From: Chloroflexota bacterium | Lineage (GTDB): Bacteria; Chloroflexota; Dehalococcoidia; DSTF01; JACRBR01 | Direction of reading: 5' to 3' | NCBI GenBank assembly: GCA_028872875.1 | Contig: JAGWOC010000019.1 | Span: 1-46,960, forward strand | Length of the DNA stretch: 46,960 bases | Shown here: piece by piece, positions 1 to 46,960 of the stretch | Position numbering within the stretch: position 1 is the stretch's first letter | How the letters are laid out: every line of letters begins with the position of its first letter | Notes under the pieces: generated by a model | Database searches by the model: none | Told to the model about the DNA's origin: nothing | The model's input: only the letters and a program-made list of their open reading frames with translations | Position numbers and translations under genes: made by a program

Positions 1-84
1 CGACTCGTGCCGCTTCATCCGGGTCCGTTGGCATGCGAGACCGCGCAACTCAGCTCGCGCGATCGCAAGAGGCGCGAAAACCCC
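1..84. repeat. Degenerate element-end module left of the attachment site
   Basis: Two 10-bp units related to TCGTCCCGNN (5-14 and 15-24) are followed by CCGT and a TGGC start at 29. This is the order seen in the module at 45364-45418. The module ends about 48 bp before the tRNA-like core here and about 48 bp before it at the right end. It therefore resembles the right end of a second related element whose body lies outside the window. No gene is supported in this stretch. Confidence 0.5.
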
Positions 85-150
85 AACACAATGCGGAGGG
101 GGTGGGATTCGAACCCACGGAGGCCTTGCAGCCTCAGCGGTTTTCAAGAT
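85..150 (-). other. attL-like copy of the tRNA-Ser 3' half
   Basis: Positions 85-119 match 45466-45500 in 34 of 35 bases, covering the acceptor 3' strand and the T arm of tRNA-Ser. The variable arm (about 120-136) differs but still folds. The anticodon-side segment AGCGGTTTTCAAGA (14 bp) is then identical again. After it the tRNA sequence stops, so there is no D arm or 5' acceptor. This is what integration at a tRNA anticodon loop leaves at the distal end: the displaced old 3' half. It could also be the scar of an older element. Confidence 0.7.
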
Positions 151-210
151 GGCGTGTGGCCTTCGGGAACCTCAACAAATTCGCGTGTTCCCGAACGTTG
201 TCCGATTTCG

Positions 211-276
211 TCGTCCCGGCTCGTCCCGCCTCATCCCAGCTCGTATCGACCCGTTGGCTGTACACGTGGCTGTACA
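211..276 (+). repeat. Left-end integrase arm-type repeat array
   Basis: Four 10-bp units in exact register lie at 211-250 (TCGTCCCGGC, TCGTCCCGCC, TCATCCCAGC, TCGTATCGAC). Two copies of TGGCTGTACA follow at 255-264 and 267-276. The same composite, in the same orientation, is at 45364-45418. Helically phased direct repeats beside an attachment core are typical of tyrosine-recombinase arm sites. Positions 277-520, up to the kinase ribosome site, show no supported gene or structure. Confidence 0.6.
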
Positions 277-535
277 GAGCCACGGCCGACCGCGCCGCCA
301 GCTGTAAGCCGGATGCCGAGGCACCTCCCGGTAAAGCGGACCGCCTCCTCGATGTCCGAGTTGCACCAATCGAGTGGCCAGCCTTCCGGCTTTTGGGACG
401 CCAGCGGAAAACCCACCGCAGGACCAAGGCCGCTAGCATTGAACGAACGTTCTGCTTGTTTAGGTTCAGAATATCTCTACTTGCCTCGCTCGCGCGCGAC
501 GCGCATATCGCCTTCGGCTATGGCGAGGAGATCGC

Positions 536-3508
536 TTGCTAAGGCTCGACCGACGTTGGCCACTCAGTTCCTACCTGGCTCTCCTGGCGGCGCTATTCGT
601 CCTGACGGGGACCCTGAGCGTCCTCTTCGTTCACGCGCGGGCCGAAGCAGCTGCGATCGCGGACGCCAAAGCCGAGGTCCAGGCACAGGCGCGCCTCGTT
701 TCCGCTGATCTTTCCACTGCGCTCTCGACGCTGGACGCCTCAGTCGCGCGCACCGCCGCCACGCCGAATATCGGCGCACTCTTCCGGCCGTCAGCGCCGT
801 GCAGTCTCTCGTTCTCACTGGGGAGCCTCTTTCCGCAGGCGCACCTCGATCTCATCGACGCCAACGGGGTCGTGGTCTGCTCATCCAACATGCAGCTGGC
901 GCCGATCGGATCGAGTTACGCCGCCGCCGACTGGTGGCCGGGCGCGCTCCGCGCGGCGACGTTCGCCGCGCCGACCCGCGACGCACGCACGGGGGATCAG
1001 CTCGCCGTCAGCGCGGCCCCGATCCCGGGGTCCGGAGTGCTCGCGGGCATCGTCGACCTCGCGGGCCTCGGGCCCGCGCTGGCCGCGCGTTTCGAAGGAG
1101 CTGAGCGCTTCGAGTATTTCGTCACCACCGCCGATGGGCATACCGCTCTTGCGCGGTCGATCGATGCATCCCGCTGGGTCGGCGCGCCGCTGGCCAAGAG
1201 CTCCTTCGGCGCCGGCGGAGGCGAGGGTTCGTTCGGTCGCGACGTCGATGGTGTCCCCCGGCTCTACGCATCGGCGTCCGTGCCCCCACACGACTGGCAG
1301 CTATATATCGGAGTCGACCAAGCTTCCGTCCTGGCACAGCCGAACTCGCTTCTGGCCGACCAGATCGTGGTCACGGTCGTGGCCCTGCTCGCGCTCCTCG
1401 CGGCGGTGGTCCTCGTCTACCGGCGCATCGCCACTCCCATTGCACGTCTGAATGAGGCGATGGCTGTCGGCGTCGACGCCGCTGCCATTTCGCCCTCAGG
1501 GCCGGCCGAGGTCTCTGCGCTTGCGGAAAAGTTCAATGCCTTGACCGCAGCGGTGAGAGCTGAACTCGCCGAGCGGCGCCGTGCCGAAGCCGACGCCCGG
1601 CGGCTCGGTGCGGTCGTCGACCAGTCGACCGATGCGGTGATCGGATTTGACCTCGACGGATCGGTCACGGACTGGAACAGGGGGGCAGAGCTGCTCCTTG
1701 GTCTGCCGCGCAGCGAGATCGTCGGTCGCTCGATCGCGCAGCTCATGCCGTCGGGGCAGACGGGGCCGCTACTCGCACGGCTTCGTGCCGGGGAATCCAT
1801 CACGAACTACGAGACCGTCTATGTGCGCCCGGATGGCTCGCCCGTCCATGTCTCGGTGAACGTTTCGCCCGTTCTCGACGCCCAGGACCTCATAACCGGC
1901 GTTTCCGTGATCGCGCGCGACGTGACCGAACGCTGGCGGCAGGAGCAAGCGATCAAGTCTCTGCACGAGGTCGCCTTCGAGACCGGCCACGCGCTCGAGC
2001 CGGAGCGGCTAGCGCAGTTCACGGTCGATCGGGCGCGCGACGTATTGGCGATCGAAACCGCGGCGCTCTACTGGTTCGAAGAGACCGAGCAAGTCCTCAA
2101 GCTCCTGGCACGCTCCACGACCGGGGCTCAGTCAGGACGAGAGCGGATCCATCTTGGTGAGGGCATCTCAGGGATAGCGTTCGAGCGCCGCGAGCCGGTC
2201 GTGGTCGAGGACTATCCGAACTGGCCCCACGGCATTCCGGGGACGATCGCCAGCGGCGTAGCCGTCCCGCTAATCGTCGGCCAACGAGCGGTCGGGACGC
2301 TCATCCTGAGCTCCTACACGCCACACAAGTTCGCAGCCACGGATGTGGAGTTCCTGAGTCTGTTCGCCTCCGAGGTCGCGCCAGCCCTGGAGGCAGCGCG
2401 CTTGAAGATCGTCGAGCAACGGCAGCAGGTCGTCGAAGAAGCGAGCCGCGCGAAATCGGCGTTCCTCGCGAACATGAGCCACGAGCTCCGGACCCCTCTG
2501 AACGCGATCCTGGGGTTCTCCAAGCTTCTCCTCGAACAGCTGACGATGACCCCGAGGCAGCGCGTGTATCTGCAGAACGTCCGTGACGCGGGCGCGAATC
2601 TCCTGGACTTGATTAATGACGTGCTCGATATCTCCCGGGTCGAGTCCGGCCGGATGGAACTTCATCTCGAGACCATCCGTTTGCCCGTCCTGCTCGAACC
2701 GGTCATCGCCTCGGCGCGCTTGGCGGCGGAGGCGCGTGGCCTCCGCTTCGAGGCGCAGGCCACTGAGGAGGCGATCGTCAGCGTCGATGCGACAAGGATG
2801 CGACAGATCCTCAACAACCTCCTTTCCAACGCCGTGAAGTTCACGCCGGCGGGCCAAGTGACCCTGCGGGCGTTCGCCGAAGAGGACGCGCTGCTCCTCG
2901 AGGTCTCGGACACCGGCATCGGTATCCCCACCGCGAGGCAAGCCCGCGTGTTCGGCACCTTTGAGCGGCTTCACGAGGGCGTTCTGGACGCCCCCGGGAC
3001 CGGACTCGGTCTGGCCCTGACCAAGCAGCTGGTCGAGCTTCACCACGGCACCATCTCGTTCGAGAGCGCCGAGGGTGTAGGCACCACCTTCCGCGTCCGT
3101 CTACCCGACGCGATCCCCCAGGCAGTGGCGGGATCGCGCGTGCTCGTTGTGGAGGACGATCGACGCGACGGCGGCCTGATCGTCGCGCTGGCGCAAGCGC
3201 GTGGACTGCGCACCGAGGTGGTCGGCACCGTCGCGGACGCTTTGGCCGCGATCACCCGCCAGGTGCCTGCGGGCATGGTCCTCGACCTGCGGCTGCCTGA
3301 CGGCCGCGGTGAGCAGGTGCTCGACGCTGTCCGCATGAATGGCCGGCGCATCCCGGTGATCGTCGTCACCGTCGAGGACGATGGCGCGGCCCTCGGCTCG
3401 GCCGTCGATGACTACCTCACCAAGCCGCTGGATGCAGAGCGCCTCAACCGATGGCTCGCGCGCCTCGCGTCACAGGAAGGAGTTGCGGGTGCGGATCCTT
3501 CTCGTTGA
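536..3508 (+). CDS. Hybrid sensor histidine kinase (PAS-GAF-HisKA-HATPase-REC)
   Basis: This is a 990-residue membrane sensor kinase. A TTG start is chosen because GAGGAG stands about 7 bases upstream. Transmembrane helices lie near residues 12-33 and 270-295 and flank an extracytoplasmic sensor region. They are followed by a HAMP-like linker, a PAS domain (about 360-470), a GAF domain (about 485-620), HisKA with SHELRTPLNAIL (phospho-acceptor His near 650), and an ATPase with DTGIGIP and GTGLGLAL. A C-terminal receiver (about 867-980) keeps the LDLRLPDG acceptor Asp and a K in DYLTKPL. It overlaps the next gene by 20 bp and starts a three-gene signalling operon. The ligand cannot be read from sequence. 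Confidence 0.92.
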   Translation: MLRLDRRWPLSSYLALLAALFVLTGTLSVLFVHARAEAAAIADAKAEVQAQARLVSADLSTALSTLDASVARTAATPNIGALFRPSAPCSLSFSLGSLFPQAHLDLIDANGVVVCSSNMQLAPIGSSYAAADWWPGALRAATFAAPTRDARTGDQLAVSAAPIPGSGVLAGIVDLAGLGPALAARFEGAERFEYFVTTADGHTALARSIDASRWVGAPLAKSSFGAGGGEGSFGRDVDGVPRLYASASVPPHDWQLYIGVDQASVLAQPNSLLADQIVVTVVALLALLAAVVLVYRRIATPIARLNEAMAVGVDAAAISPSGPAEVSALAEKFNALTAAVRAELAERRRAEADARRLGAVVDQSTDAVIGFDLDGSVTDWNRGAELLLGLPRSEIVGRSIAQLMPSGQTGPLLARLRAGESITNYETVYVRPDGSPVHVSVNVSPVLDAQDLITGVSVIARDVTERWRQEQAIKSLHEVAFETGHALEPERLAQFTVDRARDVLAIETAALYWFEETEQVLKLLARSTTGAQSGRERIHLGEGISGIAFERREPVVVEDYPNWPHGIPGTIASGVAVPLIVGQRAVGTLILSSYTPHKFAATDVEFLSLFASEVAPALEAARLKIVEQRQQVVEEASRAKSAFLANMSHELRTPLNAILGFSKLLLEQLTMTPRQRVYLQNVRDAGANLLDLINDVLDISRVESGRMELHLETIRLPVLLEPVIASARLAAEARGLRFEAQATEEAIVSVDATRMRQILNNLLSNAVKFTPAGQVTLRAFAEEDALLLEVSDTGIGIPTARQARVFGTFERLHEGVLDAPGTGLGLALTKQLVELHHGTISFESAEGVGTTFRVRLPDAIPQAVAGSRVLVVEDDRRDGGLIVALAQARGLRTEVVGTVADALAAITRQVPAGMVLDLRLPDGRGEQVLDAVRMNGRRIPVIVVTVEDDGAALGSAVDDYLTKPLDAERLNRWLARLASQEGVAGADPSR

Positions 3509-3854
3509 GGACAGCCCGATGAACAGCACCTTCTTCCAAGCCGTGCTCGAGCCTGAAGGGCACGAGGTCACCGTCGAGGTCACCGGGACGGCCGGACGCG
3601 AACGGGCGCTCACCGAGCCATTCGACCTGATCGTCCTGGACATCGTGCTGCCAGGTCTCCGTGGCGACGCGGTATGCAAGGAACTGAAGGCGACGGGCCT
3701 GCGCACGCCGCTGATCGCGCTGACCGCATCGGCGCTTCCCGAGCAGATGGCCGTCGTGCAGGCAGCCGGGTTCGATGAGTGCCTGATCAAGCCGATCGCG
3801 CCGGAGGACCTGCGTTCCGTGGTCAGGCGCTACGCTCACTCCGGATCCTCTTGA
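3489..3854 (+). CDS. Single-domain response regulator (CheY-like)
   Basis: This 121-residue protein is a stand-alone receiver. The acid pocket is ED at residues 7-8, the phospho-acceptor is Asp51 in VLDIVLPG, the Thr/Ser switch is in ALTAS, and the conserved Lys is in LIKPI. It has no output domain. A GTG start is used because the reading frame begins inside the kinase gene with a 20-bp overlap, which implies translational coupling. It probably carries phosphate from the hybrid kinase to the following HD-GYP protein or to an unlinked partner. Confidence 0.9.
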   Translation: MRILLVEDSPMNSTFFQAVLEPEGHEVTVEVTGTAGRERALTEPFDLIVLDIVLPGLRGDAVCKELKATGLRTPLIALTASALPEQMAVVQAAGFDECLIKPIAPEDLRSVVRRYAHSGSS

Positions 3855-4849
3855 TGCCCGCTCCCCCTTCGATCCTCGTCGTCGACGACCAACGGGCGAA
3901 CCGAGAACTGCTTGAAGCCCAGCTCGCCAGCGGCGGCTATGAGATCCGGCAGGCCGCCGACGGGGTCGAGGCGCTCGAGAGCGTCGAGCACGCGGAGCCT
4001 GACCTGATCCTCCTCGACATTGAGATGCCGCGACTGAACGGCATCGAGGTCTGTCGACGCCTGAAGCGGGATCCCCGGAGGCGTCTCATTCCGATCGTGA
4101 TCCTCACGGCACAGGTCGATCGAGAAACCCGTTTGGCGGGGTTGGCCGCGGGTGCCGATGATTTCCTCACGAAGCCGTTCGACGGCGAGGAGGTCCTGGT
4201 CCGCTCCCGCGTGCTCCTCCGCGAGCGAGCTCTCAACCAGCGACTCGATAACGCGGAGGCAGTGATCCTCGCACTCGCGCGGGCGGTCGAGGCGCGGGAT
4301 CTCTACACCGTCCACCACGCCGAAAGGGTCGGCACTTACGCCAGGGCCATCGGACGTGCTCTTGGATTCGGCGAGTCAGAACTTGACGATCTGTACAAAG
4401 GCGGCGTGCTCCACGATCTGGGCAAGATCGCGGTGCCCGATTCGATATTGCTCAAGCCGAAAGCGCTGACCGACGAGGAGTGGGTAGCAATGAAAGGCCA
4501 TAGCGCTGAGGGCGAACGCATCGCCGCACCGCTCCGGAGCACGAGCGCTCTGCTGCCGACCATTCGGCACCACCACGAGCGATTCGATGGTCGGGGCTAT
4601 CCAGACCACCTGGTCGGTGTCGCAATCCCGGCCCACGCGCGTATCGCCGCTCTGGCCGACGCCTACGACGCGATGGTCAGCGACCGGCCGTATCGTCGCG
4701 GCCTCGGCATCGAGGAAGCACGAAAGCGAATGCGCGAAGGCGCGGGCACGCAGTGGGACCCGACGTATGCGGAGATATTCCTGCACCTACTCGATGCCGG
4801 CACTCTCCGCTCGATCGAGTCAGCCGGTGGCGGTGTACCCGCCGTCTGA
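3854..4849 (+). CDS. REC/HD-GYP response regulator, putative cyclic-di-GMP phosphodiesterase
   Basis: Residues 1-120 of this 331-residue protein form a receiver with Asp55 in LLDIEMP and Lys in LTKPF. A linker follows, then an HD-GYP domain with the metal-binding HD pair at 187-188 (GGVLHDLGKIAVPD) and HHERFDGRGYP at about 240-250. HD-GYP proteins with these residues hydrolyse cyclic-di-GMP. The start overlaps the preceding stop (ATGA). Phosphorylation by the upstream kinase would couple an outside signal to second-messenger breakdown. All catalytic motifs look intact. Confidence 0.92.
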   Translation: MPAPPSILVVDDQRANRELLEAQLASGGYEIRQAADGVEALESVEHAEPDLILLDIEMPRLNGIEVCRRLKRDPRRRLIPIVILTAQVDRETRLAGLAAGADDFLTKPFDGEEVLVRSRVLLRERALNQRLDNAEAVILALARAVEARDLYTVHHAERVGTYARAIGRALGFGESELDDLYKGGVLHDLGKIAVPDSILLKPKALTDEEWVAMKGHSAEGERIAAPLRSTSALLPTIRHHHERFDGRGYPDHLVGVAIPAHARIAALADAYDAMVSDRPYRRGLGIEEARKRMREGAGTQWDPTYAEIFLHLLDAGTLRSIESAGGGVPAV

Positions 4850-4905
4850 CGCACGGCGGTCGACTATTTGGCTTGACACGTGCCTGCAGAGAGGCCTGAC
4901 GAGGC

Positions 4906-4921
4906 TTGACGCGGGCGTCAA
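4906..4921. terminator. Inverted repeat between convergent genes
   Basis: TTGACGCGGGCGTCAA is a perfect 7-bp inverted repeat with a 2-base centre. It lies between the ends of the HD-GYP gene and the convergent Nramp gene. There is no long T-run, so termination function is only suggested by position. Confidence 0.35.
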
Positions 4922-4932
4922 ACGGCGCCTCA

Positions 4933-6228
4933 CTAACCGCTCCTGCCGCCAAGGAGCGCGCTCAGGACCAGTGCGATCGACATCGCGCCGATCGACACGG
5001 TCACCAGCCACCCGAGAGATTGCAGCAGCCGACCGCTCGTGAGGTCGCCCATGACTGCTCGGTTGCGAGCAAGCAGCATCACGAACACAAGGATGATCGG
5101 CAGCAGCAGACCATCGAAGACCTGGCTGAGGAACATCACTTGGATCAGCGGAAGGCCAGGAATGATCACGAACAGCGCCGACGACCCGACGAAGAACGTC
5201 AGGAGGCCGTAGAAGATCGGCGCGTCCGCCCACCGCCAGCTGAGGCCGTGCTCGAAACCGAGCGCCTCGCAGGCCGAGTACGCGCTGGTGAGCGGCACGG
5301 TCGCAAGACCAAGCAGGGATGCGGCTAGGAGGCCGGTAGCGAAGAGCACCGTCGCGAAGCGACCGGCGAGCGGACCAAGCGCGACCGCCGCATCGGCGGC
5401 GCTCGCGATGTCGGTCTGGCCATGCGCCCACAGCGTCGCTGCGCAGGCGACGACGATGAAGGCCGCGACGGTGTTCGTCACCACGGCGCCCAAGGTCACA
5501 TCGAGCCGCGCCGGCCCAAGATCCTGCATTCGCAGCCCCTTGTCGGCGGCGTAGGACTGGACGAAGGCCTGGCCCCACGGCGTGATCGTCGTGCCTACGG
5601 TCCCCACGACCGCGAGCAGGTACGCGCCATCGAACGTGATCCCTGGGATGACCAGCGCCCGGCCGGCGGCGGCCCAGTCGGGGTGTGCGAGCACCGCGGA
5701 GACGGCGTAGGCGACGGCGACCGCAGCGCCGACCGAAAGCAGGACGTACTGGGTGCGCGTGAAGTCCGCCCGCGCCAGCAGCAGCACCACCGCCGCCGCG
5801 GAGGCAATCGCGCTGATCGAAGGCGGCACGCCAAAGAGGTCGAGCGCGGCGGCGATCCCGGCGAACTCAGCGACCGTGTCGCCGAGGTTGGCGGCGAACA
5901 TGGTGAACACGGCGAAGAGCGTCCAGCGCACGCCGAAGTTCTCGCGGATCATGCTCGCCAGCCCCTGGCCGGTCGAAAGCCCGAGTCGGATCCCGGCCTC
6001 CTGGGTGATGCCAAGCGCGATCATGCTCGCGAGCAGGACCCACATCAGGCCGTAGCCGTACTGCGCGCCGGCGATGGAGTAGGTCGCGATGCCTCCGGCG
6101 TCGTTGTCCGCGAAACCACTGATCAGACCGGGACCAAGGATCAGCAGGACCGCACGCAGGCGCCGCGACGTGAGGACGCCGGGAAATCCGAGGACCAGAC
6201 CGGCGCGAACCCGTGGGAACCGGGGCAT
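4933..6228 (-). CDS. Nramp-family divalent cation transporter, non-canonical metal site
   Basis: This 431-residue, roughly 11-helix membrane protein has a strong ribosome site (AAGGAGG) just before ATG 6228. Helix 1 carries DNDAGGIAT in place of the canonical DPGN, and helix 6 carries GTTITPWGQA in place of the Met-Pro-His type motif. The Met that favours Mn/Fe over harder ions is therefore absent. Similar changes are known in Nramp-related magnesium transporters, so Mg2+ or another hard cation is possible; the substrate is inferred. A decayed Nramp C-terminus lies upstream on the same strand (6748-6957). Confidence 0.85.
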   Translation of the reverse strand: MPRFPRVRAGLVLGFPGVLTSRRLRAVLLILGPGLISGFADNDAGGIATYSIAGAQYGYGLMWVLLASMIALGITQEAGIRLGLSTGQGLASMIRENFGVRWTLFAVFTMFAANLGDTVAEFAGIAAALDLFGVPPSISAIASAAAVVLLLARADFTRTQYVLLSVGAAVAVAYAVSAVLAHPDWAAAGRALVIPGITFDGAYLLAVVGTVGTTITPWGQAFVQSYAADKGLRMQDLGPARLDVTLGAVVTNTVAAFIVVACAATLWAHGQTDIASAADAAVALGPLAGRFATVLFATGLLAASLLGLATVPLTSAYSACEALGFEHGLSWRWADAPIFYGLLTFFVGSSALFVIIPGLPLIQVMFLSQVFDGLLLPIILVFVMLLARNRAVMGDLTSGRLLQSLGWLVTVSIGAMSIALVLSALLGGRSG

Positions 6229-6304
6229 TGCTCACCTCCTTCTTCATCTGGGCGTGCAGATGCAGCTCACCGCACGGCCCAGGAGGAGGCTCAATCGATC
6301 GCGA

Positions 6305-6364
6305 TCAACGACCACCCAGCGCGCGCGGCGAGAAGGGATGCGTGCGTCTATCCGGAACGTCCAT
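6305..6364 (-). CDS. Possible 19-residue leader peptide of the Nramp gene
   Basis: An ATG at 6364 follows AGGAG at good spacing and opens a 19-codon frame that stops at 6305, about 77 bp before the Nramp start. The peptide is basic (MDVPDRRTHPFSPRALGGR). It sits in a leader that also has a stable hairpin (6410-6440). It may be a translated leader or chance. Confidence 0.25.
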   Translation of the reverse strand: MDVPDRRTHPFSPRALGGR

Positions 6365-6409
6365 CACTTCTCCTGTCGGCTCGTCTCGAATCGGGCTGGT
6401 AGGGTCGGA

Positions 6410-6440
6410 GCACAGACTGCCGCCCCAGGCAGTTGTGTGC
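6410..6440 (-). promoter_or_regulatory. Hairpin in the Nramp leader, with a TTGACA box upstream
   Basis: On the minus strand a 12-bp imperfect stem closes a 6-base loop: GCACAGACTGCC on the plus strand pairs with 6428-6440, with one mismatch and one bulge. A TTGACA hexamer on the minus strand (6471-6476) has a weak GAAGAT at 18-bp spacing, which would start transcription just before the hairpin. The leader to ATG 6228 would be about 200 nt. I cannot match it to a known Mn or Mg riboswitch core. Confidence 0.35.
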
Positions 6441-6544
6441 CCGGCGATCTTCCGCCTCGCAACCACGACGTGTCAACCCCTTTTTCCTCGACGGCCGCCG
6501 TACCCGGGAGGTCGACTTCGTATCGCTCCGACCCCCAGGAGGCC

Positions 6545-6761
6545 TCAGTGACGTCGGCTGAACTGCAGCACCAAGAATCCTGCGAGCGCGACGCAGAGCA
6601 TCAGGAGCGTGGAGATGAGCACCCGGGTTCGGAATGGCCGCATTGACGATCACCACGATCTGGCCCCCGACGCCGACTCCCACGATCACCAAGTAGAGGG
6701 CCCAGGTCAGTCCGCCTCTCTGGCCACGATCCCGGCTGGACACGGACCTATGAGCCGACAT
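6545..6761 (-). pseudogene. Two overlapping small membrane-peptide frames
   Basis: A frame from ATG 6761 gives MSAHRSVSSRDRGQRGG and then a hydrophobic helix (LTWALYLVIVGVGVGG). From ATG 6643 a second frame gives a 32-residue peptide with one helix (VLISTLLMLCVALAGFLVL) that stops at 6545. They may be two short membrane proteins downstream of an old Nramp gene, or one gene broken by a frameshift. The first frame overlaps the stop of the Nramp remnant. Function is unknown. Confidence 0.35.
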
Positions 6762-6957
6762 CCGCAAGAGAGAGCCCGAGCAGGGCAATGCTCATCCCTC
6801 CGAGAACGCCCCGCGGTCACCCATTGGATCGCCAGGAGCCACCCCGAGCTCGCGTGCCGGCGCATCACGAGGCGATTCCCGACCAACAGCGCGATGAAAG
6901 CGAGGATGACGGGAAGCTGGACACCGTCAATGAATTGGCCATGATGAGCAGGAGATG
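6748..6957 (-). pseudogene. Decayed C-terminus of a second Nramp-family transporter
   Basis: Minus-strand translation gives QFIDGVQLPVILAFIALLVG and NRLVM. After a frame change near 6815 it continues GVLGGMSIALLGLSLADVGS and stops at 6748-6750. The intact neighbour ends with FDGLLLPIILVFVMLLARNR and GAMSIALVLSALLGG, so the match is clear. At least one, and probably two, frameshifts break it, and no N-terminal part is visible above about 6960. It is the relic of a tandem or replaced Nramp copy. Confidence 0.7.
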
Positions 6958-7066
6958 GCCGGCTGAAGGACTCCCACGAACCCCGTCATACGAGCGCGAT
7001 GGGCCGGCCCGGTGCCGTGGAAACGAACGAATCCTCTAGCGGCGTGCGCGATCTGGGTGCACGACA

Positions 7067-8236
7067 ATGACCACTATGACCGAAGCGCTCCCCCTTCTCG
7101 AGATCGGCCTCATTCTGCTCGCCGCCGCTGCAGCTGGGACCCTTAGTCGAAGGCTTGGATTGCCAGCTGTCCTGGGCTACCTAATGGTCGGATTGGTCGT
7201 GGGACCATTCACCCCGGGGTACGTCGCCGACCGGCACCAGATCCAGCTCCTCGCCGACGTCGGTGTGGTCCTCCTGCTCTTTGAAGTTGGGATCGAGCTC
7301 GACCTCCGCACCCTGCGGCGCGAACCCTTGGGCATCGTCGCGGCCACGTGTCTCCAAGTCGCACTCGGCGTCGCGATCGGGATGGTCCTGCTCAGTGCGT
7401 TCGGTGTGGTTCCGCTGGGTGGCGCAACGCTTGCGCTCGCCGCGGCCCTCTCCTCGTCGGTCGTGGTGATCAACATCACCCGCAGCCGCCGGCGCACGAC
7501 CGACCTTGCGACGGAACGCGCCCTGGTCGTATGGGCTGTCCTACAGGACATCATGACGCTCGTCGCGGCGGCGGTACTGACCGTGCTGCTCTTCCCCGGC
7601 TCAGATGGCGGAGCCGCGACAGTGGCGAAACTCATCGCGTTCGTCGCGCTGGTCGGGGCCGTCCATACCTTTGCAGTGCCGCGCGTGCTGCGTGCCGTCC
7701 GCGCCGAGGGCGACACCTTTCTCATCAGCACGGTCGCTATCGCTCTTTCCACGGCGGCTCTGGGCAGCGTGATCTTCGCTGTCCCGATCGCGCTCGCAGC
7801 GTTCGTCGCCGGCCTCGCACTGAGCACGCGCCCCGAAGCGGCAGAGGCACGTCGCGAGGTGCTGCCATTCCGAGACCTGTTCGCGGTCATGTTCTTCGTC
7901 GGTGTAGGTACCCTCGTCGATCCCGCGTCATTGCCAGCGAATATCCTCTGGCTCGCCATCGCCATTGGCCTCGTCGTGCTCAAGGTCGGGCTGGTGGCCG
8001 CTCTCGCGCGGGTCTTCCACATACCCGCTCGGCCGCTGCAGCTCGGCGTCGGCCTCGGGCAGCTCGGTGAGGTGAGCTTCGTCGTCCTTGGACTCGGCGT
8101 CTCGGCGGGCGTGGTGACGAGCGGGCAGTTCGCGGCCTTCCTCTCCGCGGCCGTACTCACCATCGCGATCTCCGCGGTGAGCGTCCGGCTTTTCCCGCGA
8201 ACGCGGCAGCACGCCGATGCCATCGGCTCAGCCTGA
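7067..8236 (+). CDS. CPA2/KefB-type cation:proton antiporter, membrane domain only
   Basis: This 389-residue membrane protein has about 12 helices. It opens with LLEIGLILLAAAAAGTLSRR and LGLPAVLGYLMVGLVVGP, then LLLFEVGIELD, all typical of monovalent cation:proton antiporter-2 membrane domains. It ends after the transport domain and lacks the RCK/TrkA-N regulatory domain of full KefB/KefC. The Na+ or K+ specificity cannot be told. It stands alone on its strand between the Nramp relic and a small LuxR-type gene. Confidence 0.87.
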   Translation: MTTMTEALPLLEIGLILLAAAAAGTLSRRLGLPAVLGYLMVGLVVGPFTPGYVADRHQIQLLADVGVVLLLFEVGIELDLRTLRREPLGIVAATCLQVALGVAIGMVLLSAFGVVPLGGATLALAAALSSSVVVINITRSRRRTTDLATERALVVWAVLQDIMTLVAAAVLTVLLFPGSDGGAATVAKLIAFVALVGAVHTFAVPRVLRAVRAEGDTFLISTVAIALSTAALGSVIFAVPIALAAFVAGLALSTRPEAAEARREVLPFRDLFAVMFFVGVGTLVDPASLPANILWLAIAIGLVVLKVGLVAALARVFHIPARPLQLGVGLGQLGEVSFVVLGLGVSAGVVTSGQFAAFLSAAVLTIAISAVSVRLFPRTRQHADAIGSA

Positions 8237-8255
8237 GTCGGCTCAGCCTGAGCCG
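8224..8255. repeat. Tandem palindromic repeat at the antiporter stop codon
   Basis: GGCTCAGCCTGAG occurs twice in tandem, 15 bp apart. The second copy, GGCTCAGCCTGAGCC, is a perfect palindromic stem and the first has one change. The first copy carries the stop codon. It could act as a terminator, though no T-run follows. The remainder up to 8410 (about 150 bp) shows nothing further that I can support. Confidence 0.5.
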
Positions 8256-8410
8256 GACGACGACGGGGGGCGAGCCCGATCGTTCTCGCGTTCAGCCCAC
8301 GGGAGCATCCTCTCGGCCCACGCACACGCCCGCGATATTCGCGATGGGGGGTCAAACGGCCCCGCGTCAGGACGTGCCGGACACCGGTCTCGCTGACTAA
8401 CCTCGCCTGG

Positions 8411-8692
8411 ATGGGCAAGCGTTCAGCCGCCAGCAGGGCCCGGCCCCTGACCGCTCGCGAGTGCCTGACCCTCGACTGGATCGGCCGCGACCGGACGCAC
8501 AAGGACATCGCGGCCGAGCTCGGCATCTCGATCAACACGGTCGCCAACCTCGCCGCGAAGGCGTATCGCAAGCTCGGCGCTCACGGCGCCGCGGCCGCGG
8601 TGCTGGCCCACCGCGACGCGCATCCCTGGTGCGGTTCGCGCATCGACTTCGGTCCGATCCTGGACCGCATCAAGGCGAACCGCGCTACCTGA
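8411..8692 (+). CDS. Small LuxR-type helix-turn-helix protein
   Basis: Residues 12-60 of this 93-residue protein form a LuxR/GerE DNA-binding domain (PLTARECLTLDWIGRDRTHK, DIAAELGISINTVANLAAKA, YRKLGAHGAAAAV). It has no sensory or receiver domain. It converges on the MFS gene with a 5-bp gap and is separate from the signalling operon, although it could be an output partner of the receiver at 3489. Targets are unknown. Confidence 0.75.
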   Translation: MGKRSAASRARPLTARECLTLDWIGRDRTHKDIAAELGISINTVANLAAKAYRKLGAHGAAAAVLAHRDAHPWCGSRIDFGPILDRIKANRAT

Positions 8693-8697
8693 TCGCC

Positions 8698-9870
8698 CTA
8701 TGCCTCCGCAGCGAGGGCGACGGATCGCCCGCGGACGAGCGCCACGGACAACAGGCCGATCAGGCCACACACAACGAATCCCGTGGGGAGTCCGAACGCT
8801 TGCGAGAGCACCCCGATCAGGATCGGCCCGATCATGTCGCCGAACTCCTTGAACGATCCCGCGGCGCCCATCGTCGCGCCCAGGCGACCCTTCCGCGCCA
8901 GCCGACTCACCAGTGTGTCCGTGTTGGTCCAGACCGTACCGACCCCGATCCCGGCGAGGACCGAGATGACGGCGAGGCTCGGGCCCTCGACGAACGGCAC
9001 CAGGACGATGCTCGCCGCGCCGAGGAAGAGCCCGGCGCGGATCGTGGCCGCGGCCGGCACGCGATCGGCGAGCGCGCCCGCGAGTGGCTGGACGAGCAGG
9101 TAGCTTGCGGCGACGAGCGAGAGGAAGAACCCGCTCGCGACTGGGTCGAGCCGAAGCTCATGGATGCGGACGGGCAGGAACCCAAAGAGGATCCCGACCA
9201 GGAACATGTTCGCGACGATGACTAGATACCAGGGCAAGAGGACCGGCTCACGGAACACGGCGGTGAAACTCGACCAGGACAGATCGTCATCGTCGTCGAA
9301 GACCTCGTCTGGCTCCTTCGCCGGCCGCGGCAGCGCCGCGGAGAGCACGAACGCGACGACACCGATCGCGGCCGTCGCAGGGAAGATCGCGGCGAAATTC
9401 ACCTGGAGCACGATGGCGCCGCCAACGATCGGGCTCACCACGTACCCCGCGCCCTTGATCGCGTTGTAGATGCCATAGGCGCGACCGCGGTCGCGGACGA
9501 AGTACGTGCCCACCAGTGCCAGCGACACGGCCGACAGGGCGGCCGCGCCGAGGCCCTGCAGGAAGCGGATCGCGATCAGCAGCTGCGGCGGCACCACGAG
9601 ATAGGCGAGCGAGGCGAGGGTGAAGAGCGCGATGCCCGCGAGCATGGTGCGCTTCATCCCTTCCCGGTCAGCCACCGCGCCGAAGACCGGCTTGGCGATG
9701 ATCTCGGCGAGGTCGTAGGCGGCGATGAGCACCCCGATGACCGCCACCCCGACTCCGACGCTCTCCGCGTAGAACGGCAGGTTGACCGCGACCACGTGCG
9801 CGCCGAACGAGGTCACGAAGCCAACGAAGCCGAGTACGAAGGCGACGATCAGCCCGGGTCGAGAGGTCAC
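8698..9870 (-). CDS. Major facilitator superfamily transporter
   Basis: This 390-residue protein has twelve predicted helices in two halves. The helix 2-3 loop GAVADREGMKR fits the MFS GxxxDRxGRR signature and GALADRVPAAATIRAG is its counterpart in the second half. An acidic cytoplasmic loop (DDDDDLSW) separates the halves. It resembles drug-efflux MFS proteins; the substrate is not evident. The gene points left and is the last cargo-like gene before phage genes. Confidence 0.85.
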   Translation of the reverse strand: MTSRPGLIVAFVLGFVGFVTSFGAHVVAVNLPFYAESVGVGVAVIGVLIAAYDLAEIIAKPVFGAVADREGMKRTMLAGIALFTLASLAYLVVPPQLLIAIRFLQGLGAAALSAVSLALVGTYFVRDRGRAYGIYNAIKGAGYVVSPIVGGAIVLQVNFAAIFPATAAIGVVAFVLSAALPRPAKEPDEVFDDDDDLSWSSFTAVFREPVLLPWYLVIVANMFLVGILFGFLPVRIHELRLDPVASGFFLSLVAASYLLVQPLAGALADRVPAAATIRAGLFLGAASIVLVPFVEGPSLAVISVLAGIGVGTVWTNTDTLVSRLARKGRLGATMGAAGSFKEFGDMIGPILIGVLSQAFGLPTGFVVCGLIGLLSVALVRGRSVALAAEA

Positions 9871-9897
9871 GCAGCAAATCTAGACGCCGCGACCCTC

Positions 9898-9918
9898 CGC
9901 GTAGACAAAGGCACTACG
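9898..9918. promoter_or_regulatory. 21-bp palindromic motif, copy 1 (before the HNH gene)
   Basis: The site has perfect arms CGTAG and CTACG separated by ACAAAGGCA. It matches 17869-17889 in 19 of 21 bases. Both copies lie in intergenic DNA just before rightward phage gene blocks, so an operator or promoter element for late genes is likely. No standard -35/-10 pair is obvious. Confidence 0.5.
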
Positions 9919-10002
9919 ACCTAACCCGCGGGCCCCGCTCGCACTCGTAGCTCCGCCGCGACGCTCATACCGATGGTCCGCTTCGGAACGCGGCCGGAGT
10001 GA

Positions 10003-10359
10003 GTGCCGCGCCGACCGCGTCGACCCTGCCCGCATCCGGGCTGCCCGCGATTCCGCCCGTGCGCGCTGCATCCGGCGACGCCCTACCGCGGCAGCTCGAC
10101 AGCACTCGGCTACGGAGCCGCGTGGCGCAAGGTCAGCACGCGGGTACTCGCCGAGGAGCCAATCTGTCCCGGCTACCCGCCGCCCTGCGGCGACCTGACC
10201 GAGGTCGTCGACCACATCCAATCTCGCCGGCGCGGGGGGACCGACGAGCGGACGAACCTGCGCGCGTACTGCCGCGGCTGCCACTCGCGCAAGACCGTCG
10301 CCGAAGACGGCGGCTGGGGACACGCGCCGCATGAACGTCGTGGAGATGCCGCTCGCTGA
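10003..10359 (+). CDS. Phage HNH endonuclease
   Basis: This 118-residue HNH nuclease starts at GTG. Cys/His pairs (CPHPGCP, CGDL, CRGCH) give a zinc-ribbon frame. The HNH core runs VVDHIQSRRRGGTDERTNLR and then YCRGCHSRKT. Small HNH proteins of this type sit beside terminase genes in HK97-like phages and assist DNA cutting during packaging. It overlaps the methyltransferase gene by 29 bp and is the first gene of the late cluster. Confidence 0.88.
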   Translation: MPRRPRRPCPHPGCPRFRPCALHPATPYRGSSTALGYGAAWRKVSTRVLAEEPICPGYPPPCGDLTEVVDHIQSRRRGGTDERTNLRAYCRGCHSRKTVAEDGGWGHAPHERRGDAAR

Positions 10360-11656
10360 CCTGGTGCCCGCCGCGTACAACCCGCGCAAGGCGCTGCGCG
10401 ACGGCGACCCGGAATACGCCAAGCTCCGCCGCTCCATCGAGGAGTTCGGACTCGTCGATCCGATCATCTGGAACAGCCGCACGAAGCGCGTCATCGGCGG
10501 CCATCAGCGGCTCACCGTGCTGCGCGACCTGGGCCGCACCACCGTGCCGACCGTCGTCGTCGACCTCGATGAGAAACGCGAGAAGGCGCTCAACGTCGCG
10601 CTGAACAAAGTCACCGGCGACTGGGATCTCACGCTGCTGCGCGATCTCCTGAACGAGATCCAGCTGAGCGGCGAGGATGCCACCCTGACCGGCTTCGATC
10701 CGAAGGAGATCGAGGAGCTCGTCACCAGCTACCGCGACAGCGACCCGGGCGAGGACGCGCCAGTGCCCGAGCCGCCGAAGGATCCCCTATCACGGCCCGG
10801 CGATCTTTACGAGCTCGGCTCGCACCGCCTGCTCTGCGGCGACTCGCGCGAGGTGGCGAGCTGGGAGCGGCTCCTCGGCCGCGAGGTCGCCGACATCATG
10901 TGGACCGACCCGCCGTACGGCGTCGACCTGCAGATCCGCGTCGACCGCATGAACCCCGACAAGGGCGCCGTGACCAACGGCGAGGACGCCTTCGAAGGCG
11001 ACAAGCCCGAAGAGACACGGCCGCTCCTCGCGGCGGTGTTTCGCCAAGCCGACACGCATCTCAAGCGCGGCGCTCCCATCTACATCGCCGCGCCGCACGG
11101 CCGCATGCTGACGGTGTTCCAGGAGGAGTACCTCCGCACGGGCTGGCTGCTGCACCAGACCCTCGTCTGGGTCAAAAACAGCTTCGTCCCCGGGCGCACC
11201 GACTACCACTACCAGCACGAGGCCGTCATCTACGGCTGGAAGCGCGGCGCGCCGCGCACCTGGGCGCTGCGCGCCGACCAGAGCACGGTCATCGACGACA
11301 CCCCCAGCGTCGCGCACATGAAGCGCGAAGAGCTCCTCGCATACGTCAAGGAGCTCCGCGCGCAGCTGCGCACCGACGTCCTCTACGAATCGAAGACGCC
11401 GCACAACGATGTGCACCCGACGATGAAGCCGGTGCCGCTGGTGCGGCGGATGCTCGCCAACAGCAGCGTCCCGAACGCCATCGTGCTCGAGCCCTTCGGC
11501 GGCTCGGGCACGACGCTCATCGCCGCGGCGCAGATGGGCCGACGGGCGCGCGCCATCGAGCTCGAGCCGCGTTTCTGCGACGTCATCGTGCAGCGCTGGC
11601 AGAACCTCACCGGCCAGAAGGCCCGGCGGATCACTGCGGCGGAGGCGGCGGCGTGA
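10331..11656 (+). CDS. ParB-domain DNA methyltransferase
   Basis: This protein has 441 residues. Residues 1-115 form a ParB/Srx-like domain (YNPRKALRD, GLVDPIIWN, VIGGHQRLTVLRDLG). The rest is an amino-methyltransferase with catalytic DPPY in IMWTDPPYGVD (about 190-200) and the AdoMet motif LEPFGGSGTT near the C-terminus, in beta-class order. It would methylate adenine or cytosine N4 in DNA, perhaps to protect phage DNA or mark packaging sites. Such fused genes are common upstream of terminase. The stop overlaps the next start (GTGA). Confidence 0.9.
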   Translation: MNVVEMPLADLVPAAYNPRKALRDGDPEYAKLRRSIEEFGLVDPIIWNSRTKRVIGGHQRLTVLRDLGRTTVPTVVVDLDEKREKALNVALNKVTGDWDLTLLRDLLNEIQLSGEDATLTGFDPKEIEELVTSYRDSDPGEDAPVPEPPKDPLSRPGDLYELGSHRLLCGDSREVASWERLLGREVADIMWTDPPYGVDLQIRVDRMNPDKGAVTNGEDAFEGDKPEETRPLLAAVFRQADTHLKRGAPIYIAAPHGRMLTVFQEEYLRTGWLLHQTLVWVKNSFVPGRTDYHYQHEAVIYGWKRGAPRTWALRADQSTVIDDTPSVAHMKREELLAYVKELRAQLRTDVLYESKTPHNDVHPTMKPVPLVRRMLANSSVPNAIVLEPFGGSGTTLIAAAQMGRRARAIELEPRFCDVIVQRWQNLTGQKARRITAAEAAA

Positions 11657-12123
11657 GAGGCCGCAAGCCAACGCCCACGCCGCTGCGGGTGCTTAAGGGC
11701 AACCCGCAGCACCGGCCACTCAACGAGGACGAGCCCAAGCCGAAGCCGGTCGCGCCGCGCTGCCCGGCCTGGCTCTCCGCGGTGGCGAAGCGCCACTGGC
11801 GCGAGCTCGCGCCCGAGCTCGAGGCCATCGGGGTGCTGACGACCATCGACGTCGGCGCCTTCGCCGGCCTGTGCGAGTCGTGGGCCCAGTACCGCGAGGC
11901 GAGCGAGTTCCTGCACAAGCACGGCGCTGTGTACCGCACCACGGCGGGCTACCTCGTCCAGGTGCCGCAGGTCGCGATCGCCCGCGCCGCGCTCTCGGCG
12001 TATATGCGAGGCTGCGCGGAGTTCGGCCTCACCGCCGCATCGCGCACCCGCGTCAAGGTCCGCCAGGGCAGCGAGGACGACGAGGATGACCTCCTCGACA
12101 AGCCGCGTCCGGCGCACGCATGA
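11653..12123 (+). CDS. Terminase small subunit (P27 family)
   Basis: This 156-residue protein uses a GTG start overlapping the methyltransferase stop. The N-terminus RGRKPTPTPLRVLKGNPQHR and then CPAWLSAVAKRHWREL are classic for P27-type small terminases. They recognise phage DNA and hand it to the large subunit. It overlaps the large-subunit gene by 38 bp. Confidence 0.9.
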   Translation: MRGRKPTPTPLRVLKGNPQHRPLNEDEPKPKPVAPRCPAWLSAVAKRHWRELAPELEAIGVLTTIDVGAFAGLCESWAQYREASEFLHKHGAVYRTTAGYLVQVPQVAIARAALSAYMRGCAEFGLTAASRTRVKVRQGSEDDEDDLLDKPRPAHA

Positions 12124-13687
12124 CCGGCCGGCGCCGCCGGGCTACCACTTCGATGAGGCGGACGCGCAGCGCGCGGTGGACTTCTTCGCCAAACGACTGC
12201 GCCACGTGGAAGGGCCGTGGGCCGGGCATCCCTTTGTCCTCGAGCCCTGGCAGCACGACATCGTCTGGAACGTCTTCGGCTGGAAGCGCGCCGACGGCCG
12301 CCGCCGCTACACGACGGTGTACGTCGAGATCCCGCGCAAGAACGGCAAGTCGACCTTCGGCGCCGGGCTCGCGCTCAAGCTGCTCACCGCTGACGGCGAG
12401 TTCGGCGCGCAGGTGTACGGTGCCGCGGAAGACCGCGACCAGGCCACCATCATCTTCCGCATCGCCGCGGCGATGGTCCGCCAGGATCGCTTCCTACGCG
12501 CTCGCTGCGAGATCATCGATTCGAGCAAGCGCATCGTCGTCGCGCGGACCAACTCCTTCTACCGCGCGATCCCCGCGGACGCCGAAGGCACGCATGGGAT
12601 CAACGCCCACGGGGTCATCTTCGACGAGCTGCACACCCAGCCCGACCGGAAGCTCTACGACGTGCTGACCACCAGCCAGGGCGCGCAGCGCCAGCCGCTC
12701 ACGGTCTTCTTCACGACCGCCGGGTTCGATCGGGCGACGATCTGCGGCGAGGAGCACGACCGCGCGCTCAAGGTCGCCTCCGGAGTGATCGACGATCCTT
12801 CGTATCTCCCGGTCATCTACGCCGCGGGCGAGGACGACGACTGGGAAGATCCCAAGACCTGGCGCAAGGCCAACCCCAGTTACGACGCGCTGGGCATCGC
12901 CTTCCAGGAGGACCTCGCGCGCCAGGCCCGGAGGGCGAAGGACTCGCCGGCCTTCCGCAACACCTTCCTGCGGCTGCACCTGAATCGCTGGACGAAGCAG
13001 CAGACGACGTGGTTGCCGATGGAACGCTGGGACGCCGCGGCGGGCCTGCTGAACATCGCCGATGTCGCGGCCGACCGGCACTGCACCGTCGCTGCCTGGC
13101 TGGCCTCGGCGACCGAGCTCGCGACGGTGGTGGTGCTCTTCCCGCCCGAGACCGAGGACGGTGACTACCTCGTGCAGATGGACGCCTTCGCGCCGGCGGA
13201 CAACATCGACGCGCTCGCCGACCGCGACGGCTTGCCGTACCGCACCTGGGTCGAACAGGGCTGGCTCACGCTCACCGAGGGCGACGTCATCGACTTCGAG
13301 CTGATCCGCCGGCGGATCATCGATCGCTACGCCCGGCGGTTCCAGGTCGATGAGATCGCCTGCAACCCGCGCGGCGCCGTGCAGTTCATGCAGCAGCTTC
13401 AGGCCGAGGACCAGAACGTCGTCGAGGTCCTGCCTGGGTTCGCGACGATGAGCCCGGCGCTGAATGAGCTCGAGCGGCTGGTGCTCGCGAAACGGATCCG
13501 CCACGGCGGCAACGCCGTGCTGCGCGCGATGGTCGCCAACCTCGCCGTGCGCCACAACCCCAACGGCGACCTGCGGCCCGACCGCGAAGGCTCGAGCGGG
13601 CGGATCGAAGGCGTGATCACGCTCCTCATGGCGCTCGGCCGGGCGATCGTGCATGAGGTCGACGAGAGCGAGTGGGCGGCATCATGA
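12086..13687 (+). CDS. Terminase large subunit
   Basis: This 533-residue packaging motor has an N-terminal ATPase with Walker A-like EIPRKNGKSTF (about 81-92) and Walker B VIFDELH (about 176-182), and a C-terminal RNase H-like nuclease containing DFELIRRRIIDRY, DEIACNPRGA and related acidic residues. ATG 12086 is used because there is no suitable in-frame start further down, and overlap with the small subunit is usual. Length fits the family. Confidence 0.93.
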   Translation: MTSSTSRVRRTHDRPAPPGYHFDEADAQRAVDFFAKRLRHVEGPWAGHPFVLEPWQHDIVWNVFGWKRADGRRRYTTVYVEIPRKNGKSTFGAGLALKLLTADGEFGAQVYGAAEDRDQATIIFRIAAAMVRQDRFLRARCEIIDSSKRIVVARTNSFYRAIPADAEGTHGINAHGVIFDELHTQPDRKLYDVLTTSQGAQRQPLTVFFTTAGFDRATICGEEHDRALKVASGVIDDPSYLPVIYAAGEDDDWEDPKTWRKANPSYDALGIAFQEDLARQARRAKDSPAFRNTFLRLHLNRWTKQQTTWLPMERWDAAAGLLNIADVAADRHCTVAAWLASATELATVVVLFPPETEDGDYLVQMDAFAPADNIDALADRDGLPYRTWVEQGWLTLTEGDVIDFELIRRRIIDRYARRFQVDEIACNPRGAVQFMQQLQAEDQNVVEVLPGFATMSPALNELERLVLAKRIRHGGNAVLRAMVANLAVRHNPNGDLRPDREGSSGRIEGVITLLMALGRAIVHEVDESEWAAS

Positions 13688-13815
13688 GCCTCGACGAGGC
13701 CGACAGGGCGGTGATCGCGAAGGTGGTCGCCGCGCTCGTGCTCATCGTGCTCATCGCCGCGGCCGCGGGCCTCGCAGTGCGCGCGTTCCTCTGGGCCTCC
13801 GGGCTGGGCGGCTGA
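13684..13815 (+). CDS. Small membrane protein between terminase and portal
   Basis: A 43-residue frame starts ATGA-overlapped with the terminase stop and ends overlapped with the portal start. After a short acidic head (MSLDEADRAVIAK) it has one hydrophobic helix (VVAALVLIVLIAAAAGLAV). The tight overlaps on both sides argue that it is translated. Function is unknown. Confidence 0.6.
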   Translation: MSLDEADRAVIAKVVAALVLIVLIAAAAGLAVRAFLWASGLGG

Positions 13816-15440
13816 TGGGCCTCGTCGCGGACACGGTCCGCTCGCTGGCGAAGGCCGCGCCGCCGTTCCCCGGCTGGGGCTCGGGGTCGTGGGGCTCGTG
13901 GGGCGGGACCTGGGGCGGGCGCCTGCCGGTCTTCCGCGGTATGCCCGGCGAGCGCGACTGGTCCAAGCTCATCGGCGACGGCTCGGCCTCGTCGATCGTC
14001 GAGGCCTGCGTGCTGTGGCTCTGCCGCAACTTCCCCGAGGCGCCGCCGGTCGTGATCGACGGTGGCGAGGCGGCCGATGGGATCCCGCAGATCGTGCGCG
14101 GACATCCGCTGCCCAAGAAACTTCGCCGCCCGAACCCGTACTACTCCGGCACGCTCTTGCTGTACGGACTGATCACGAGCTTCATCGTCGACGGCAACGG
14201 GTACCTGCTGAAGGTCCGCGATCGCCTCGACCGGGTGGCTGAGCTGTGGTGGGTGCCGCACTTCATGCTCGAGCCGCGCTGGTCGCCCGACGGCTCCGAC
14301 TACATCAGCCACTACGACTACCGGCCGATGGGCCAGTTCCTCCAGCTCGCGCCGCGCGATGTCTATCACCTGCGCTACGGCCTCGACCCCGAGAACTCGC
14401 GCAAGGGCCGCTCGCCCCTGCGCACGCTCTTTCGCGAGCTCGGGGTGGACGAGGAGGCCTCGCGCTTTTCCGCCTCGATCCTGCACAACCTCGGGGTGCC
14501 GGGTGTGGTCATCGCCCCGGACAAGGAGTCCAAGGGCGCGCTCGATGAGAACGCGCGCGAGGCGATCAAGGCCAAGTTCAAGGAGTCCTTCGGCGGCGAC
14601 CGCCGCGGCGACCCGATCGTCATGAGCAAGCCGACGAACATCGTCCAGTTCGGCTTCTCGCCGAATGACATGGACCTGGGCGCGATCCGCGACATCCCCG
14701 AGGAGCGCGTTACCGCGGTGCTCGGTATCCCCGCCGCCGTCGTTGGCTTCGGCACGGGACTCCAGACGGCCAAGGTCGGCGCGACGATGAGCGAGCTGCG
14801 CGACCAGGCCTACGAGAACTGCATCATCCCGACGCAGCGCCTGGTCGCGGATGAGCTCTCGGTGCAGATGCTGCCCGACTTCGCGACGCCGGCCGAACTC
14901 GAGCGGCTCGAGGTCGCCTTCGACCTCTCGAAGGTCCGCGTGCTCCAGGAGGCTCAGGGCAAGCTCGCCGACCGCCAGTCGACGCTCGCCCGGGCCGGCA
15001 TCGCCCGCCGGTCCGAGGCCCGCGCCGCCGTGGGCCTGCCGGTGCGGCCCGAGGACGACGTGTTCATCCCCTCGCCCGGCGTCCAGGTCATCCAGCCCGA
15101 CGGCACCGTCGAGAATGCGACGCCGGCGCAGCAGGCGGCGCTCGACCAGGCGGCACACGACGCCGCAAAGGACCGCGACGCCGCGGCGAAGGCGGCCGAG
15201 CTCGAGGAGCGGCGGCGCGAGGCGCAGGCCGACCGCGCGGCGTTCGTCGAAGGCCTGCGCGAGATCGCCCGCTCCAGTGAGCGGACCGCGGAGCGGAGCG
15301 AGCGCGCGCTCAAGGACCTCGCGCTCGCGATCGCCGCGCGCCCGGCGCCGCTGCGCACGGTGACCAAGGACGTCACCGCACGCGACGGCAATGGGCATAT
15401 CAAGACGGTGGTCGAGCGCGAGCTCGTGGAAGAGAGGTAA
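13815..15440 (+). CDS. Portal protein (HK97 family)
   Basis: This 541-residue portal starts at ATG overlapping the preceding TGA. Family features include an early GDGSASSIVEACVLWLCRNF segment, YYSGTLLLYGLITSFIVDGN, then DVYHLRYGLDPENSRKGRSP and NDMDLGAIRDIPEERVTAVL GIPAAVVGF. The C-terminal 120 residues are a long charged alpha-helical or coiled region rich in Ala/Glu/Arg. It forms the dodecameric DNA entry channel and connects to the head-tail genes. Confidence 0.92.
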   Translation: MGLVADTVRSLAKAAPPFPGWGSGSWGSWGGTWGGRLPVFRGMPGERDWSKLIGDGSASSIVEACVLWLCRNFPEAPPVVIDGGEAADGIPQIVRGHPLPKKLRRPNPYYSGTLLLYGLITSFIVDGNGYLLKVRDRLDRVAELWWVPHFMLEPRWSPDGSDYISHYDYRPMGQFLQLAPRDVYHLRYGLDPENSRKGRSPLRTLFRELGVDEEASRFSASILHNLGVPGVVIAPDKESKGALDENAREAIKAKFKESFGGDRRGDPIVMSKPTNIVQFGFSPNDMDLGAIRDIPEERVTAVLGIPAAVVGFGTGLQTAKVGATMSELRDQAYENCIIPTQRLVADELSVQMLPDFATPAELERLEVAFDLSKVRVLQEAQGKLADRQSTLARAGIARRSEARAAVGLPVRPEDDVFIPSPGVQVIQPDGTVENATPAQQAALDQAAHDAAKDRDAAAKAAELEERRREAQADRAAFVEGLREIARSSERTAERSERALKDLALAIAARPAPLRTVTKDVTARDGNGHIKTVVERELVEER

Positions 15441-15443
15441 GGG

Positions 15444-15851
15444 ATGGCGCTCAACCCGAAGCGCAGCAACGCCGCGGCGAACGCCGCGTGTGACGCGATG
15501 GCCGCGCTCTGCAACGGCGGGTACCTGCGCATCTACGACGACGCGCAGCCGGCGAACGCCGACACGCCGGTCGGCGGGCAGACACTGCTCGCCGAGCTCA
15601 CGTTCGCGAACCCCGCCTTCGCCGCGGCGGTCGCGGGCGTGGCGACGGCGAACGCGATCGGGAGCGACCTTGTCGCGAACGCCACCGGAGTCGCCGCGTG
15701 GTTCCGTGTGTTCAAGGCCGACGGCATCAGCGCCGTCTACGACGGATCTGTCGGCGTGGCGAACGCGGACCTCGTCGTCAACTCCGCGAACTTCCAGCAG
15801 GGCGCGCGGATCGACGTGACCGCGCTCACGCTCACCGAGCTGAAGGGCTAA
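15444..15851 (+). CDS. Putative virion protein, small
   Basis: This 135-residue protein is Ala-rich and predicted to be beta-rich (CNGGYLRIYDDAQPANADT, LLAELTFANPAFAAAVAGVA, VADLVV-like strands near the end). Proteins with this profile occur in siphovirus structural operons, but I do not recognise a named family. It lies 3 bp after the portal gene and before two other likely surface or decoration genes, inside the usual portal-protease interval. Confidence 0.6.
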   Translation: MALNPKRSNAAANAACDAMAALCNGGYLRIYDDAQPANADTPVGGQTLLAELTFANPAFAAAVAGVATANAIGSDLVANATGVAAWFRVFKADGISAVYDGSVGVANADLVVNSANFQQGARIDVTALTLTELKG

Positions 15852-15855
15852 CGGC

Positions 15856-17070
15856 GTGAGCGGAGTCCTGCGCAACACCGGTGTGACCGACCAGCCCGCG
15901 GGCGCCGGCGTGCAGGAGTTCCTTGGCCTCGCCGATCCACGCTACGCCGCGGGCGGGATCGTCCAGGCGGTCACCGACCTCGCGATCGGCGACGCGATCA
16001 CGCTGCACGGCGGCTCGAGCTTCACGCCGCCGGTGGTCGGCGCGACCGCGCCGGGCATGATCGTGCTCGCCTGGCGGCCGCCGCCGGACAAGCTGCTCAT
16101 CGTGGACGACGCGCAGTTCCTCTCCCAGATCGCGAGCGCGACGTACTGCCGCATCGGCAAGCGGCACTTCCTCTACGGCCGCAACAACGTCGCGGCACCC
16201 GGCGCACCCGCGGCGCCGACGGTCGCGGTCGCGGCGTCGGTCGTGGGCATGGACCTCGCCGCGTACACGTACAAGGTCGCGCCTGTGAACGCGATCGGCC
16301 AGGAGGGACCGGTCTCGCCGGCGAGCGCAATCGCGACGACCACCGCCGGCAACCGCCGGGTGAACGTGACCCCGCCGGCGCTGCCGACCGGAGCGGTCGG
16401 CTGGGCGATCTACCGCAGCCTTCAGGGCCAGACCGGCGGGCCCTGGTACTGGCTCACCTTCACCCGCTACGGCACGGCGTTCCCCGACGTGAACCCCGAC
16501 AGCGCGCTCGATGCGACCCTCGTGCCCGCGAACACCTGGGCCATCGCCGACGCGCCGAACGTCGATGTCTGCGCGGGCGGCTCGGGCGAGCTGCAGCTCG
16601 AGACGATGATCGCGATGAGCGCCGCGCCGGCGAACGTCATCTACAAGGAAGCCCGCGGCCGCTGGCGCTCGGCGCCCCTCTCGCCGGGTCTCGCGGTGGG
16701 CCGCACGCGCTCGCAGCTGTACGGCGCGGGCGACAGCTTCGCCGCGGCCGCGCTCAACACGATGTTCCAGCGCGGCTCGCAGCTCGCGCAGAGCGACCGC
16801 ACCTACGACTTCAACGTCGCGGCGATCGCAGGCTTCGATGGTCCCGGGACGGGCGGCGCCTTCGTGGTCTGGGGCGCGCATCTCTGGGCCGCAAGCGAGC
16901 TCACGGTCGCCGGGATCGCCTCGCTCTATCCGTTTGCGGGCCTCAAGCGGCCGCTCATCGTCGGCCCCAACGCGGAGGTGTACGCCGAGGTCGGCAACAG
17001 CGCGACCGCGGCCGCAGGCTTGCGCCAGGTCACCATCAACGGCCGGCTCATTCCGATAGCCGCGAGCTAA
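15856..17070 (+). CDS. Putative virion protein with a fibronectin-III-like domain
   Basis: This 404-residue protein uses a GTG start 4 bp after the previous gene. Residues about 115-215 look like a fibronectin type III-like fold (YTYKVAPVNAIGQEGPVSP, VNVTPPALPTGAVGWAIYRS). The flanking parts are beta-rich and unfamiliar; the C-terminal third resembles capsid or fibre beta structure (WGAHLWAASELTVAGIASLY). Such domains often decorate phage heads or tails and bind carbohydrates. Position between portal and protease suggests a head-surface role; this is inference. Confidence 0.55.
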   Translation: MSGVLRNTGVTDQPAGAGVQEFLGLADPRYAAGGIVQAVTDLAIGDAITLHGGSSFTPPVVGATAPGMIVLAWRPPPDKLLIVDDAQFLSQIASATYCRIGKRHFLYGRNNVAAPGAPAAPTVAVAASVVGMDLAAYTYKVAPVNAIGQEGPVSPASAIATTTAGNRRVNVTPPALPTGAVGWAIYRSLQGQTGGPWYWLTFTRYGTAFPDVNPDSALDATLVPANTWAIADAPNVDVCAGGSGELQLETMIAMSAAPANVIYKEARGRWRSAPLSPGLAVGRTRSQLYGAGDSFAAAALNTMFQRGSQLAQSDRTYDFNVAAIAGFDGPGTGGAFVVWGAHLWAASELTVAGIASLYPFAGLKRPLIVGPNAEVYAEVGNSATAAAGLRQVTINGRLIPIAAS

Positions 17071-17073
17071 GCG

Positions 17074-17865
17074 ATGGGCCTGCCGATCCTGTTCCGCGGG
17101 GCGCCGACAGCTACCGGCGCCGGCGGGTCGACCTTCAGCGCGACGATCACCGCGAGCGGTTACGAGGTCTTCGCCGGATCCGGCGCGAGCGCCTTCGGCT
17201 TCGCGAGCGCGACGGTCGGAGCTGAGGCCTTCCGGGGCGATGCGAGCTGGTCATTGGGCTGGACGACCGCTGGCGCGAGCGAAGAGCGATTCGCGGGCGC
17301 GGCCGCCAGCGCCTTCACATTCGCGAACGCCGCCGACGCGCAGCAGACGTTCACCGGAACGGCGGCCTCGACGTTCCGCTGGACCGCCGACGCCGCGGGA
17401 GCTGAGCGGTTCCGTGGCACAGTGGCGAGCGCCTTCGGCTTCGCGAGCGCGGCCGCCACGAGCGAGACCTTCAATGCAGCGACCGCGTCGATCTTCGCGT
17501 GGACGAGCGAGAGTGAAGGCGATCAGCGATTCGCTGGCACCGCGGCGAGCGTCTTCGGCTTCTCGTCCTCTGCCTTCGGCGCGGCCATCGGACCGCTGCC
17601 ACCCTCCCCGCCTCTCGCTGGCGTCCGCGCGCGTGCGCCGCGGACTTTGCGGCGGCGGGTCAGCGCGCGAGCGGCGAGCGCGTTCGGCATGCGCGCGGAC
17701 GGCTGCGCTCTCCAGCTCGAGCAGGTCACCGTTCGCGGCGCTGCTTCCTTCAAAGTCACCGTAACCGGTACGGCCTTGCTTGACCTTGCGCCGCTGCGCA
17801 TCGCCCTCGAGGACGAGGCCTTCGTCCTCGGCATCGACGATCAGGAGCTCGCGCCGGTCGGGTAG
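17074..17865 (+). CDS. Protein with seven 20-residue tandem repeats
   Basis: Residues 27-166 of this 263-residue protein are seven in-register repeats of exactly 20 residues, for example GASEERFAGAAASAFTFANA, ADAQQTFTGTAASTFRWTAD and AAGAERFRGTVASAFGFASA. The pattern is F at 7, G at 9, A-S at 12-13 and aromatics at 15 and 17. This periodicity suggests a solenoid or fibre. A Pro/Arg-rich linker (170-200) leads to a different C-terminal domain. I know no name for it. It is likely a surface structural protein of the virion. Confidence 0.6.
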   Translation: MGLPILFRGAPTATGAGGSTFSATITASGYEVFAGSGASAFGFASATVGAEAFRGDASWSLGWTTAGASEERFAGAAASAFTFANAADAQQTFTGTAASTFRWTADAAGAERFRGTVASAFGFASAAATSETFNAATASIFAWTSESEGDQRFAGTAASVFGFSSSAFGAAIGPLPPSPPLAGVRARAPRTLRRRVSARAASAFGMRADGCALQLEQVTVRGAASFKVTVTGTALLDLAPLRIALEDEAFVLGIDDQELAPVG

Positions 17866-17868
17866 CGG

Positions 17869-17889
17869 CGCGTAGAGAAAGCCACTACG
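17869..17889. promoter_or_regulatory. 21-bp palindromic motif, copy 2 (before the protease gene)
   Basis: Arms CGTAG and CTACG are separated by AGAAAGCCA. It matches 9898-9918 in 19 of 21 bases; the two differences are a C/G and a G/C swap in the spacer. It lies in the 80-bp gap before the head-maturation genes, so it may control a second late transcription unit. Confidence 0.5.
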
Positions 17890-17898
17890 CGCGAGCGA

Positions 17899-17918
17899 GC
17901 GCAGAACGCCGTCTGCGC
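17899..17918. terminator. Hairpin next to motif copy 2
   Basis: GCGCAGA and TCTGCGC form a perfect 7-bp stem around a 6-base loop, 10 bp after the palindromic motif and 28 bp before the protease start. It could be a processing site, an operator or a weak terminator of the upstream unit. No T-run is present. Confidence 0.35.
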
Positions 17919-17945
17919 TGCCCTTCGCGGCCATCGTCGAGACCG

Positions 17946-18731
17946 ATGGAGCGCAAGCGCCTGGCCGTCGAGCTCAAGGCCGAGCAGGAGGGCGCCTTCC
18001 GCGCGGTCTTCGCGACCTTCAACCAGGTCGACCACGACGGCGACGTCACGCTGCCCGGAGCCTTCCCGGTCGGCTCGAAGCTGCCGGTTGCGGGCGTCGG
18101 CCACAACTGGGACACACCGACCATCGGCGGCGGCACGATCGGCGCCGACGAGGCGAAGGCCTGGCTCGACGGCCAGTTCAACCTCGAGATGGCGGCGGGC
18201 CTAGAGACGTACCGCTCGGTCAAGTTCGACCAGGACCAGGGCATCAACGCCCAGCAGTACAGCTACGCATACGACGTCGTGAAGGGCCACTCGGCCCGGC
18301 CCGACGAGCAGAAGAGGTGGCCCGGGGCGAAGCGGATCCTCGAGCAGCTCATCCCGCACGAGGTGTCCCCGGTGCTGCTCGGCGCTGGGATCGACACCGG
18401 CACCGCATACGTGAAGGCCCGCGACGACGAGCTGACGTTGGCCACCCGCGCGGCGCGATTGCTGACGGATACGTCGGCCTTCGCGCAGCACGCGCGCGCA
18501 GCGGTTGCGATGCGCGCGAAGGAGGGCCGTCAGCTCTCAGCCGCGAACCGTGAGCGCATCGGGCAGCAGATCGAGGCGCTCAGAGCCTCGCTCGCTGAGC
18601 TCGAGGCCCTCATGGCCGAGACCGCACCCGAGCCCAAGAGCGCATCTCCCGATGAGCTGCGCTCGCTGCACGCCGCACGGATGGCGCGCCTGGCGCGCGA
18701 GTTCGGCGTGCCCCTGCAACTCAGCGCATGA
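17946..18731 (+). CDS. Prohead protease (HK97/U35 family)
   Basis: This 261-residue protease has the ATFNQVDHDGDVTLPGAF start typical of prohead proteases and VGHNWDTPTIGGG carrying the catalytic His. The IPHEVSPVLLGAGIDTGT segment corresponds to the end of the protease domain. The C-terminal 90 residues are Ala/Glu-rich helix and may act as an internal scaffold, as in HK97 relatives. It is followed after 13 bp by the capsid gene. Confidence 0.9.
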   Translation: MERKRLAVELKAEQEGAFRAVFATFNQVDHDGDVTLPGAFPVGSKLPVAGVGHNWDTPTIGGGTIGADEAKAWLDGQFNLEMAAGLETYRSVKFDQDQGINAQQYSYAYDVVKGHSARPDEQKRWPGAKRILEQLIPHEVSPVLLGAGIDTGTAYVKARDDELTLATRAARLLTDTSAFAQHARAAVAMRAKEGRQLSAANRERIGQQIEALRASLAELEALMAETAPEPKSASPDELRSLHAARMARLAREFGVPLQLSA

Positions 18732-18744
18732 GGAGAACACGCCC

Positions 18745-20058
18745 GTGAACAAGCTCACTGACCTCCTCGGCCAGATCGAGGAGAAGGCGAAGGCGGTCAA
18801 TGACCTCTTCGCCGCCGAGCGAGCCGAATCCGCGAAGGACCCCAGCTACGCCATGCCGCAATCCGACCGCGAGAAGGTGAAGAGCCTCAACCGCGAGATC
18901 GACGAGCTCGAAGCCAAGGCCAAGGAGCTTCAGGAGCTCGAGGGCATCCGCTCGAAGGCGAGCGACCGCATCCGCGATCTCGCGGCGCCGATCCGGCCAA
19001 CGCTCCCCGGCGGACTGCCCGCCGCGGTCACCTTCGCCCGCGAAAAGAGCCTGGGCGAACAGTTCGTCGAGTCGGCCGAGTACAAGGAGCTCGTCGAGTC
19101 GGGCGCGCTCGAGTCGGACAACGCCCGCTTCAAGACCACGCCCTTCCGGCCGCAACGCAAAGGGCCGGGCGACGTCATCGGCAGCGGGGCGGGCCCGGGC
19201 GGCGCGCTCGTCACGCCGCAGTACCTCCCCGGCGTCATCCCGCTGCCGCAGCGGCCGCTCGTGGTGCGCGACCTCTTCAGCCAGGACCGCACGTACACCG
19301 ACACCATCAGCTACGCCGCGCAGACCGCGTTCGACACCGCAGCTGGCGCGGTGGCCCAGGCCACCGCCGTCGCGGAGTCGGGCCTCAAACCGCAGTCCTC
19401 GATCGCCTGGGTGCGTAAGACCCTGCCGGTCGAGGCGATCGCGACCTGGATGGCCGCGACCCGCCGTCAGCTCGCCGATGCCGGACAGACCAGAAGCCTT
19501 ATCGACAACCAGCTGCAGCTGATGCTGCGCCTGGTCGAAGAGGACCAACTGGTGAACGGCAACGGCACCAGCCCCAACCTCCGCGGCCTCCTCAATCAGA
19601 CCGGCGTGCAGACGCTCGACGTCTCGGGCAGCCCGTCGGCGAACGCGCTGCTCAACCTCGACACGATCCGCGACGCCAAGAGGTTGGTGAAGACCGGCCC
19701 GGCCCGCGCCGACGCTGACGGGGTCATCGTCCATCCGACCGATGCGGCGATCATCGACGAGCGCAAGGACGCGGTGAACCGCTACCTCGGCAACGGGCCC
19801 TTCGACATGGGCCCGAACACGCTCTGGGGCCTGCCGCGGGTCGAGAGCGAGGTCATCCCGGTCGGCCACGCCATCGTCGGCGCCTTCAAGGTCGGCGCGA
19901 CCGTGTTCCAGCGCGAGGACACCACCATCTTCGCCTCCGATAGCCACGCCGACTTCTTCGTGCGCAACCTCGTCGCCGTGCTCGCCGAGGAGCGGCTCGG
20001 ACTCGCGGTCTTCTTCCCCGCCGCCTTTTGCTACACGACCTTCAAGGCCTGGGCCTAA
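18745..20058 (+). CDS. Major capsid protein (HK97 fold)
   Basis: This 437-residue protein starts at GTG 18745 after AGGAGA at about 9 bases. Residues 1-75 are a charged coiled-coil delta domain (LTDLLGQIEEKAKAVNDLFA, REIDELEAKAKELQELEG) that acts as scaffold and is cut off by the protease. The remainder has HK97 capsid signatures (LPGVIPLPQRPLVVRDLFSQ, LPVEAIATWMAATRRQLADA, ERLGLAVFFPAAFCYTTFKA). Length and order after the protease are normal. Confidence 0.93.
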   Translation: MNKLTDLLGQIEEKAKAVNDLFAAERAESAKDPSYAMPQSDREKVKSLNREIDELEAKAKELQELEGIRSKASDRIRDLAAPIRPTLPGGLPAAVTFAREKSLGEQFVESAEYKELVESGALESDNARFKTTPFRPQRKGPGDVIGSGAGPGGALVTPQYLPGVIPLPQRPLVVRDLFSQDRTYTDTISYAAQTAFDTAAGAVAQATAVAESGLKPQSSIAWVRKTLPVEAIATWMAATRRQLADAGQTRSLIDNQLQLMLRLVEEDQLVNGNGTSPNLRGLLNQTGVQTLDVSGSPSANALLNLDTIRDAKRLVKTGPARADADGVIVHPTDAAIIDERKDAVNRYLGNGPFDMGPNTLWGLPRVESEVIPVGHAIVGAFKVGATVFQREDTTIFASDSHADFFVRNLVAVLAEERLGLAVFFPAAFCYTTFKAWA

Positions 20059-20075
20059 CAGAAAGGAGCGACGCG

Positions 20076-20369
20076 ATGATCGAATCCCCCGAGGGCCCGG
20101 TGCGCCTGCCGCGCCAGCAGGTCGCCGAAGGCCAGACCCACGGCTACATCGGCGACGTCGAGACCTACGACCCGCCGAAGGAAGGCTCGAGCAACGTCGT
20201 GCCCGACGTCGCGACCGCCGAGCGGAGAGTGGCCGCGGCGAAGTACGCGCTCAAGCGCGCCGAGGCCGAGCTCGTCGCGGCGAACAACGCCGCGGATCGC
20301 GCGAAGACGGTCGCGAAGTCCGCCGTCGCGGACAAGGAGCGCGAGCGCACCGCTGACAAGGGCGCCTGA
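20076..20369 (+). CDS. Small charged protein after the capsid gene
   Basis: ATG 20076 is preceded by GAAAGGAG at good spacing. The 97-residue product has a flexible N-terminal half and a C-terminal helix rich in Ala/Lys/Glu (AAAKYALKRAEAELVAANNA). I do not recognise it. Its place between capsid and connector suggests a minor head or assembly component. Confidence 0.6.
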   Translation: MIESPEGPVRLPRQQVAEGQTHGYIGDVETYDPPKEGSSNVVPDVATAERRVAAAKYALKRAEAELVAANNAADRAKTVAKSAVADKERERTADKGA

Positions 20370-20372
20370 GCC

Positions 20373-20924
20373 GTGCTCGTCACGCCCGCCGAGGTCCGCG
20401 AGCACGTCGAGACCGACAGAGGCGACGACGCGCTCACGCTGCTCATCGCCGACGCCGAGGCCGCGCTCGTCGTGCGCTACGGCCCGCACTACCCGGGCCC
20501 GGTCACCCTCAAGCGCTTCCTCGCCGATCTCTCGCTGGTCACGCCGACGATGCTCTACCTCGAGCGGCCCGCTGAGCAGGTCGCCTCGGTCACCGAGTTC
20601 TGGGGCGATCCCTTCAACGAGACCGAGACCCTGCTCTCCCCGAGCGACTACCGCCTCCACTACGGGGGGCGGGCCCTCGAGCGGCTCGGCAACGCGGCGA
20701 ACCCGCGCTGGCTGTGGGGCCACCGCGTGGTCATCAGCTACACACCGCTCGACGACACCGCGCAGCGCAAGCGGATCTGCATCGATCTCGTGAAGCTCGC
20801 CCTCCGCTACAACGCGACCAAGGAGGTCGTCGCCGGCGACACCCGCGAGTACGCCTACGACGACTACACCGTCGAGCGCGCCAACCTGCTCGACGAGCTC
20901 GCCCAGTCGGTGGCCTTCGCGTGA
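20373..20924 (+). CDS. Head-tail connector (gp6-like adaptor)
   Basis: This 183-residue protein uses a GTG start. The opening VTPAEVREHVETDRGDDALT followed by LLIADAEAALVVRYG is the common pattern of phage head-tail connectors of the gp6/gp15 type, which bind below the portal. The C-terminal helix (RKRICIDLVKLALRYNATKE) also fits. It is followed by other head-completion genes with GTGA and ATGA overlaps. Confidence 0.75.
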   Translation: MLVTPAEVREHVETDRGDDALTLLIADAEAALVVRYGPHYPGPVTLKRFLADLSLVTPTMLYLERPAEQVASVTEFWGDPFNETETLLSPSDYRLHYGGRALERLGNAANPRWLWGHRVVISYTPLDDTAQRKRICIDLVKLALRYNATKEVVAGDTREYAYDDYTVERANLLDELAQSVAFA

Positions 20925-21271
20925 GTGCGAGAAGCTCGATGGTCCACCGCTGCACGCTCGAGCGCGACGCCGCGCACGCCACGCCCGACGGCTACGGCCT
21001 GCCCGGCGAGGCCTCGTGGCAGCTCCTCGCCGCGGACGTCCCCTGCTTCCTGTGGTCGACGGCCGAGCGCGAGCTCATCACCGCCGAGCGCAGCGAAGTC
21101 ATCGAGGACCTGCGCCTGCTCCTGCCGCTGGCGACCGACGTCACCGAGCGCGACCGCGTGCGCGACGTGAAGGACCGCCTCGGGGGCTGGATCCGCCAAG
21201 GCGCGATGGGCATCACTGCGGTGATGAGCAAGCACGACCACCTCGAGCTCGTGCTCACCGGGGTCGAGTGA
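20921..21271 (+). CDS. Head-tail joining / stopper-like protein
   Basis: This 116-residue beta-rich protein starts at GTG overlapping the previous stop. It contains CTLERDAAHATPDGYGLPGE, an aromatic strand (CFLWSTAERELITAERS) and DVTERDRVRDVKDRLGG, the layout of phage head-closure (stopper) proteins such as SPP1 gp16 relatives. Identity is by position and fold pattern. Confidence 0.6.
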   Translation: MSARSSMVHRCTLERDAAHATPDGYGLPGEASWQLLAADVPCFLWSTAERELITAERSEVIEDLRLLLPLATDVTERDRVRDVKDRLGGWIRQGAMGITAVMSKHDHLELVLTGVE

Positions 21272-21705
21272 TGCCGACCGTAATCCGCGACTGGCGAGCC
21301 GCGCAGCTCCTCGCCTTCGCGGCGGCGGCCGAGCGCGCGGCGGTCATCGAGACGCTCGACGCCGCGGTCGCCGATGCCAAGGCCAGCCACGGCTGGCAGA
21401 GTCGGACCGGCGCCGCGCTGCTCTCGATCAGGCGCGAGGACCCAAGGCCCTCGGCCGCCGGCCGCGGCGTCCTCGGCGCGTTCGGCTTCGAGCCCATCCC
21501 CCTGGTCGGCAACACCCATCGCGAGCGCAGCCGCAAGACCGGGCGCCTCCGCCAGCCGCGGACCTGGGACATGCACGGCCTCTTCCTCGAGATCGGGTTC
21601 CGCGGCCGGCCGGGCGACCACACCATCCGCCGCGCCGCGGACCGCGAGTTCCCGACCCTCCCGGAGCGCATCCGGGCGCATCTTCCCGCGGAGCTACGGG
21701 CATGA
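21271..21705 (+). CDS. HK97 gp10-like head-tail protein
   Basis: This 144-residue protein uses an ATG start overlapping the preceding TGA. The N-terminal helix (WRAAQLLAFAAAAERAAVIE) and a later beta/basic region (IPLVGNTHRERSRKTGRLRQ) end in RRAADREFPTLPERIRAHLP, a C-terminal pattern frequent in gp10-like minor tail or neck proteins. It lies exactly where that gene is expected, between stopper and tail terminator. Confidence 0.55.
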   Translation: MPTVIRDWRAAQLLAFAAAAERAAVIETLDAAVADAKASHGWQSRTGAALLSIRREDPRPSAAGRGVLGAFGFEPIPLVGNTHRERSRKTGRLRQPRTWDMHGLFLEIGFRGRPGDHTIRRAADREFPTLPERIRAHLPAELRA

Positions 21706-22124
21706 TCCCCGACCCGCTGCTCGCGCTGCGCGCGATCGTCGCCGCGGACGCGGACGTCGCCGCGATCGCCGGGACGCGCATCTTCGCCGCGGAGCTGCCC
21801 GACAGCGAGGCCGCGGAGATGCCGCGCGCGGCCGCGGTCATCGCCGCCTCGGGCGGCCCGCCGGATCTGGGCTACGCGCCGCTCGCGCACCGCCGAATCG
21901 ACGTGCGCACGTACGGGGTGACCCCGCTCGGGGCGATGAAGCTGCACCTCGCCCTTCACGCGGCGCTCAAGTCGCTGCGCCGCCGGTCCAGCCTGGGCGT
22001 GCTGGTGCACTCGGCCGCGCTCGATGCGGGGCCGGTCGCGATGCGCGAGCCGGAGGTCGGGGCGGAGTGGCCTTTCGTCTTCGCCTCGTACGAGGTCCTC
22101 GCCTCAGAAGAGGCCGTCGCATGA
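21702..22124 (+). CDS. Tail terminator-like protein
   Basis: This 140-residue protein overlaps the previous gene (ATGA). An opening helix DPLLALRAIVAADADVAAIA followed by GTRIFAAELPDSEAAEMPRA is typical of tail-terminator (lambda gpU/DUF3168-like) proteins that cap the tail tube. Its place just before the tube gene supports this. Confidence 0.65.
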   Translation: MIPDPLLALRAIVAADADVAAIAGTRIFAAELPDSEAAEMPRAAAVIAASGGPPDLGYAPLAHRRIDVRTYGVTPLGAMKLHLALHAALKSLRRRSSLGVLVHSAALDAGPVAMREPEVGAEWPFVFASYEVLASEEAVA

Positions 22125-22163
22125 CCCGCGACAACGCGAATCCACGCGCAAGGAGTGAGCGAC

Positions 22164-22754
22164 ATGCCCAACAGTGATCCGTTCGAGATCCTCGCCGGCC
22201 CGGCCGACATCTACGTCGCGCCGATTGGCACCGCCTTCCCGCTCGTCGATGCCGCGCCGGCAGTGGACTGGGTGCTGCTCGCGCGCGACACCGAGATGGA
22301 CGAGGCGGGCGTGATCGTGAAGGCCGACCAGACCGTCGAGCACGTCTACTCGCTCGGCGGCACCGGTTCGCGCAAGGGCTTCCGCACCCGCCAGGACCTG
22401 CATGTGCTGTTCACGCTGATGGACGCCACGGTCGAGGCGTACAGCCGGGCGCTCTCCGACCAGCAGGTGACCACCACCGCGGCTGGTGCGGGGACGCCCG
22501 GGTACAAGACGATCGCCCTCGCCATGCCTGGCGGGGCTGTGGCGACGAAAGCGCTGCTCGTGCGGGTCAAGGAGTCGCCCTACGGCGACGGGATGCAGGC
22601 GCAGTGGGAGTTCCCCCGCGCGTACAACTCCGGCAACGTCGAGACCAAGTACACCAAGGGCATCCCGGTCGGCCTCGCCTTCGACTTCGTGGTCATGGAC
22701 GACAACGCCGGGGTGAAGGGCAGCTACCGGGCGCAGCACGCGCTGGCGTCCTGA
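22164..22754 (+). CDS. Major tail tube protein
   Basis: ATG 22164 is chosen over GTG 22155 because AAGGAG lies 8 bases before it. The 196-residue product has the tail-tube opening PFEILAGPADIYVAPIGTAF, central beta strands, and IALAMPGGAVATKALLVRVK. It polymerises into the non-contractile tail. No sheath gene follows, so the phage would be a siphovirus. Confidence 0.8.
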   Translation: MPNSDPFEILAGPADIYVAPIGTAFPLVDAAPAVDWVLLARDTEMDEAGVIVKADQTVEHVYSLGGTGSRKGFRTRQDLHVLFTLMDATVEAYSRALSDQQVTTTAAGAGTPGYKTIALAMPGGAVATKALLVRVKESPYGDGMQAQWEFPRAYNSGNVETKYTKGIPVGLAFDFVVMDDNAGVKGSYRAQHALAS

Positions 22755-23212
22755 TGGGGCGGGCCACGAAAGCGCGCGCGGATCCACCGCCCAGCCGCGT
22801 GCTCGAGCTCACCACGAGAGCGGACGAGAGCCCGGGCTACGTCCGCATCGACGAGCGGACCTACGAGATGGCGAACCCCTCGCACTTCGGCCTGCGCGCC
22901 GGCGGCGAGATCTGGCGATCGGTCGAGCGCATCGCCGCGCTCGAGCAGCTCGCTGAGCCGAGCGAGGCCGACGAGCGCGAGTACCGCGAGAGATTGGAGC
23001 GCATCGCGCGCGTCGCGGTGCCGGAGCTCGAGGCCGAGGTCATCGCGAAGCTCGCGACCGGACAGCTCGCCGACCTGGTGGTCTCTTTTTTCGCGCTCGT
23101 GGCGGCGACGAGCCCGCGCCTGGGGACGCTGATGCGGACGACGGCCGCGAGCTCGCCAGCTGGGACGACGTCGTCGCCGAGCTCCTCCGCTTCTACGGCG
23201 GCGAGCCGATGA
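22754..23212 (+). CDS. Tail assembly chaperone, unshifted product (G-type)
   Basis: This 152-residue protein starts ATGA-overlapped with the tube gene. Its body is helical (IWRSVERIAALEQLAEPSEA, DEREYRERLERIARVAVPEL). After the slippery site the zero-frame tail is low in complexity (Ser/Thr/Ala) and ends at TGA 23210-23212. It corresponds to lambda gpG and would bind tape-measure and tube subunits during assembly. A minor share of ribosomes would make the longer fusion described at 23092. Confidence 0.8.
   Translation: MGRATKARADPPPSRVLELTTRADESPGYVRIDERTYEMANPSHFGLRAGGEIWRSVERIAALEQLAEPSEADEREYRERLERIARVAVPELEAEVIAKLATGQLADLVVSFFALVAATSPRLGTLMRTTAASSPAGTTSSPSSSASTAASR
23086..23113 (+). promoter_or_regulatory. 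Programmed -1 ribosomal frameshift site
   Basis: The zero-frame codons are TCT TTT TTC, giving the slippery heptamer T TTT TTC at 23086-23092, which fits X XXY YYZ. Two bases later GCTCGT (23095-23100) pairs with ACGAGC (23108-23113) around a 7-base loop. The stem can extend by about three pairs with one mismatch. A -1 shift here opens a frame without stops to 23454. Confidence 0.8.
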
Positions 23213-23454
23213 GCTGGCTTGATACACCGCTGGCGCTGCTGCGCGCACTCCACGAGCGGATGGGGATGCTCGCGGCGCGCGAGTCGCTCCGCATGGCGAC
23301 CGCGGTCGCGCTCGGCAGCGGCACGCTGCGCCGTGAGGCCGCGACCGCCGCCTGGCGCGAGCTCGAGGAACAGGCGGAGCTCGCGCCGCGGCCGCGGATC
23401 CTGCGCCGTCCGACCGCGGCCCAGCTCGCGGCGATCGGGATCCGCACCGCATGA
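23092..23454 (+). CDS. Tail assembly chaperone, frameshift extension (T-part of the GT fusion)
   Basis: After the -1 slip, reading continues RARGGDEPAPGDADADDGRE, then LASWDDVVAELLRFYGGEPM and SWLDTPLALLRALHERMGML, without a stop to 23454. Joined to 22754-23092 it gives a GT protein of about 233 residues. The extension is acidic then helical and looks far more protein-like than the zero-frame tail. ATG 23209 inside it could also start an independent product, but no good ribosome site precedes it. It ends ATGA-overlapped with the tape measure gene. Confidence 0.75.
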   Translation, partial: RARGGDEPAPGDADADDGRELASWDDVVAELLRFYGGEPMSWLDTPLALLRALHERMGMLAARESLRMATAVALGSGTLRREAATAAWRELEEQAELAPRPRILRRPTAAQLAAIGIRTA

Positions 23455-25325
23455 GCTTCCGGCTCGGCTCGGCGGTCATCGAGCTCTCGACGAGCGATGC
23501 GAAACTCGATGCTGGGCTCGCCGCGGCGAAGCAGAAGGTCACCGCGGCCGCTGGCGCGATCCAGCAGAAGGCCGACTTAAGCGCCGCGCTCGGCCGCTTC
23601 TTCAGCGGCGCGGCGGTCGGCGCTGCGATCCAGGGGCTGGGCGAGGTCGTGAAGGTCGCACGAGCGGCCCAGGTCTCCGAGGCGCAGCTCGCGCAGGCCG
23701 TCCGCACGACGGGCCTCGATTGGGAACGGAACGCGAAGGCGGTCGACGCCGTGCTCGCGAGCCGGCGGAGACTAGCCTTCAGCGACAACGACCTGCGCGG
23801 GTCGCTTGCGATCCTGGTCGAGGAGACCGGCAGCCTGACCGAGGCTCTGGCGCGGCAGCAGGTCGCAGCCGACCTGTCACGCGGCACGCACCTCGACCTC
23901 TATACGGCCTCGAAGCTCGTCGGCAAGGTCACCGACGAGAACATCCGCGTCCTCGGCCGCTACGGGGTCGTGGTGCAGAAGGGCGCCGACGCGCAGGCGG
24001 TGATGGCCGCGGTCGAGGCGAAGTTCGGCGGCCAGGCCGAGGCCTACGCCGCGACGCAGCAGGCCAGCGCCGACCGCATCGCGAACTCCTGGGAGCGGGC
24101 GCAGGAGCAAGTCGGCGGGGCGATCTCGAGCACACTGCCGCTGCTCGCCAGCGGTGCGCAGCTCTGGACGAGCTTCGGCCACGAGGGCATCGTTGCGGCC
24201 GGCGCGGTCGCCGCGTTCGCCAAGGCGGGAAACGGTACGGTCCCGGTCCTCACCGGCCTGCGCTCGGGGATCACGCTCCTCGGCGGCGCGCTCAAGCTGC
24301 TCTTCCTCAACCCGGTCGGCATCGCCATCCTCGCCGTCGCCGCGCTGGCTATCGGGCTCAAGCTCCTCTACGACCGCAGCGAAGGCTTTCGGCGGATCGT
24401 GAACGCCGTCGGCGACGCGCTGCGCCGCGTCTTCGGCCCGATCCTGGCCTGGCTCGGCGACCGCCTGGGCGATCTTGGCAAAGCGCTCGGTCTGGTCGGC
24501 GACGACGCAGCTGGTCTCGGCGCCGAGTTCGAGGACGGCGCGGCGAAAGCGAAGGGCGCGATCAAGAGCATCGCGGGCGAGCTCGCAGACCTGAATGAGA
24601 TGTTCAAGCCCGCCGGCGCTGATCAGACCGAGAAGTTCCTGCAGGCCATCGGCGCGGATCCGGCGCTGATCAACGCCGCGCTCGACGCCCTCTACAACAC
24701 CGTCGGCGCCGACCAGGCCACGCGCTTCAAGAAGGTCACCGACCGCGCGTTCAAGGATCTCTCCACGCAGTTCGAGAGCTCCGACGCATACAAGGAGGCG
24801 AAGGAGAACCTCAAGAACGCCCTCTCGATGTCCGAGGTCGACTTCTCCAAGCTCGCCGCGTCGCTCGGTAAGTCCCCGGCGCAGTACATGGCCGAGCTGA
24901 AGAAGAACTCGGCCGACGCCGACCGCCTGCTCGAGCACTACCAATCTCAGCTCGAAGCGGCGATCAAGACCGCTCGCGAGAACGGCCAGACCGAGCTCCA
25001 CCAAGCGAAGCTCGCATCGAACCGGGTGAGCGATCACATCCGTGATCTCCACGACCTCCGCGCCGCCTGGGCCGAGGCCGACAGCGCCGCGATCTCCTAC
25101 TACCAGGACGTGCTGCGCGGCGGCCCGCCGCGCGCGACACCGATGAGCCCGGCCAACCGCGAGCTGCAGCAAGGCGGTGACATCGGCGGCCGCGGGCTCT
25201 CTGTCGTGGTGAACCAGAGCCTGGCCTATTCGGGTGACACCGCGGCGATGGCCGCGGGCGCCGCGGGCGAGGTCGTCGACGCGGTGACCGAAGCGATGCG
25301 CCAGCAGCTGCGGCGGATCGCTTAG
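23451..25325 (+). CDS. Tape measure protein
   Basis: This 624-residue protein is mostly alpha-helical. Early segments (AKLDAGLAAAKQKVTAAAGA, LSAALGRFFSGAAVGAAIQG) are typical of tape measures. A hydrophobic stretch (LKLLFLNPVGIAILAVAALA, about 283-302) would serve membrane insertion during DNA ejection. The C-terminal third is charged and helical. The protein sets tail length; at about 1.5 angstrom per residue the tail would be near 90 nm, which is short for the group (inference). Confidence 0.88.
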   Translation: MSFRLGSAVIELSTSDAKLDAGLAAAKQKVTAAAGAIQQKADLSAALGRFFSGAAVGAAIQGLGEVVKVARAAQVSEAQLAQAVRTTGLDWERNAKAVDAVLASRRRLAFSDNDLRGSLAILVEETGSLTEALARQQVAADLSRGTHLDLYTASKLVGKVTDENIRVLGRYGVVVQKGADAQAVMAAVEAKFGGQAEAYAATQQASADRIANSWERAQEQVGGAISSTLPLLASGAQLWTSFGHEGIVAAGAVAAFAKAGNGTVPVLTGLRSGITLLGGALKLLFLNPVGIAILAVAALAIGLKLLYDRSEGFRRIVNAVGDALRRVFGPILAWLGDRLGDLGKALGLVGDDAAGLGAEFEDGAAKAKGAIKSIAGELADLNEMFKPAGADQTEKFLQAIGADPALINAALDALYNTVGADQATRFKKVTDRAFKDLSTQFESSDAYKEAKENLKNALSMSEVDFSKLAASLGKSPAQYMAELKKNSADADRLLEHYQSQLEAAIKTARENGQTELHQAKLASNRVSDHIRDLHDLRAAWAEADSAAISYYQDVLRGGPPRATPMSPANRELQQGGDIGGRGLSVVVNQSLAYSGDTAAMAAGAAGEVVDAVTEAMRQQLRRIA

Positions 25326-25697
25326 GTGGCGTACCCGACGCCGCTCCTCGGCGGGGTCGCGTACTTCCCGCTGCCCGACAGCTTCGTCCCGTACCACTAC
25401 GACGACGAGCTGCGCGTCACACCTCTCCTCGGCCGCGACCCCGCGCAGGCCGACCGCAACGAGGTGCTGCAGTCGAGCGCGCGCGGCGCGCAGAGCTGCA
25501 CCTTCGCCGCGCTCGCCGAGGGCAACGCCGCGCGGGACGCGCTCATCGCGCTCTGGGCGACGGCGACGACCCACGACCTGGGCGACGGCGCCGGCGCGCG
25601 CAACGTGAGCGTGACCAAGGTCGACGTCGCGCTCGCCTCGTGGGCCGATCCCGCGACGCCGGTGTACGTCGTGACGATCACGACGCGGACCCGCTGA
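25326..25697 (+). CDS. Minor tail protein
   Basis: This 123-residue protein begins at a GTG directly after the tape-measure stop. It is beta-rich (YHYDDELRVTPLLGRDPAQA, ARDALIALWATATTHDLGDG) and ends in VTITTRTR. Position between tape measure and tail tip suggests a distal-tail or hub-adaptor part. I do not recognise its family. Confidence 0.6.
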   Translation: MAYPTPLLGGVAYFPLPDSFVPYHYDDELRVTPLLGRDPAQADRNEVLQSSARGAQSCTFAALAEGNAARDALIALWATATTHDLGDGAGARNVSVTKVDVALASWADPATPVYVVTITTRTR

Positions 25698-28630
25698 TGC
25701 GCGCGCTCACCGCGGCGGAGACGGCCATCCTCAAGTCGCGCTTCATGGCCGGCGCCGACGGCCACCGCCAGCAGGTCAAGCTCACGGCGCGCGTGCTCAC
25801 ACCCGCGCCGCCGACGCCGCGCAACCCCGACATGCCCTGGGTGGTACAGATGCCGAACGGCCAGGCCGGGCTCCTCTTCCGCGGCGACAACAACGTGTCT
25901 GGCGCGGCAGACCTGCGCGTCTTCTTCCTCGCCTACCAGACCGAGCACGCGCTCTCGGCGCCGGTGGCGCTCTTCCCGTACAGCACGCCCGCGTACGGCC
26001 TGGTCGTGTGGAACGCGCAGCTGCTCGCGCTCTGCCGGGATCCCGCGACCGGCAACCTGCGCTACCGGACGTCCCCTGACAGCGGCGTGACCTGGACCGC
26101 CGAAGCTCCCCTCGGCGGCCTCAGCTACGCGGCGGGCGAGGTCGCCTGGGGCGGCGGCGTCTCGCCCGCCTTCCAGCTTCTGACGAACAAGGCCGGCACG
26201 GCGCTCTACCTCTTCACCAAGAACGCGGCGAACAACCAGCTCATGTACCGCACCACCGCGAGCCTCGACCCGACGGCGGGCTGGTCCGCGCTCACCTACT
26301 CGGGGCTGACTATCCCCAGCCTCGGCCGCAACTACGGCGGGTCGTCCGCGGCCAACCAGGGCTTCCAGCGCGCCTTCATCGTCTGCGAGACCAAGACCGC
26401 CGGGACCTGGGCCGCGGCCTGCGAGTCGGACGACGGCGACTGGCACGCGAACCACATGTGCACGACCGGCACGCTCGGCGGCGCCTGGACCCGGCGGCTC
26501 AACGCCGGCTACGGCGGCGGGCTCTCGGGCGGCCAGGGGGCCAACGGCGGCGTGTTCCTCGACGAGAACGGTGACCTCGTCTTCTACGTCATCGACGACG
26601 GCGGCCAGGACGCGACGCGCTACCGGAGCACCGACTCGGGGCTCACCTGGTCCGCGGGCACGCAGATCATGCCCGCCGGCGCCGCCTACGCCGAGGGCAT
26701 AGGCGGCGGCTCGGGCGCGGCGATCCCGGGATACATGGGCAAGTCGTACATCTGGGGCGCGATCGCGGGCGGCGGCAAGGCCATCGGCGTGCACTCCCTT
26801 CTGACCTCGCAGAACTGGCTGCGCATCTTAGGCGTGGGCGCGAGCAGCACCTTCAAGATGTACGGCTCGATCACGACCGACGTCTCGGACCGGGTGCTCG
26901 CGATCAGCACGCAGAAGGACGCCGACCTCGACTCCGGCAGCTGCAACGTCGAGCTCCAAAACACCGACGGCGCCTGCAACCTGCACGACCCGACCGCGGC
27001 GCTGTACGCGTATCTCCGGCCGAACGCGCGGATCGAGATCTGGCAGTGGCACGGCGATGGGGCGAACAAGGTCAAGACCTTCACCGGGATCCTCTCGCAG
27101 CCGCAGCAGAGCCACGCGGCGCAGCGGGTCACGCTCGTTGCCCTGGACCGCGGCAAGAAGCTGATCAAGCAGACGGTCGTGCTCAGCGCGCCGCAGGGCC
27201 TCGACCAGCCCGGCTACGTGCGCGACATGGGCAACTACGTCTACCTGAACAAGACGGTGAACGAGGTCCTCGACGACCTGCTCATCAAGGCGGGCCTCTC
27301 GCCGGCGCTGGACCGCGCCTGGTACCCCTCGACCTTCGTCTTCAAGGAGCTGCGCTTCCAGTCGGGCTCGCTCATGGCCGCAGCCAGAGATGCGGCGAAG
27401 GCCGCGGGCCTGGTGCTGTGGGCCGATGAGGACGGCATCTTCCGCACCGCGCCGCTGGTCACCGCGCCCGGCCCGTCGGTCTGGACCTTCCGCGCGCGCG
27501 AGGACATCACCGACCTTGCGACCGAGGTCGACGACGACGCGACGTACACCCGGGTCCGCGTCATCGGCAAGGCCAACATCGGCGCGAAGTACCTCTCAGA
27601 GCAGTTCGTCTGGCCGGGCCTCGGCGCGCCGGCGGGGATCGAGTACGACAAGACGACCAAGACCGTCTGGTACTTCGACTACGACCGGCATCTGTATCGC
27701 CTCGACCCCGCGGCGAACATGGCGGTGCTCGAGTCGACCGACCTCTCGGCCTGGCTCGCCTGGCCCGACGGCATCGCGCTCGATCCGCTCGACGATCACC
27801 TCTGGATCAGCGACGGCTACAACGCGACCACTGGCAACAACGCGAACCGCAAGTACCGCAAGATCCATCGGACCACGAAGGCGACGCTGCTCGGCCCCTT
27901 CACCAACCCCGACGGCGACCACTGCGGCATCCACGCCTACGACGCCGGCGGCGGAGTCGTGCGCCTGCTCATGCCCACGTACACGAGCGGGAAGCTCGTG
28001 CGCATGAACGCCGACGGCACCGAGAGCTCGCGCGTGAACTCGCCGGTCGCGCTGCCGACCGCGATCACCAGCGACACCGGCGGCGGCTACTACCTCGCGG
28101 CCTGGGACCAGTCCGACTTCTTCCAGATCGCCTTCGACGGCTCGATCACCAACCGCATCGCCCAGCCCGTGAAGAACGCGAACGAGATCGGCGCGATCCC
28201 GGACCCTGCGGTCTTCGACTTCGGAGACGTGTACCAGGTCTTCCGCGACCAGAACACGATCGTGAAGTACGCGGTCGCAGGAACACCCTCGAGCGCTTCG
28301 ACCGTGACGCTCGCCGAGGCGGTCGATGCCGCCCTCGAGGACGAGCTCCAAGGCGAGCGGCGCTACCTCCAGGTCGTCGACCTCGGGATCACCGACCTCG
28401 CGATGGCCCAGTTCACCGCGAACCGCTTGCTCGCCGCGGCCCGCCGGTACCGCTACCGCGTCACGAAGGGCGCGGTCGGGAATCCCGGGCTGCAGCTGCA
28501 CGACCGGGTCACGCTCTCGTCTCCCGCGGACGGCATCGCGAGCGACTGGGTCGTGCGCGCGGTCCGTGCCGACCAGACCGCGGACGCCGGCACCTACCTG
28601 ATGGTCTGCGTGCTGGAGCCGTACCTATGA
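25697..28630 (+). CDS. Large tail-tip protein with two beta-propeller-like insertions
   Basis: The start at ATG 25697 overlaps the previous stop and gives 977 residues. Residues about 40-370 carry sialidase/BNR-type Asp-box motifs (DSGVTWT near 130, DSGLTWS near 313). Residues about 390-630 look like a phage tail-hub or baseplate fold (VLAISTQKDADLDSGSCNVE, DRGKKLIKQTVVLSAPQG). Residues about 640-840 resemble an NHL/SMP-30-like propeller (GIEYDKTTKTVWYFDYD, GIALDPLDDHLWISDG). A tail-hub fold returns at the C-terminus. It is probably the receptor-binding or penetration apparatus. Enzyme activity is not shown. Confidence 0.7.
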   Translation: MRALTAAETAILKSRFMAGADGHRQQVKLTARVLTPAPPTPRNPDMPWVVQMPNGQAGLLFRGDNNVSGAADLRVFFLAYQTEHALSAPVALFPYSTPAYGLVVWNAQLLALCRDPATGNLRYRTSPDSGVTWTAEAPLGGLSYAAGEVAWGGGVSPAFQLLTNKAGTALYLFTKNAANNQLMYRTTASLDPTAGWSALTYSGLTIPSLGRNYGGSSAANQGFQRAFIVCETKTAGTWAAACESDDGDWHANHMCTTGTLGGAWTRRLNAGYGGGLSGGQGANGGVFLDENGDLVFYVIDDGGQDATRYRSTDSGLTWSAGTQIMPAGAAYAEGIGGGSGAAIPGYMGKSYIWGAIAGGGKAIGVHSLLTSQNWLRILGVGASSTFKMYGSITTDVSDRVLAISTQKDADLDSGSCNVELQNTDGACNLHDPTAALYAYLRPNARIEIWQWHGDGANKVKTFTGILSQPQQSHAAQRVTLVALDRGKKLIKQTVVLSAPQGLDQPGYVRDMGNYVYLNKTVNEVLDDLLIKAGLSPALDRAWYPSTFVFKELRFQSGSLMAAARDAAKAAGLVLWADEDGIFRTAPLVTAPGPSVWTFRAREDITDLATEVDDDATYTRVRVIGKANIGAKYLSEQFVWPGLGAPAGIEYDKTTKTVWYFDYDRHLYRLDPAANMAVLESTDLSAWLAWPDGIALDPLDDHLWISDGYNATTGNNANRKYRKIHRTTKATLLGPFTNPDGDHCGIHAYDAGGGVVRLLMPTYTSGKLVRMNADGTESSRVNSPVALPTAITSDTGGGYYLAAWDQSDFFQIAFDGSITNRIAQPVKNANEIGAIPDPAVFDFGDVYQVFRDQNTIVKYAVAGTPSSASTVTLAEAVDAALEDELQGERRYLQVVDLGITDLAMAQFTANRLLAAARRYRYRVTKGAVGNPGLQLHDRVTLSSPADGIASDWVVRAVRADQTADAGTYLMVCVLEPYL

Positions 28631-29118
28631 GCAGCCGCCATCCCGCGCACCTGGCCGAGCTCATCCGCCGCTCCGCCGGCGAAGTGAAGGTGAGCGAGAT
28701 CCTCGCCGGCGGGGCGCCCGTGATCACGCCGGGCGCCGGCACCGAGACCGGCGAGGCCGCGGACCTCGAGATCGTGCTTGACGGCGGCGGCCAGCCGATC
28801 GCCGCGGGGATCAAGTGCGACGTGCCGATCGACTTCGCCTGCGCCGTCACCGGCTGGACGCTCCTCGGCGACCAGGCGGGGTCGATCCGCATCGACCTCT
28901 GGAAGTCGACCTACGCCGCATTCCCCCCGGTCGTCGCCGGGAGCATGCCCGGCGCGAACGCGAACAAGCCGCAGGCGACCGGCGCGCTGAAGGCCCAGGG
29001 CACGGTCGCGGGCTGGACCGCGAGCGCCATCGCCGCCGGCGAGATCGTGCGGGTGAACGTCGACACGATCGCCGCGTTCACCCGCGTCACCCTCGGCCTC
29101 GCGCTGAGGCGGACCTAA
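28627..29118 (+). CDS. Tail fibre-associated protein
   Basis: This 163-residue beta-rich protein starts ATGA-overlapped with the tail-tip gene. The segment IRIDLWKSTYAAFPPVVAGS matches a motif often seen in phage tail or fibre proteins that follow the hub gene, along with VDTIAAFTRVTLGLALRRT at the end. The precise role is unknown. Confidence 0.6.
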   Translation: MSSRHPAHLAELIRRSAGEVKVSEILAGGAPVITPGAGTETGEAADLEIVLDGGGQPIAAGIKCDVPIDFACAVTGWTLLGDQAGSIRIDLWKSTYAAFPPVVAGSMPGANANKPQATGALKAQGTVAGWTASAIAAGEIVRVNVDTIAAFTRVTLGLALRRT

Positions 29119-30159
29119 GTGCTGCGCTTCATCGAGTCGATGCAGCAGGCAGGTGCCGGAAACCCGACCGGGCCGAAGTGGGACAACGCCTTCGGCTACA
29201 ACGTGAACCCCGGCCGCTTCGCCGGGACGTACTGCCTGGGCAGCGACTACGGCGACCGCGGCGGCTACAAGTCGCTCGGAGCGAACCTCGCGACCGCGGT
29301 CGTCGGCGTCGCGTTCATGGTCACCAGCCGTCCCGGCGATCCCGGCAACCCGCTGCTGGAGTGGTGGGACGGCGGCTCGCGCCAGCTCTCCCTGTACAAC
29401 GACAACAGCGGCCGCTTCCGCGTGTACCGCAACTACCCCGGCGGTGTGTTGCTCGGGACCGGGACGTTCTCGCTGCCGGTCGGCTCGTGGGTCTACGTCG
29501 AGTGGAAGGTCGCCTTCGCGACCGGCGCGACGGGCTCGGTCGAGCTTCGGATCAACGGCGTGACCGACATCCTGGTGACCAACGTCCAGACCACCACCAG
29601 CGGCAACGCCTGGGCCAACAAGCTCAACCTCGCTGGGACGTACAACGCCGGCGGCGGCAACAGCCAGCGCTACCAGGACCTCTACGTCCTCGACAACACC
29701 GGTGCCCAGAACAACGACTTCCTGGGCGACTGCCGGGTCGAGCTGCGCGTGCCCAACGCCGACGGGGCGCAGCAGCAGTTCGCGACCGTGGTGCCGAACA
29801 CCGCGGGCCACTACGCCAAGGTCGCCGAGATCCCGCACGACAGCGACACGTCGTACGTCGAGGACGCCACCGTCGGCAACGTCGAGACGTACCTCCGCGC
29901 CGCGCTCGCGGCGACCAGCGGCGTCGTACGCGGGGTCCAGTTCTCGACCGTGGCCAAGCGCAGCGACGCCGGCGCGAAGACGATCGCCGGCGCCGTGCGC
30001 ATCGGCGGCGTCAACTATTTCGGCGCGGCGAAGACGCCCTCGACCGTCTACACGGTCGAGGACAACCGCGACATCCTCGAGCTCAACCCGGCGACCGGGC
30101 TGCCATTCACCATCGCCGAGGTCAACGCCGCCGAGTTCGGCTTCAAGGTGAACTCATGA
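29119..30159 (+). CDS. Tail protein with a concanavalin-like lectin fold
   Basis: This 346-residue protein uses a GTG start directly after the preceding stop. Residues about 30-200 show a jelly-roll pattern (WWDGGSRQLSLYNDNSGRFR, LPVGSWVYVEWKVAFATGAT, VELRINGVTDILVTN) typical of LamG/concanavalin A-like domains. The second half is common in phage tail proteins (FLGDCRVELRVPNADGAQQQ, YVEDATVGNVETY). It likely binds cell-surface sugars. Confidence 0.65.
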   Translation: MLRFIESMQQAGAGNPTGPKWDNAFGYNVNPGRFAGTYCLGSDYGDRGGYKSLGANLATAVVGVAFMVTSRPGDPGNPLLEWWDGGSRQLSLYNDNSGRFRVYRNYPGGVLLGTGTFSLPVGSWVYVEWKVAFATGATGSVELRINGVTDILVTNVQTTTSGNAWANKLNLAGTYNAGGGNSQRYQDLYVLDNTGAQNNDFLGDCRVELRVPNADGAQQQFATVVPNTAGHYAKVAEIPHDSDTSYVEDATVGNVETYLRAALAATSGVVRGVQFSTVAKRSDAGAKTIAGAVRIGGVNYFGAAKTPSTVYTVEDNRDILELNPATGLPFTIAEVNAAEFGFKVNS

Positions 30160-30470
30160 CCACCGACAGGGTCACTCAGGCCGCGGTCGAGGTCCTCGAG
30201 AATCCCACCGACGCGAAGATCCGCGTCACCGGCGCGCCGGTCGAGGTCGTGGCGAGCCCGAACGATGCGAAGATCCGCGTGACCGACGCGCCGCTCGAGG
30301 TGCTCGCGAGCCCCAGCGACGCGCGGATCCGAGTGAGCGGGTCCCCGATCGAGATCCTGGAGCGCCCGAGCGACGCGCGCATCCGCGTGAGCCAGGCCGC
30401 GGTCGAGCTGCTCGTCGGCCCGGCCGGCGCCGGCGCGGCGGCGCGCGCCTGGGCGTTCATCGCCGGATGA
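30156..30470 (+). CDS. Short protein of 18-residue tandem repeats
   Basis: This 104-residue protein (ATGA overlap) contains four full 18-residue repeats from residue 6 to 77: VTQAAVEVLENPTDAKIR, VTGAPVEVVASPNDAKIR, VTDAPLEVLASPSDARIR and VSGSPIEILERPSDARIR, then a partial fifth. Alternating V/I residues suggest a beta-solenoid. Related repeats occur in phage tail genes. It may be a fibre shaft or adaptor. It closes the tail module. Confidence 0.65.
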   Translation: MTTDRVTQAAVEVLENPTDAKIRVTGAPVEVVASPNDAKIRVTDAPLEVLASPSDARIRVSGSPIEILERPSDARIRVSQAAVELLVGPAGAGAAARAWAFIAG

Positions 30471-30477
30471 GCGACCG

Positions 30478-30735
30478 ATGACGCTCGAGCAGTTCATCGC
30501 CTCGGGCGCGACCGCGCTCACGCTGTCGCTGTTCTTCCTCTGGATGCTGGTCAGCGAGCGGATCGTGCCGAAGGGCCGCCTCGACGACGAGAAGGCCCGG
30601 ACGGAGAAGGCCGAGGAGCGCGAGTCGCGCGCGATCGCGGGCTGGGAGCGCCAAACAGTCGCCACCGACAAGCTCGCGGTCGCGATCGACTCGTACCGCG
30701 CCGCGACGGAGGGCCGGCATGCGCCTGATCGATGA
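30478..30735 (+). CDS. Small membrane protein, lysis region
   Basis: This 85-residue protein has one N-terminal helix (LTLSLFFLWMLVSERIV) and a charged helical cytoplasmic tail (ARTEKAEERESRAIAGWERQ). This shape fits phage proteins near holins. It overlaps the following gene by 17 bp. It could be a one-helix holin or accessory lysis protein. Confidence 0.55.
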   Translation: MTLEQFIASGATALTLSLFFLWMLVSERIVPKGRLDDEKARTEKAEERESRAIAGWERQTVATDKLAVAIDSYRAATEGRHAPDR

Positions 30736-30910
30736 GCTGCGGCGCCTGCTCGGCCCGCACGAGCTCGAGGCCGAGCGGCCCGAGGAGCTCGCCAAGCGCG
30801 AGCGCTTCGAGCGGCAGGAGGAGCGGCACCGCCAGGCGCTTGCGCACGCCAACCAGGTGATCGCCGACGTGCGCCGCGCCGAGAGACTGGCCCAGGAGCA
30901 TCGCTGGTGA
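30719..30910 (+). CDS. Small charged helical protein
   Basis: This 63-residue protein is almost entirely Arg/Glu-rich helix (LAKRERFERQEERHRQALAH) and is a probable coiled coil. It overlaps both neighbours (17 bp and 4 bp), which supports translation. No family is recognised. Confidence 0.5.
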   Translation: MRLIDELRRLLGPHELEAERPEELAKRERFERQEERHRQALAHANQVIADVRRAERLAQEHRW

Positions 30911-31236
30911 GTCCGCTCGAGCTCGTGCTCGCCCTCTTCGTGCTCGCGCCGGCCGCCGGCACGGCGGCGACCGTCTACCTCTGGATCCTGTACCGGTCGG
31001 ACACCGCGCGGCCGCGCTCGTGGCTGCTCGCGATGCTCTGGCGCGGCTCGAGCGTGGTGAGCATCGTCGCGCTCTATCTCGCCGCGCTTGCCGCGGTCCG
31101 CCTCGCCGACCTCGACGTGCCCCGCTGGACCGGTGTGCCGACCGCGCTCGCGCTCCTCGCCCTCGAGGCGGTCCCGGTCTACTACGCCGCGGTCATGTAC
31201 GGCCGTGGCCGCGTGACGAAGGCGCGACGGCGATGA
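30907..31236 (+). CDS. Membrane protein with three helices, lysis region
   Basis: This 109-residue protein starts at GTG (GTGA overlap). Hydrophobic helices lie near residues 4-28, 46-66 and 75-98, with a basic C-terminus (GRGRVTKARRR). It sits directly before the amidase gene and could be a holin or antiholin. It ends ATGA-overlapped with the amidase. Confidence 0.55.
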   Translation: MSPLELVLALFVLAPAAGTAATVYLWILYRSDTARPRSWLLAMLWRGSSVVSIVALYLAALAAVRLADLDVPRWTGVPTALALLALEAVPVYYAAVMYGRGRVTKARRR

Positions 31237-31973
31237 GGGCGCTCGTGCACCGCAGCCACCACTCGAGCGCACGGCCGGACGGCTGGAGCGGCGCGCCCGA
31301 TGAGGCCCGTTACATCGGCGAGGTCATCGACCGCCTGATCCCGATCGCTGTGGTGCTCGGCGTTGAGGTCGTGACCGTCGACGGCGACCTCGAGGACCAC
31401 CCCGAGTTCCACGACCCGACCTACGCGCTCTTCTGGGCGCCGCACTACGAGAGCGACACCCACGGTGCGGGCGGGTCGGGCTGGTTCTGGGGCCGCGCGG
31501 CGAAATCGCCGACCGGCACCGAGGACGACCGCCTGGGCGCGATCTTCGAGCGCCGCTACCGCGAGCTGCTGGCCGCGACCGGCGGGCCCGACGAGCGCGA
31601 GGACTGGATGACGGTGAACGTCACCGACTACTACGGCTTCCGCCTCGACCGCGCGGTGCCCGGGATCCTCACCGAGCTCGGCATCGGCGCGCCGGGCGCG
31701 CGCGACCACGACTGGCTCCGCGCGCACCAGGACGACATCGCCCGCGTCATCGCGCTCTCGATCGCGGAGTACGGCGGCCTCTGGCCGGGAAAGGAGGAGC
31801 ACATGGACCCCGAGCAGGAGAGGCGCGTCATCGACGCGATCGTCGAGACCGGTAAGCAGGTCGCCGCGTCAGCCTCCGTCTACGTGGCCCGCGCGCAGCG
31901 CGGCCTCGACGTCGAGACGGGCAAGCCGTTCGATCCGAGCCATCCACCCGTCGACCCACGCGTTCGCACATAG
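31233..31973 (+). CDS. Endolysin, amidase_3-like N-acetylmuramoyl-L-alanine amidase
   Basis: This 246-residue protein has an amidase_3-like layout: His in VHRSHHSSARPDGW, an early Glu in DEARYIGEVIDRL, then ALFWAPHYESDTHGAGGSGW as counterpart of the SIHAN zinc-ligand segment, and the catalytic-type Glu in GILTELGIGAPGARDHDWL with IARVIALSIAEYGGL at the end. It would cut the stem peptide from muramic acid. About 55 residues after the domain are a hydrophilic tail. The match is by pattern and is diverged, so confidence is moderate. Confidence 0.65.
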   Translation: MRALVHRSHHSSARPDGWSGAPDEARYIGEVIDRLIPIAVVLGVEVVTVDGDLEDHPEFHDPTYALFWAPHYESDTHGAGGSGWFWGRAAKSPTGTEDDRLGAIFERRYRELLAATGGPDEREDWMTVNVTDYYGFRLDRAVPGILTELGIGAPGARDHDWLRAHQDDIARVIALSIAEYGGLWPGKEEHMDPEQERRVIDAIVETGKQVAASASVYVARAQRGLDVETGKPFDPSHPPVDPRVRT

Positions 31974-31987
31974 AAGGAGGAATCCAC

Positions 31988-32287
31988 ATGGAAGCCACTC
32001 AGGCGCTCGCGCTGACCATCGCCGGCATCGTGCTGCCGGTCGTCCAGGAGAAGCTCGCCGGCGCGAAGATCGAAGGCACCGCAGCGATCTGGCTCAACTT
32101 CGCGGCCGCGGTGGCGATCGCGATCGCGGCGACCGCGCTCGCCGGCGGCTTCGGCTCCTATGACCCGAGCGACCCGACCGCGTTCGTCGGAGCGATGCTC
32201 GGCAAGGCTGCGGGGATCTTCGCGCTCTCGCAGATCGTCTTCCATTCAGCGCAGCCCGCGGTGGCTCAGCTGGGCGGCACAAGTTAG
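31988..32287 (+). CDS. Holin-like membrane protein
   Basis: A strong AGAAGGAGG lies before ATG 31988. The 99-residue product has two or three hydrophobic helices (LTIAGIVLPVVQEKL, FAAAVAIAIAATALAGGFG, MLGKAAGIFALSQIVF). It follows the endolysin by 14 bp. A holin releases endolysin through the membrane. It is the last gene of the late region; a 48-bp gap separates it from the convergent restriction gene. Confidence 0.6.
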   Translation: MEATQALALTIAGIVLPVVQEKLAGAKIEGTAAIWLNFAAAVAIAIAATALAGGFGSYDPSDPTAFVGAMLGKAAGIFALSQIVFHSAQPAVAQLGGTS

Positions 32288-32335
32288 AGCCGCTCGGGCC
32301 AGTGCGTTAGGAGTTCTATCCCACACTCACGCTGA

Positions 32336-34966
32336 TCAGTCGATGACCAGTGCGCTCAGGTCTGCAAAGTCGCTGGGCTCAAGTTTCTCGAACTCTTTTT
32401 GGGGGACCTTCAGGTACCGCCAACTGGTCCCTGTGAGCATCGTGGCGTTCTCGCACCAGATCACCGCCGCGCGGTCCTTGAACTTCACGTCCGGATCCTC
32501 GCGGCCCTTTGTCTCGGCAAGACAGTGGGTGCCGTCGCCGAGGACCGCGATGAAGTCTGGCTCGTAGTAGCGGAGGTTTCCCTGAGCGTCGACGTAGTCG
32601 ATCGTGAAGGCGAAGCGACCGGGCAGCTTGGCGAAGCGCGCGACGTCGTCGGCGTCTTCGAGGAAGTGCGCGAAGCGCGTCTCGAACTTGTTCTCGACCG
32701 CGACAAGGTTGAAGACAGTCTTGCTCGCCGCGAACGTGTCTCGTGCGAAGGGGAAGGGCGGTGTCTCCGAGAGGAGTCGACCCGCCTGCACCAGTGCCGG
32801 CGCCAACTCCTCGATGAGTCGGCCGCGCAGTGCCTTGCCGAACGAGGTCACGGTCACGTACTGCGCCACGTTCGTCGCGATGGCCCGGACCATCTCTGGC
32901 GTCTCTATGTCCACCTTCTTCCCGAAGGCGACCTCTTGTAGGAATTCGCGGATCTTGGGCACCAACGCCGCGAACTGCGCAGGCAATTTGACGTCGCTGG
33001 CGATGCGTTTGGCGTAATAGGAGATGACCTCCTGTGCCGTCTGCGGCTCGGGGATCGTGTACTCGCGCTCGATGAGTTTCTCGAGAGTGACGATGTCGCG
33101 GCCCTCGTACGTGAACCTCTGCGCCGCGTCGTCGCCCGCTCGAACTGGGAGCACCGGCACGCCCGGGAACCGGCGCACGTCGAGAGCGGCAATCTCCTCA
33201 GCGAGGGTCTTCTTCCGCTGGAGGATCGGACTCAGCACGGGAACGGAGATGTCCATCTCGAGCTTGTCGGGGTCGGGCGCGATGGTGACGATCTCGAGCT
33301 TGTCCTTGCCGAGCTCGAAGGTTTCGAGTGCGTAGTCCTCCTCCTTCTCGAGCTGATCGACGAACGAGAGGAACCCCCTGTTGCCGATGATGTCCACGCG
33401 TTCGGTGTAGTCCACGGCAATGTCGCGGAACATCCGGCGGAGTCCGCGGCCGATGGTCTGCTCTGGGAGGATGTTGGCCTTGGCGTTGTAGGGCCGCAGC
33501 CCCACGACCACGGTCACGTTCTGCACATCCCAGCCCTCGCGGAGCATGAGGACCGAGACGATCGCGTTCACGGGGCTGTCCGGGCGATCGACCTCGCGCG
33601 CCACGCGGCGCGCGTCCTCGACCATCGACTTCGAGATGTCGCCCGAGCGGTCCGTGTGGATAACCAGGAGCCTCTCGGCGGCGAACTCCTCGGGGTAGGT
33701 GACGCGCAAGTACTCGCCGACCTCGTCGGCCTCGCGCGTCGACGTGAGCATGACGAAGAGCACCGGCTTCTTACCCAACTTCTTCAGCTGCTCGCGGTAC
33801 TCCCGCCAACGCATGACCCCTGCGGTGAGATAGGCCCGGTACTTCACGGACGCTGTGTCCGAAGGCTGCTCACGGATACCGGCGGCAACGCCCTTGAGCG
33901 GCCGCTTGACGACCCCGTCGATGATCGCCGCCTTGAGCGGATAGTCGACCACGGTCCAGCTGAAGAGCGCCCCCTTCGAGTAACGCGGGGTGGCCGAGAA
34001 GTCGAGCTGCGCGAGCGGCATCAGCGGCGGCGTGGTCTTCGCGAAGCTGCGGATGACCTCGTTCCACTCGCTGCCCTCGTCGTGCGTGTGGTGGGCCTCG
34101 TCATTGAGCACGACCAGCGGCTCGCGGCGGGCAAGGATGCGCTCCGCGAAGCCGTCGCGCTCTTCCTCGCTGGGCGGCGGTGAGCCGAGCACGCCCGTCA
34201 TCTCCTCGGGCTCTTCGGCTTCTTCTTCGCTTGGGCGCGCGTAGAGCTGTTGAATGTTGGTGAGGTAGAGCGCGCCCTCGCTCCGCGCCCGCTCGACATC
34301 GCCGCGCACGTAGGAATCGAGGTCCCAGTAGATCTTGAGTTCGGGCGGCACGATCGGGTCGAAGCGGAAGGTCTTGCCGTCGCGGAAGTCGAGAGCGAGG
34401 CGCTCGAGGACGATGACGTTCGGCGCGAGCACGAGGAAGGTCTTCGCGAACTCGGAGTTGCCCTCGGCCACAGCGTTGAGGTATTGCCATGCGATCGCCA
34501 GTGCCATGACCTTGGTCTTCCCCGAGCCTGTCGCCATTTTCACGCAGTAGCGCGCCAGGTCGTCGTACTGCAGGAGGTGCAGATCTGGTAACCCTGGCGC
34601 GAAGGCAGTGATCAGATCCTTGTGCCGGCGGACTTTGGCAACCTCGTACAGGTAGATGAGCGTCTCTATAGCAGTGCGCTGCGAGTGGTGGTACTCGAAG
34701 CGCTGGCCATTCGGGCGGTGGTCAGTCTTGAACCAGTAGTTGAGGAGGAGTTCGGTGGTCGGGCTTACGCCGCGGTAGCTCTTACGCCATTGCGCCACAG
34801 CCTCGCGAATCGCGGGCACGCACGGCGCGGTCCTGAGCGTCGGTTCGATGAGTCCGAGCTGGGCCGAGGGAACCGGTGGCGCCTTGCGACTCTTAGTCGG
34901 CGCCTTGGCGCCGCGTTTGGGGAGGGCACTCTTTGAAGCTGCGCGCTTTGCCGGGGCCCGGCTCAC
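32336..34966 (-). CDS. Type III-like restriction subunit (Res helicase-nuclease)
   Basis: GTG 34966 overlaps the Mod stop by 4 bp, giving 876 residues; the longer upstream frame runs inside Mod and is discarded. It is a DEAD/DEAH translocase with Walker A in KMATGSGKTKVMA, DEAH in VVLNDEAHHTHD, a SAT-type motif in LDFSATPRYSKG and motif VI in EQTIGRGLRRM. The C-terminal PD-(D/E)XK nuclease pattern is YYEPDFIAVLGDGTHCLAETKG. A basic Ala/Lys-rich N-terminal 30 residues is disordered. With Mod it forms a restriction system. The sequence is lower in GC than the neighbouring phage genes. Confidence 0.88.
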   Translation of the reverse strand: MSRAPAKRAASKSALPKRGAKAPTKSRKAPPVPSAQLGLIEPTLRTAPCVPAIREAVAQWRKSYRGVSPTTELLLNYWFKTDHRPNGQRFEYHHSQRTAIETLIYLYEVAKVRRHKDLITAFAPGLPDLHLLQYDDLARYCVKMATGSGKTKVMALAIAWQYLNAVAEGNSEFAKTFLVLAPNVIVLERLALDFRDGKTFRFDPIVPPELKIYWDLDSYVRGDVERARSEGALYLTNIQQLYARPSEEEAEEPEEMTGVLGSPPPSEEERDGFAERILARREPLVVLNDEAHHTHDEGSEWNEVIRSFAKTTPPLMPLAQLDFSATPRYSKGALFSWTVVDYPLKAAIIDGVVKRPLKGVAAGIREQPSDTASVKYRAYLTAGVMRWREYREQLKKLGKKPVLFVMLTSTREADEVGEYLRVTYPEEFAAERLLVIHTDRSGDISKSMVEDARRVAREVDRPDSPVNAIVSVLMLREGWDVQNVTVVVGLRPYNAKANILPEQTIGRGLRRMFRDIAVDYTERVDIIGNRGFLSFVDQLEKEEDYALETFELGKDKLEIVTIAPDPDKLEMDISVPVLSPILQRKKTLAEEIAALDVRRFPGVPVLPVRAGDDAAQRFTYEGRDIVTLEKLIEREYTIPEPQTAQEVISYYAKRIASDVKLPAQFAALVPKIREFLQEVAFGKKVDIETPEMVRAIATNVAQYVTVTSFGKALRGRLIEELAPALVQAGRLLSETPPFPFARDTFAASKTVFNLVAVENKFETRFAHFLEDADDVARFAKLPGRFAFTIDYVDAQGNLRYYEPDFIAVLGDGTHCLAETKGREDPDVKFKDRAAVIWCENATMLTGTSWRYLKVPQKEFEKLEPSDFADLSALVID

Positions 34967-36810
34967 TTCACTACGACCGTGAGCGCCTTGGTCGTGTCGT
35001 TGCCGAGGATGTCGATGACCTTCACGACGACGGTGTAGGTGCCCGGCGCCTCGTACGTGTGAGTGGTCTTGCGCTCGAGCTTGGGCGCCTTGCGCGTCCT
35101 GTAGCTCTGCCACTCATTGTGGAAGGTGTCATCGCGGTAGTTCCAGTCCACGGCCCAGTAGTCAACCCAGTCGGCCCAGTTCTTCACCGCGCGGCGGACC
35201 TCATCAGGCACGTCTCCCGGGATGACGAAGTCGGTCAGCGCGACCGTGGCCCGAAGCTTCTCGACCGCGAGGTCTAACTCGAGCGCAGCGAGTTCGAAGA
35301 AGCGGATGTCGCCCTGGTCGACGGCCCGACGGTCCATGACCTCGCTCGGGATCTTCACCATCCGGAGGTTGACGCCGGCTTTGGCGGCCTGCTGTTTGGA
35401 GACCTCGTTGATCTCGAAAGCAAAGTCCCACCCCAGGATGTCGATGCCGTTGGTCTTAGGGCTTCCTGCCCCCTTGCCCACTGCCTTCTTGAACTCGGCG
35501 ACGATCGCGGTGACGTCGGCCGGACTCACCGGCGCGTCTACGGCGCCGACATGAACCATCCGTGCTCCGCGCAGGCCGTGGAGCCACACCCGTCCTTGGA
35601 CCGGCGTCGCACCGTAGAGCTTGAGGACGAAGGCGCGATAGCGGAGCTCGCGCTGCGCGGCGTCCTCGCTGAACTCCGCCCGCTGCCAGGCCTGGCGCTC
35701 GTACTTCCCGAGGTTTTGGACCACGAAAGGACGGAGCCCCTCCATCGAGAGCAGTCGCTTGCGCGCGGTGTGGATGGCGAAGCGGCTGAGATCAGCGGCC
35801 ACCCAGCGTCGACGCAGTTGCTCTGCCACGACCGCGGTCGTGCCGCTCCCGGCGAAGCAGTCGAGGACGAGGTGGTCCTCGTCAGAGCAGGCTTTGATGA
35901 CCCACTCGAGCAGCGCGCGGGGCTTCTGGGTCGGGTACCCCGTGCGTTCATTGGCCGAAGGCGCCTCGATGGGAATTCGCAGTACGTTGTCGGGCCACTT
36001 GCCCTTGGGGTTGAGCTCCTGCGCTCCATAGTCGCGGTCGCCGCGAACGTTGCCAATGAAGTGGCTGAAGCGCTCCTTCGTGGTGTCGGCGTATTCGGTA
36101 CGCACGTCGTCGGCGTTGAACGTCCAACTCTCGCCCTTCGCGTACCAGTAGAGGTTGTCGTGACGCCGCGCCGGACGGTCCTTCGGAACACCCGCGCCGC
36201 CGTAATGCCAGATGAGCTCGTCAACCATCCGGCTCATGCCAAAGACCTCGTCGAGGACAGCCTTGGCGTATGGACCCATGCGGTAATCGAGATGCACGAT
36301 CAGGCTGCCGCGGTCGCTCAGTAGCTCGCGCAACAGCGACACCGTCTCGAAGAACCAGCTGAGATAGGAGTCGAGGCCCTTCCCCCAGGTATCGCGATAG
36401 GCCTTGACCTCAATCAGGCTCGGCTCCTTGGTGAACTCGTCGTCGCCCACGGTGATGGGGAACGAGAAGTCGGCGCCTGTGGCGAACGGCGGGTCGATAT
36501 AGACAAGGTCGACCTTGCCTGCGAACTCACCGAGCAGCGCCGGGAGGACGTACTTCTTGTCGCCCCAGATGAGGCGGTTCCGCCACTGCGACGCCGCGCC
36601 GCTGCCGAAGAGGTCGAGGGTCTTCTGGCGCTCCTGCGCCGACTCGTTCACGGTCTCAACGGTCTGGAACGGGAGGACCGCGCGCAGCGGCGCGACCTTC
36701 TGGCCCCGACTGTCGTACTTGCCTTCCCACCGCAGCTCTGGCACGAGAAACGTCAGTCTATTGATCTGCGGGGATGCGGGAACGCCGCTGGGTGGATCGG
36801 CGCGAACCAC
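34963..36810 (-). CDS. Type III-like Mod DNA methyltransferase with PKD-like C-terminus
   Basis: This protein is about 615 residues. Catalytic DPPF lies in VDLVYIDPPFATGADF (about 105-118), and LDCFAGSGTTAVVAEQL is the AdoMet site further on, so it is a beta-class N6-adenine/N4-cytosine methyltransferase. The last 35 residues (THTYEAPGTYTVVVKVIDIL, GNDTT) look like a PKD-type beta domain, as seen in other Mod partners of this Res family. The start may be GTG 36810, which overlaps the regulator by 53 bp, or lie slightly downstream. Confidence 0.88.
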   Translation of the reverse strand: MVRADPPSGVPASPQINRLTFLVPELRWEGKYDSRGQKVAPLRAVLPFQTVETVNESAQERQKTLDLFGSGAASQWRNRLIWGDKKYVLPALLGEFAGKVDLVYIDPPFATGADFSFPITVGDDEFTKEPSLIEVKAYRDTWGKGLDSYLSWFFETVSLLRELLSDRGSLIVHLDYRMGPYAKAVLDEVFGMSRMVDELIWHYGGAGVPKDRPARRHDNLYWYAKGESWTFNADDVRTEYADTTKERFSHFIGNVRGDRDYGAQELNPKGKWPDNVLRIPIEAPSANERTGYPTQKPRALLEWVIKACSDEDHLVLDCFAGSGTTAVVAEQLRRRWVAADLSRFAIHTARKRLLSMEGLRPFVVQNLGKYERQAWQRAEFSEDAAQRELRYRAFVLKLYGATPVQGRVWLHGLRGARMVHVGAVDAPVSPADVTAIVAEFKKAVGKGAGSPKTNGIDILGWDFAFEINEVSKQQAAKAGVNLRMVKIPSEVMDRRAVDQGDIRFFELAALELDLAVEKLRATVALTDFVIPGDVPDEVRRAVKNWADWVDYWAVDWNYRDDTFHNEWQSYRTRKAPKLERKTTHTYEAPGTYTVVVKVIDILGNDTTKALTVVVK

Positions 36811-37153
36811 TCGTTTCCGCGATCTCGAGCGTCTCCCTCAGGCGTTGCCATTGTTCGACGCTAACCGGCGCCAGCGGTGTGTCGATGAACTTGTAGAAGG
36901 TGCGATGATCCCGAACGCCAGTCTTGATCGCAAGACGAAGCTGTGCACGGCTCAGCTCGCTCCGCAAGTCTTGGTCTCTCATTCGCCGATCAACAAGTAC
37001 GGCGCTTGCCACGCCGAACGCGCGCGCGAGCTGCTCCAACGTCGCCAGGCCGGGATTCGTCCTGCGCCCAGTGACGAGCTGATTGATGTAGCTGACGTGC
37101 ACTCCCGAGGCCCGAGCGAGGTCGCTCTGAGTCCAGCCGCGGAGACGCAGCAT
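36758..37153 (-). CDS. XRE-family regulator of the restriction-modification genes
   Basis: This 131-residue protein has an N-terminal Cro/CI-type helix-turn-helix (GWTQSDLARASGVHVSYINQ, LVTGRRTNPGLATLEQLARA). The rest is a helical domain ending in a basic tail. The gene is first in the Mod-Res operon, where it would act as controller protein and delay restriction until methylation is complete. An inverted repeat at 37241-37265 upstream is a candidate operator. Confidence 0.8.
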   Translation of the reverse strand: MLRLRGWTQSDLARASGVHVSYINQLVTGRRTNPGLATLEQLARAFGVASAVLVDRRMRDQDLRSELSRAQLRLAIKTGVRDHRTFYKFIDTPLAPVSVEQWQRLRETLEIAETSGSRRSTQRRSRIPADQ

Positions 37154-37240
37154 GGCGCGGAGGTTCGAGAGAACCAGCGCCCCACTCGGCTGTGGCGCCT
37201 GGCGTATCGGCCTGATGCGTCCAGAATAAGGCCTGTTGCT

Positions 37241-37265
37241 AGTAGCCTCAGGAGGTTATGCTACT
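37241..37265. promoter_or_regulatory. Candidate operator of the restriction-modification regulator
   Basis: AGTAGC and GCTACT are perfect 6-bp arms separated by 13 bases, with CCTCAGGAGG at the centre-left forming an inner palindrome. It lies between the divergent XRE gene and the three-Cys gene and could control both. Confidence 0.45.
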
Positions 37266-37304
37266 GACAATGGCCGAGTTCAACACGGCGTTCGGATGGA
37301 GCTC

Positions 37305-38153
37305 ATGAGCGGCAAGACCTCGATCGAGTGGGCGACGGCTGTCTGGAATCCCACCACCGGATGCAAGCGAGTCTCTGCCGGTTGCGACAACTGCTACGCG
37401 TTCAAGCTCCACGATCAGCGGTACGTCGCCTGGACTCGCGGGAGGATGCCGACCGCGGCCCCGCAGTATCACTTGCCCTACTCACGGCTCCAGCTGCTCG
37501 CAGATCGTCTGGATGATCCAGCCTCCATGAAGCGGCCCGAGCTGATCTTCGTCGACAGCATGGCCGACCTCTTCTGGGAAGCAGTGCCCACTGACTACAT
37601 CGACCGCGTCTTCGACACGATGGAGCAGGTCGACCACCACATCTATCAGATCCTCACGAAGCGACCCGATCGGATGTCGAACTACGTCCGCAACCGATAC
37701 CCACATCGCGTCGTCCCGGAGCACATCTGGCTCGGCACGAGCGTCGAAGATGCACGGGTGCTCGAGCGCGTCGACCATCTGCGCGCCGCGCCGGCGAAGA
37801 TCCGCTTCCTCTCGTGCGAGCCTCTCCTGGGCTCGCTATCGAACCTGTCGCTGAAGGGAATCCACTGGGTCATCGCCGGAGGCGAGAGCGGACCGCGCCA
37901 CCGCGTGATCGATCCGAGTTGGGTACAAGAACTCCGCGATATGTGCATCGACGCCGGGGTGGCCTTCTTCTTCAAACAGTGGGGCGGAGCCCGTCCCAAA
38001 GACGGCGGCCGGCGACTCGAGGGGCGCGAGTGGAACCAGTACCCGAGGGTCTCGCTTCGGCCGACGCCCGTGGCGCGCCGGGCGCGCAAGTTGGGCTTGG
38101 CACCTGCTCGGCCGAAAGAGAGCTCACTTCCGCGCGCGGTCGCTGTCGCCTAG
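37305..38153 (+). CDS. Phage Gp37/Gp68-type three-Cys-motif protein (DUF5131)
   Basis: This 282-residue protein has the family start TSIEWATAVWNPTTGCKRVS with Cys20, Cys27 and Cys30 (CKRVSAGCDNCYA), a probable iron-sulfur or radical-SAM-like cluster site. Later blocks are IFVDSMADLFWEAVP, IYQILTKRPDRM, IWLGTSVED and GIHWVIAGGESGPRHR, all hallmarks of this family. The biochemical role is unknown; nucleic-acid modification has been proposed for relatives. ATG 37296 is an alternative start. The stop overlaps the convergent TcmP stop by 3 bp; TcmP-type genes are the known genomic partner. Confidence 0.88.
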   Translation: MSGKTSIEWATAVWNPTTGCKRVSAGCDNCYAFKLHDQRYVAWTRGRMPTAAPQYHLPYSRLQLLADRLDDPASMKRPELIFVDSMADLFWEAVPTDYIDRVFDTMEQVDHHIYQILTKRPDRMSNYVRNRYPHRVVPEHIWLGTSVEDARVLERVDHLRAAPAKIRFLSCEPLLGSLSNLSLKGIHWVIAGGESGPRHRVIDPSWVQELRDMCIDAGVAFFFKQWGGARPKDGGRRLEGREWNQYPRVSLRPTPVARRARKLGLAPARPKESSLPRAVAVA

Positions 38154-39076
38154 AACAGCCCGCGCTGGCGCAACTTCGGGTCTCGGCGCCAATGGTCGAT
38201 CGAACCGGCCATGATTGTGTCGGCGTCTTTGTGATCTGACGCGAACACGAGCGAATACATCGGATCGCGCTCGTCGACGTCGCAGTGCCTCGTGTACACG
38301 TACCCGATCCGCCTGAGCTCCTCTTCGAAGGAGTCCCGCATCGCGCCGAACACCTCCGACCACTCGCGTCGTCCGGCCACCCACTCTTGCATGACGGGCT
38401 CCCAGCGCCGATTGCCGAGGAGCCTCTCGAGTTGATCGAGACTGACTTTCGACGGCATCTGACCCTGCTCGAGATTTGCCTGGCGGCGGATCCGTCCGAT
38501 CTGCAGGCCGACGAGCTGTTCGATCCTTCTGGCGCGTGCGCTGTCGTGCCAGGTTGCTATGAGCCGCACGGTCTCGAAACGCAGGTCATCGAGGTCGTAG
38601 GGGTCAAGGAGCACCAGCGTTGGCGTTCGATCTTCGACTTCGTTCAGCGCATCGACCATGACGACGTTCGCGTCGCCGCGCACGACGCGCGCGCGTGCTT
38701 CGGTAGCGCCGGCGGCCCGCGTCCTTGCCTCGAGCGTGTTGGCTCGATCATCGTCGAGCTCGACGAAGCGGAGATGCGTAAATCGAATCGGGGATGCGCC
38801 TGCCGCGCCAGGGACCTCGGCACGCAAGGCAATGAGGGCGGATCCATCACGGACATGTCCGTTGCCGAAGTCGTAGCGGCCGACTCCGGCGAAGCCGTCG
38901 ATGTATCTGCGGTACATCGCGCTGCGGGTCGCGTGCAGGAAGCCGCCGCCGCGACCACGCTCGTCGACATAGCCGATGTACCGGCTGAGGACTGCCAACT
39001 TCATCTCCGTGTGCGCAGGTGCCGGATCGACGGGGCGCCCATCCGACGCGGATGCGATGTCGCTGTCGGCGCTCAC
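38150..39076 (-). CDS. tcmP: Three-Cys-motif partner protein TcmP
   Basis: This 308-residue protein has the TcmP opening HTEMKLAVLSRYIGYVDERG, then YIDGFAGVGRYDFGNGHVRD with GSALIAL, which resembles a Rossmann methyltransferase motif I, and LVLLDPYDLDDLRFETVRL. It is GTGA-overlapped with the ImmA-like gene and so belongs to the repressor operon, expressed in the lysogen. Its three-Cys partner is encoded convergently. Function is unknown; a methyltransferase-like reaction is inferred. Confidence 0.85.
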   Translation of the reverse strand: MSADSDIASASDGRPVDPAPAHTEMKLAVLSRYIGYVDERGRGGGFLHATRSAMYRRYIDGFAGVGRYDFGNGHVRDGSALIALRAEVPGAAGASPIRFTHLRFVELDDDRANTLEARTRAAGATEARARVVRGDANVVMVDALNEVEDRTPTLVLLDPYDLDDLRFETVRLIATWHDSARARRIEQLVGLQIGRIRRQANLEQGQMPSKVSLDQLERLLGNRRWEPVMQEWVAGRREWSEVFGAMRDSFEEELRRIGYVYTRHCDVDERDPMYSLVFASDHKDADTIMAGSIDHWRRDPKLRQRGLF

Positions 39077-39585
39077 GGGCGTGTTGACTCGTCGATATGC
39101 CGGAGCTCTCGCAGTCGGACCTCGGCGGCCGCACGGCTCACCTGGAACCGCCTCGCGACCTCCCGGATTAGCTCATCGCGCGCGCCCCAGCCCAAGGTGT
39201 CACGGATGAAATCGCCTACCCACGGACGTGGCATCAACAGTGAACCCGCGAAGTACTCCTGGGCCCAGTGCCGCGGCGAATTCGTTTTCCGATAGGCGGA
39301 GGGCTGAAGGATCTGAACCGGCGGCGCAGCTGGGTCGAGAAGGTGGTGCCCGAGCTCGTGCGCCTTCGTGAAGCGCTGCCGCAACGGATGCTCGCGCGAG
39401 GAGATGATCGCGTGGCCGTGGCCGTCGAGGTCGCAGAAGTAGCCACCCGAGATCCGCTCGACGTCAGTGAGGATGTAGACGAGACCCTCGCCGGACGCGA
39501 CGTAGTCGATGTCCACGGGCGGCGTCCGCTGGCCCTGGCGCGCCAGGACCTCGAGCGCGATCCGCGCGATCGCTTCGGCCCGCAT
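39073..39585 (-). CDS. ImmA/IrrE-family metallopeptidase
   Basis: This 170-residue protease has HELGHH at 76-81 as zinc site, preceded by LRQRFTKAHELGHHLLDP, and a second helix AQEYFAGSLLMP typical of the family. ImmA-type proteases cut the phage repressor on DNA damage, which induces the prophage. The gene follows the repressor with no gap, as in ICEBs1-like and many actinophage-type switches. Confidence 0.88.
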   Translation of the reverse strand: MRAEAIARIALEVLARQGQRTPPVDIDYVASGEGLVYILTDVERISGGYFCDLDGHGHAIISSREHPLRQRFTKAHELGHHLLDPAAPPVQILQPSAYRKTNSPRHWAQEYFAGSLLMPRPWVGDFIRDTLGWGARDELIREVARRFQVSRAAAEVRLRELRHIDESTRP

Positions 39586-39930
39586 TCAACGATTGGCTCG
39601 GAGCGTCTTCCGCACAGCGGTGAGGAGTGCCTCCACGTCCGCCTGACGGATCTCTCGCCCGAGCCGCCCCTTGTCTCTCATGATCGCCTCGACGCGCTGG
39701 ACCGCCTGCTCCTCGATCCACTCGTCAATCTCGGAGTCCGGCAGCTTCAGCGCCTTCACCCACTTGCGCAGCGCCGGCAACCCCGGGTTGCTCTCGCCGG
39801 TCTCCCACTCGGAGATCGACTGCTTGGTCACCCCGATGCGGTCCGCGACCTGCTGCATGGTGAGATCCAGCCGCTCGCGCTCGGCGCGCAAACGCTGAAA
39901 GAACCGGTGTGGCTTGACCTCGTCAGGCAC
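39586..39930 (-). CDS. XRE-family prophage repressor
   Basis: This 114-residue protein carries a helix-turn-helix at about 20-75 (LTMQQVADRIGVTKQSISEW and then ETGESNPGLPALRKWVKAL). The second half is helical (IDEWIEEQAVQRVEAIMRDK) and likely dimerises. It is divergent from the Cro-like gene, and both share the VTKQSIS recognition helix, so they should bind the same operators. It is the probable lysogeny repressor and target of the ImmA-like protease. Confidence 0.82.
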   Translation of the reverse strand: MPDEVKPHRFFQRLRAERERLDLTMQQVADRIGVTKQSISEWETGESNPGLPALRKWVKALKLPDSEIDEWIEEQAVQRVEAIMRDKGRLGREIRQADVEALLTAVRKTLRANR

Positions 39931-39943
39931 CTCCGGATTCTAG

Positions 39944-39983
39944 GTCAGGTTGGCTACTTGACGCGACAGGTGGACCGCCTGAC
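39944..39983. promoter_or_regulatory. Paired 19-bp operators between repressor and Cro-like genes
   Basis: Site 1 (39944-39962) is GTCAGGTTGGCTACTTGAC. Site 2 (39965-39983) is GACAGGTGGACCGCCTGAC. Their centres are 21 bp apart, about two helical turns. Consensus half-site is GTCAGG. A lone half-site GTCAGG is also at 39922-39927, just inside the repressor start. Divergent promoters should overlap these sites. Confidence 0.65.
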
Positions 39984-39993
39984 ATTGGAACGC

Positions 39994-40329
39994 ATGACCG
40001 AACGGCCCAACCGGATCCGCCAGTTCCGCCTTCTCGCCGATATCAGCCAGCAGGAGCTCGGCCGGCGCGTCGGCGTGACCAAGCAGTCGATCTCGGACTG
40101 GGAGCGCGGCAAGTGCTGGCCCAGCTTCCGCCGCGCGACCGCGCTGGCCGATGCCTTGGGCTGCTCCCTGGACGGCCTTTTTGTCCCCCCCGGGTCAGGA
40201 AGCCTACCTGACCGGGCCGGGCCCGCTGGGACCCTCGTAGCGGCTCCAGGGGCCGGCGTGACCGCGGTCGCGGAGCCCGTCGCCGAGCGGCCACAACCCG
40301 CGCGCGTCTCTCGTTCCCGCGCGAGCTGA
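39994..40329 (+). CDS. Cro-like XRE regulator
   Basis: This 111-residue protein has its helix-turn-helix at about 8-65 (IRQFRLLADISQQELGRRVG, VTKQSISDWERGKCWPSFRR). The C-terminal 40 residues are Pro/Ala/Gly-rich and disordered. It shares the recognition helix with the divergent repressor. ATG 39994 is chosen because it lies just past the paired operators and gives a complete domain. It heads the early operon. Confidence 0.82.
   Translation: MTERPNRIRQFRLLADISQQELGRRVGVTKQSISDWERGKCWPSFRRATALADALGCSLDGLFVPPGSGSLPDRAGPAGTLVAAPGAGVTAVAEPVAERPQPARVSRSRAS
40194..40212. promoter_or_regulatory. Third 19-bp operator inside the Cro-like gene
   Basis: GTCAGGAAGCCTACCTGAC has perfect arms GTCAGG and CCTGAC and matches site 1 at 15 of 19 positions. 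It lies about 250 bp downstream of the operator pair, within the disordered 3' part of the gene. It could support DNA looping by the repressor; an alternative is an attenuator stem. Confidence 0.5.
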
Positions 40330-40354
40330 CCCCATCTTCGCTGGAGGTAGAGCC

Positions 40355-40504
40355 ATGCCCTGCGACATCACCAAGCACGAGCACCGTTGCCGCGGCTGCA
40401 GCCACAACGAGCACGAGGGCCGCTGCGGCGCGCCGACGGTCTTCACGAAGGAGCCGTGCGCCTGCCCGGGTTTCGTCCCGGCGCGAGAGGTGGTGGCGGC
40501 ATGA
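40355..40504 (+). CDS. 49-residue Cys/His-rich zinc-finger-like protein
   Basis: ATG 40355 follows GGAGGTAGAG. The product has Cys3, His8, His10, Cys12, Cys15, His17, His20, Cys24 and two more Cys near residues 35 and 37 (CDITKHEHRCRGC, CACPGF). The density fits a treble-clef or zinc-ribbon knob. The stop overlaps the next start (ATGA), which supports translation. Role unknown; possibly DNA binding in early replication. Confidence 0.6.
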   Translation: MPCDITKHEHRCRGCSHNEHEGRCGAPTVFTKEPCACPGFVPAREVVAA

Positions 40505-41298
40505 CCACCGAGCTCGCGCCACGCCCGATCGAGGGCGAGTACCGCATCGTGCGGCCGCTGGTCTCGAAGGAGGCCGCGCTCGCCGCCTGGCAGGAATACC
40601 AGGACCTCACCCGCGCGATCCTGCGCGCCACTGACTTCCAGACCTTCCGCGAGGGCGGCCGCGAAGGGCGCTTCGTCAAGAAGAGCGGCTGGCGCCGCCT
40701 CGCCACCCACTATGGCATCTCGCTCGAGATGGCCGACGAGCGCCTCGGCCACGAGCACGACCCGCGGATCTGCGCCCGCGTGCGCTTTCCCGAGCAGATG
40801 CGCGAGGACCGCGACTGCGGCTGCCCCGTCGTCTTCGCCCGCTACGTCGTAAAGGCCATCGCCCCGAACGGCCGCGGAGTCACCGCGATCGGCCTCTGCT
40901 CGACCGGCGAGAAGAACCGCCGCTTCGTCCGCCAGGACCATGACATCGCGACCACCGCGTACACCCGCGCGGCGAACCGCGCGATCAGCGACATGATCGG
41001 CGCCGGCGAGATCTCGGCCGAAGAGGTCCGCGCGACCGGCGAGTTCGACGGCATCTCGCTGGAGGAGCGCGCCGCGATCAAGGAGACCTGGGCCCGCGCG
41101 CCGCAGGAGCGGCGCACCGCCGCGACGACGTGGCTACGCGCCAACGGCTTCAGCGGCGAGACGACCTCGGCGCTGTTCAGCGACTTCGCCCGCCGTGCCG
41201 GCGACGTCCAGGTCGCCGACCTCATCGGCCAGCTCGCCGGCGTCACCGCGGACTTCGACCCGGACGCGATCCTCGAGGAGGCCGAGGCCACGGCATGA
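40501..41298 (+). CDS. Putative phage recombination protein (annealase-like, unnamed family)
   Basis: This 265-residue protein has conserved blocks VKKSGWRRLATHYGISLEMA, YVVKAIAPNGRGVTAIGLCS and HDIATTAYTRAANRAISDMI with GAGEISAEEV. I have seen this pattern in phage and archaeal early genes near replication functions. A fold like RecT/Rad52 annealases is possible but I cannot prove it. It is flanked by overlapping early genes upstream of the replication initiator. Confidence 0.5.
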   Translation: MTTELAPRPIEGEYRIVRPLVSKEAALAAWQEYQDLTRAILRATDFQTFREGGREGRFVKKSGWRRLATHYGISLEMADERLGHEHDPRICARVRFPEQMREDRDCGCPVVFARYVVKAIAPNGRGVTAIGLCSTGEKNRRFVRQDHDIATTAYTRAANRAISDMIGAGEISAEEVRATGEFDGISLEERAAIKETWARAPQERRTAATTWLRANGFSGETTSALFSDFARRAGDVQVADLIGQLAGVTADFDPDAILEEAEATA

Positions 41299-41531
41299 CC
41301 AGCGACGCCACCGTCGTCTACGCCGGCGACTACGCGCGCGTGCGCAAGGTCCTGACCGCCGAGGGCGCACCCGCCTGGAATGTCGAACGTCCGCTCAACG
41401 GCTCGATCTTCCTGCGGTACCCGCTGGGCCGGCGGCATCACGCGATCGCCGCGGCGCAGGAGATCGAGCAGCTGCGCGGCGACTTCGCGCAGGCCCGAAT
41501 GAACCTGCAGCGCGGCCGCCTGATGCCGTGA
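41295..41531 (+). CDS. Small early protein
   Basis: This 78-residue protein (ATGA overlap on the left, GTGA on the right) has no motif I recognise. The C-terminal half is helical and basic (AIAAAQEIEQLRGDFAQARM). Overlaps on both sides support expression in the early operon. Confidence 0.55.
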   Translation: MTSDATVVYAGDYARVRKVLTAEGAPAWNVERPLNGSIFLRYPLGRRHHAIAAAQEIEQLRGDFAQARMNLQRGRLMP

Positions 41532-41899
41532 CGGTGGCGGCGCGGCGCGAGTACGCGACCGCGGCCGAGGACGCTGTCGCGCGCGTGCGCGAGCGGCTTG
41601 ACGCCGGCGCGGAGATCGTGCGCGCCGAGGTCCGGACGGTCCTGGACATGGACGAGCGGAAGTTCCGCGCCGCGGTCTCCGTCCTGCGCCGGCGCGGCTA
41701 CCCGGTCATCTCGAGCTCGGAGCAGGGCTCGACGTACCGGAAGGCGCGCTCGCGCGAAGAGCTCGAGGCCTTCATCGGACGCGAACTGCGGCCGCGCGCC
41801 ATCGACCTGCTCGAGCAGGAGCAGCGGCTCCGCGAGCACGCGGGCGAGCACTTCGAGCCGCGCCAGCTGCAGCTCGGGGCGGGAAGCGGTGCGGCGTGA
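41528..41899 (+). CDS. Small winged-helix-like early protein
   Basis: This 123-residue protein starts at GTG overlapping the previous stop. Residues about 25-75 read as a winged helix-turn-helix (IVRAEVRTVLDMDERKFRAA, VSVLRRRGYPVISSSEQG), followed by YRKARSREELEAFIGR and a basic helical tail. Similar proteins occur in phage early operons next to replication genes. It may bind DNA. Confidence 0.55.
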   Translation: MTVAARREYATAAEDAVARVRERLDAGAEIVRAEVRTVLDMDERKFRAAVSVLRRRGYPVISSSEQGSTYRKARSREELEAFIGRELRPRAIDLLEQEQRLREHAGEHFEPRQLQLGAGSGAA

Positions 41900-42831
41900 G
41901 CTGGCTGCGGATCGACGACACCTTCTACGACCACCCCAAGATCGTGGCCGCGGGGCCGCTCGCGGTCGCGCTCCACGTCTTCGCCATGACGTACGCCAGC
42001 CGCCACGGCACCGATGGCTTCGTCCCGGCGTCGATGCTGCCCTGGCTGGTTCGGTTCGACGCGATCCAGCTCACGCTCGGCCTGGAGCCGCGCGGCCCCG
42101 CGATGCCGGTCGACGTCCAGGCCATCGCCGCGAGGCTGGTCGAGATCGGCCTCTGGCACCCGGCCAATGCCCCATGCGCGCGGTGCCGTCCTCGGACGAA
42201 GCGATCAGCGCACCCGCGGGCGGCCGGTTACCTCATCCACGACTTCCTCGAGTACAACCCGACCAGCGCCGAAGTCGACGAACGGCGCGCCGACAACCGC
42301 GAGCGGCAGCGACGCTGGCGAGCCGCCCACCGCGGTCCTGACGGGCGATTCACGAGCGACCGTCACGGTGAACCTAACGCGTTACTAACACCGCCCCGTC
42401 CCGACCCGTCCCGTCCCCGTACTACCTACGTAGGTACGAGTCCGCTCACGCCTGACAAGGAACTGAAGATGACCGTTCACGCCGTCGTCGACGAGTGGCG
42501 GAAAGCGCGGACGGGACCGGGCCTTGAGCGCTTCCGCGATCCGCAGGCGATCAATGGCCTGAAGATCCGGACCAAGAGCGCGCTCGCGTCGGGCGCGACT
42601 TTCGAGGACCTCCGCATCGCGATCGTCCGCCACGCCCACGACCCGAAGGCGAACCCCTGGTACATCGACGAGTGGGCCCGTGAGACCCGAGCGGCGCGCG
42701 AAGAGGCCGAGCACGCCGCGCGCAAAGCGCAGGAGCGCCGCGAGCTCGACGCCGTGGCCGACCGCCAGCGCGGTCTACGGCCGCTCGGCGCGATCCTCGA
42801 GGACGCCCGCCGGAGATCGGCCGATGGCTAG
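41896..42831 (+). CDS. Phage replication initiator-like protein
   Basis: This 311-residue protein (GTGA overlap) begins WLRIDDTFYDHPKIVAAGPL, the start seen in phage replication proteins with an N-terminal winged helix. Residues about 50-140 include a Cys pair (CARCRPRTKR) and YLIHDFLEYNPTSAEVDERR, which then gives a basic linker (RQRRWRAAHRG). The middle is Pro/Arg-rich linker DNA with repeats (see 42395). The C-terminal domain (about 190-290) looks DnaD/helicase-loader-like (FEDLRIAIVRHAHDPKANPW). Confidence 0.7.
   Translation: MSWLRIDDTFYDHPKIVAAGPLAVALHVFAMTYASRHGTDGFVPASMLPWLVRFDAIQLTLGLEPRGPAMPVDVQAIAARLVEIGLWHPANAPCARCRPRTKRSAHPRAAGYLIHDFLEYNPTSAEVDERRADNRERQRRWRAAHRGPDGRFTSDRHGEPNALLTPPRPDPSRPRTTYVGTSPLTPDKELKMTVHAVVDEWRKARTGPGLERFRDPQAINGLKIRTKSALASGATFEDLRIAIVRHAHDPKANPWYIDEWARETRAAREEAEHAARKAQERRELDAVADRQRGLRPLGAILEDARRRSADG
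42395..42436. other. Candidate phage replication origin inside the initiator gene
   Basis: Two 10-bp iterons CCCGTCCCGA and CCCGTCCCGT lie in tandem at 42395-42414 with a partial third. A perfect 14-bp palindrome TACCTACGTAGGTA follows at 42423-42436. An AT-richer run (TAACGCGTTACTAACA) lies just upstream. Lambda-type phages keep the origin within the initiator gene's linker. The linker codes for Pro/Arg/Ser, so codon bias could mimic iterons. Confidence 0.4.
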
Positions 42832-42937
42832 CGTTGTGGCCGCTTTCCGCGGCCGCTCGACTTTGCCGGCGTTCTCGCCAGTGTTGTCGGCATGGAGACG
42901 GACCGATGACCACGACGCACGCGGGAGCCGGGCGTGA
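42824..42937 (+). CDS. Possible 37-residue early peptide
   Basis: ATG 42824 overlaps the initiator gene's stop by 8 bp and the frame ends GTGA-overlapped with the excisionase gene. The product (MASVVAAFRGRSTLPAFSPV...) has no known motif. Only the overlaps argue for translation. If unused, 42832-42933 is a short intergenic region. Confidence 0.35.
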   Translation: MASVVAAFRGRSTLPAFSPVLSAWRRTDDHDARGSRA

Positions 42938-43125
42938 ACGAGCCGCTGCTCCTCCGCGTAGAGGAAGCCGCGAAGCTGCTGCAGATCGGGCGGAACAAGG
43001 TCTACGAGCTCGCGGCCGCGGGCGAGATCCCGAGCCTGCACGTCGGACGGCAGCTGCGGATCCCGACCGAGGGGCTGCGCGAGTGGATCCGCCTACAGGC
43101 CGTCGGCGCCGAGCGGGTGCGGTGA
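42934..43125 (+). CDS. xis: Excisionase / MerR-type helix-turn-helix protein
   Basis: This 63-residue protein uses a GTG start. It is a compact winged helix of the excisionase (HTH_17) family: LLRVEEAAKLLQIGRNKVYE, LAAAGEIPSLHVGRQLRIPT. Excisionases bend attachment-site DNA and direct integrase to excise. The stop overlaps the integrase start (GTGA), the standard pairing. Confidence 0.82.
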   Translation: MNEPLLLRVEEAAKLLQIGRNKVYELAAAGEIPSLHVGRQLRIPTEGLREWIRLQAVGAERVR

Positions 43126-44327
43126 AGCGCTCCAACGGCCAGGGCTCGATCTACTTCCAGAAGTCACGCGGCCTCTACGCCGCGGCGGTCGACCAGGGCT
43201 ACGTCAACGGCAAGCGCCGGCGCAAGATCGTCTTTGGCAAGACGGTGCGCGAGGTTACGGAGAAGCTGCCGCACCTCCAGGTCGCCAACCAGACCGGGAT
43301 GCTGCCGCTCGGGAAGAAGCAGAAACTCGCCGACTACCTGCGCTGGTGGATCGCACAGCGACCCGCGAACCGAACGAGCCGCGGCTACCAGCAGATCATC
43401 GAGAACCACATCGCTCCGACGATCGGGCGGATCACGCTCGACAAGCTCGCCGCGACGCACATCGATGGGATGCTCAACGCGCTGCGCGGCGAGCTGTCGG
43501 ACACGACGCGGCACCACATCCGTGCGGTCCTCTCGGTCTCTCTCACATATGCCGAGCGCAAGTCCCTTGTCCCTCGGAACGTCGCGCGGCTCGCGGAGCC
43601 GATCTCGATGCCGGCGTACAAGAGCGTCTACCTCGACGTCGCCCAGGCGAACGCGCTGCTCGACGCGGCGAAGGGCCATCGCCTCGAGGCGCTCTTCACG
43701 CTCGCGGTGTACCTGGGGATGCGCCAGGGTGAGCTGCTCGGTCTCCGCTGGAAGGATATCGACCTCGACCGCGGCACGATCCGCGTCTTTGGCCAGCTCC
43801 AGTCGGAGCCCGGGCAGCCGCGCGGGCAAAGCCTCGTCGTGAACGAGCGACCGAAGTGGGGTTCCGAGAGGACGATCGGCCTGCCACCCGAGACGAGCTT
43901 CGTACTCGACTCACTCCGGGCGCACCGGCAGCGCCAGCGGCTCGAGCGCATCGCCGCCGGCGCCGGCAGCTGGTCGGCAACGATGCCGCTCCAGACGGAG
44001 CGCGGCATCACTCTGGTCGACAACGACCTTGTCTTCACGACCACAACAGGCAGGCCGCTCGCGGGGTCCTACCTCGACGAGGGACCGTTCCGCGAGGTGT
44101 GCCGCAAGGCGAGCATCGCGTACAGCACTCGCGAGCAGAAGGGCCTGCGCTTCCACGACCTGCGGCACTCAGCGGCGACGATCCTGCTGGCGGCCGGCGT
44201 GCCCGAGCGCGTGGTCATGGAGATCCTCGGTCACTCGACGCTCGCGATGGTGAAGCGCTACCAGCACGTCCTTCCCGGATTGACAGTCGCCGCGACCGAG
44301 CGCATGGACCGCGTGATGGGACGCTGA
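43122..44327 (+). CDS. int: Tyrosine recombinase integrase
   Basis: This 401-residue integrase has an arm-binding N-terminus (GQGSIYFQKSRGLYAAAVDQ), a core-binding SAM-like domain (about 66-155) and a catalytic domain with Arg201 (LGMRQGELLGLRW), His345 and Arg348 (FHDLRHSAAT), His371 (LGHSTLAM) and the nucleophile Tyr380 (VKRYQH). All catalytic residues are present. It would act on the tRNA-Ser site 1.1 kb to the right, and the arm-type repeats at both ends fit its N-terminal domain. Confidence 0.93.
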   Translation: MKRSNGQGSIYFQKSRGLYAAAVDQGYVNGKRRRKIVFGKTVREVTEKLPHLQVANQTGMLPLGKKQKLADYLRWWIAQRPANRTSRGYQQIIENHIAPTIGRITLDKLAATHIDGMLNALRGELSDTTRHHIRAVLSVSLTYAERKSLVPRNVARLAEPISMPAYKSVYLDVAQANALLDAAKGHRLEALFTLAVYLGMRQGELLGLRWKDIDLDRGTIRVFGQLQSEPGQPRGQSLVVNERPKWGSERTIGLPPETSFVLDSLRAHRQRQRLERIAAGAGSWSATMPLQTERGITLVDNDLVFTTTTGRPLAGSYLDEGPFREVCRKASIAYSTREQKGLRFHDLRHSAATILLAAGVPERVVMEILGHSTLAMVKRYQHVLPGLTVAATERMDRVMGR

Positions 44328-44333
44328 CCTGGA

Positions 44334-45329
44334 CTACGGTGTCACTCCGGCTGAGGCCGGAGCGAACGCGGGCCATCGAGCCAGGACGGACTGCTGCGCT
44401 GCAAAGGACGGAAGGCGACGGCGACCGAATGCCGTGACCTCAGCGCCGAAGGACTTTTCCCCGATGCCGACTGCAACGAGGGACTCCAGCGCGTGCAATG
44501 TGCACCGGGCTAGACCTACGAGCTCGGTATAGAAAGCGCGAACATCGCCGACGTTCTGCGAGAGGAACGTGTCGGCATCCCGGTAGTTGCTGCGTATCCG
44601 GAGGCGATACAGGAAGTCGAAGGTCGTGGTCGTCGCCATCCCTTCGTACGCGCTGTTTTGGCGAGCCAACGTGAGGCGCTTGGCGGCCCTGCCTGCCTTC
44701 GTCTTGACCTGCTTGCCCCTGAGGATCGAGTCCTTGAGATCGTCGAATCGCCTGTCACGAGTCGTCTTCAGGGCGAGACAGAGCACCCGCTTCGCCTCGT
44801 CCTCGTCGCCCGGGTAGGACGTGGTCGTCAGTGGTGAGCTGCCCGCCAGGCAGCCCGCGTAAACGTGGCCGCCCGCTCCGACGGACCCCTTGTTGCAGGC
44901 CGCATCCCAGGGCGCGGGAAGCATGCCGCGAGCGCTGAACTGCGAGTGAACGGCGCCAAGGAACTTCTGGTGAGAGTCGGGCGGTGGCTGGTCCTTCGCG
45001 ATCAGCGCGGCGAGGCCTGCCTGGTACACGGCGTAGTACGCCTGTGGCCCGAGCCAGTGAAGCGAGGCCGCGATGAACCGGTCATCCCCGAATTCACCCG
45101 GCAGAGCCATGCCAATCTCGGTCGCCCACGCATTCCGCAGCGCGCGTCGGATCTCGTCGACGGGCTTCTGAGGGTCGCGCACGGGCATCCGATTGCCGCA
45201 AGCAGCGAGGACGGCCGATCGGATCGACGCGAAACGCTTCTCGCCCGTGCCGAACACCTCGAGCAAGCGCTCATACGACGCGAGGTAATCCCGATAGGTC
45301 TTGAATGCCCACCCGTCGTCAGCCGGCAC
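44334..45329 (-). CDS. Unknown accessory protein between integrase and attR
   Basis: This 331-residue protein starts at GTG. It is mainly helical. Segments include TYRDYLASYERLLEVFGTGE, RNAWATEIGMALPGEFGDDR, SSPLTTTSYPGDEDEAKRVL and RIRSNYRDADTFLSQNVGDV. The R-SNYRDADTF stretch resembles motifs in HEPN-like helical proteins, but the RNase signature RxxxxxH is not certain. The gene is antiparallel to int, 6 bp from its end, in the classic position for lysogen-expressed defence or exclusion cargo. No function is claimed. Confidence 0.65.
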   Translation of the reverse strand: MPADDGWAFKTYRDYLASYERLLEVFGTGEKRFASIRSAVLAACGNRMPVRDPQKPVDEIRRALRNAWATEIGMALPGEFGDDRFIAASLHWLGPQAYYAVYQAGLAALIAKDQPPPDSHQKFLGAVHSQFSARGMLPAPWDAACNKGSVGAGGHVYAGCLAGSSPLTTTSYPGDEDEAKRVLCLALKTTRDRRFDDLKDSILRGKQVKTKAGRAAKRLTLARQNSAYEGMATTTTFDFLYRLRIRSNYRDADTFLSQNVGDVRAFYTELVGLARCTLHALESLVAVGIGEKSFGAEVTAFGRRRLPSFAAQQSVLARWPAFAPASAGVTP

Positions 45330-45363
45330 CGGACAAAGTCTAGGAAGCCAGACGCGACTCCAT

Positions 45364-45418
45364 TCGTCCCGAGTCGTCCCGGTTCATCCCGACCCGGTGG
45401 CTGTACGCGTGGCTGTAC
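45364..45418 (+). repeat. Right-end integrase arm-type repeat array
   Basis: Three 10-bp units lie at 45364-45393 (TCGTCCCGAG, TCGTCCCGGT, TCATCCCGAC), then CCGG and TGGCTGTAC at 45398-45406 and 45410-45418. Unit order, orientation and spacing match 211-276, which has one more 10-bp unit. The array ends 47 bp before the attachment core. Confidence 0.6.
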
Positions 45419-45465
45419 AAAGCCGCGAGCTCGACGCCGCTGAGCGCGAATCGAGCGAATTCCCG

Positions 45466-45530
45466 AACAAAATGCGGAGGGGGTGGGATTCGAACCCACG
45501 AAGCCCCGAAGGACTTAGCGGTTTTCAAGA
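45466..45530 (-). other. attR (element-supplied 3' half of tRNA-Ser)
   Basis: The 35 bp at 45466-45500 match 85-119 with one difference. AGCGGTTTTCAAGA, in the anticodon arm, is also shared. Between them the variable arm differs from the left copy. A crossover in the anticodon loop, with the element supplying a new 3' half, explains the pattern. Confidence 0.68.
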
Positions 45531-45561
45531 CCGCCGCACTAGGCCACTATGCGACCCCTCC
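45475..45561 (-). tRNA. tRNA-Ser (UGA)
   Basis: Read on the minus strand the gene begins GGAGGGG and ends CCCCTCC plus a discriminator G, a perfect 7-bp acceptor stem. The anticodon loop is CTTGAAA with anticodon TGA. A long variable arm identifies the class as serine. The T arm is GTGGGTTCGAATCCCAC. CCA is not encoded. Length is 87 nt. The gene is intact despite being the integration site. Confidence 0.95.
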
Positions 45562-45620
45562 GGTGCGAGTTCCCTAATGATTGTGAGGGTTTCGGCCATC
45601 GATGGTGGGTCACCTGTTCG

Positions 45621-45645
45621 TTTGACAGCCATTTGACAGCCACGG
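45621..45645 (+). repeat. Tandem TTTGACAGCCA repeats right of the tRNA
   Basis: TTTGACAGCCA occurs twice with 11-bp period (45621-45631, 45632-45642), then CGG. TTTGACAGCCACGG recurs exactly at 46696-46709. Reverse-complemented, the unit reads TGGCTGTCAAA, close to the TGGCTGTAC arm repeat. Another direct pair, GTCACA at 45806 and 45817, is also 11 bp apart. Otherwise 45562-46013 shows no supported gene. Confidence 0.5.
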
Positions 45646-46013
45646 AAAGGGTCGAGGACTACCAGGGGAACCGGAAATTCGAGTCCAGGCACTGAGCGGA
45701 TGTACGCGAAGGTCCCGCTAGCGTCCGGAGTCGTTCGTTTTCCGAAGGTTTGCGCGGGCCTGGTCCGCCGACATCCGCCGTCGTTCGGCAAGATCCGTGG
45801 CCGTGGTCACAAAATAGTCACACGGATTCGGCTCGGATCTCAGGTGCGAACCGTGCGCTAGCGGTGCTGGGACGAAGGCAGAAACGCCCGAATCGATCTC
45901 AAACGCACACCTCTACGACCTCATAGAGTTCCTGGTCCCCCCCACCCGCCTCAGAACATCTCCGTATGCCCCAAGTGCGGTGAGTCATATGTCCGGTGGT
46001 GCGAACTCGGTCG

Positions 46014-46265
46014 CTACTGCGCGCCGATCGTTCCGCCGCGCGCCTGAAAGCGATCAAGTTCGTCACGACCGCGTGCCAGGTCCTTTGTGTGGCCGAAGCG
46101 GTTCACTTCGAGGAGAACGAGTTGTTCGAGATACTCCGCGCTCTGCTTAGCGACGATCTGACGAACGAACGCGACCGCCTCGCCCTGTGTGGCAAATGAC
46201 GCGACCGCGTTGTTCGTTTCAACGTCCCAGAGTTCGTACCAGATCCGCTCAGTCATCTTCGCCAA
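46014..46265 (-). CDS. Small hypothetical protein
   Basis: This 83-residue protein reads MTERIWYELWDVETNNAVAS then FATQGEAVAFVRQIVAKQSA, a pattern of a short conserved hypothetical seen in GC-rich environmental bacteria. ATG at residue 4 (MTERIW) is a likely alternative start. The gene follows its neighbour closely on the same strand. Function is unknown. Confidence 0.6.
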   Translation of the reverse strand: MAKMTERIWYELWDVETNNAVASFATQGEAVAFVRQIVAKQSAEYLEQLVLLEVNRFGHTKDLARGRDELDRFQARGGTIGAQ

Positions 46266-46266
46266 T

Positions 46267-46590
46267 CTACCACCGCGATACCTGCGCCACTGTGCCTAGA
46301 AGGGCGTCTGCGCGACCCCAAACGGTCCAATGCCAGGGCCCAAACGTCTTTGCGACCGCAATGTCATCAGGCAAGCGCAGCTCGGCTGCGAAACGAGCGC
46401 CGCGAACCCGGTTCCGCAGCACGTCAAGCGACTCGAAGGCCGAGATGCCGAAATGGGCCGCAAGGATGACGGGGTCATCCGTTCCGTCCGGAAGAGGACG
46501 TCGCCTCTCGTGGTTTGACTGGAAGTCCATCAACGTGGGTCGGTCTGCTCGCAGCGCACGATAGAGCGGCTGCGGGATCACCAAGGGCAT
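46267..46590 (-). CDS. Small hypothetical protein
   Basis: This 107-residue protein (PLYRALRADRPTLMDFQSNH, PVILAAHFGISAFESLDVLR, GPWHWTVWGRADALLG) has a globular look. It stops 1 bp before the next gene's start, so the two form an operon. This pair of short hypotheticals may be an uncharacterised two-gene module. No family name is recognised. Confidence 0.6.
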   Translation of the reverse strand: MPLVIPQPLYRALRADRPTLMDFQSNHERRRPLPDGTDDPVILAAHFGISAFESLDVLRNRVRGARFAAELRLPDDIAVAKTFGPWHWTVWGRADALLGTVAQVSRW

Positions 46591-46662
46591 GCGCGGGATT
46601 GTCGCTCAGTCAACGACGAGGATGCGCTGATGGCCCAGGTGAAGCACGGTTCCTGTTGGAAG

Positions 46663-46709
46663 TTGACAGCTATTTCGCCGGAGGTTGACCGCCAATTTGA
46701 CAGCCACGG
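46663..46709 (+). repeat. Second set of TTGACAGCCA-type repeats
   Basis: TTGACAGCTA (46663), TTGACCGCCA (46685) and TTTGACAGCCACGG (46696) are direct repeats spaced about 22 and 12 bp. The last is identical to 45632-45645. Together with the tRNA-Ser half at 46805 this looks like the end of an older, lost element. Nothing else is seen in 46591-46804. Confidence 0.45.
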
Positions 46710-46804
46710 GAGCGTCACAGGGCGACATTCGGCGACACAACCCGGACGCTGACTCGCGAGTCTCCGAACGAAACGGCACGTCGCGGTACCAGGCGAACGT
46801 CACT

Positions 46805-46850
46805 CCGAGTCTTTCAAGACCGCCCGGATAAACCGCTCCCGCACCCCTAC
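46805..46850 (-). pseudogene. Truncated tRNA-Ser 5' half
   Basis: On the minus strand the sequence gives an AGGGGTGCGGGAGCGGTTTA-like acceptor and D arm, then GGGCGGTCTTGAAAG, an anticodon arm with TGA. The sequence loses tRNA character right after the anticodon stem, with no T arm. The break at the anticodon loop mirrors the att crossover at 85-150. Confidence 0.5.
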
Positions 46851-46900
46851 GGGATCCGTACTTCCTCGCAATTGTCGCTCGGCGGGGCCGGAGAGAGCAT

Positions 46901-46960
46901 TTAGGGCGACATCTCGACGTCGAAACGCCACCCGGCTTCGCGGACGCGCTCCTCGGCGGC
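46901..46960 (-). CDS. C-terminal end of a host gene (partial)
   Basis: The last 19 codons of a minus-strand frame enter at the right edge and end at TAA 46901-46903, giving AAEERVREAGWRFDVEMSP. The codon use is normal for the host. The gene cannot be identified from this fragment. Confidence 0.4.
   Translation of the reverse strand, partial: AAEERVREAGWRFDVEMSP

Follow-up and report, generated by a model that had tools for sequence, protein, structure and literature searches.

Phages classically make tail chaperones by frameshifting (Xu, Hendrix and Duda 2004, as cited in PMC5009743 and PMC3711429). In lambda, the tail assembly chaperones gpG and gpGT involve a -1 shift (reviewed in PMC5009743), and the minimal -1 site has been described as a tetranucleotide of the form Z_ZZN (PMC5009743). 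Phage P2 shifts on a T6 heptamer with no predicted hairpin (PMC3091744), while T TTT TTC has been proposed as the slip site for core ORFs 35/36 of PaMx73, a D3112-like, Mu-like Pseudomonas siphophage (PMC4378225). Outside the phages, experiments have established G_GUU_UUU as a -1 site of cardioviruses (PMC4524249).

Here, we describe a locus in a window of 46,960 nucleotides (the whole stretch of DNA analysed; contig C17 of a draft genome, G000, of 234 contigs) which, judged from its sequence, very probably uses programmed -1 ribosomal frameshifting to express a tail assembly chaperone pair of the lambda G/GT type from a single start codon. Frameshifted tail chaperones, and T TTT TTC as proposed in PaMx73, are already known; less expected are a Phe slip codon fixed across the whole family, the variation of its flanks, and a covarying stem present in one large clade only.

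The left part of the window holds host genes, including those for a histidine kinase, an HD-domain response regulator and a Na/H exchanger, and is followed by a prophage of siphophage type, in which terminase, portal, HK97-type capsid and tail genes are accompanied by one for a tyrosine integrase. On the forward strand, the tail terminator (21702..22124; phrog_123, E 9.8e-06) is followed by the major tail tube protein (22155..22754; phrog_117, E 1.3e-05), which shares 47% identity with the major tail protein annotated in Sinorhizobium phage StopSmel. The ATG of the G-like ORF, at 22754, overlaps the tube stop, and the start of the tape measure protein (23451..25325, forward strand; phrog_1272, E 1.3e-10) overlaps the T stop. 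The resulting order of tube (phrog_117), G/T and tape measure (phrog_1272) is the lambda-type placement, as the first-pass annotation of this DNA had recognised in setting the site between tube and tape measure genes.

In the frame of ATG 22754 (frame 2), the G-like ORF extends over 152 aa of the forward strand (22754..23212) to a stop at 23210-23212; it is delimited by the ORF list and supported by a G profile match and a predicted fold. The slippery heptamer T_TTT_TTC lies at 23086..23092 on the same strand, correctly phased as had been claimed for it, within the codons GTG GTC TCT TTT TTC GCG, and the conserved G domain ends at this site. The -1 frame is open from 22957, through the slip site, to a stop at 23452-23454, and its T-like coding region (23092..23454, forward strand; 120 aa past the slip) is identified by codon likelihood and a T profile match. 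Conceptual translation with a -1 shift at 23092, together with the comparative evidence presented below, predicts a GT fusion of 233 aa (22754..23454, forward strand), the two frames overlapping over 120 nt (23093..23212, forward strand).

According to the proposed mechanism, most ribosomes would pass T_TTT_TTC in the zero frame and produce the 152-aa G-like protein. A minority would slip back by one base with two Phe tRNAs on TTT and TTC. In the -1 frame both tRNAs could re-pair with TTT, and translation by this minority would continue through the T domain to 23454 to give the 233-aa GT as a minor product beside G. By analogy with lambda, the role of the G part may be to coat the tape measure protein, and that of the T part to recruit tube subunits.

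The locus would therefore share with lambda a short G and a long GT from one start, the -1 direction and the expectation of a low-level shift, in addition to its position between tube and tape measure. The lambda heptamer, by contrast, is GGGAAAG and that of the window TTTTTTC; also unlike lambda, G and T of the window gave no sequence-family match, and the zero-frame tail past the slip is longer (39 codons and a stop). PaMx73 has the same heptamer, -1 direction and long zero-frame tail, and its heptamer, at codons 116-118, occupies a place in G similar to that in the window (PMC4378225). In D3112 itself, orf42 contains T_TTT_TTC with the -1 frame open into orf43, and the D3112 proteins gave no match to our G and T profiles at E 0.01; unlike the D3112 group, which is transposable, the prophage in the window carries a tyrosine integrase. 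The poly-T heptamer is also shared with the E/E+E' pair of P2 (TTTTTTG; PMC3091744), although P2 is a contractile-tail phage and its heptamer ends in G. Sinorhizobium phages StopSmel and Aussie and Microcystis phage Mwe-Yong1 encode homologous tube, G and T proteins in the same -1 relation, with the slip at the codon homologous to that of the window; unlike the window, they have G_GTT_TTT and a conserved stem 5 nt downstream.

Codon statistics place the change of frame at the heptamer. The third-position GC maximum moves from phase 1 (frame 2) before the site to phase 0 (frame 1) right after it, and a scan of codon log-likelihood locates the switch at about 23084-23150. With a codon-usage likelihood model trained on other genes of the window, frame 2 scored +40.8 upstream of the site, and between 23092 and 23208, before the frame 1 ATG, the -1 frame (frame 1) scored +13.3 and the zero frame (frame 2) -1.9, which bears out the earlier description of a protein-like -1 frame open to 23454. 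The two ORFs overlap in -1 relation, and the shifted frame is protein-like before any start codon. As a bare motif the heptamer is not rare, with one observed in the window against 0.40 expected and at least one in 30 of 100 shuffles of the window; what goes beyond chance is its exact position, phase and conservation, not its mere presence. The T6 run is the only one in the window, and the site combines two codons that are rare in the phage genes counted, TTT (6/123 Phe) and TCT (5/229 Ser).

Both rare codons are kept in the close relative L050, a contig from another MAG labelled Chloroflexi, in which the region is 82% identical in DNA. In L050, TCT TTT TTC and both reading frames (zero and -1) persist despite indels on both sides of the site, and many third positions near these codons differ. 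Over the overlap, each frame is about 75% identical to L050 at the amino acid level (74% and 78% for the two), and this roughly equal conservation is consistent with dual coding. A further relative, L060, with a tube protein 67% identical, likewise retains T_TTT_TTC, so that the correctly phased slippery sequence is found in the window, L050 and L060. By the reasoning of the first-pass annotation, close relatives with both frames intact but the heptamer lost would speak against its reading; neither L050 nor L060 is such a case.

The same architecture extends to a much larger family. An alignment of the tube protein recruited 10 loci from bacterial genomes as well as 80 viral contigs, and profiles of the G and T domains, hand-seeded and then iterated, both match in 93 loci representing 78 distinct sites; the 93 include the window itself and three isolated phages, StopSmel, Aussie and Mwe-Yong1. 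All 93, complete phage genomes included, place the T domain in -1 relation to G, and all have a zero-frame T_TTY at the homologous codon at the end of the conserved G domain, a step that elsewhere in G occurs at only 24 of 7017 codons (0.34%). In 69 of the 78 distinct sites the slip coincides exactly with the end of the G profile, whereas in the remaining 9 it lies one codon further on; it reads T_TTT in 65 and T_TTC in 13. Codon statistics, L050, the -1 relation with T_TTY in 93/93 loci and the predicted fold of G described below together support a programmed frameshift that joins G- and T-like parts, as first claimed; from this evidence we infer that the shift occurs, presumably at low efficiency.

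The pattern is mostly repeated in a second, more distant set of relatives. Among distant relatives, T stands in +1 relation to G in the weak matches L165 and L169, and in the same frame as G with a stop between them in L167; the G-T frame relation may change at greater distance. A search with the fusion among 197 relatives returned one real match (L005, in G011), those to L006-L009 being chance matches, and L005 (850-1950) contains two tandem G-like paralogues before T, only the second of which has the -1 overlap with T. Neither the fusion nor the tube protein alone found close relatives in IMG/VR, and the contigs of terminase relatives (86-88% identity) were too short to extend into the tail genes.

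Could G (22754-23212) and an independent T protein starting from ATG 23209 simply be two separate genes? This ATG is in the right frame, and the first-pass annotation correctly foresaw that annotators would call a lone ORF (23209-23454): its equivalent is annotated as an individual ORF in StopSmel, Aussie and Mwe-Yong1, whose records (L046-L048) list G and T as separate hypothetical proteins with no joined CDS, as does that of D3112 (L141). Such an arrangement is nonetheless very unlikely. The conserved T motif WDDVVAELLRFYGG lies upstream of 23209 and would be lost, the -1 frame is protein-like from the slip onward, and no Shine-Dalgarno-like sequence was seen upstream of 23209. Moreover, across the 78 distinct sites the -1 frame never contained an ATG from the slip to the T domain, and in 77 of them it contained no GTG or TTG either; a T domain with no ATG of its own would therefore be reached by shifting.

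A change of frame by transcriptional rather than ribosomal slippage at the T run is just as improbable. The T6 run at the site speaks for it, but the T runs known to provoke realignment during transcription are longer (n > 8, as quoted in PMC3711429), and an RNA stem stands at ribosomal spacing in a clade of 43 sequences. It is also unlikely because the same codon serves for the shift in relatives with just 3-5 T (GGC TTT C, for example). An assembly or sequencing error that removed one base from a MAG homopolymer, or a decayed gene, would suit a homopolymer site in a draft genome of 234 contigs, but can be dismissed almost entirely given the identical frame relation in 93/93 loci, complete phage genomes among them, and the slip site kept in L050 with both frames conserved in the overlap.

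Ribosomal frameshifting, the reading we prefer, had also been credited with a GC stem beginning two bases downstream of the heptamer, and this part of the earlier claim did not hold up. A 6-bp candidate, GCTCGT/ACGAGC, is present in the window (23095-23113), but the downstream sequence folds much like shuffled sequence (z +1.16 for 50 nt and -1.18 for 60 nt against dinucleotide shuffles, +1.02 against codon-position shuffles), and one of the six pairs is mismatched in L050. The 48-60 nt downstream of the slip in the window fold only as composition predicts, with no stable stem 5-9 nt downstream, and the candidate stem is no evidence for frameshifting. A stem is not required for the frameshift interpretation, since the T6 heptamer of P2 shifts without a predicted hairpin.

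In 43 aligned sequences (A2), by contrast with the clade of the window, where it is absent, an 8-bp stem starts 5 nt past the TTT slip codon. It is of the type GCUCCUGC/GCAGGAGC, extendable to at least 10 bp, with examples at L046:4576-4623 and L066:5088-5135. Paired cells make up 97.6% of this stem and five of its pairs show two-sided changes, values equalled by 0 of 500 shuffles; sliding the partner by one column lowers pairing to about 40%. RNAalifold run on the 43 sequences returned the same stem, slightly longer.

Slip sites across the family are far from uniform, T6 being found in only 11 of the 78 distinct sites. The commonest heptamers are G_GTT_TTT (29), T_GTT_TTT (11) and G_GCT_TTT (10), and distant relatives that have no canonical heptamer still have the T_TTY step at the same codon. 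The first of these is the cardiovirus site, where the shift is infection-dependent and the stem 13-14 nt away (PMC4524249), as opposed to 5 nt in the phage clade; the PRFect motif called 'twofive' (PMC10885494) presumably, going by its name, covers GGTTTTT. In a tree built from the joined proteins, every member of the window's clade (the window, L050, L060, L089 and L136) has T6, and 5 changes in total are needed to account for the T6 label. T6 sites compared with the main clade gave p 1e-4, though the main clade is a single clade, and outside it no significant link was found between T6 sites and lack of structure (p 0.31).

These observations suggest a joint proposal of three parts, which we put forward tentatively and rate at a little under an even chance. 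Within one chaperone family, the slip codon (T_TTY, Phe) would be fixed while the rest of the cassette varies; a large clade would combine the non-canonical G_GTT_TTT, T_GTT_TTT or G_GCT_TTT with a covarying stem 5 nt downstream; and several lineages, including that of the window, would use tandem T_TTT_TTN and no stem. If true, this would amount to a natural experiment on a trade-off between site slipperiness and RNA structure that holds the G:GT ratio. As most of the contrast comes from a single clade, a direct trade-off of heptamer strength against stem is at most a possibility.

Structure prediction bears on the identity of the two parts. AlphaFold2 models of the window proteins reached pLDDT 90.6 for G and 84.7 for T. 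In a Foldseek search against predicted viral models, the best match of the G model was annotated 'Tail assembly chaperone' (E 1.9e-5, probability 1.00; TM 0.66/0.63), and several more tail assembly chaperones appeared lower in the list, which points to a predicted tail assembly chaperone fold for G. The T model matched mostly uncharacterised viral (phage) proteins, one of which, A0A4Y5TQ09, has an accession adjacent to that of a G match, A0A4Y5TQ08; this suggests that the two may be encoded by neighbouring genes. No convincing match for G or T was obtained in Pfam, PHROG or PDB sequence searches, and a PDB fold search with the G model gave nothing clear. Because neither part is recognised by the current models of Pfam and PHROG, the gene is split during genome annotation and the predicted functional GT product is missed. 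The locus would add an unannotated family of frameshifted tail chaperones, with members in a Microcystis phage and in siphophages and prophages from Chloroflexota, Elusimicrobiota and Pseudomonadota, and its aligned slip sites and covarying stem provide a ready set for relating slip-site strength and structure to bacterial frameshift levels.

With regard to the prophage as a whole, the tyrosine integrase (42834-44327) lies close to a tRNA-Ser gene (tga; 45474-45561), which is likely to be the integration site; no att repeat of at least 14 nt linking the tRNA-Ser region with the left phage end was found. Elsewhere in the window, a long minus-strand ORF (34963-36810) has an N-terminal match to a DNA methylase (N6_N4_Mtase) and ends in a PKD-type match, and another methylase, which carries a ParB_N domain, is encoded at 10331-11656.
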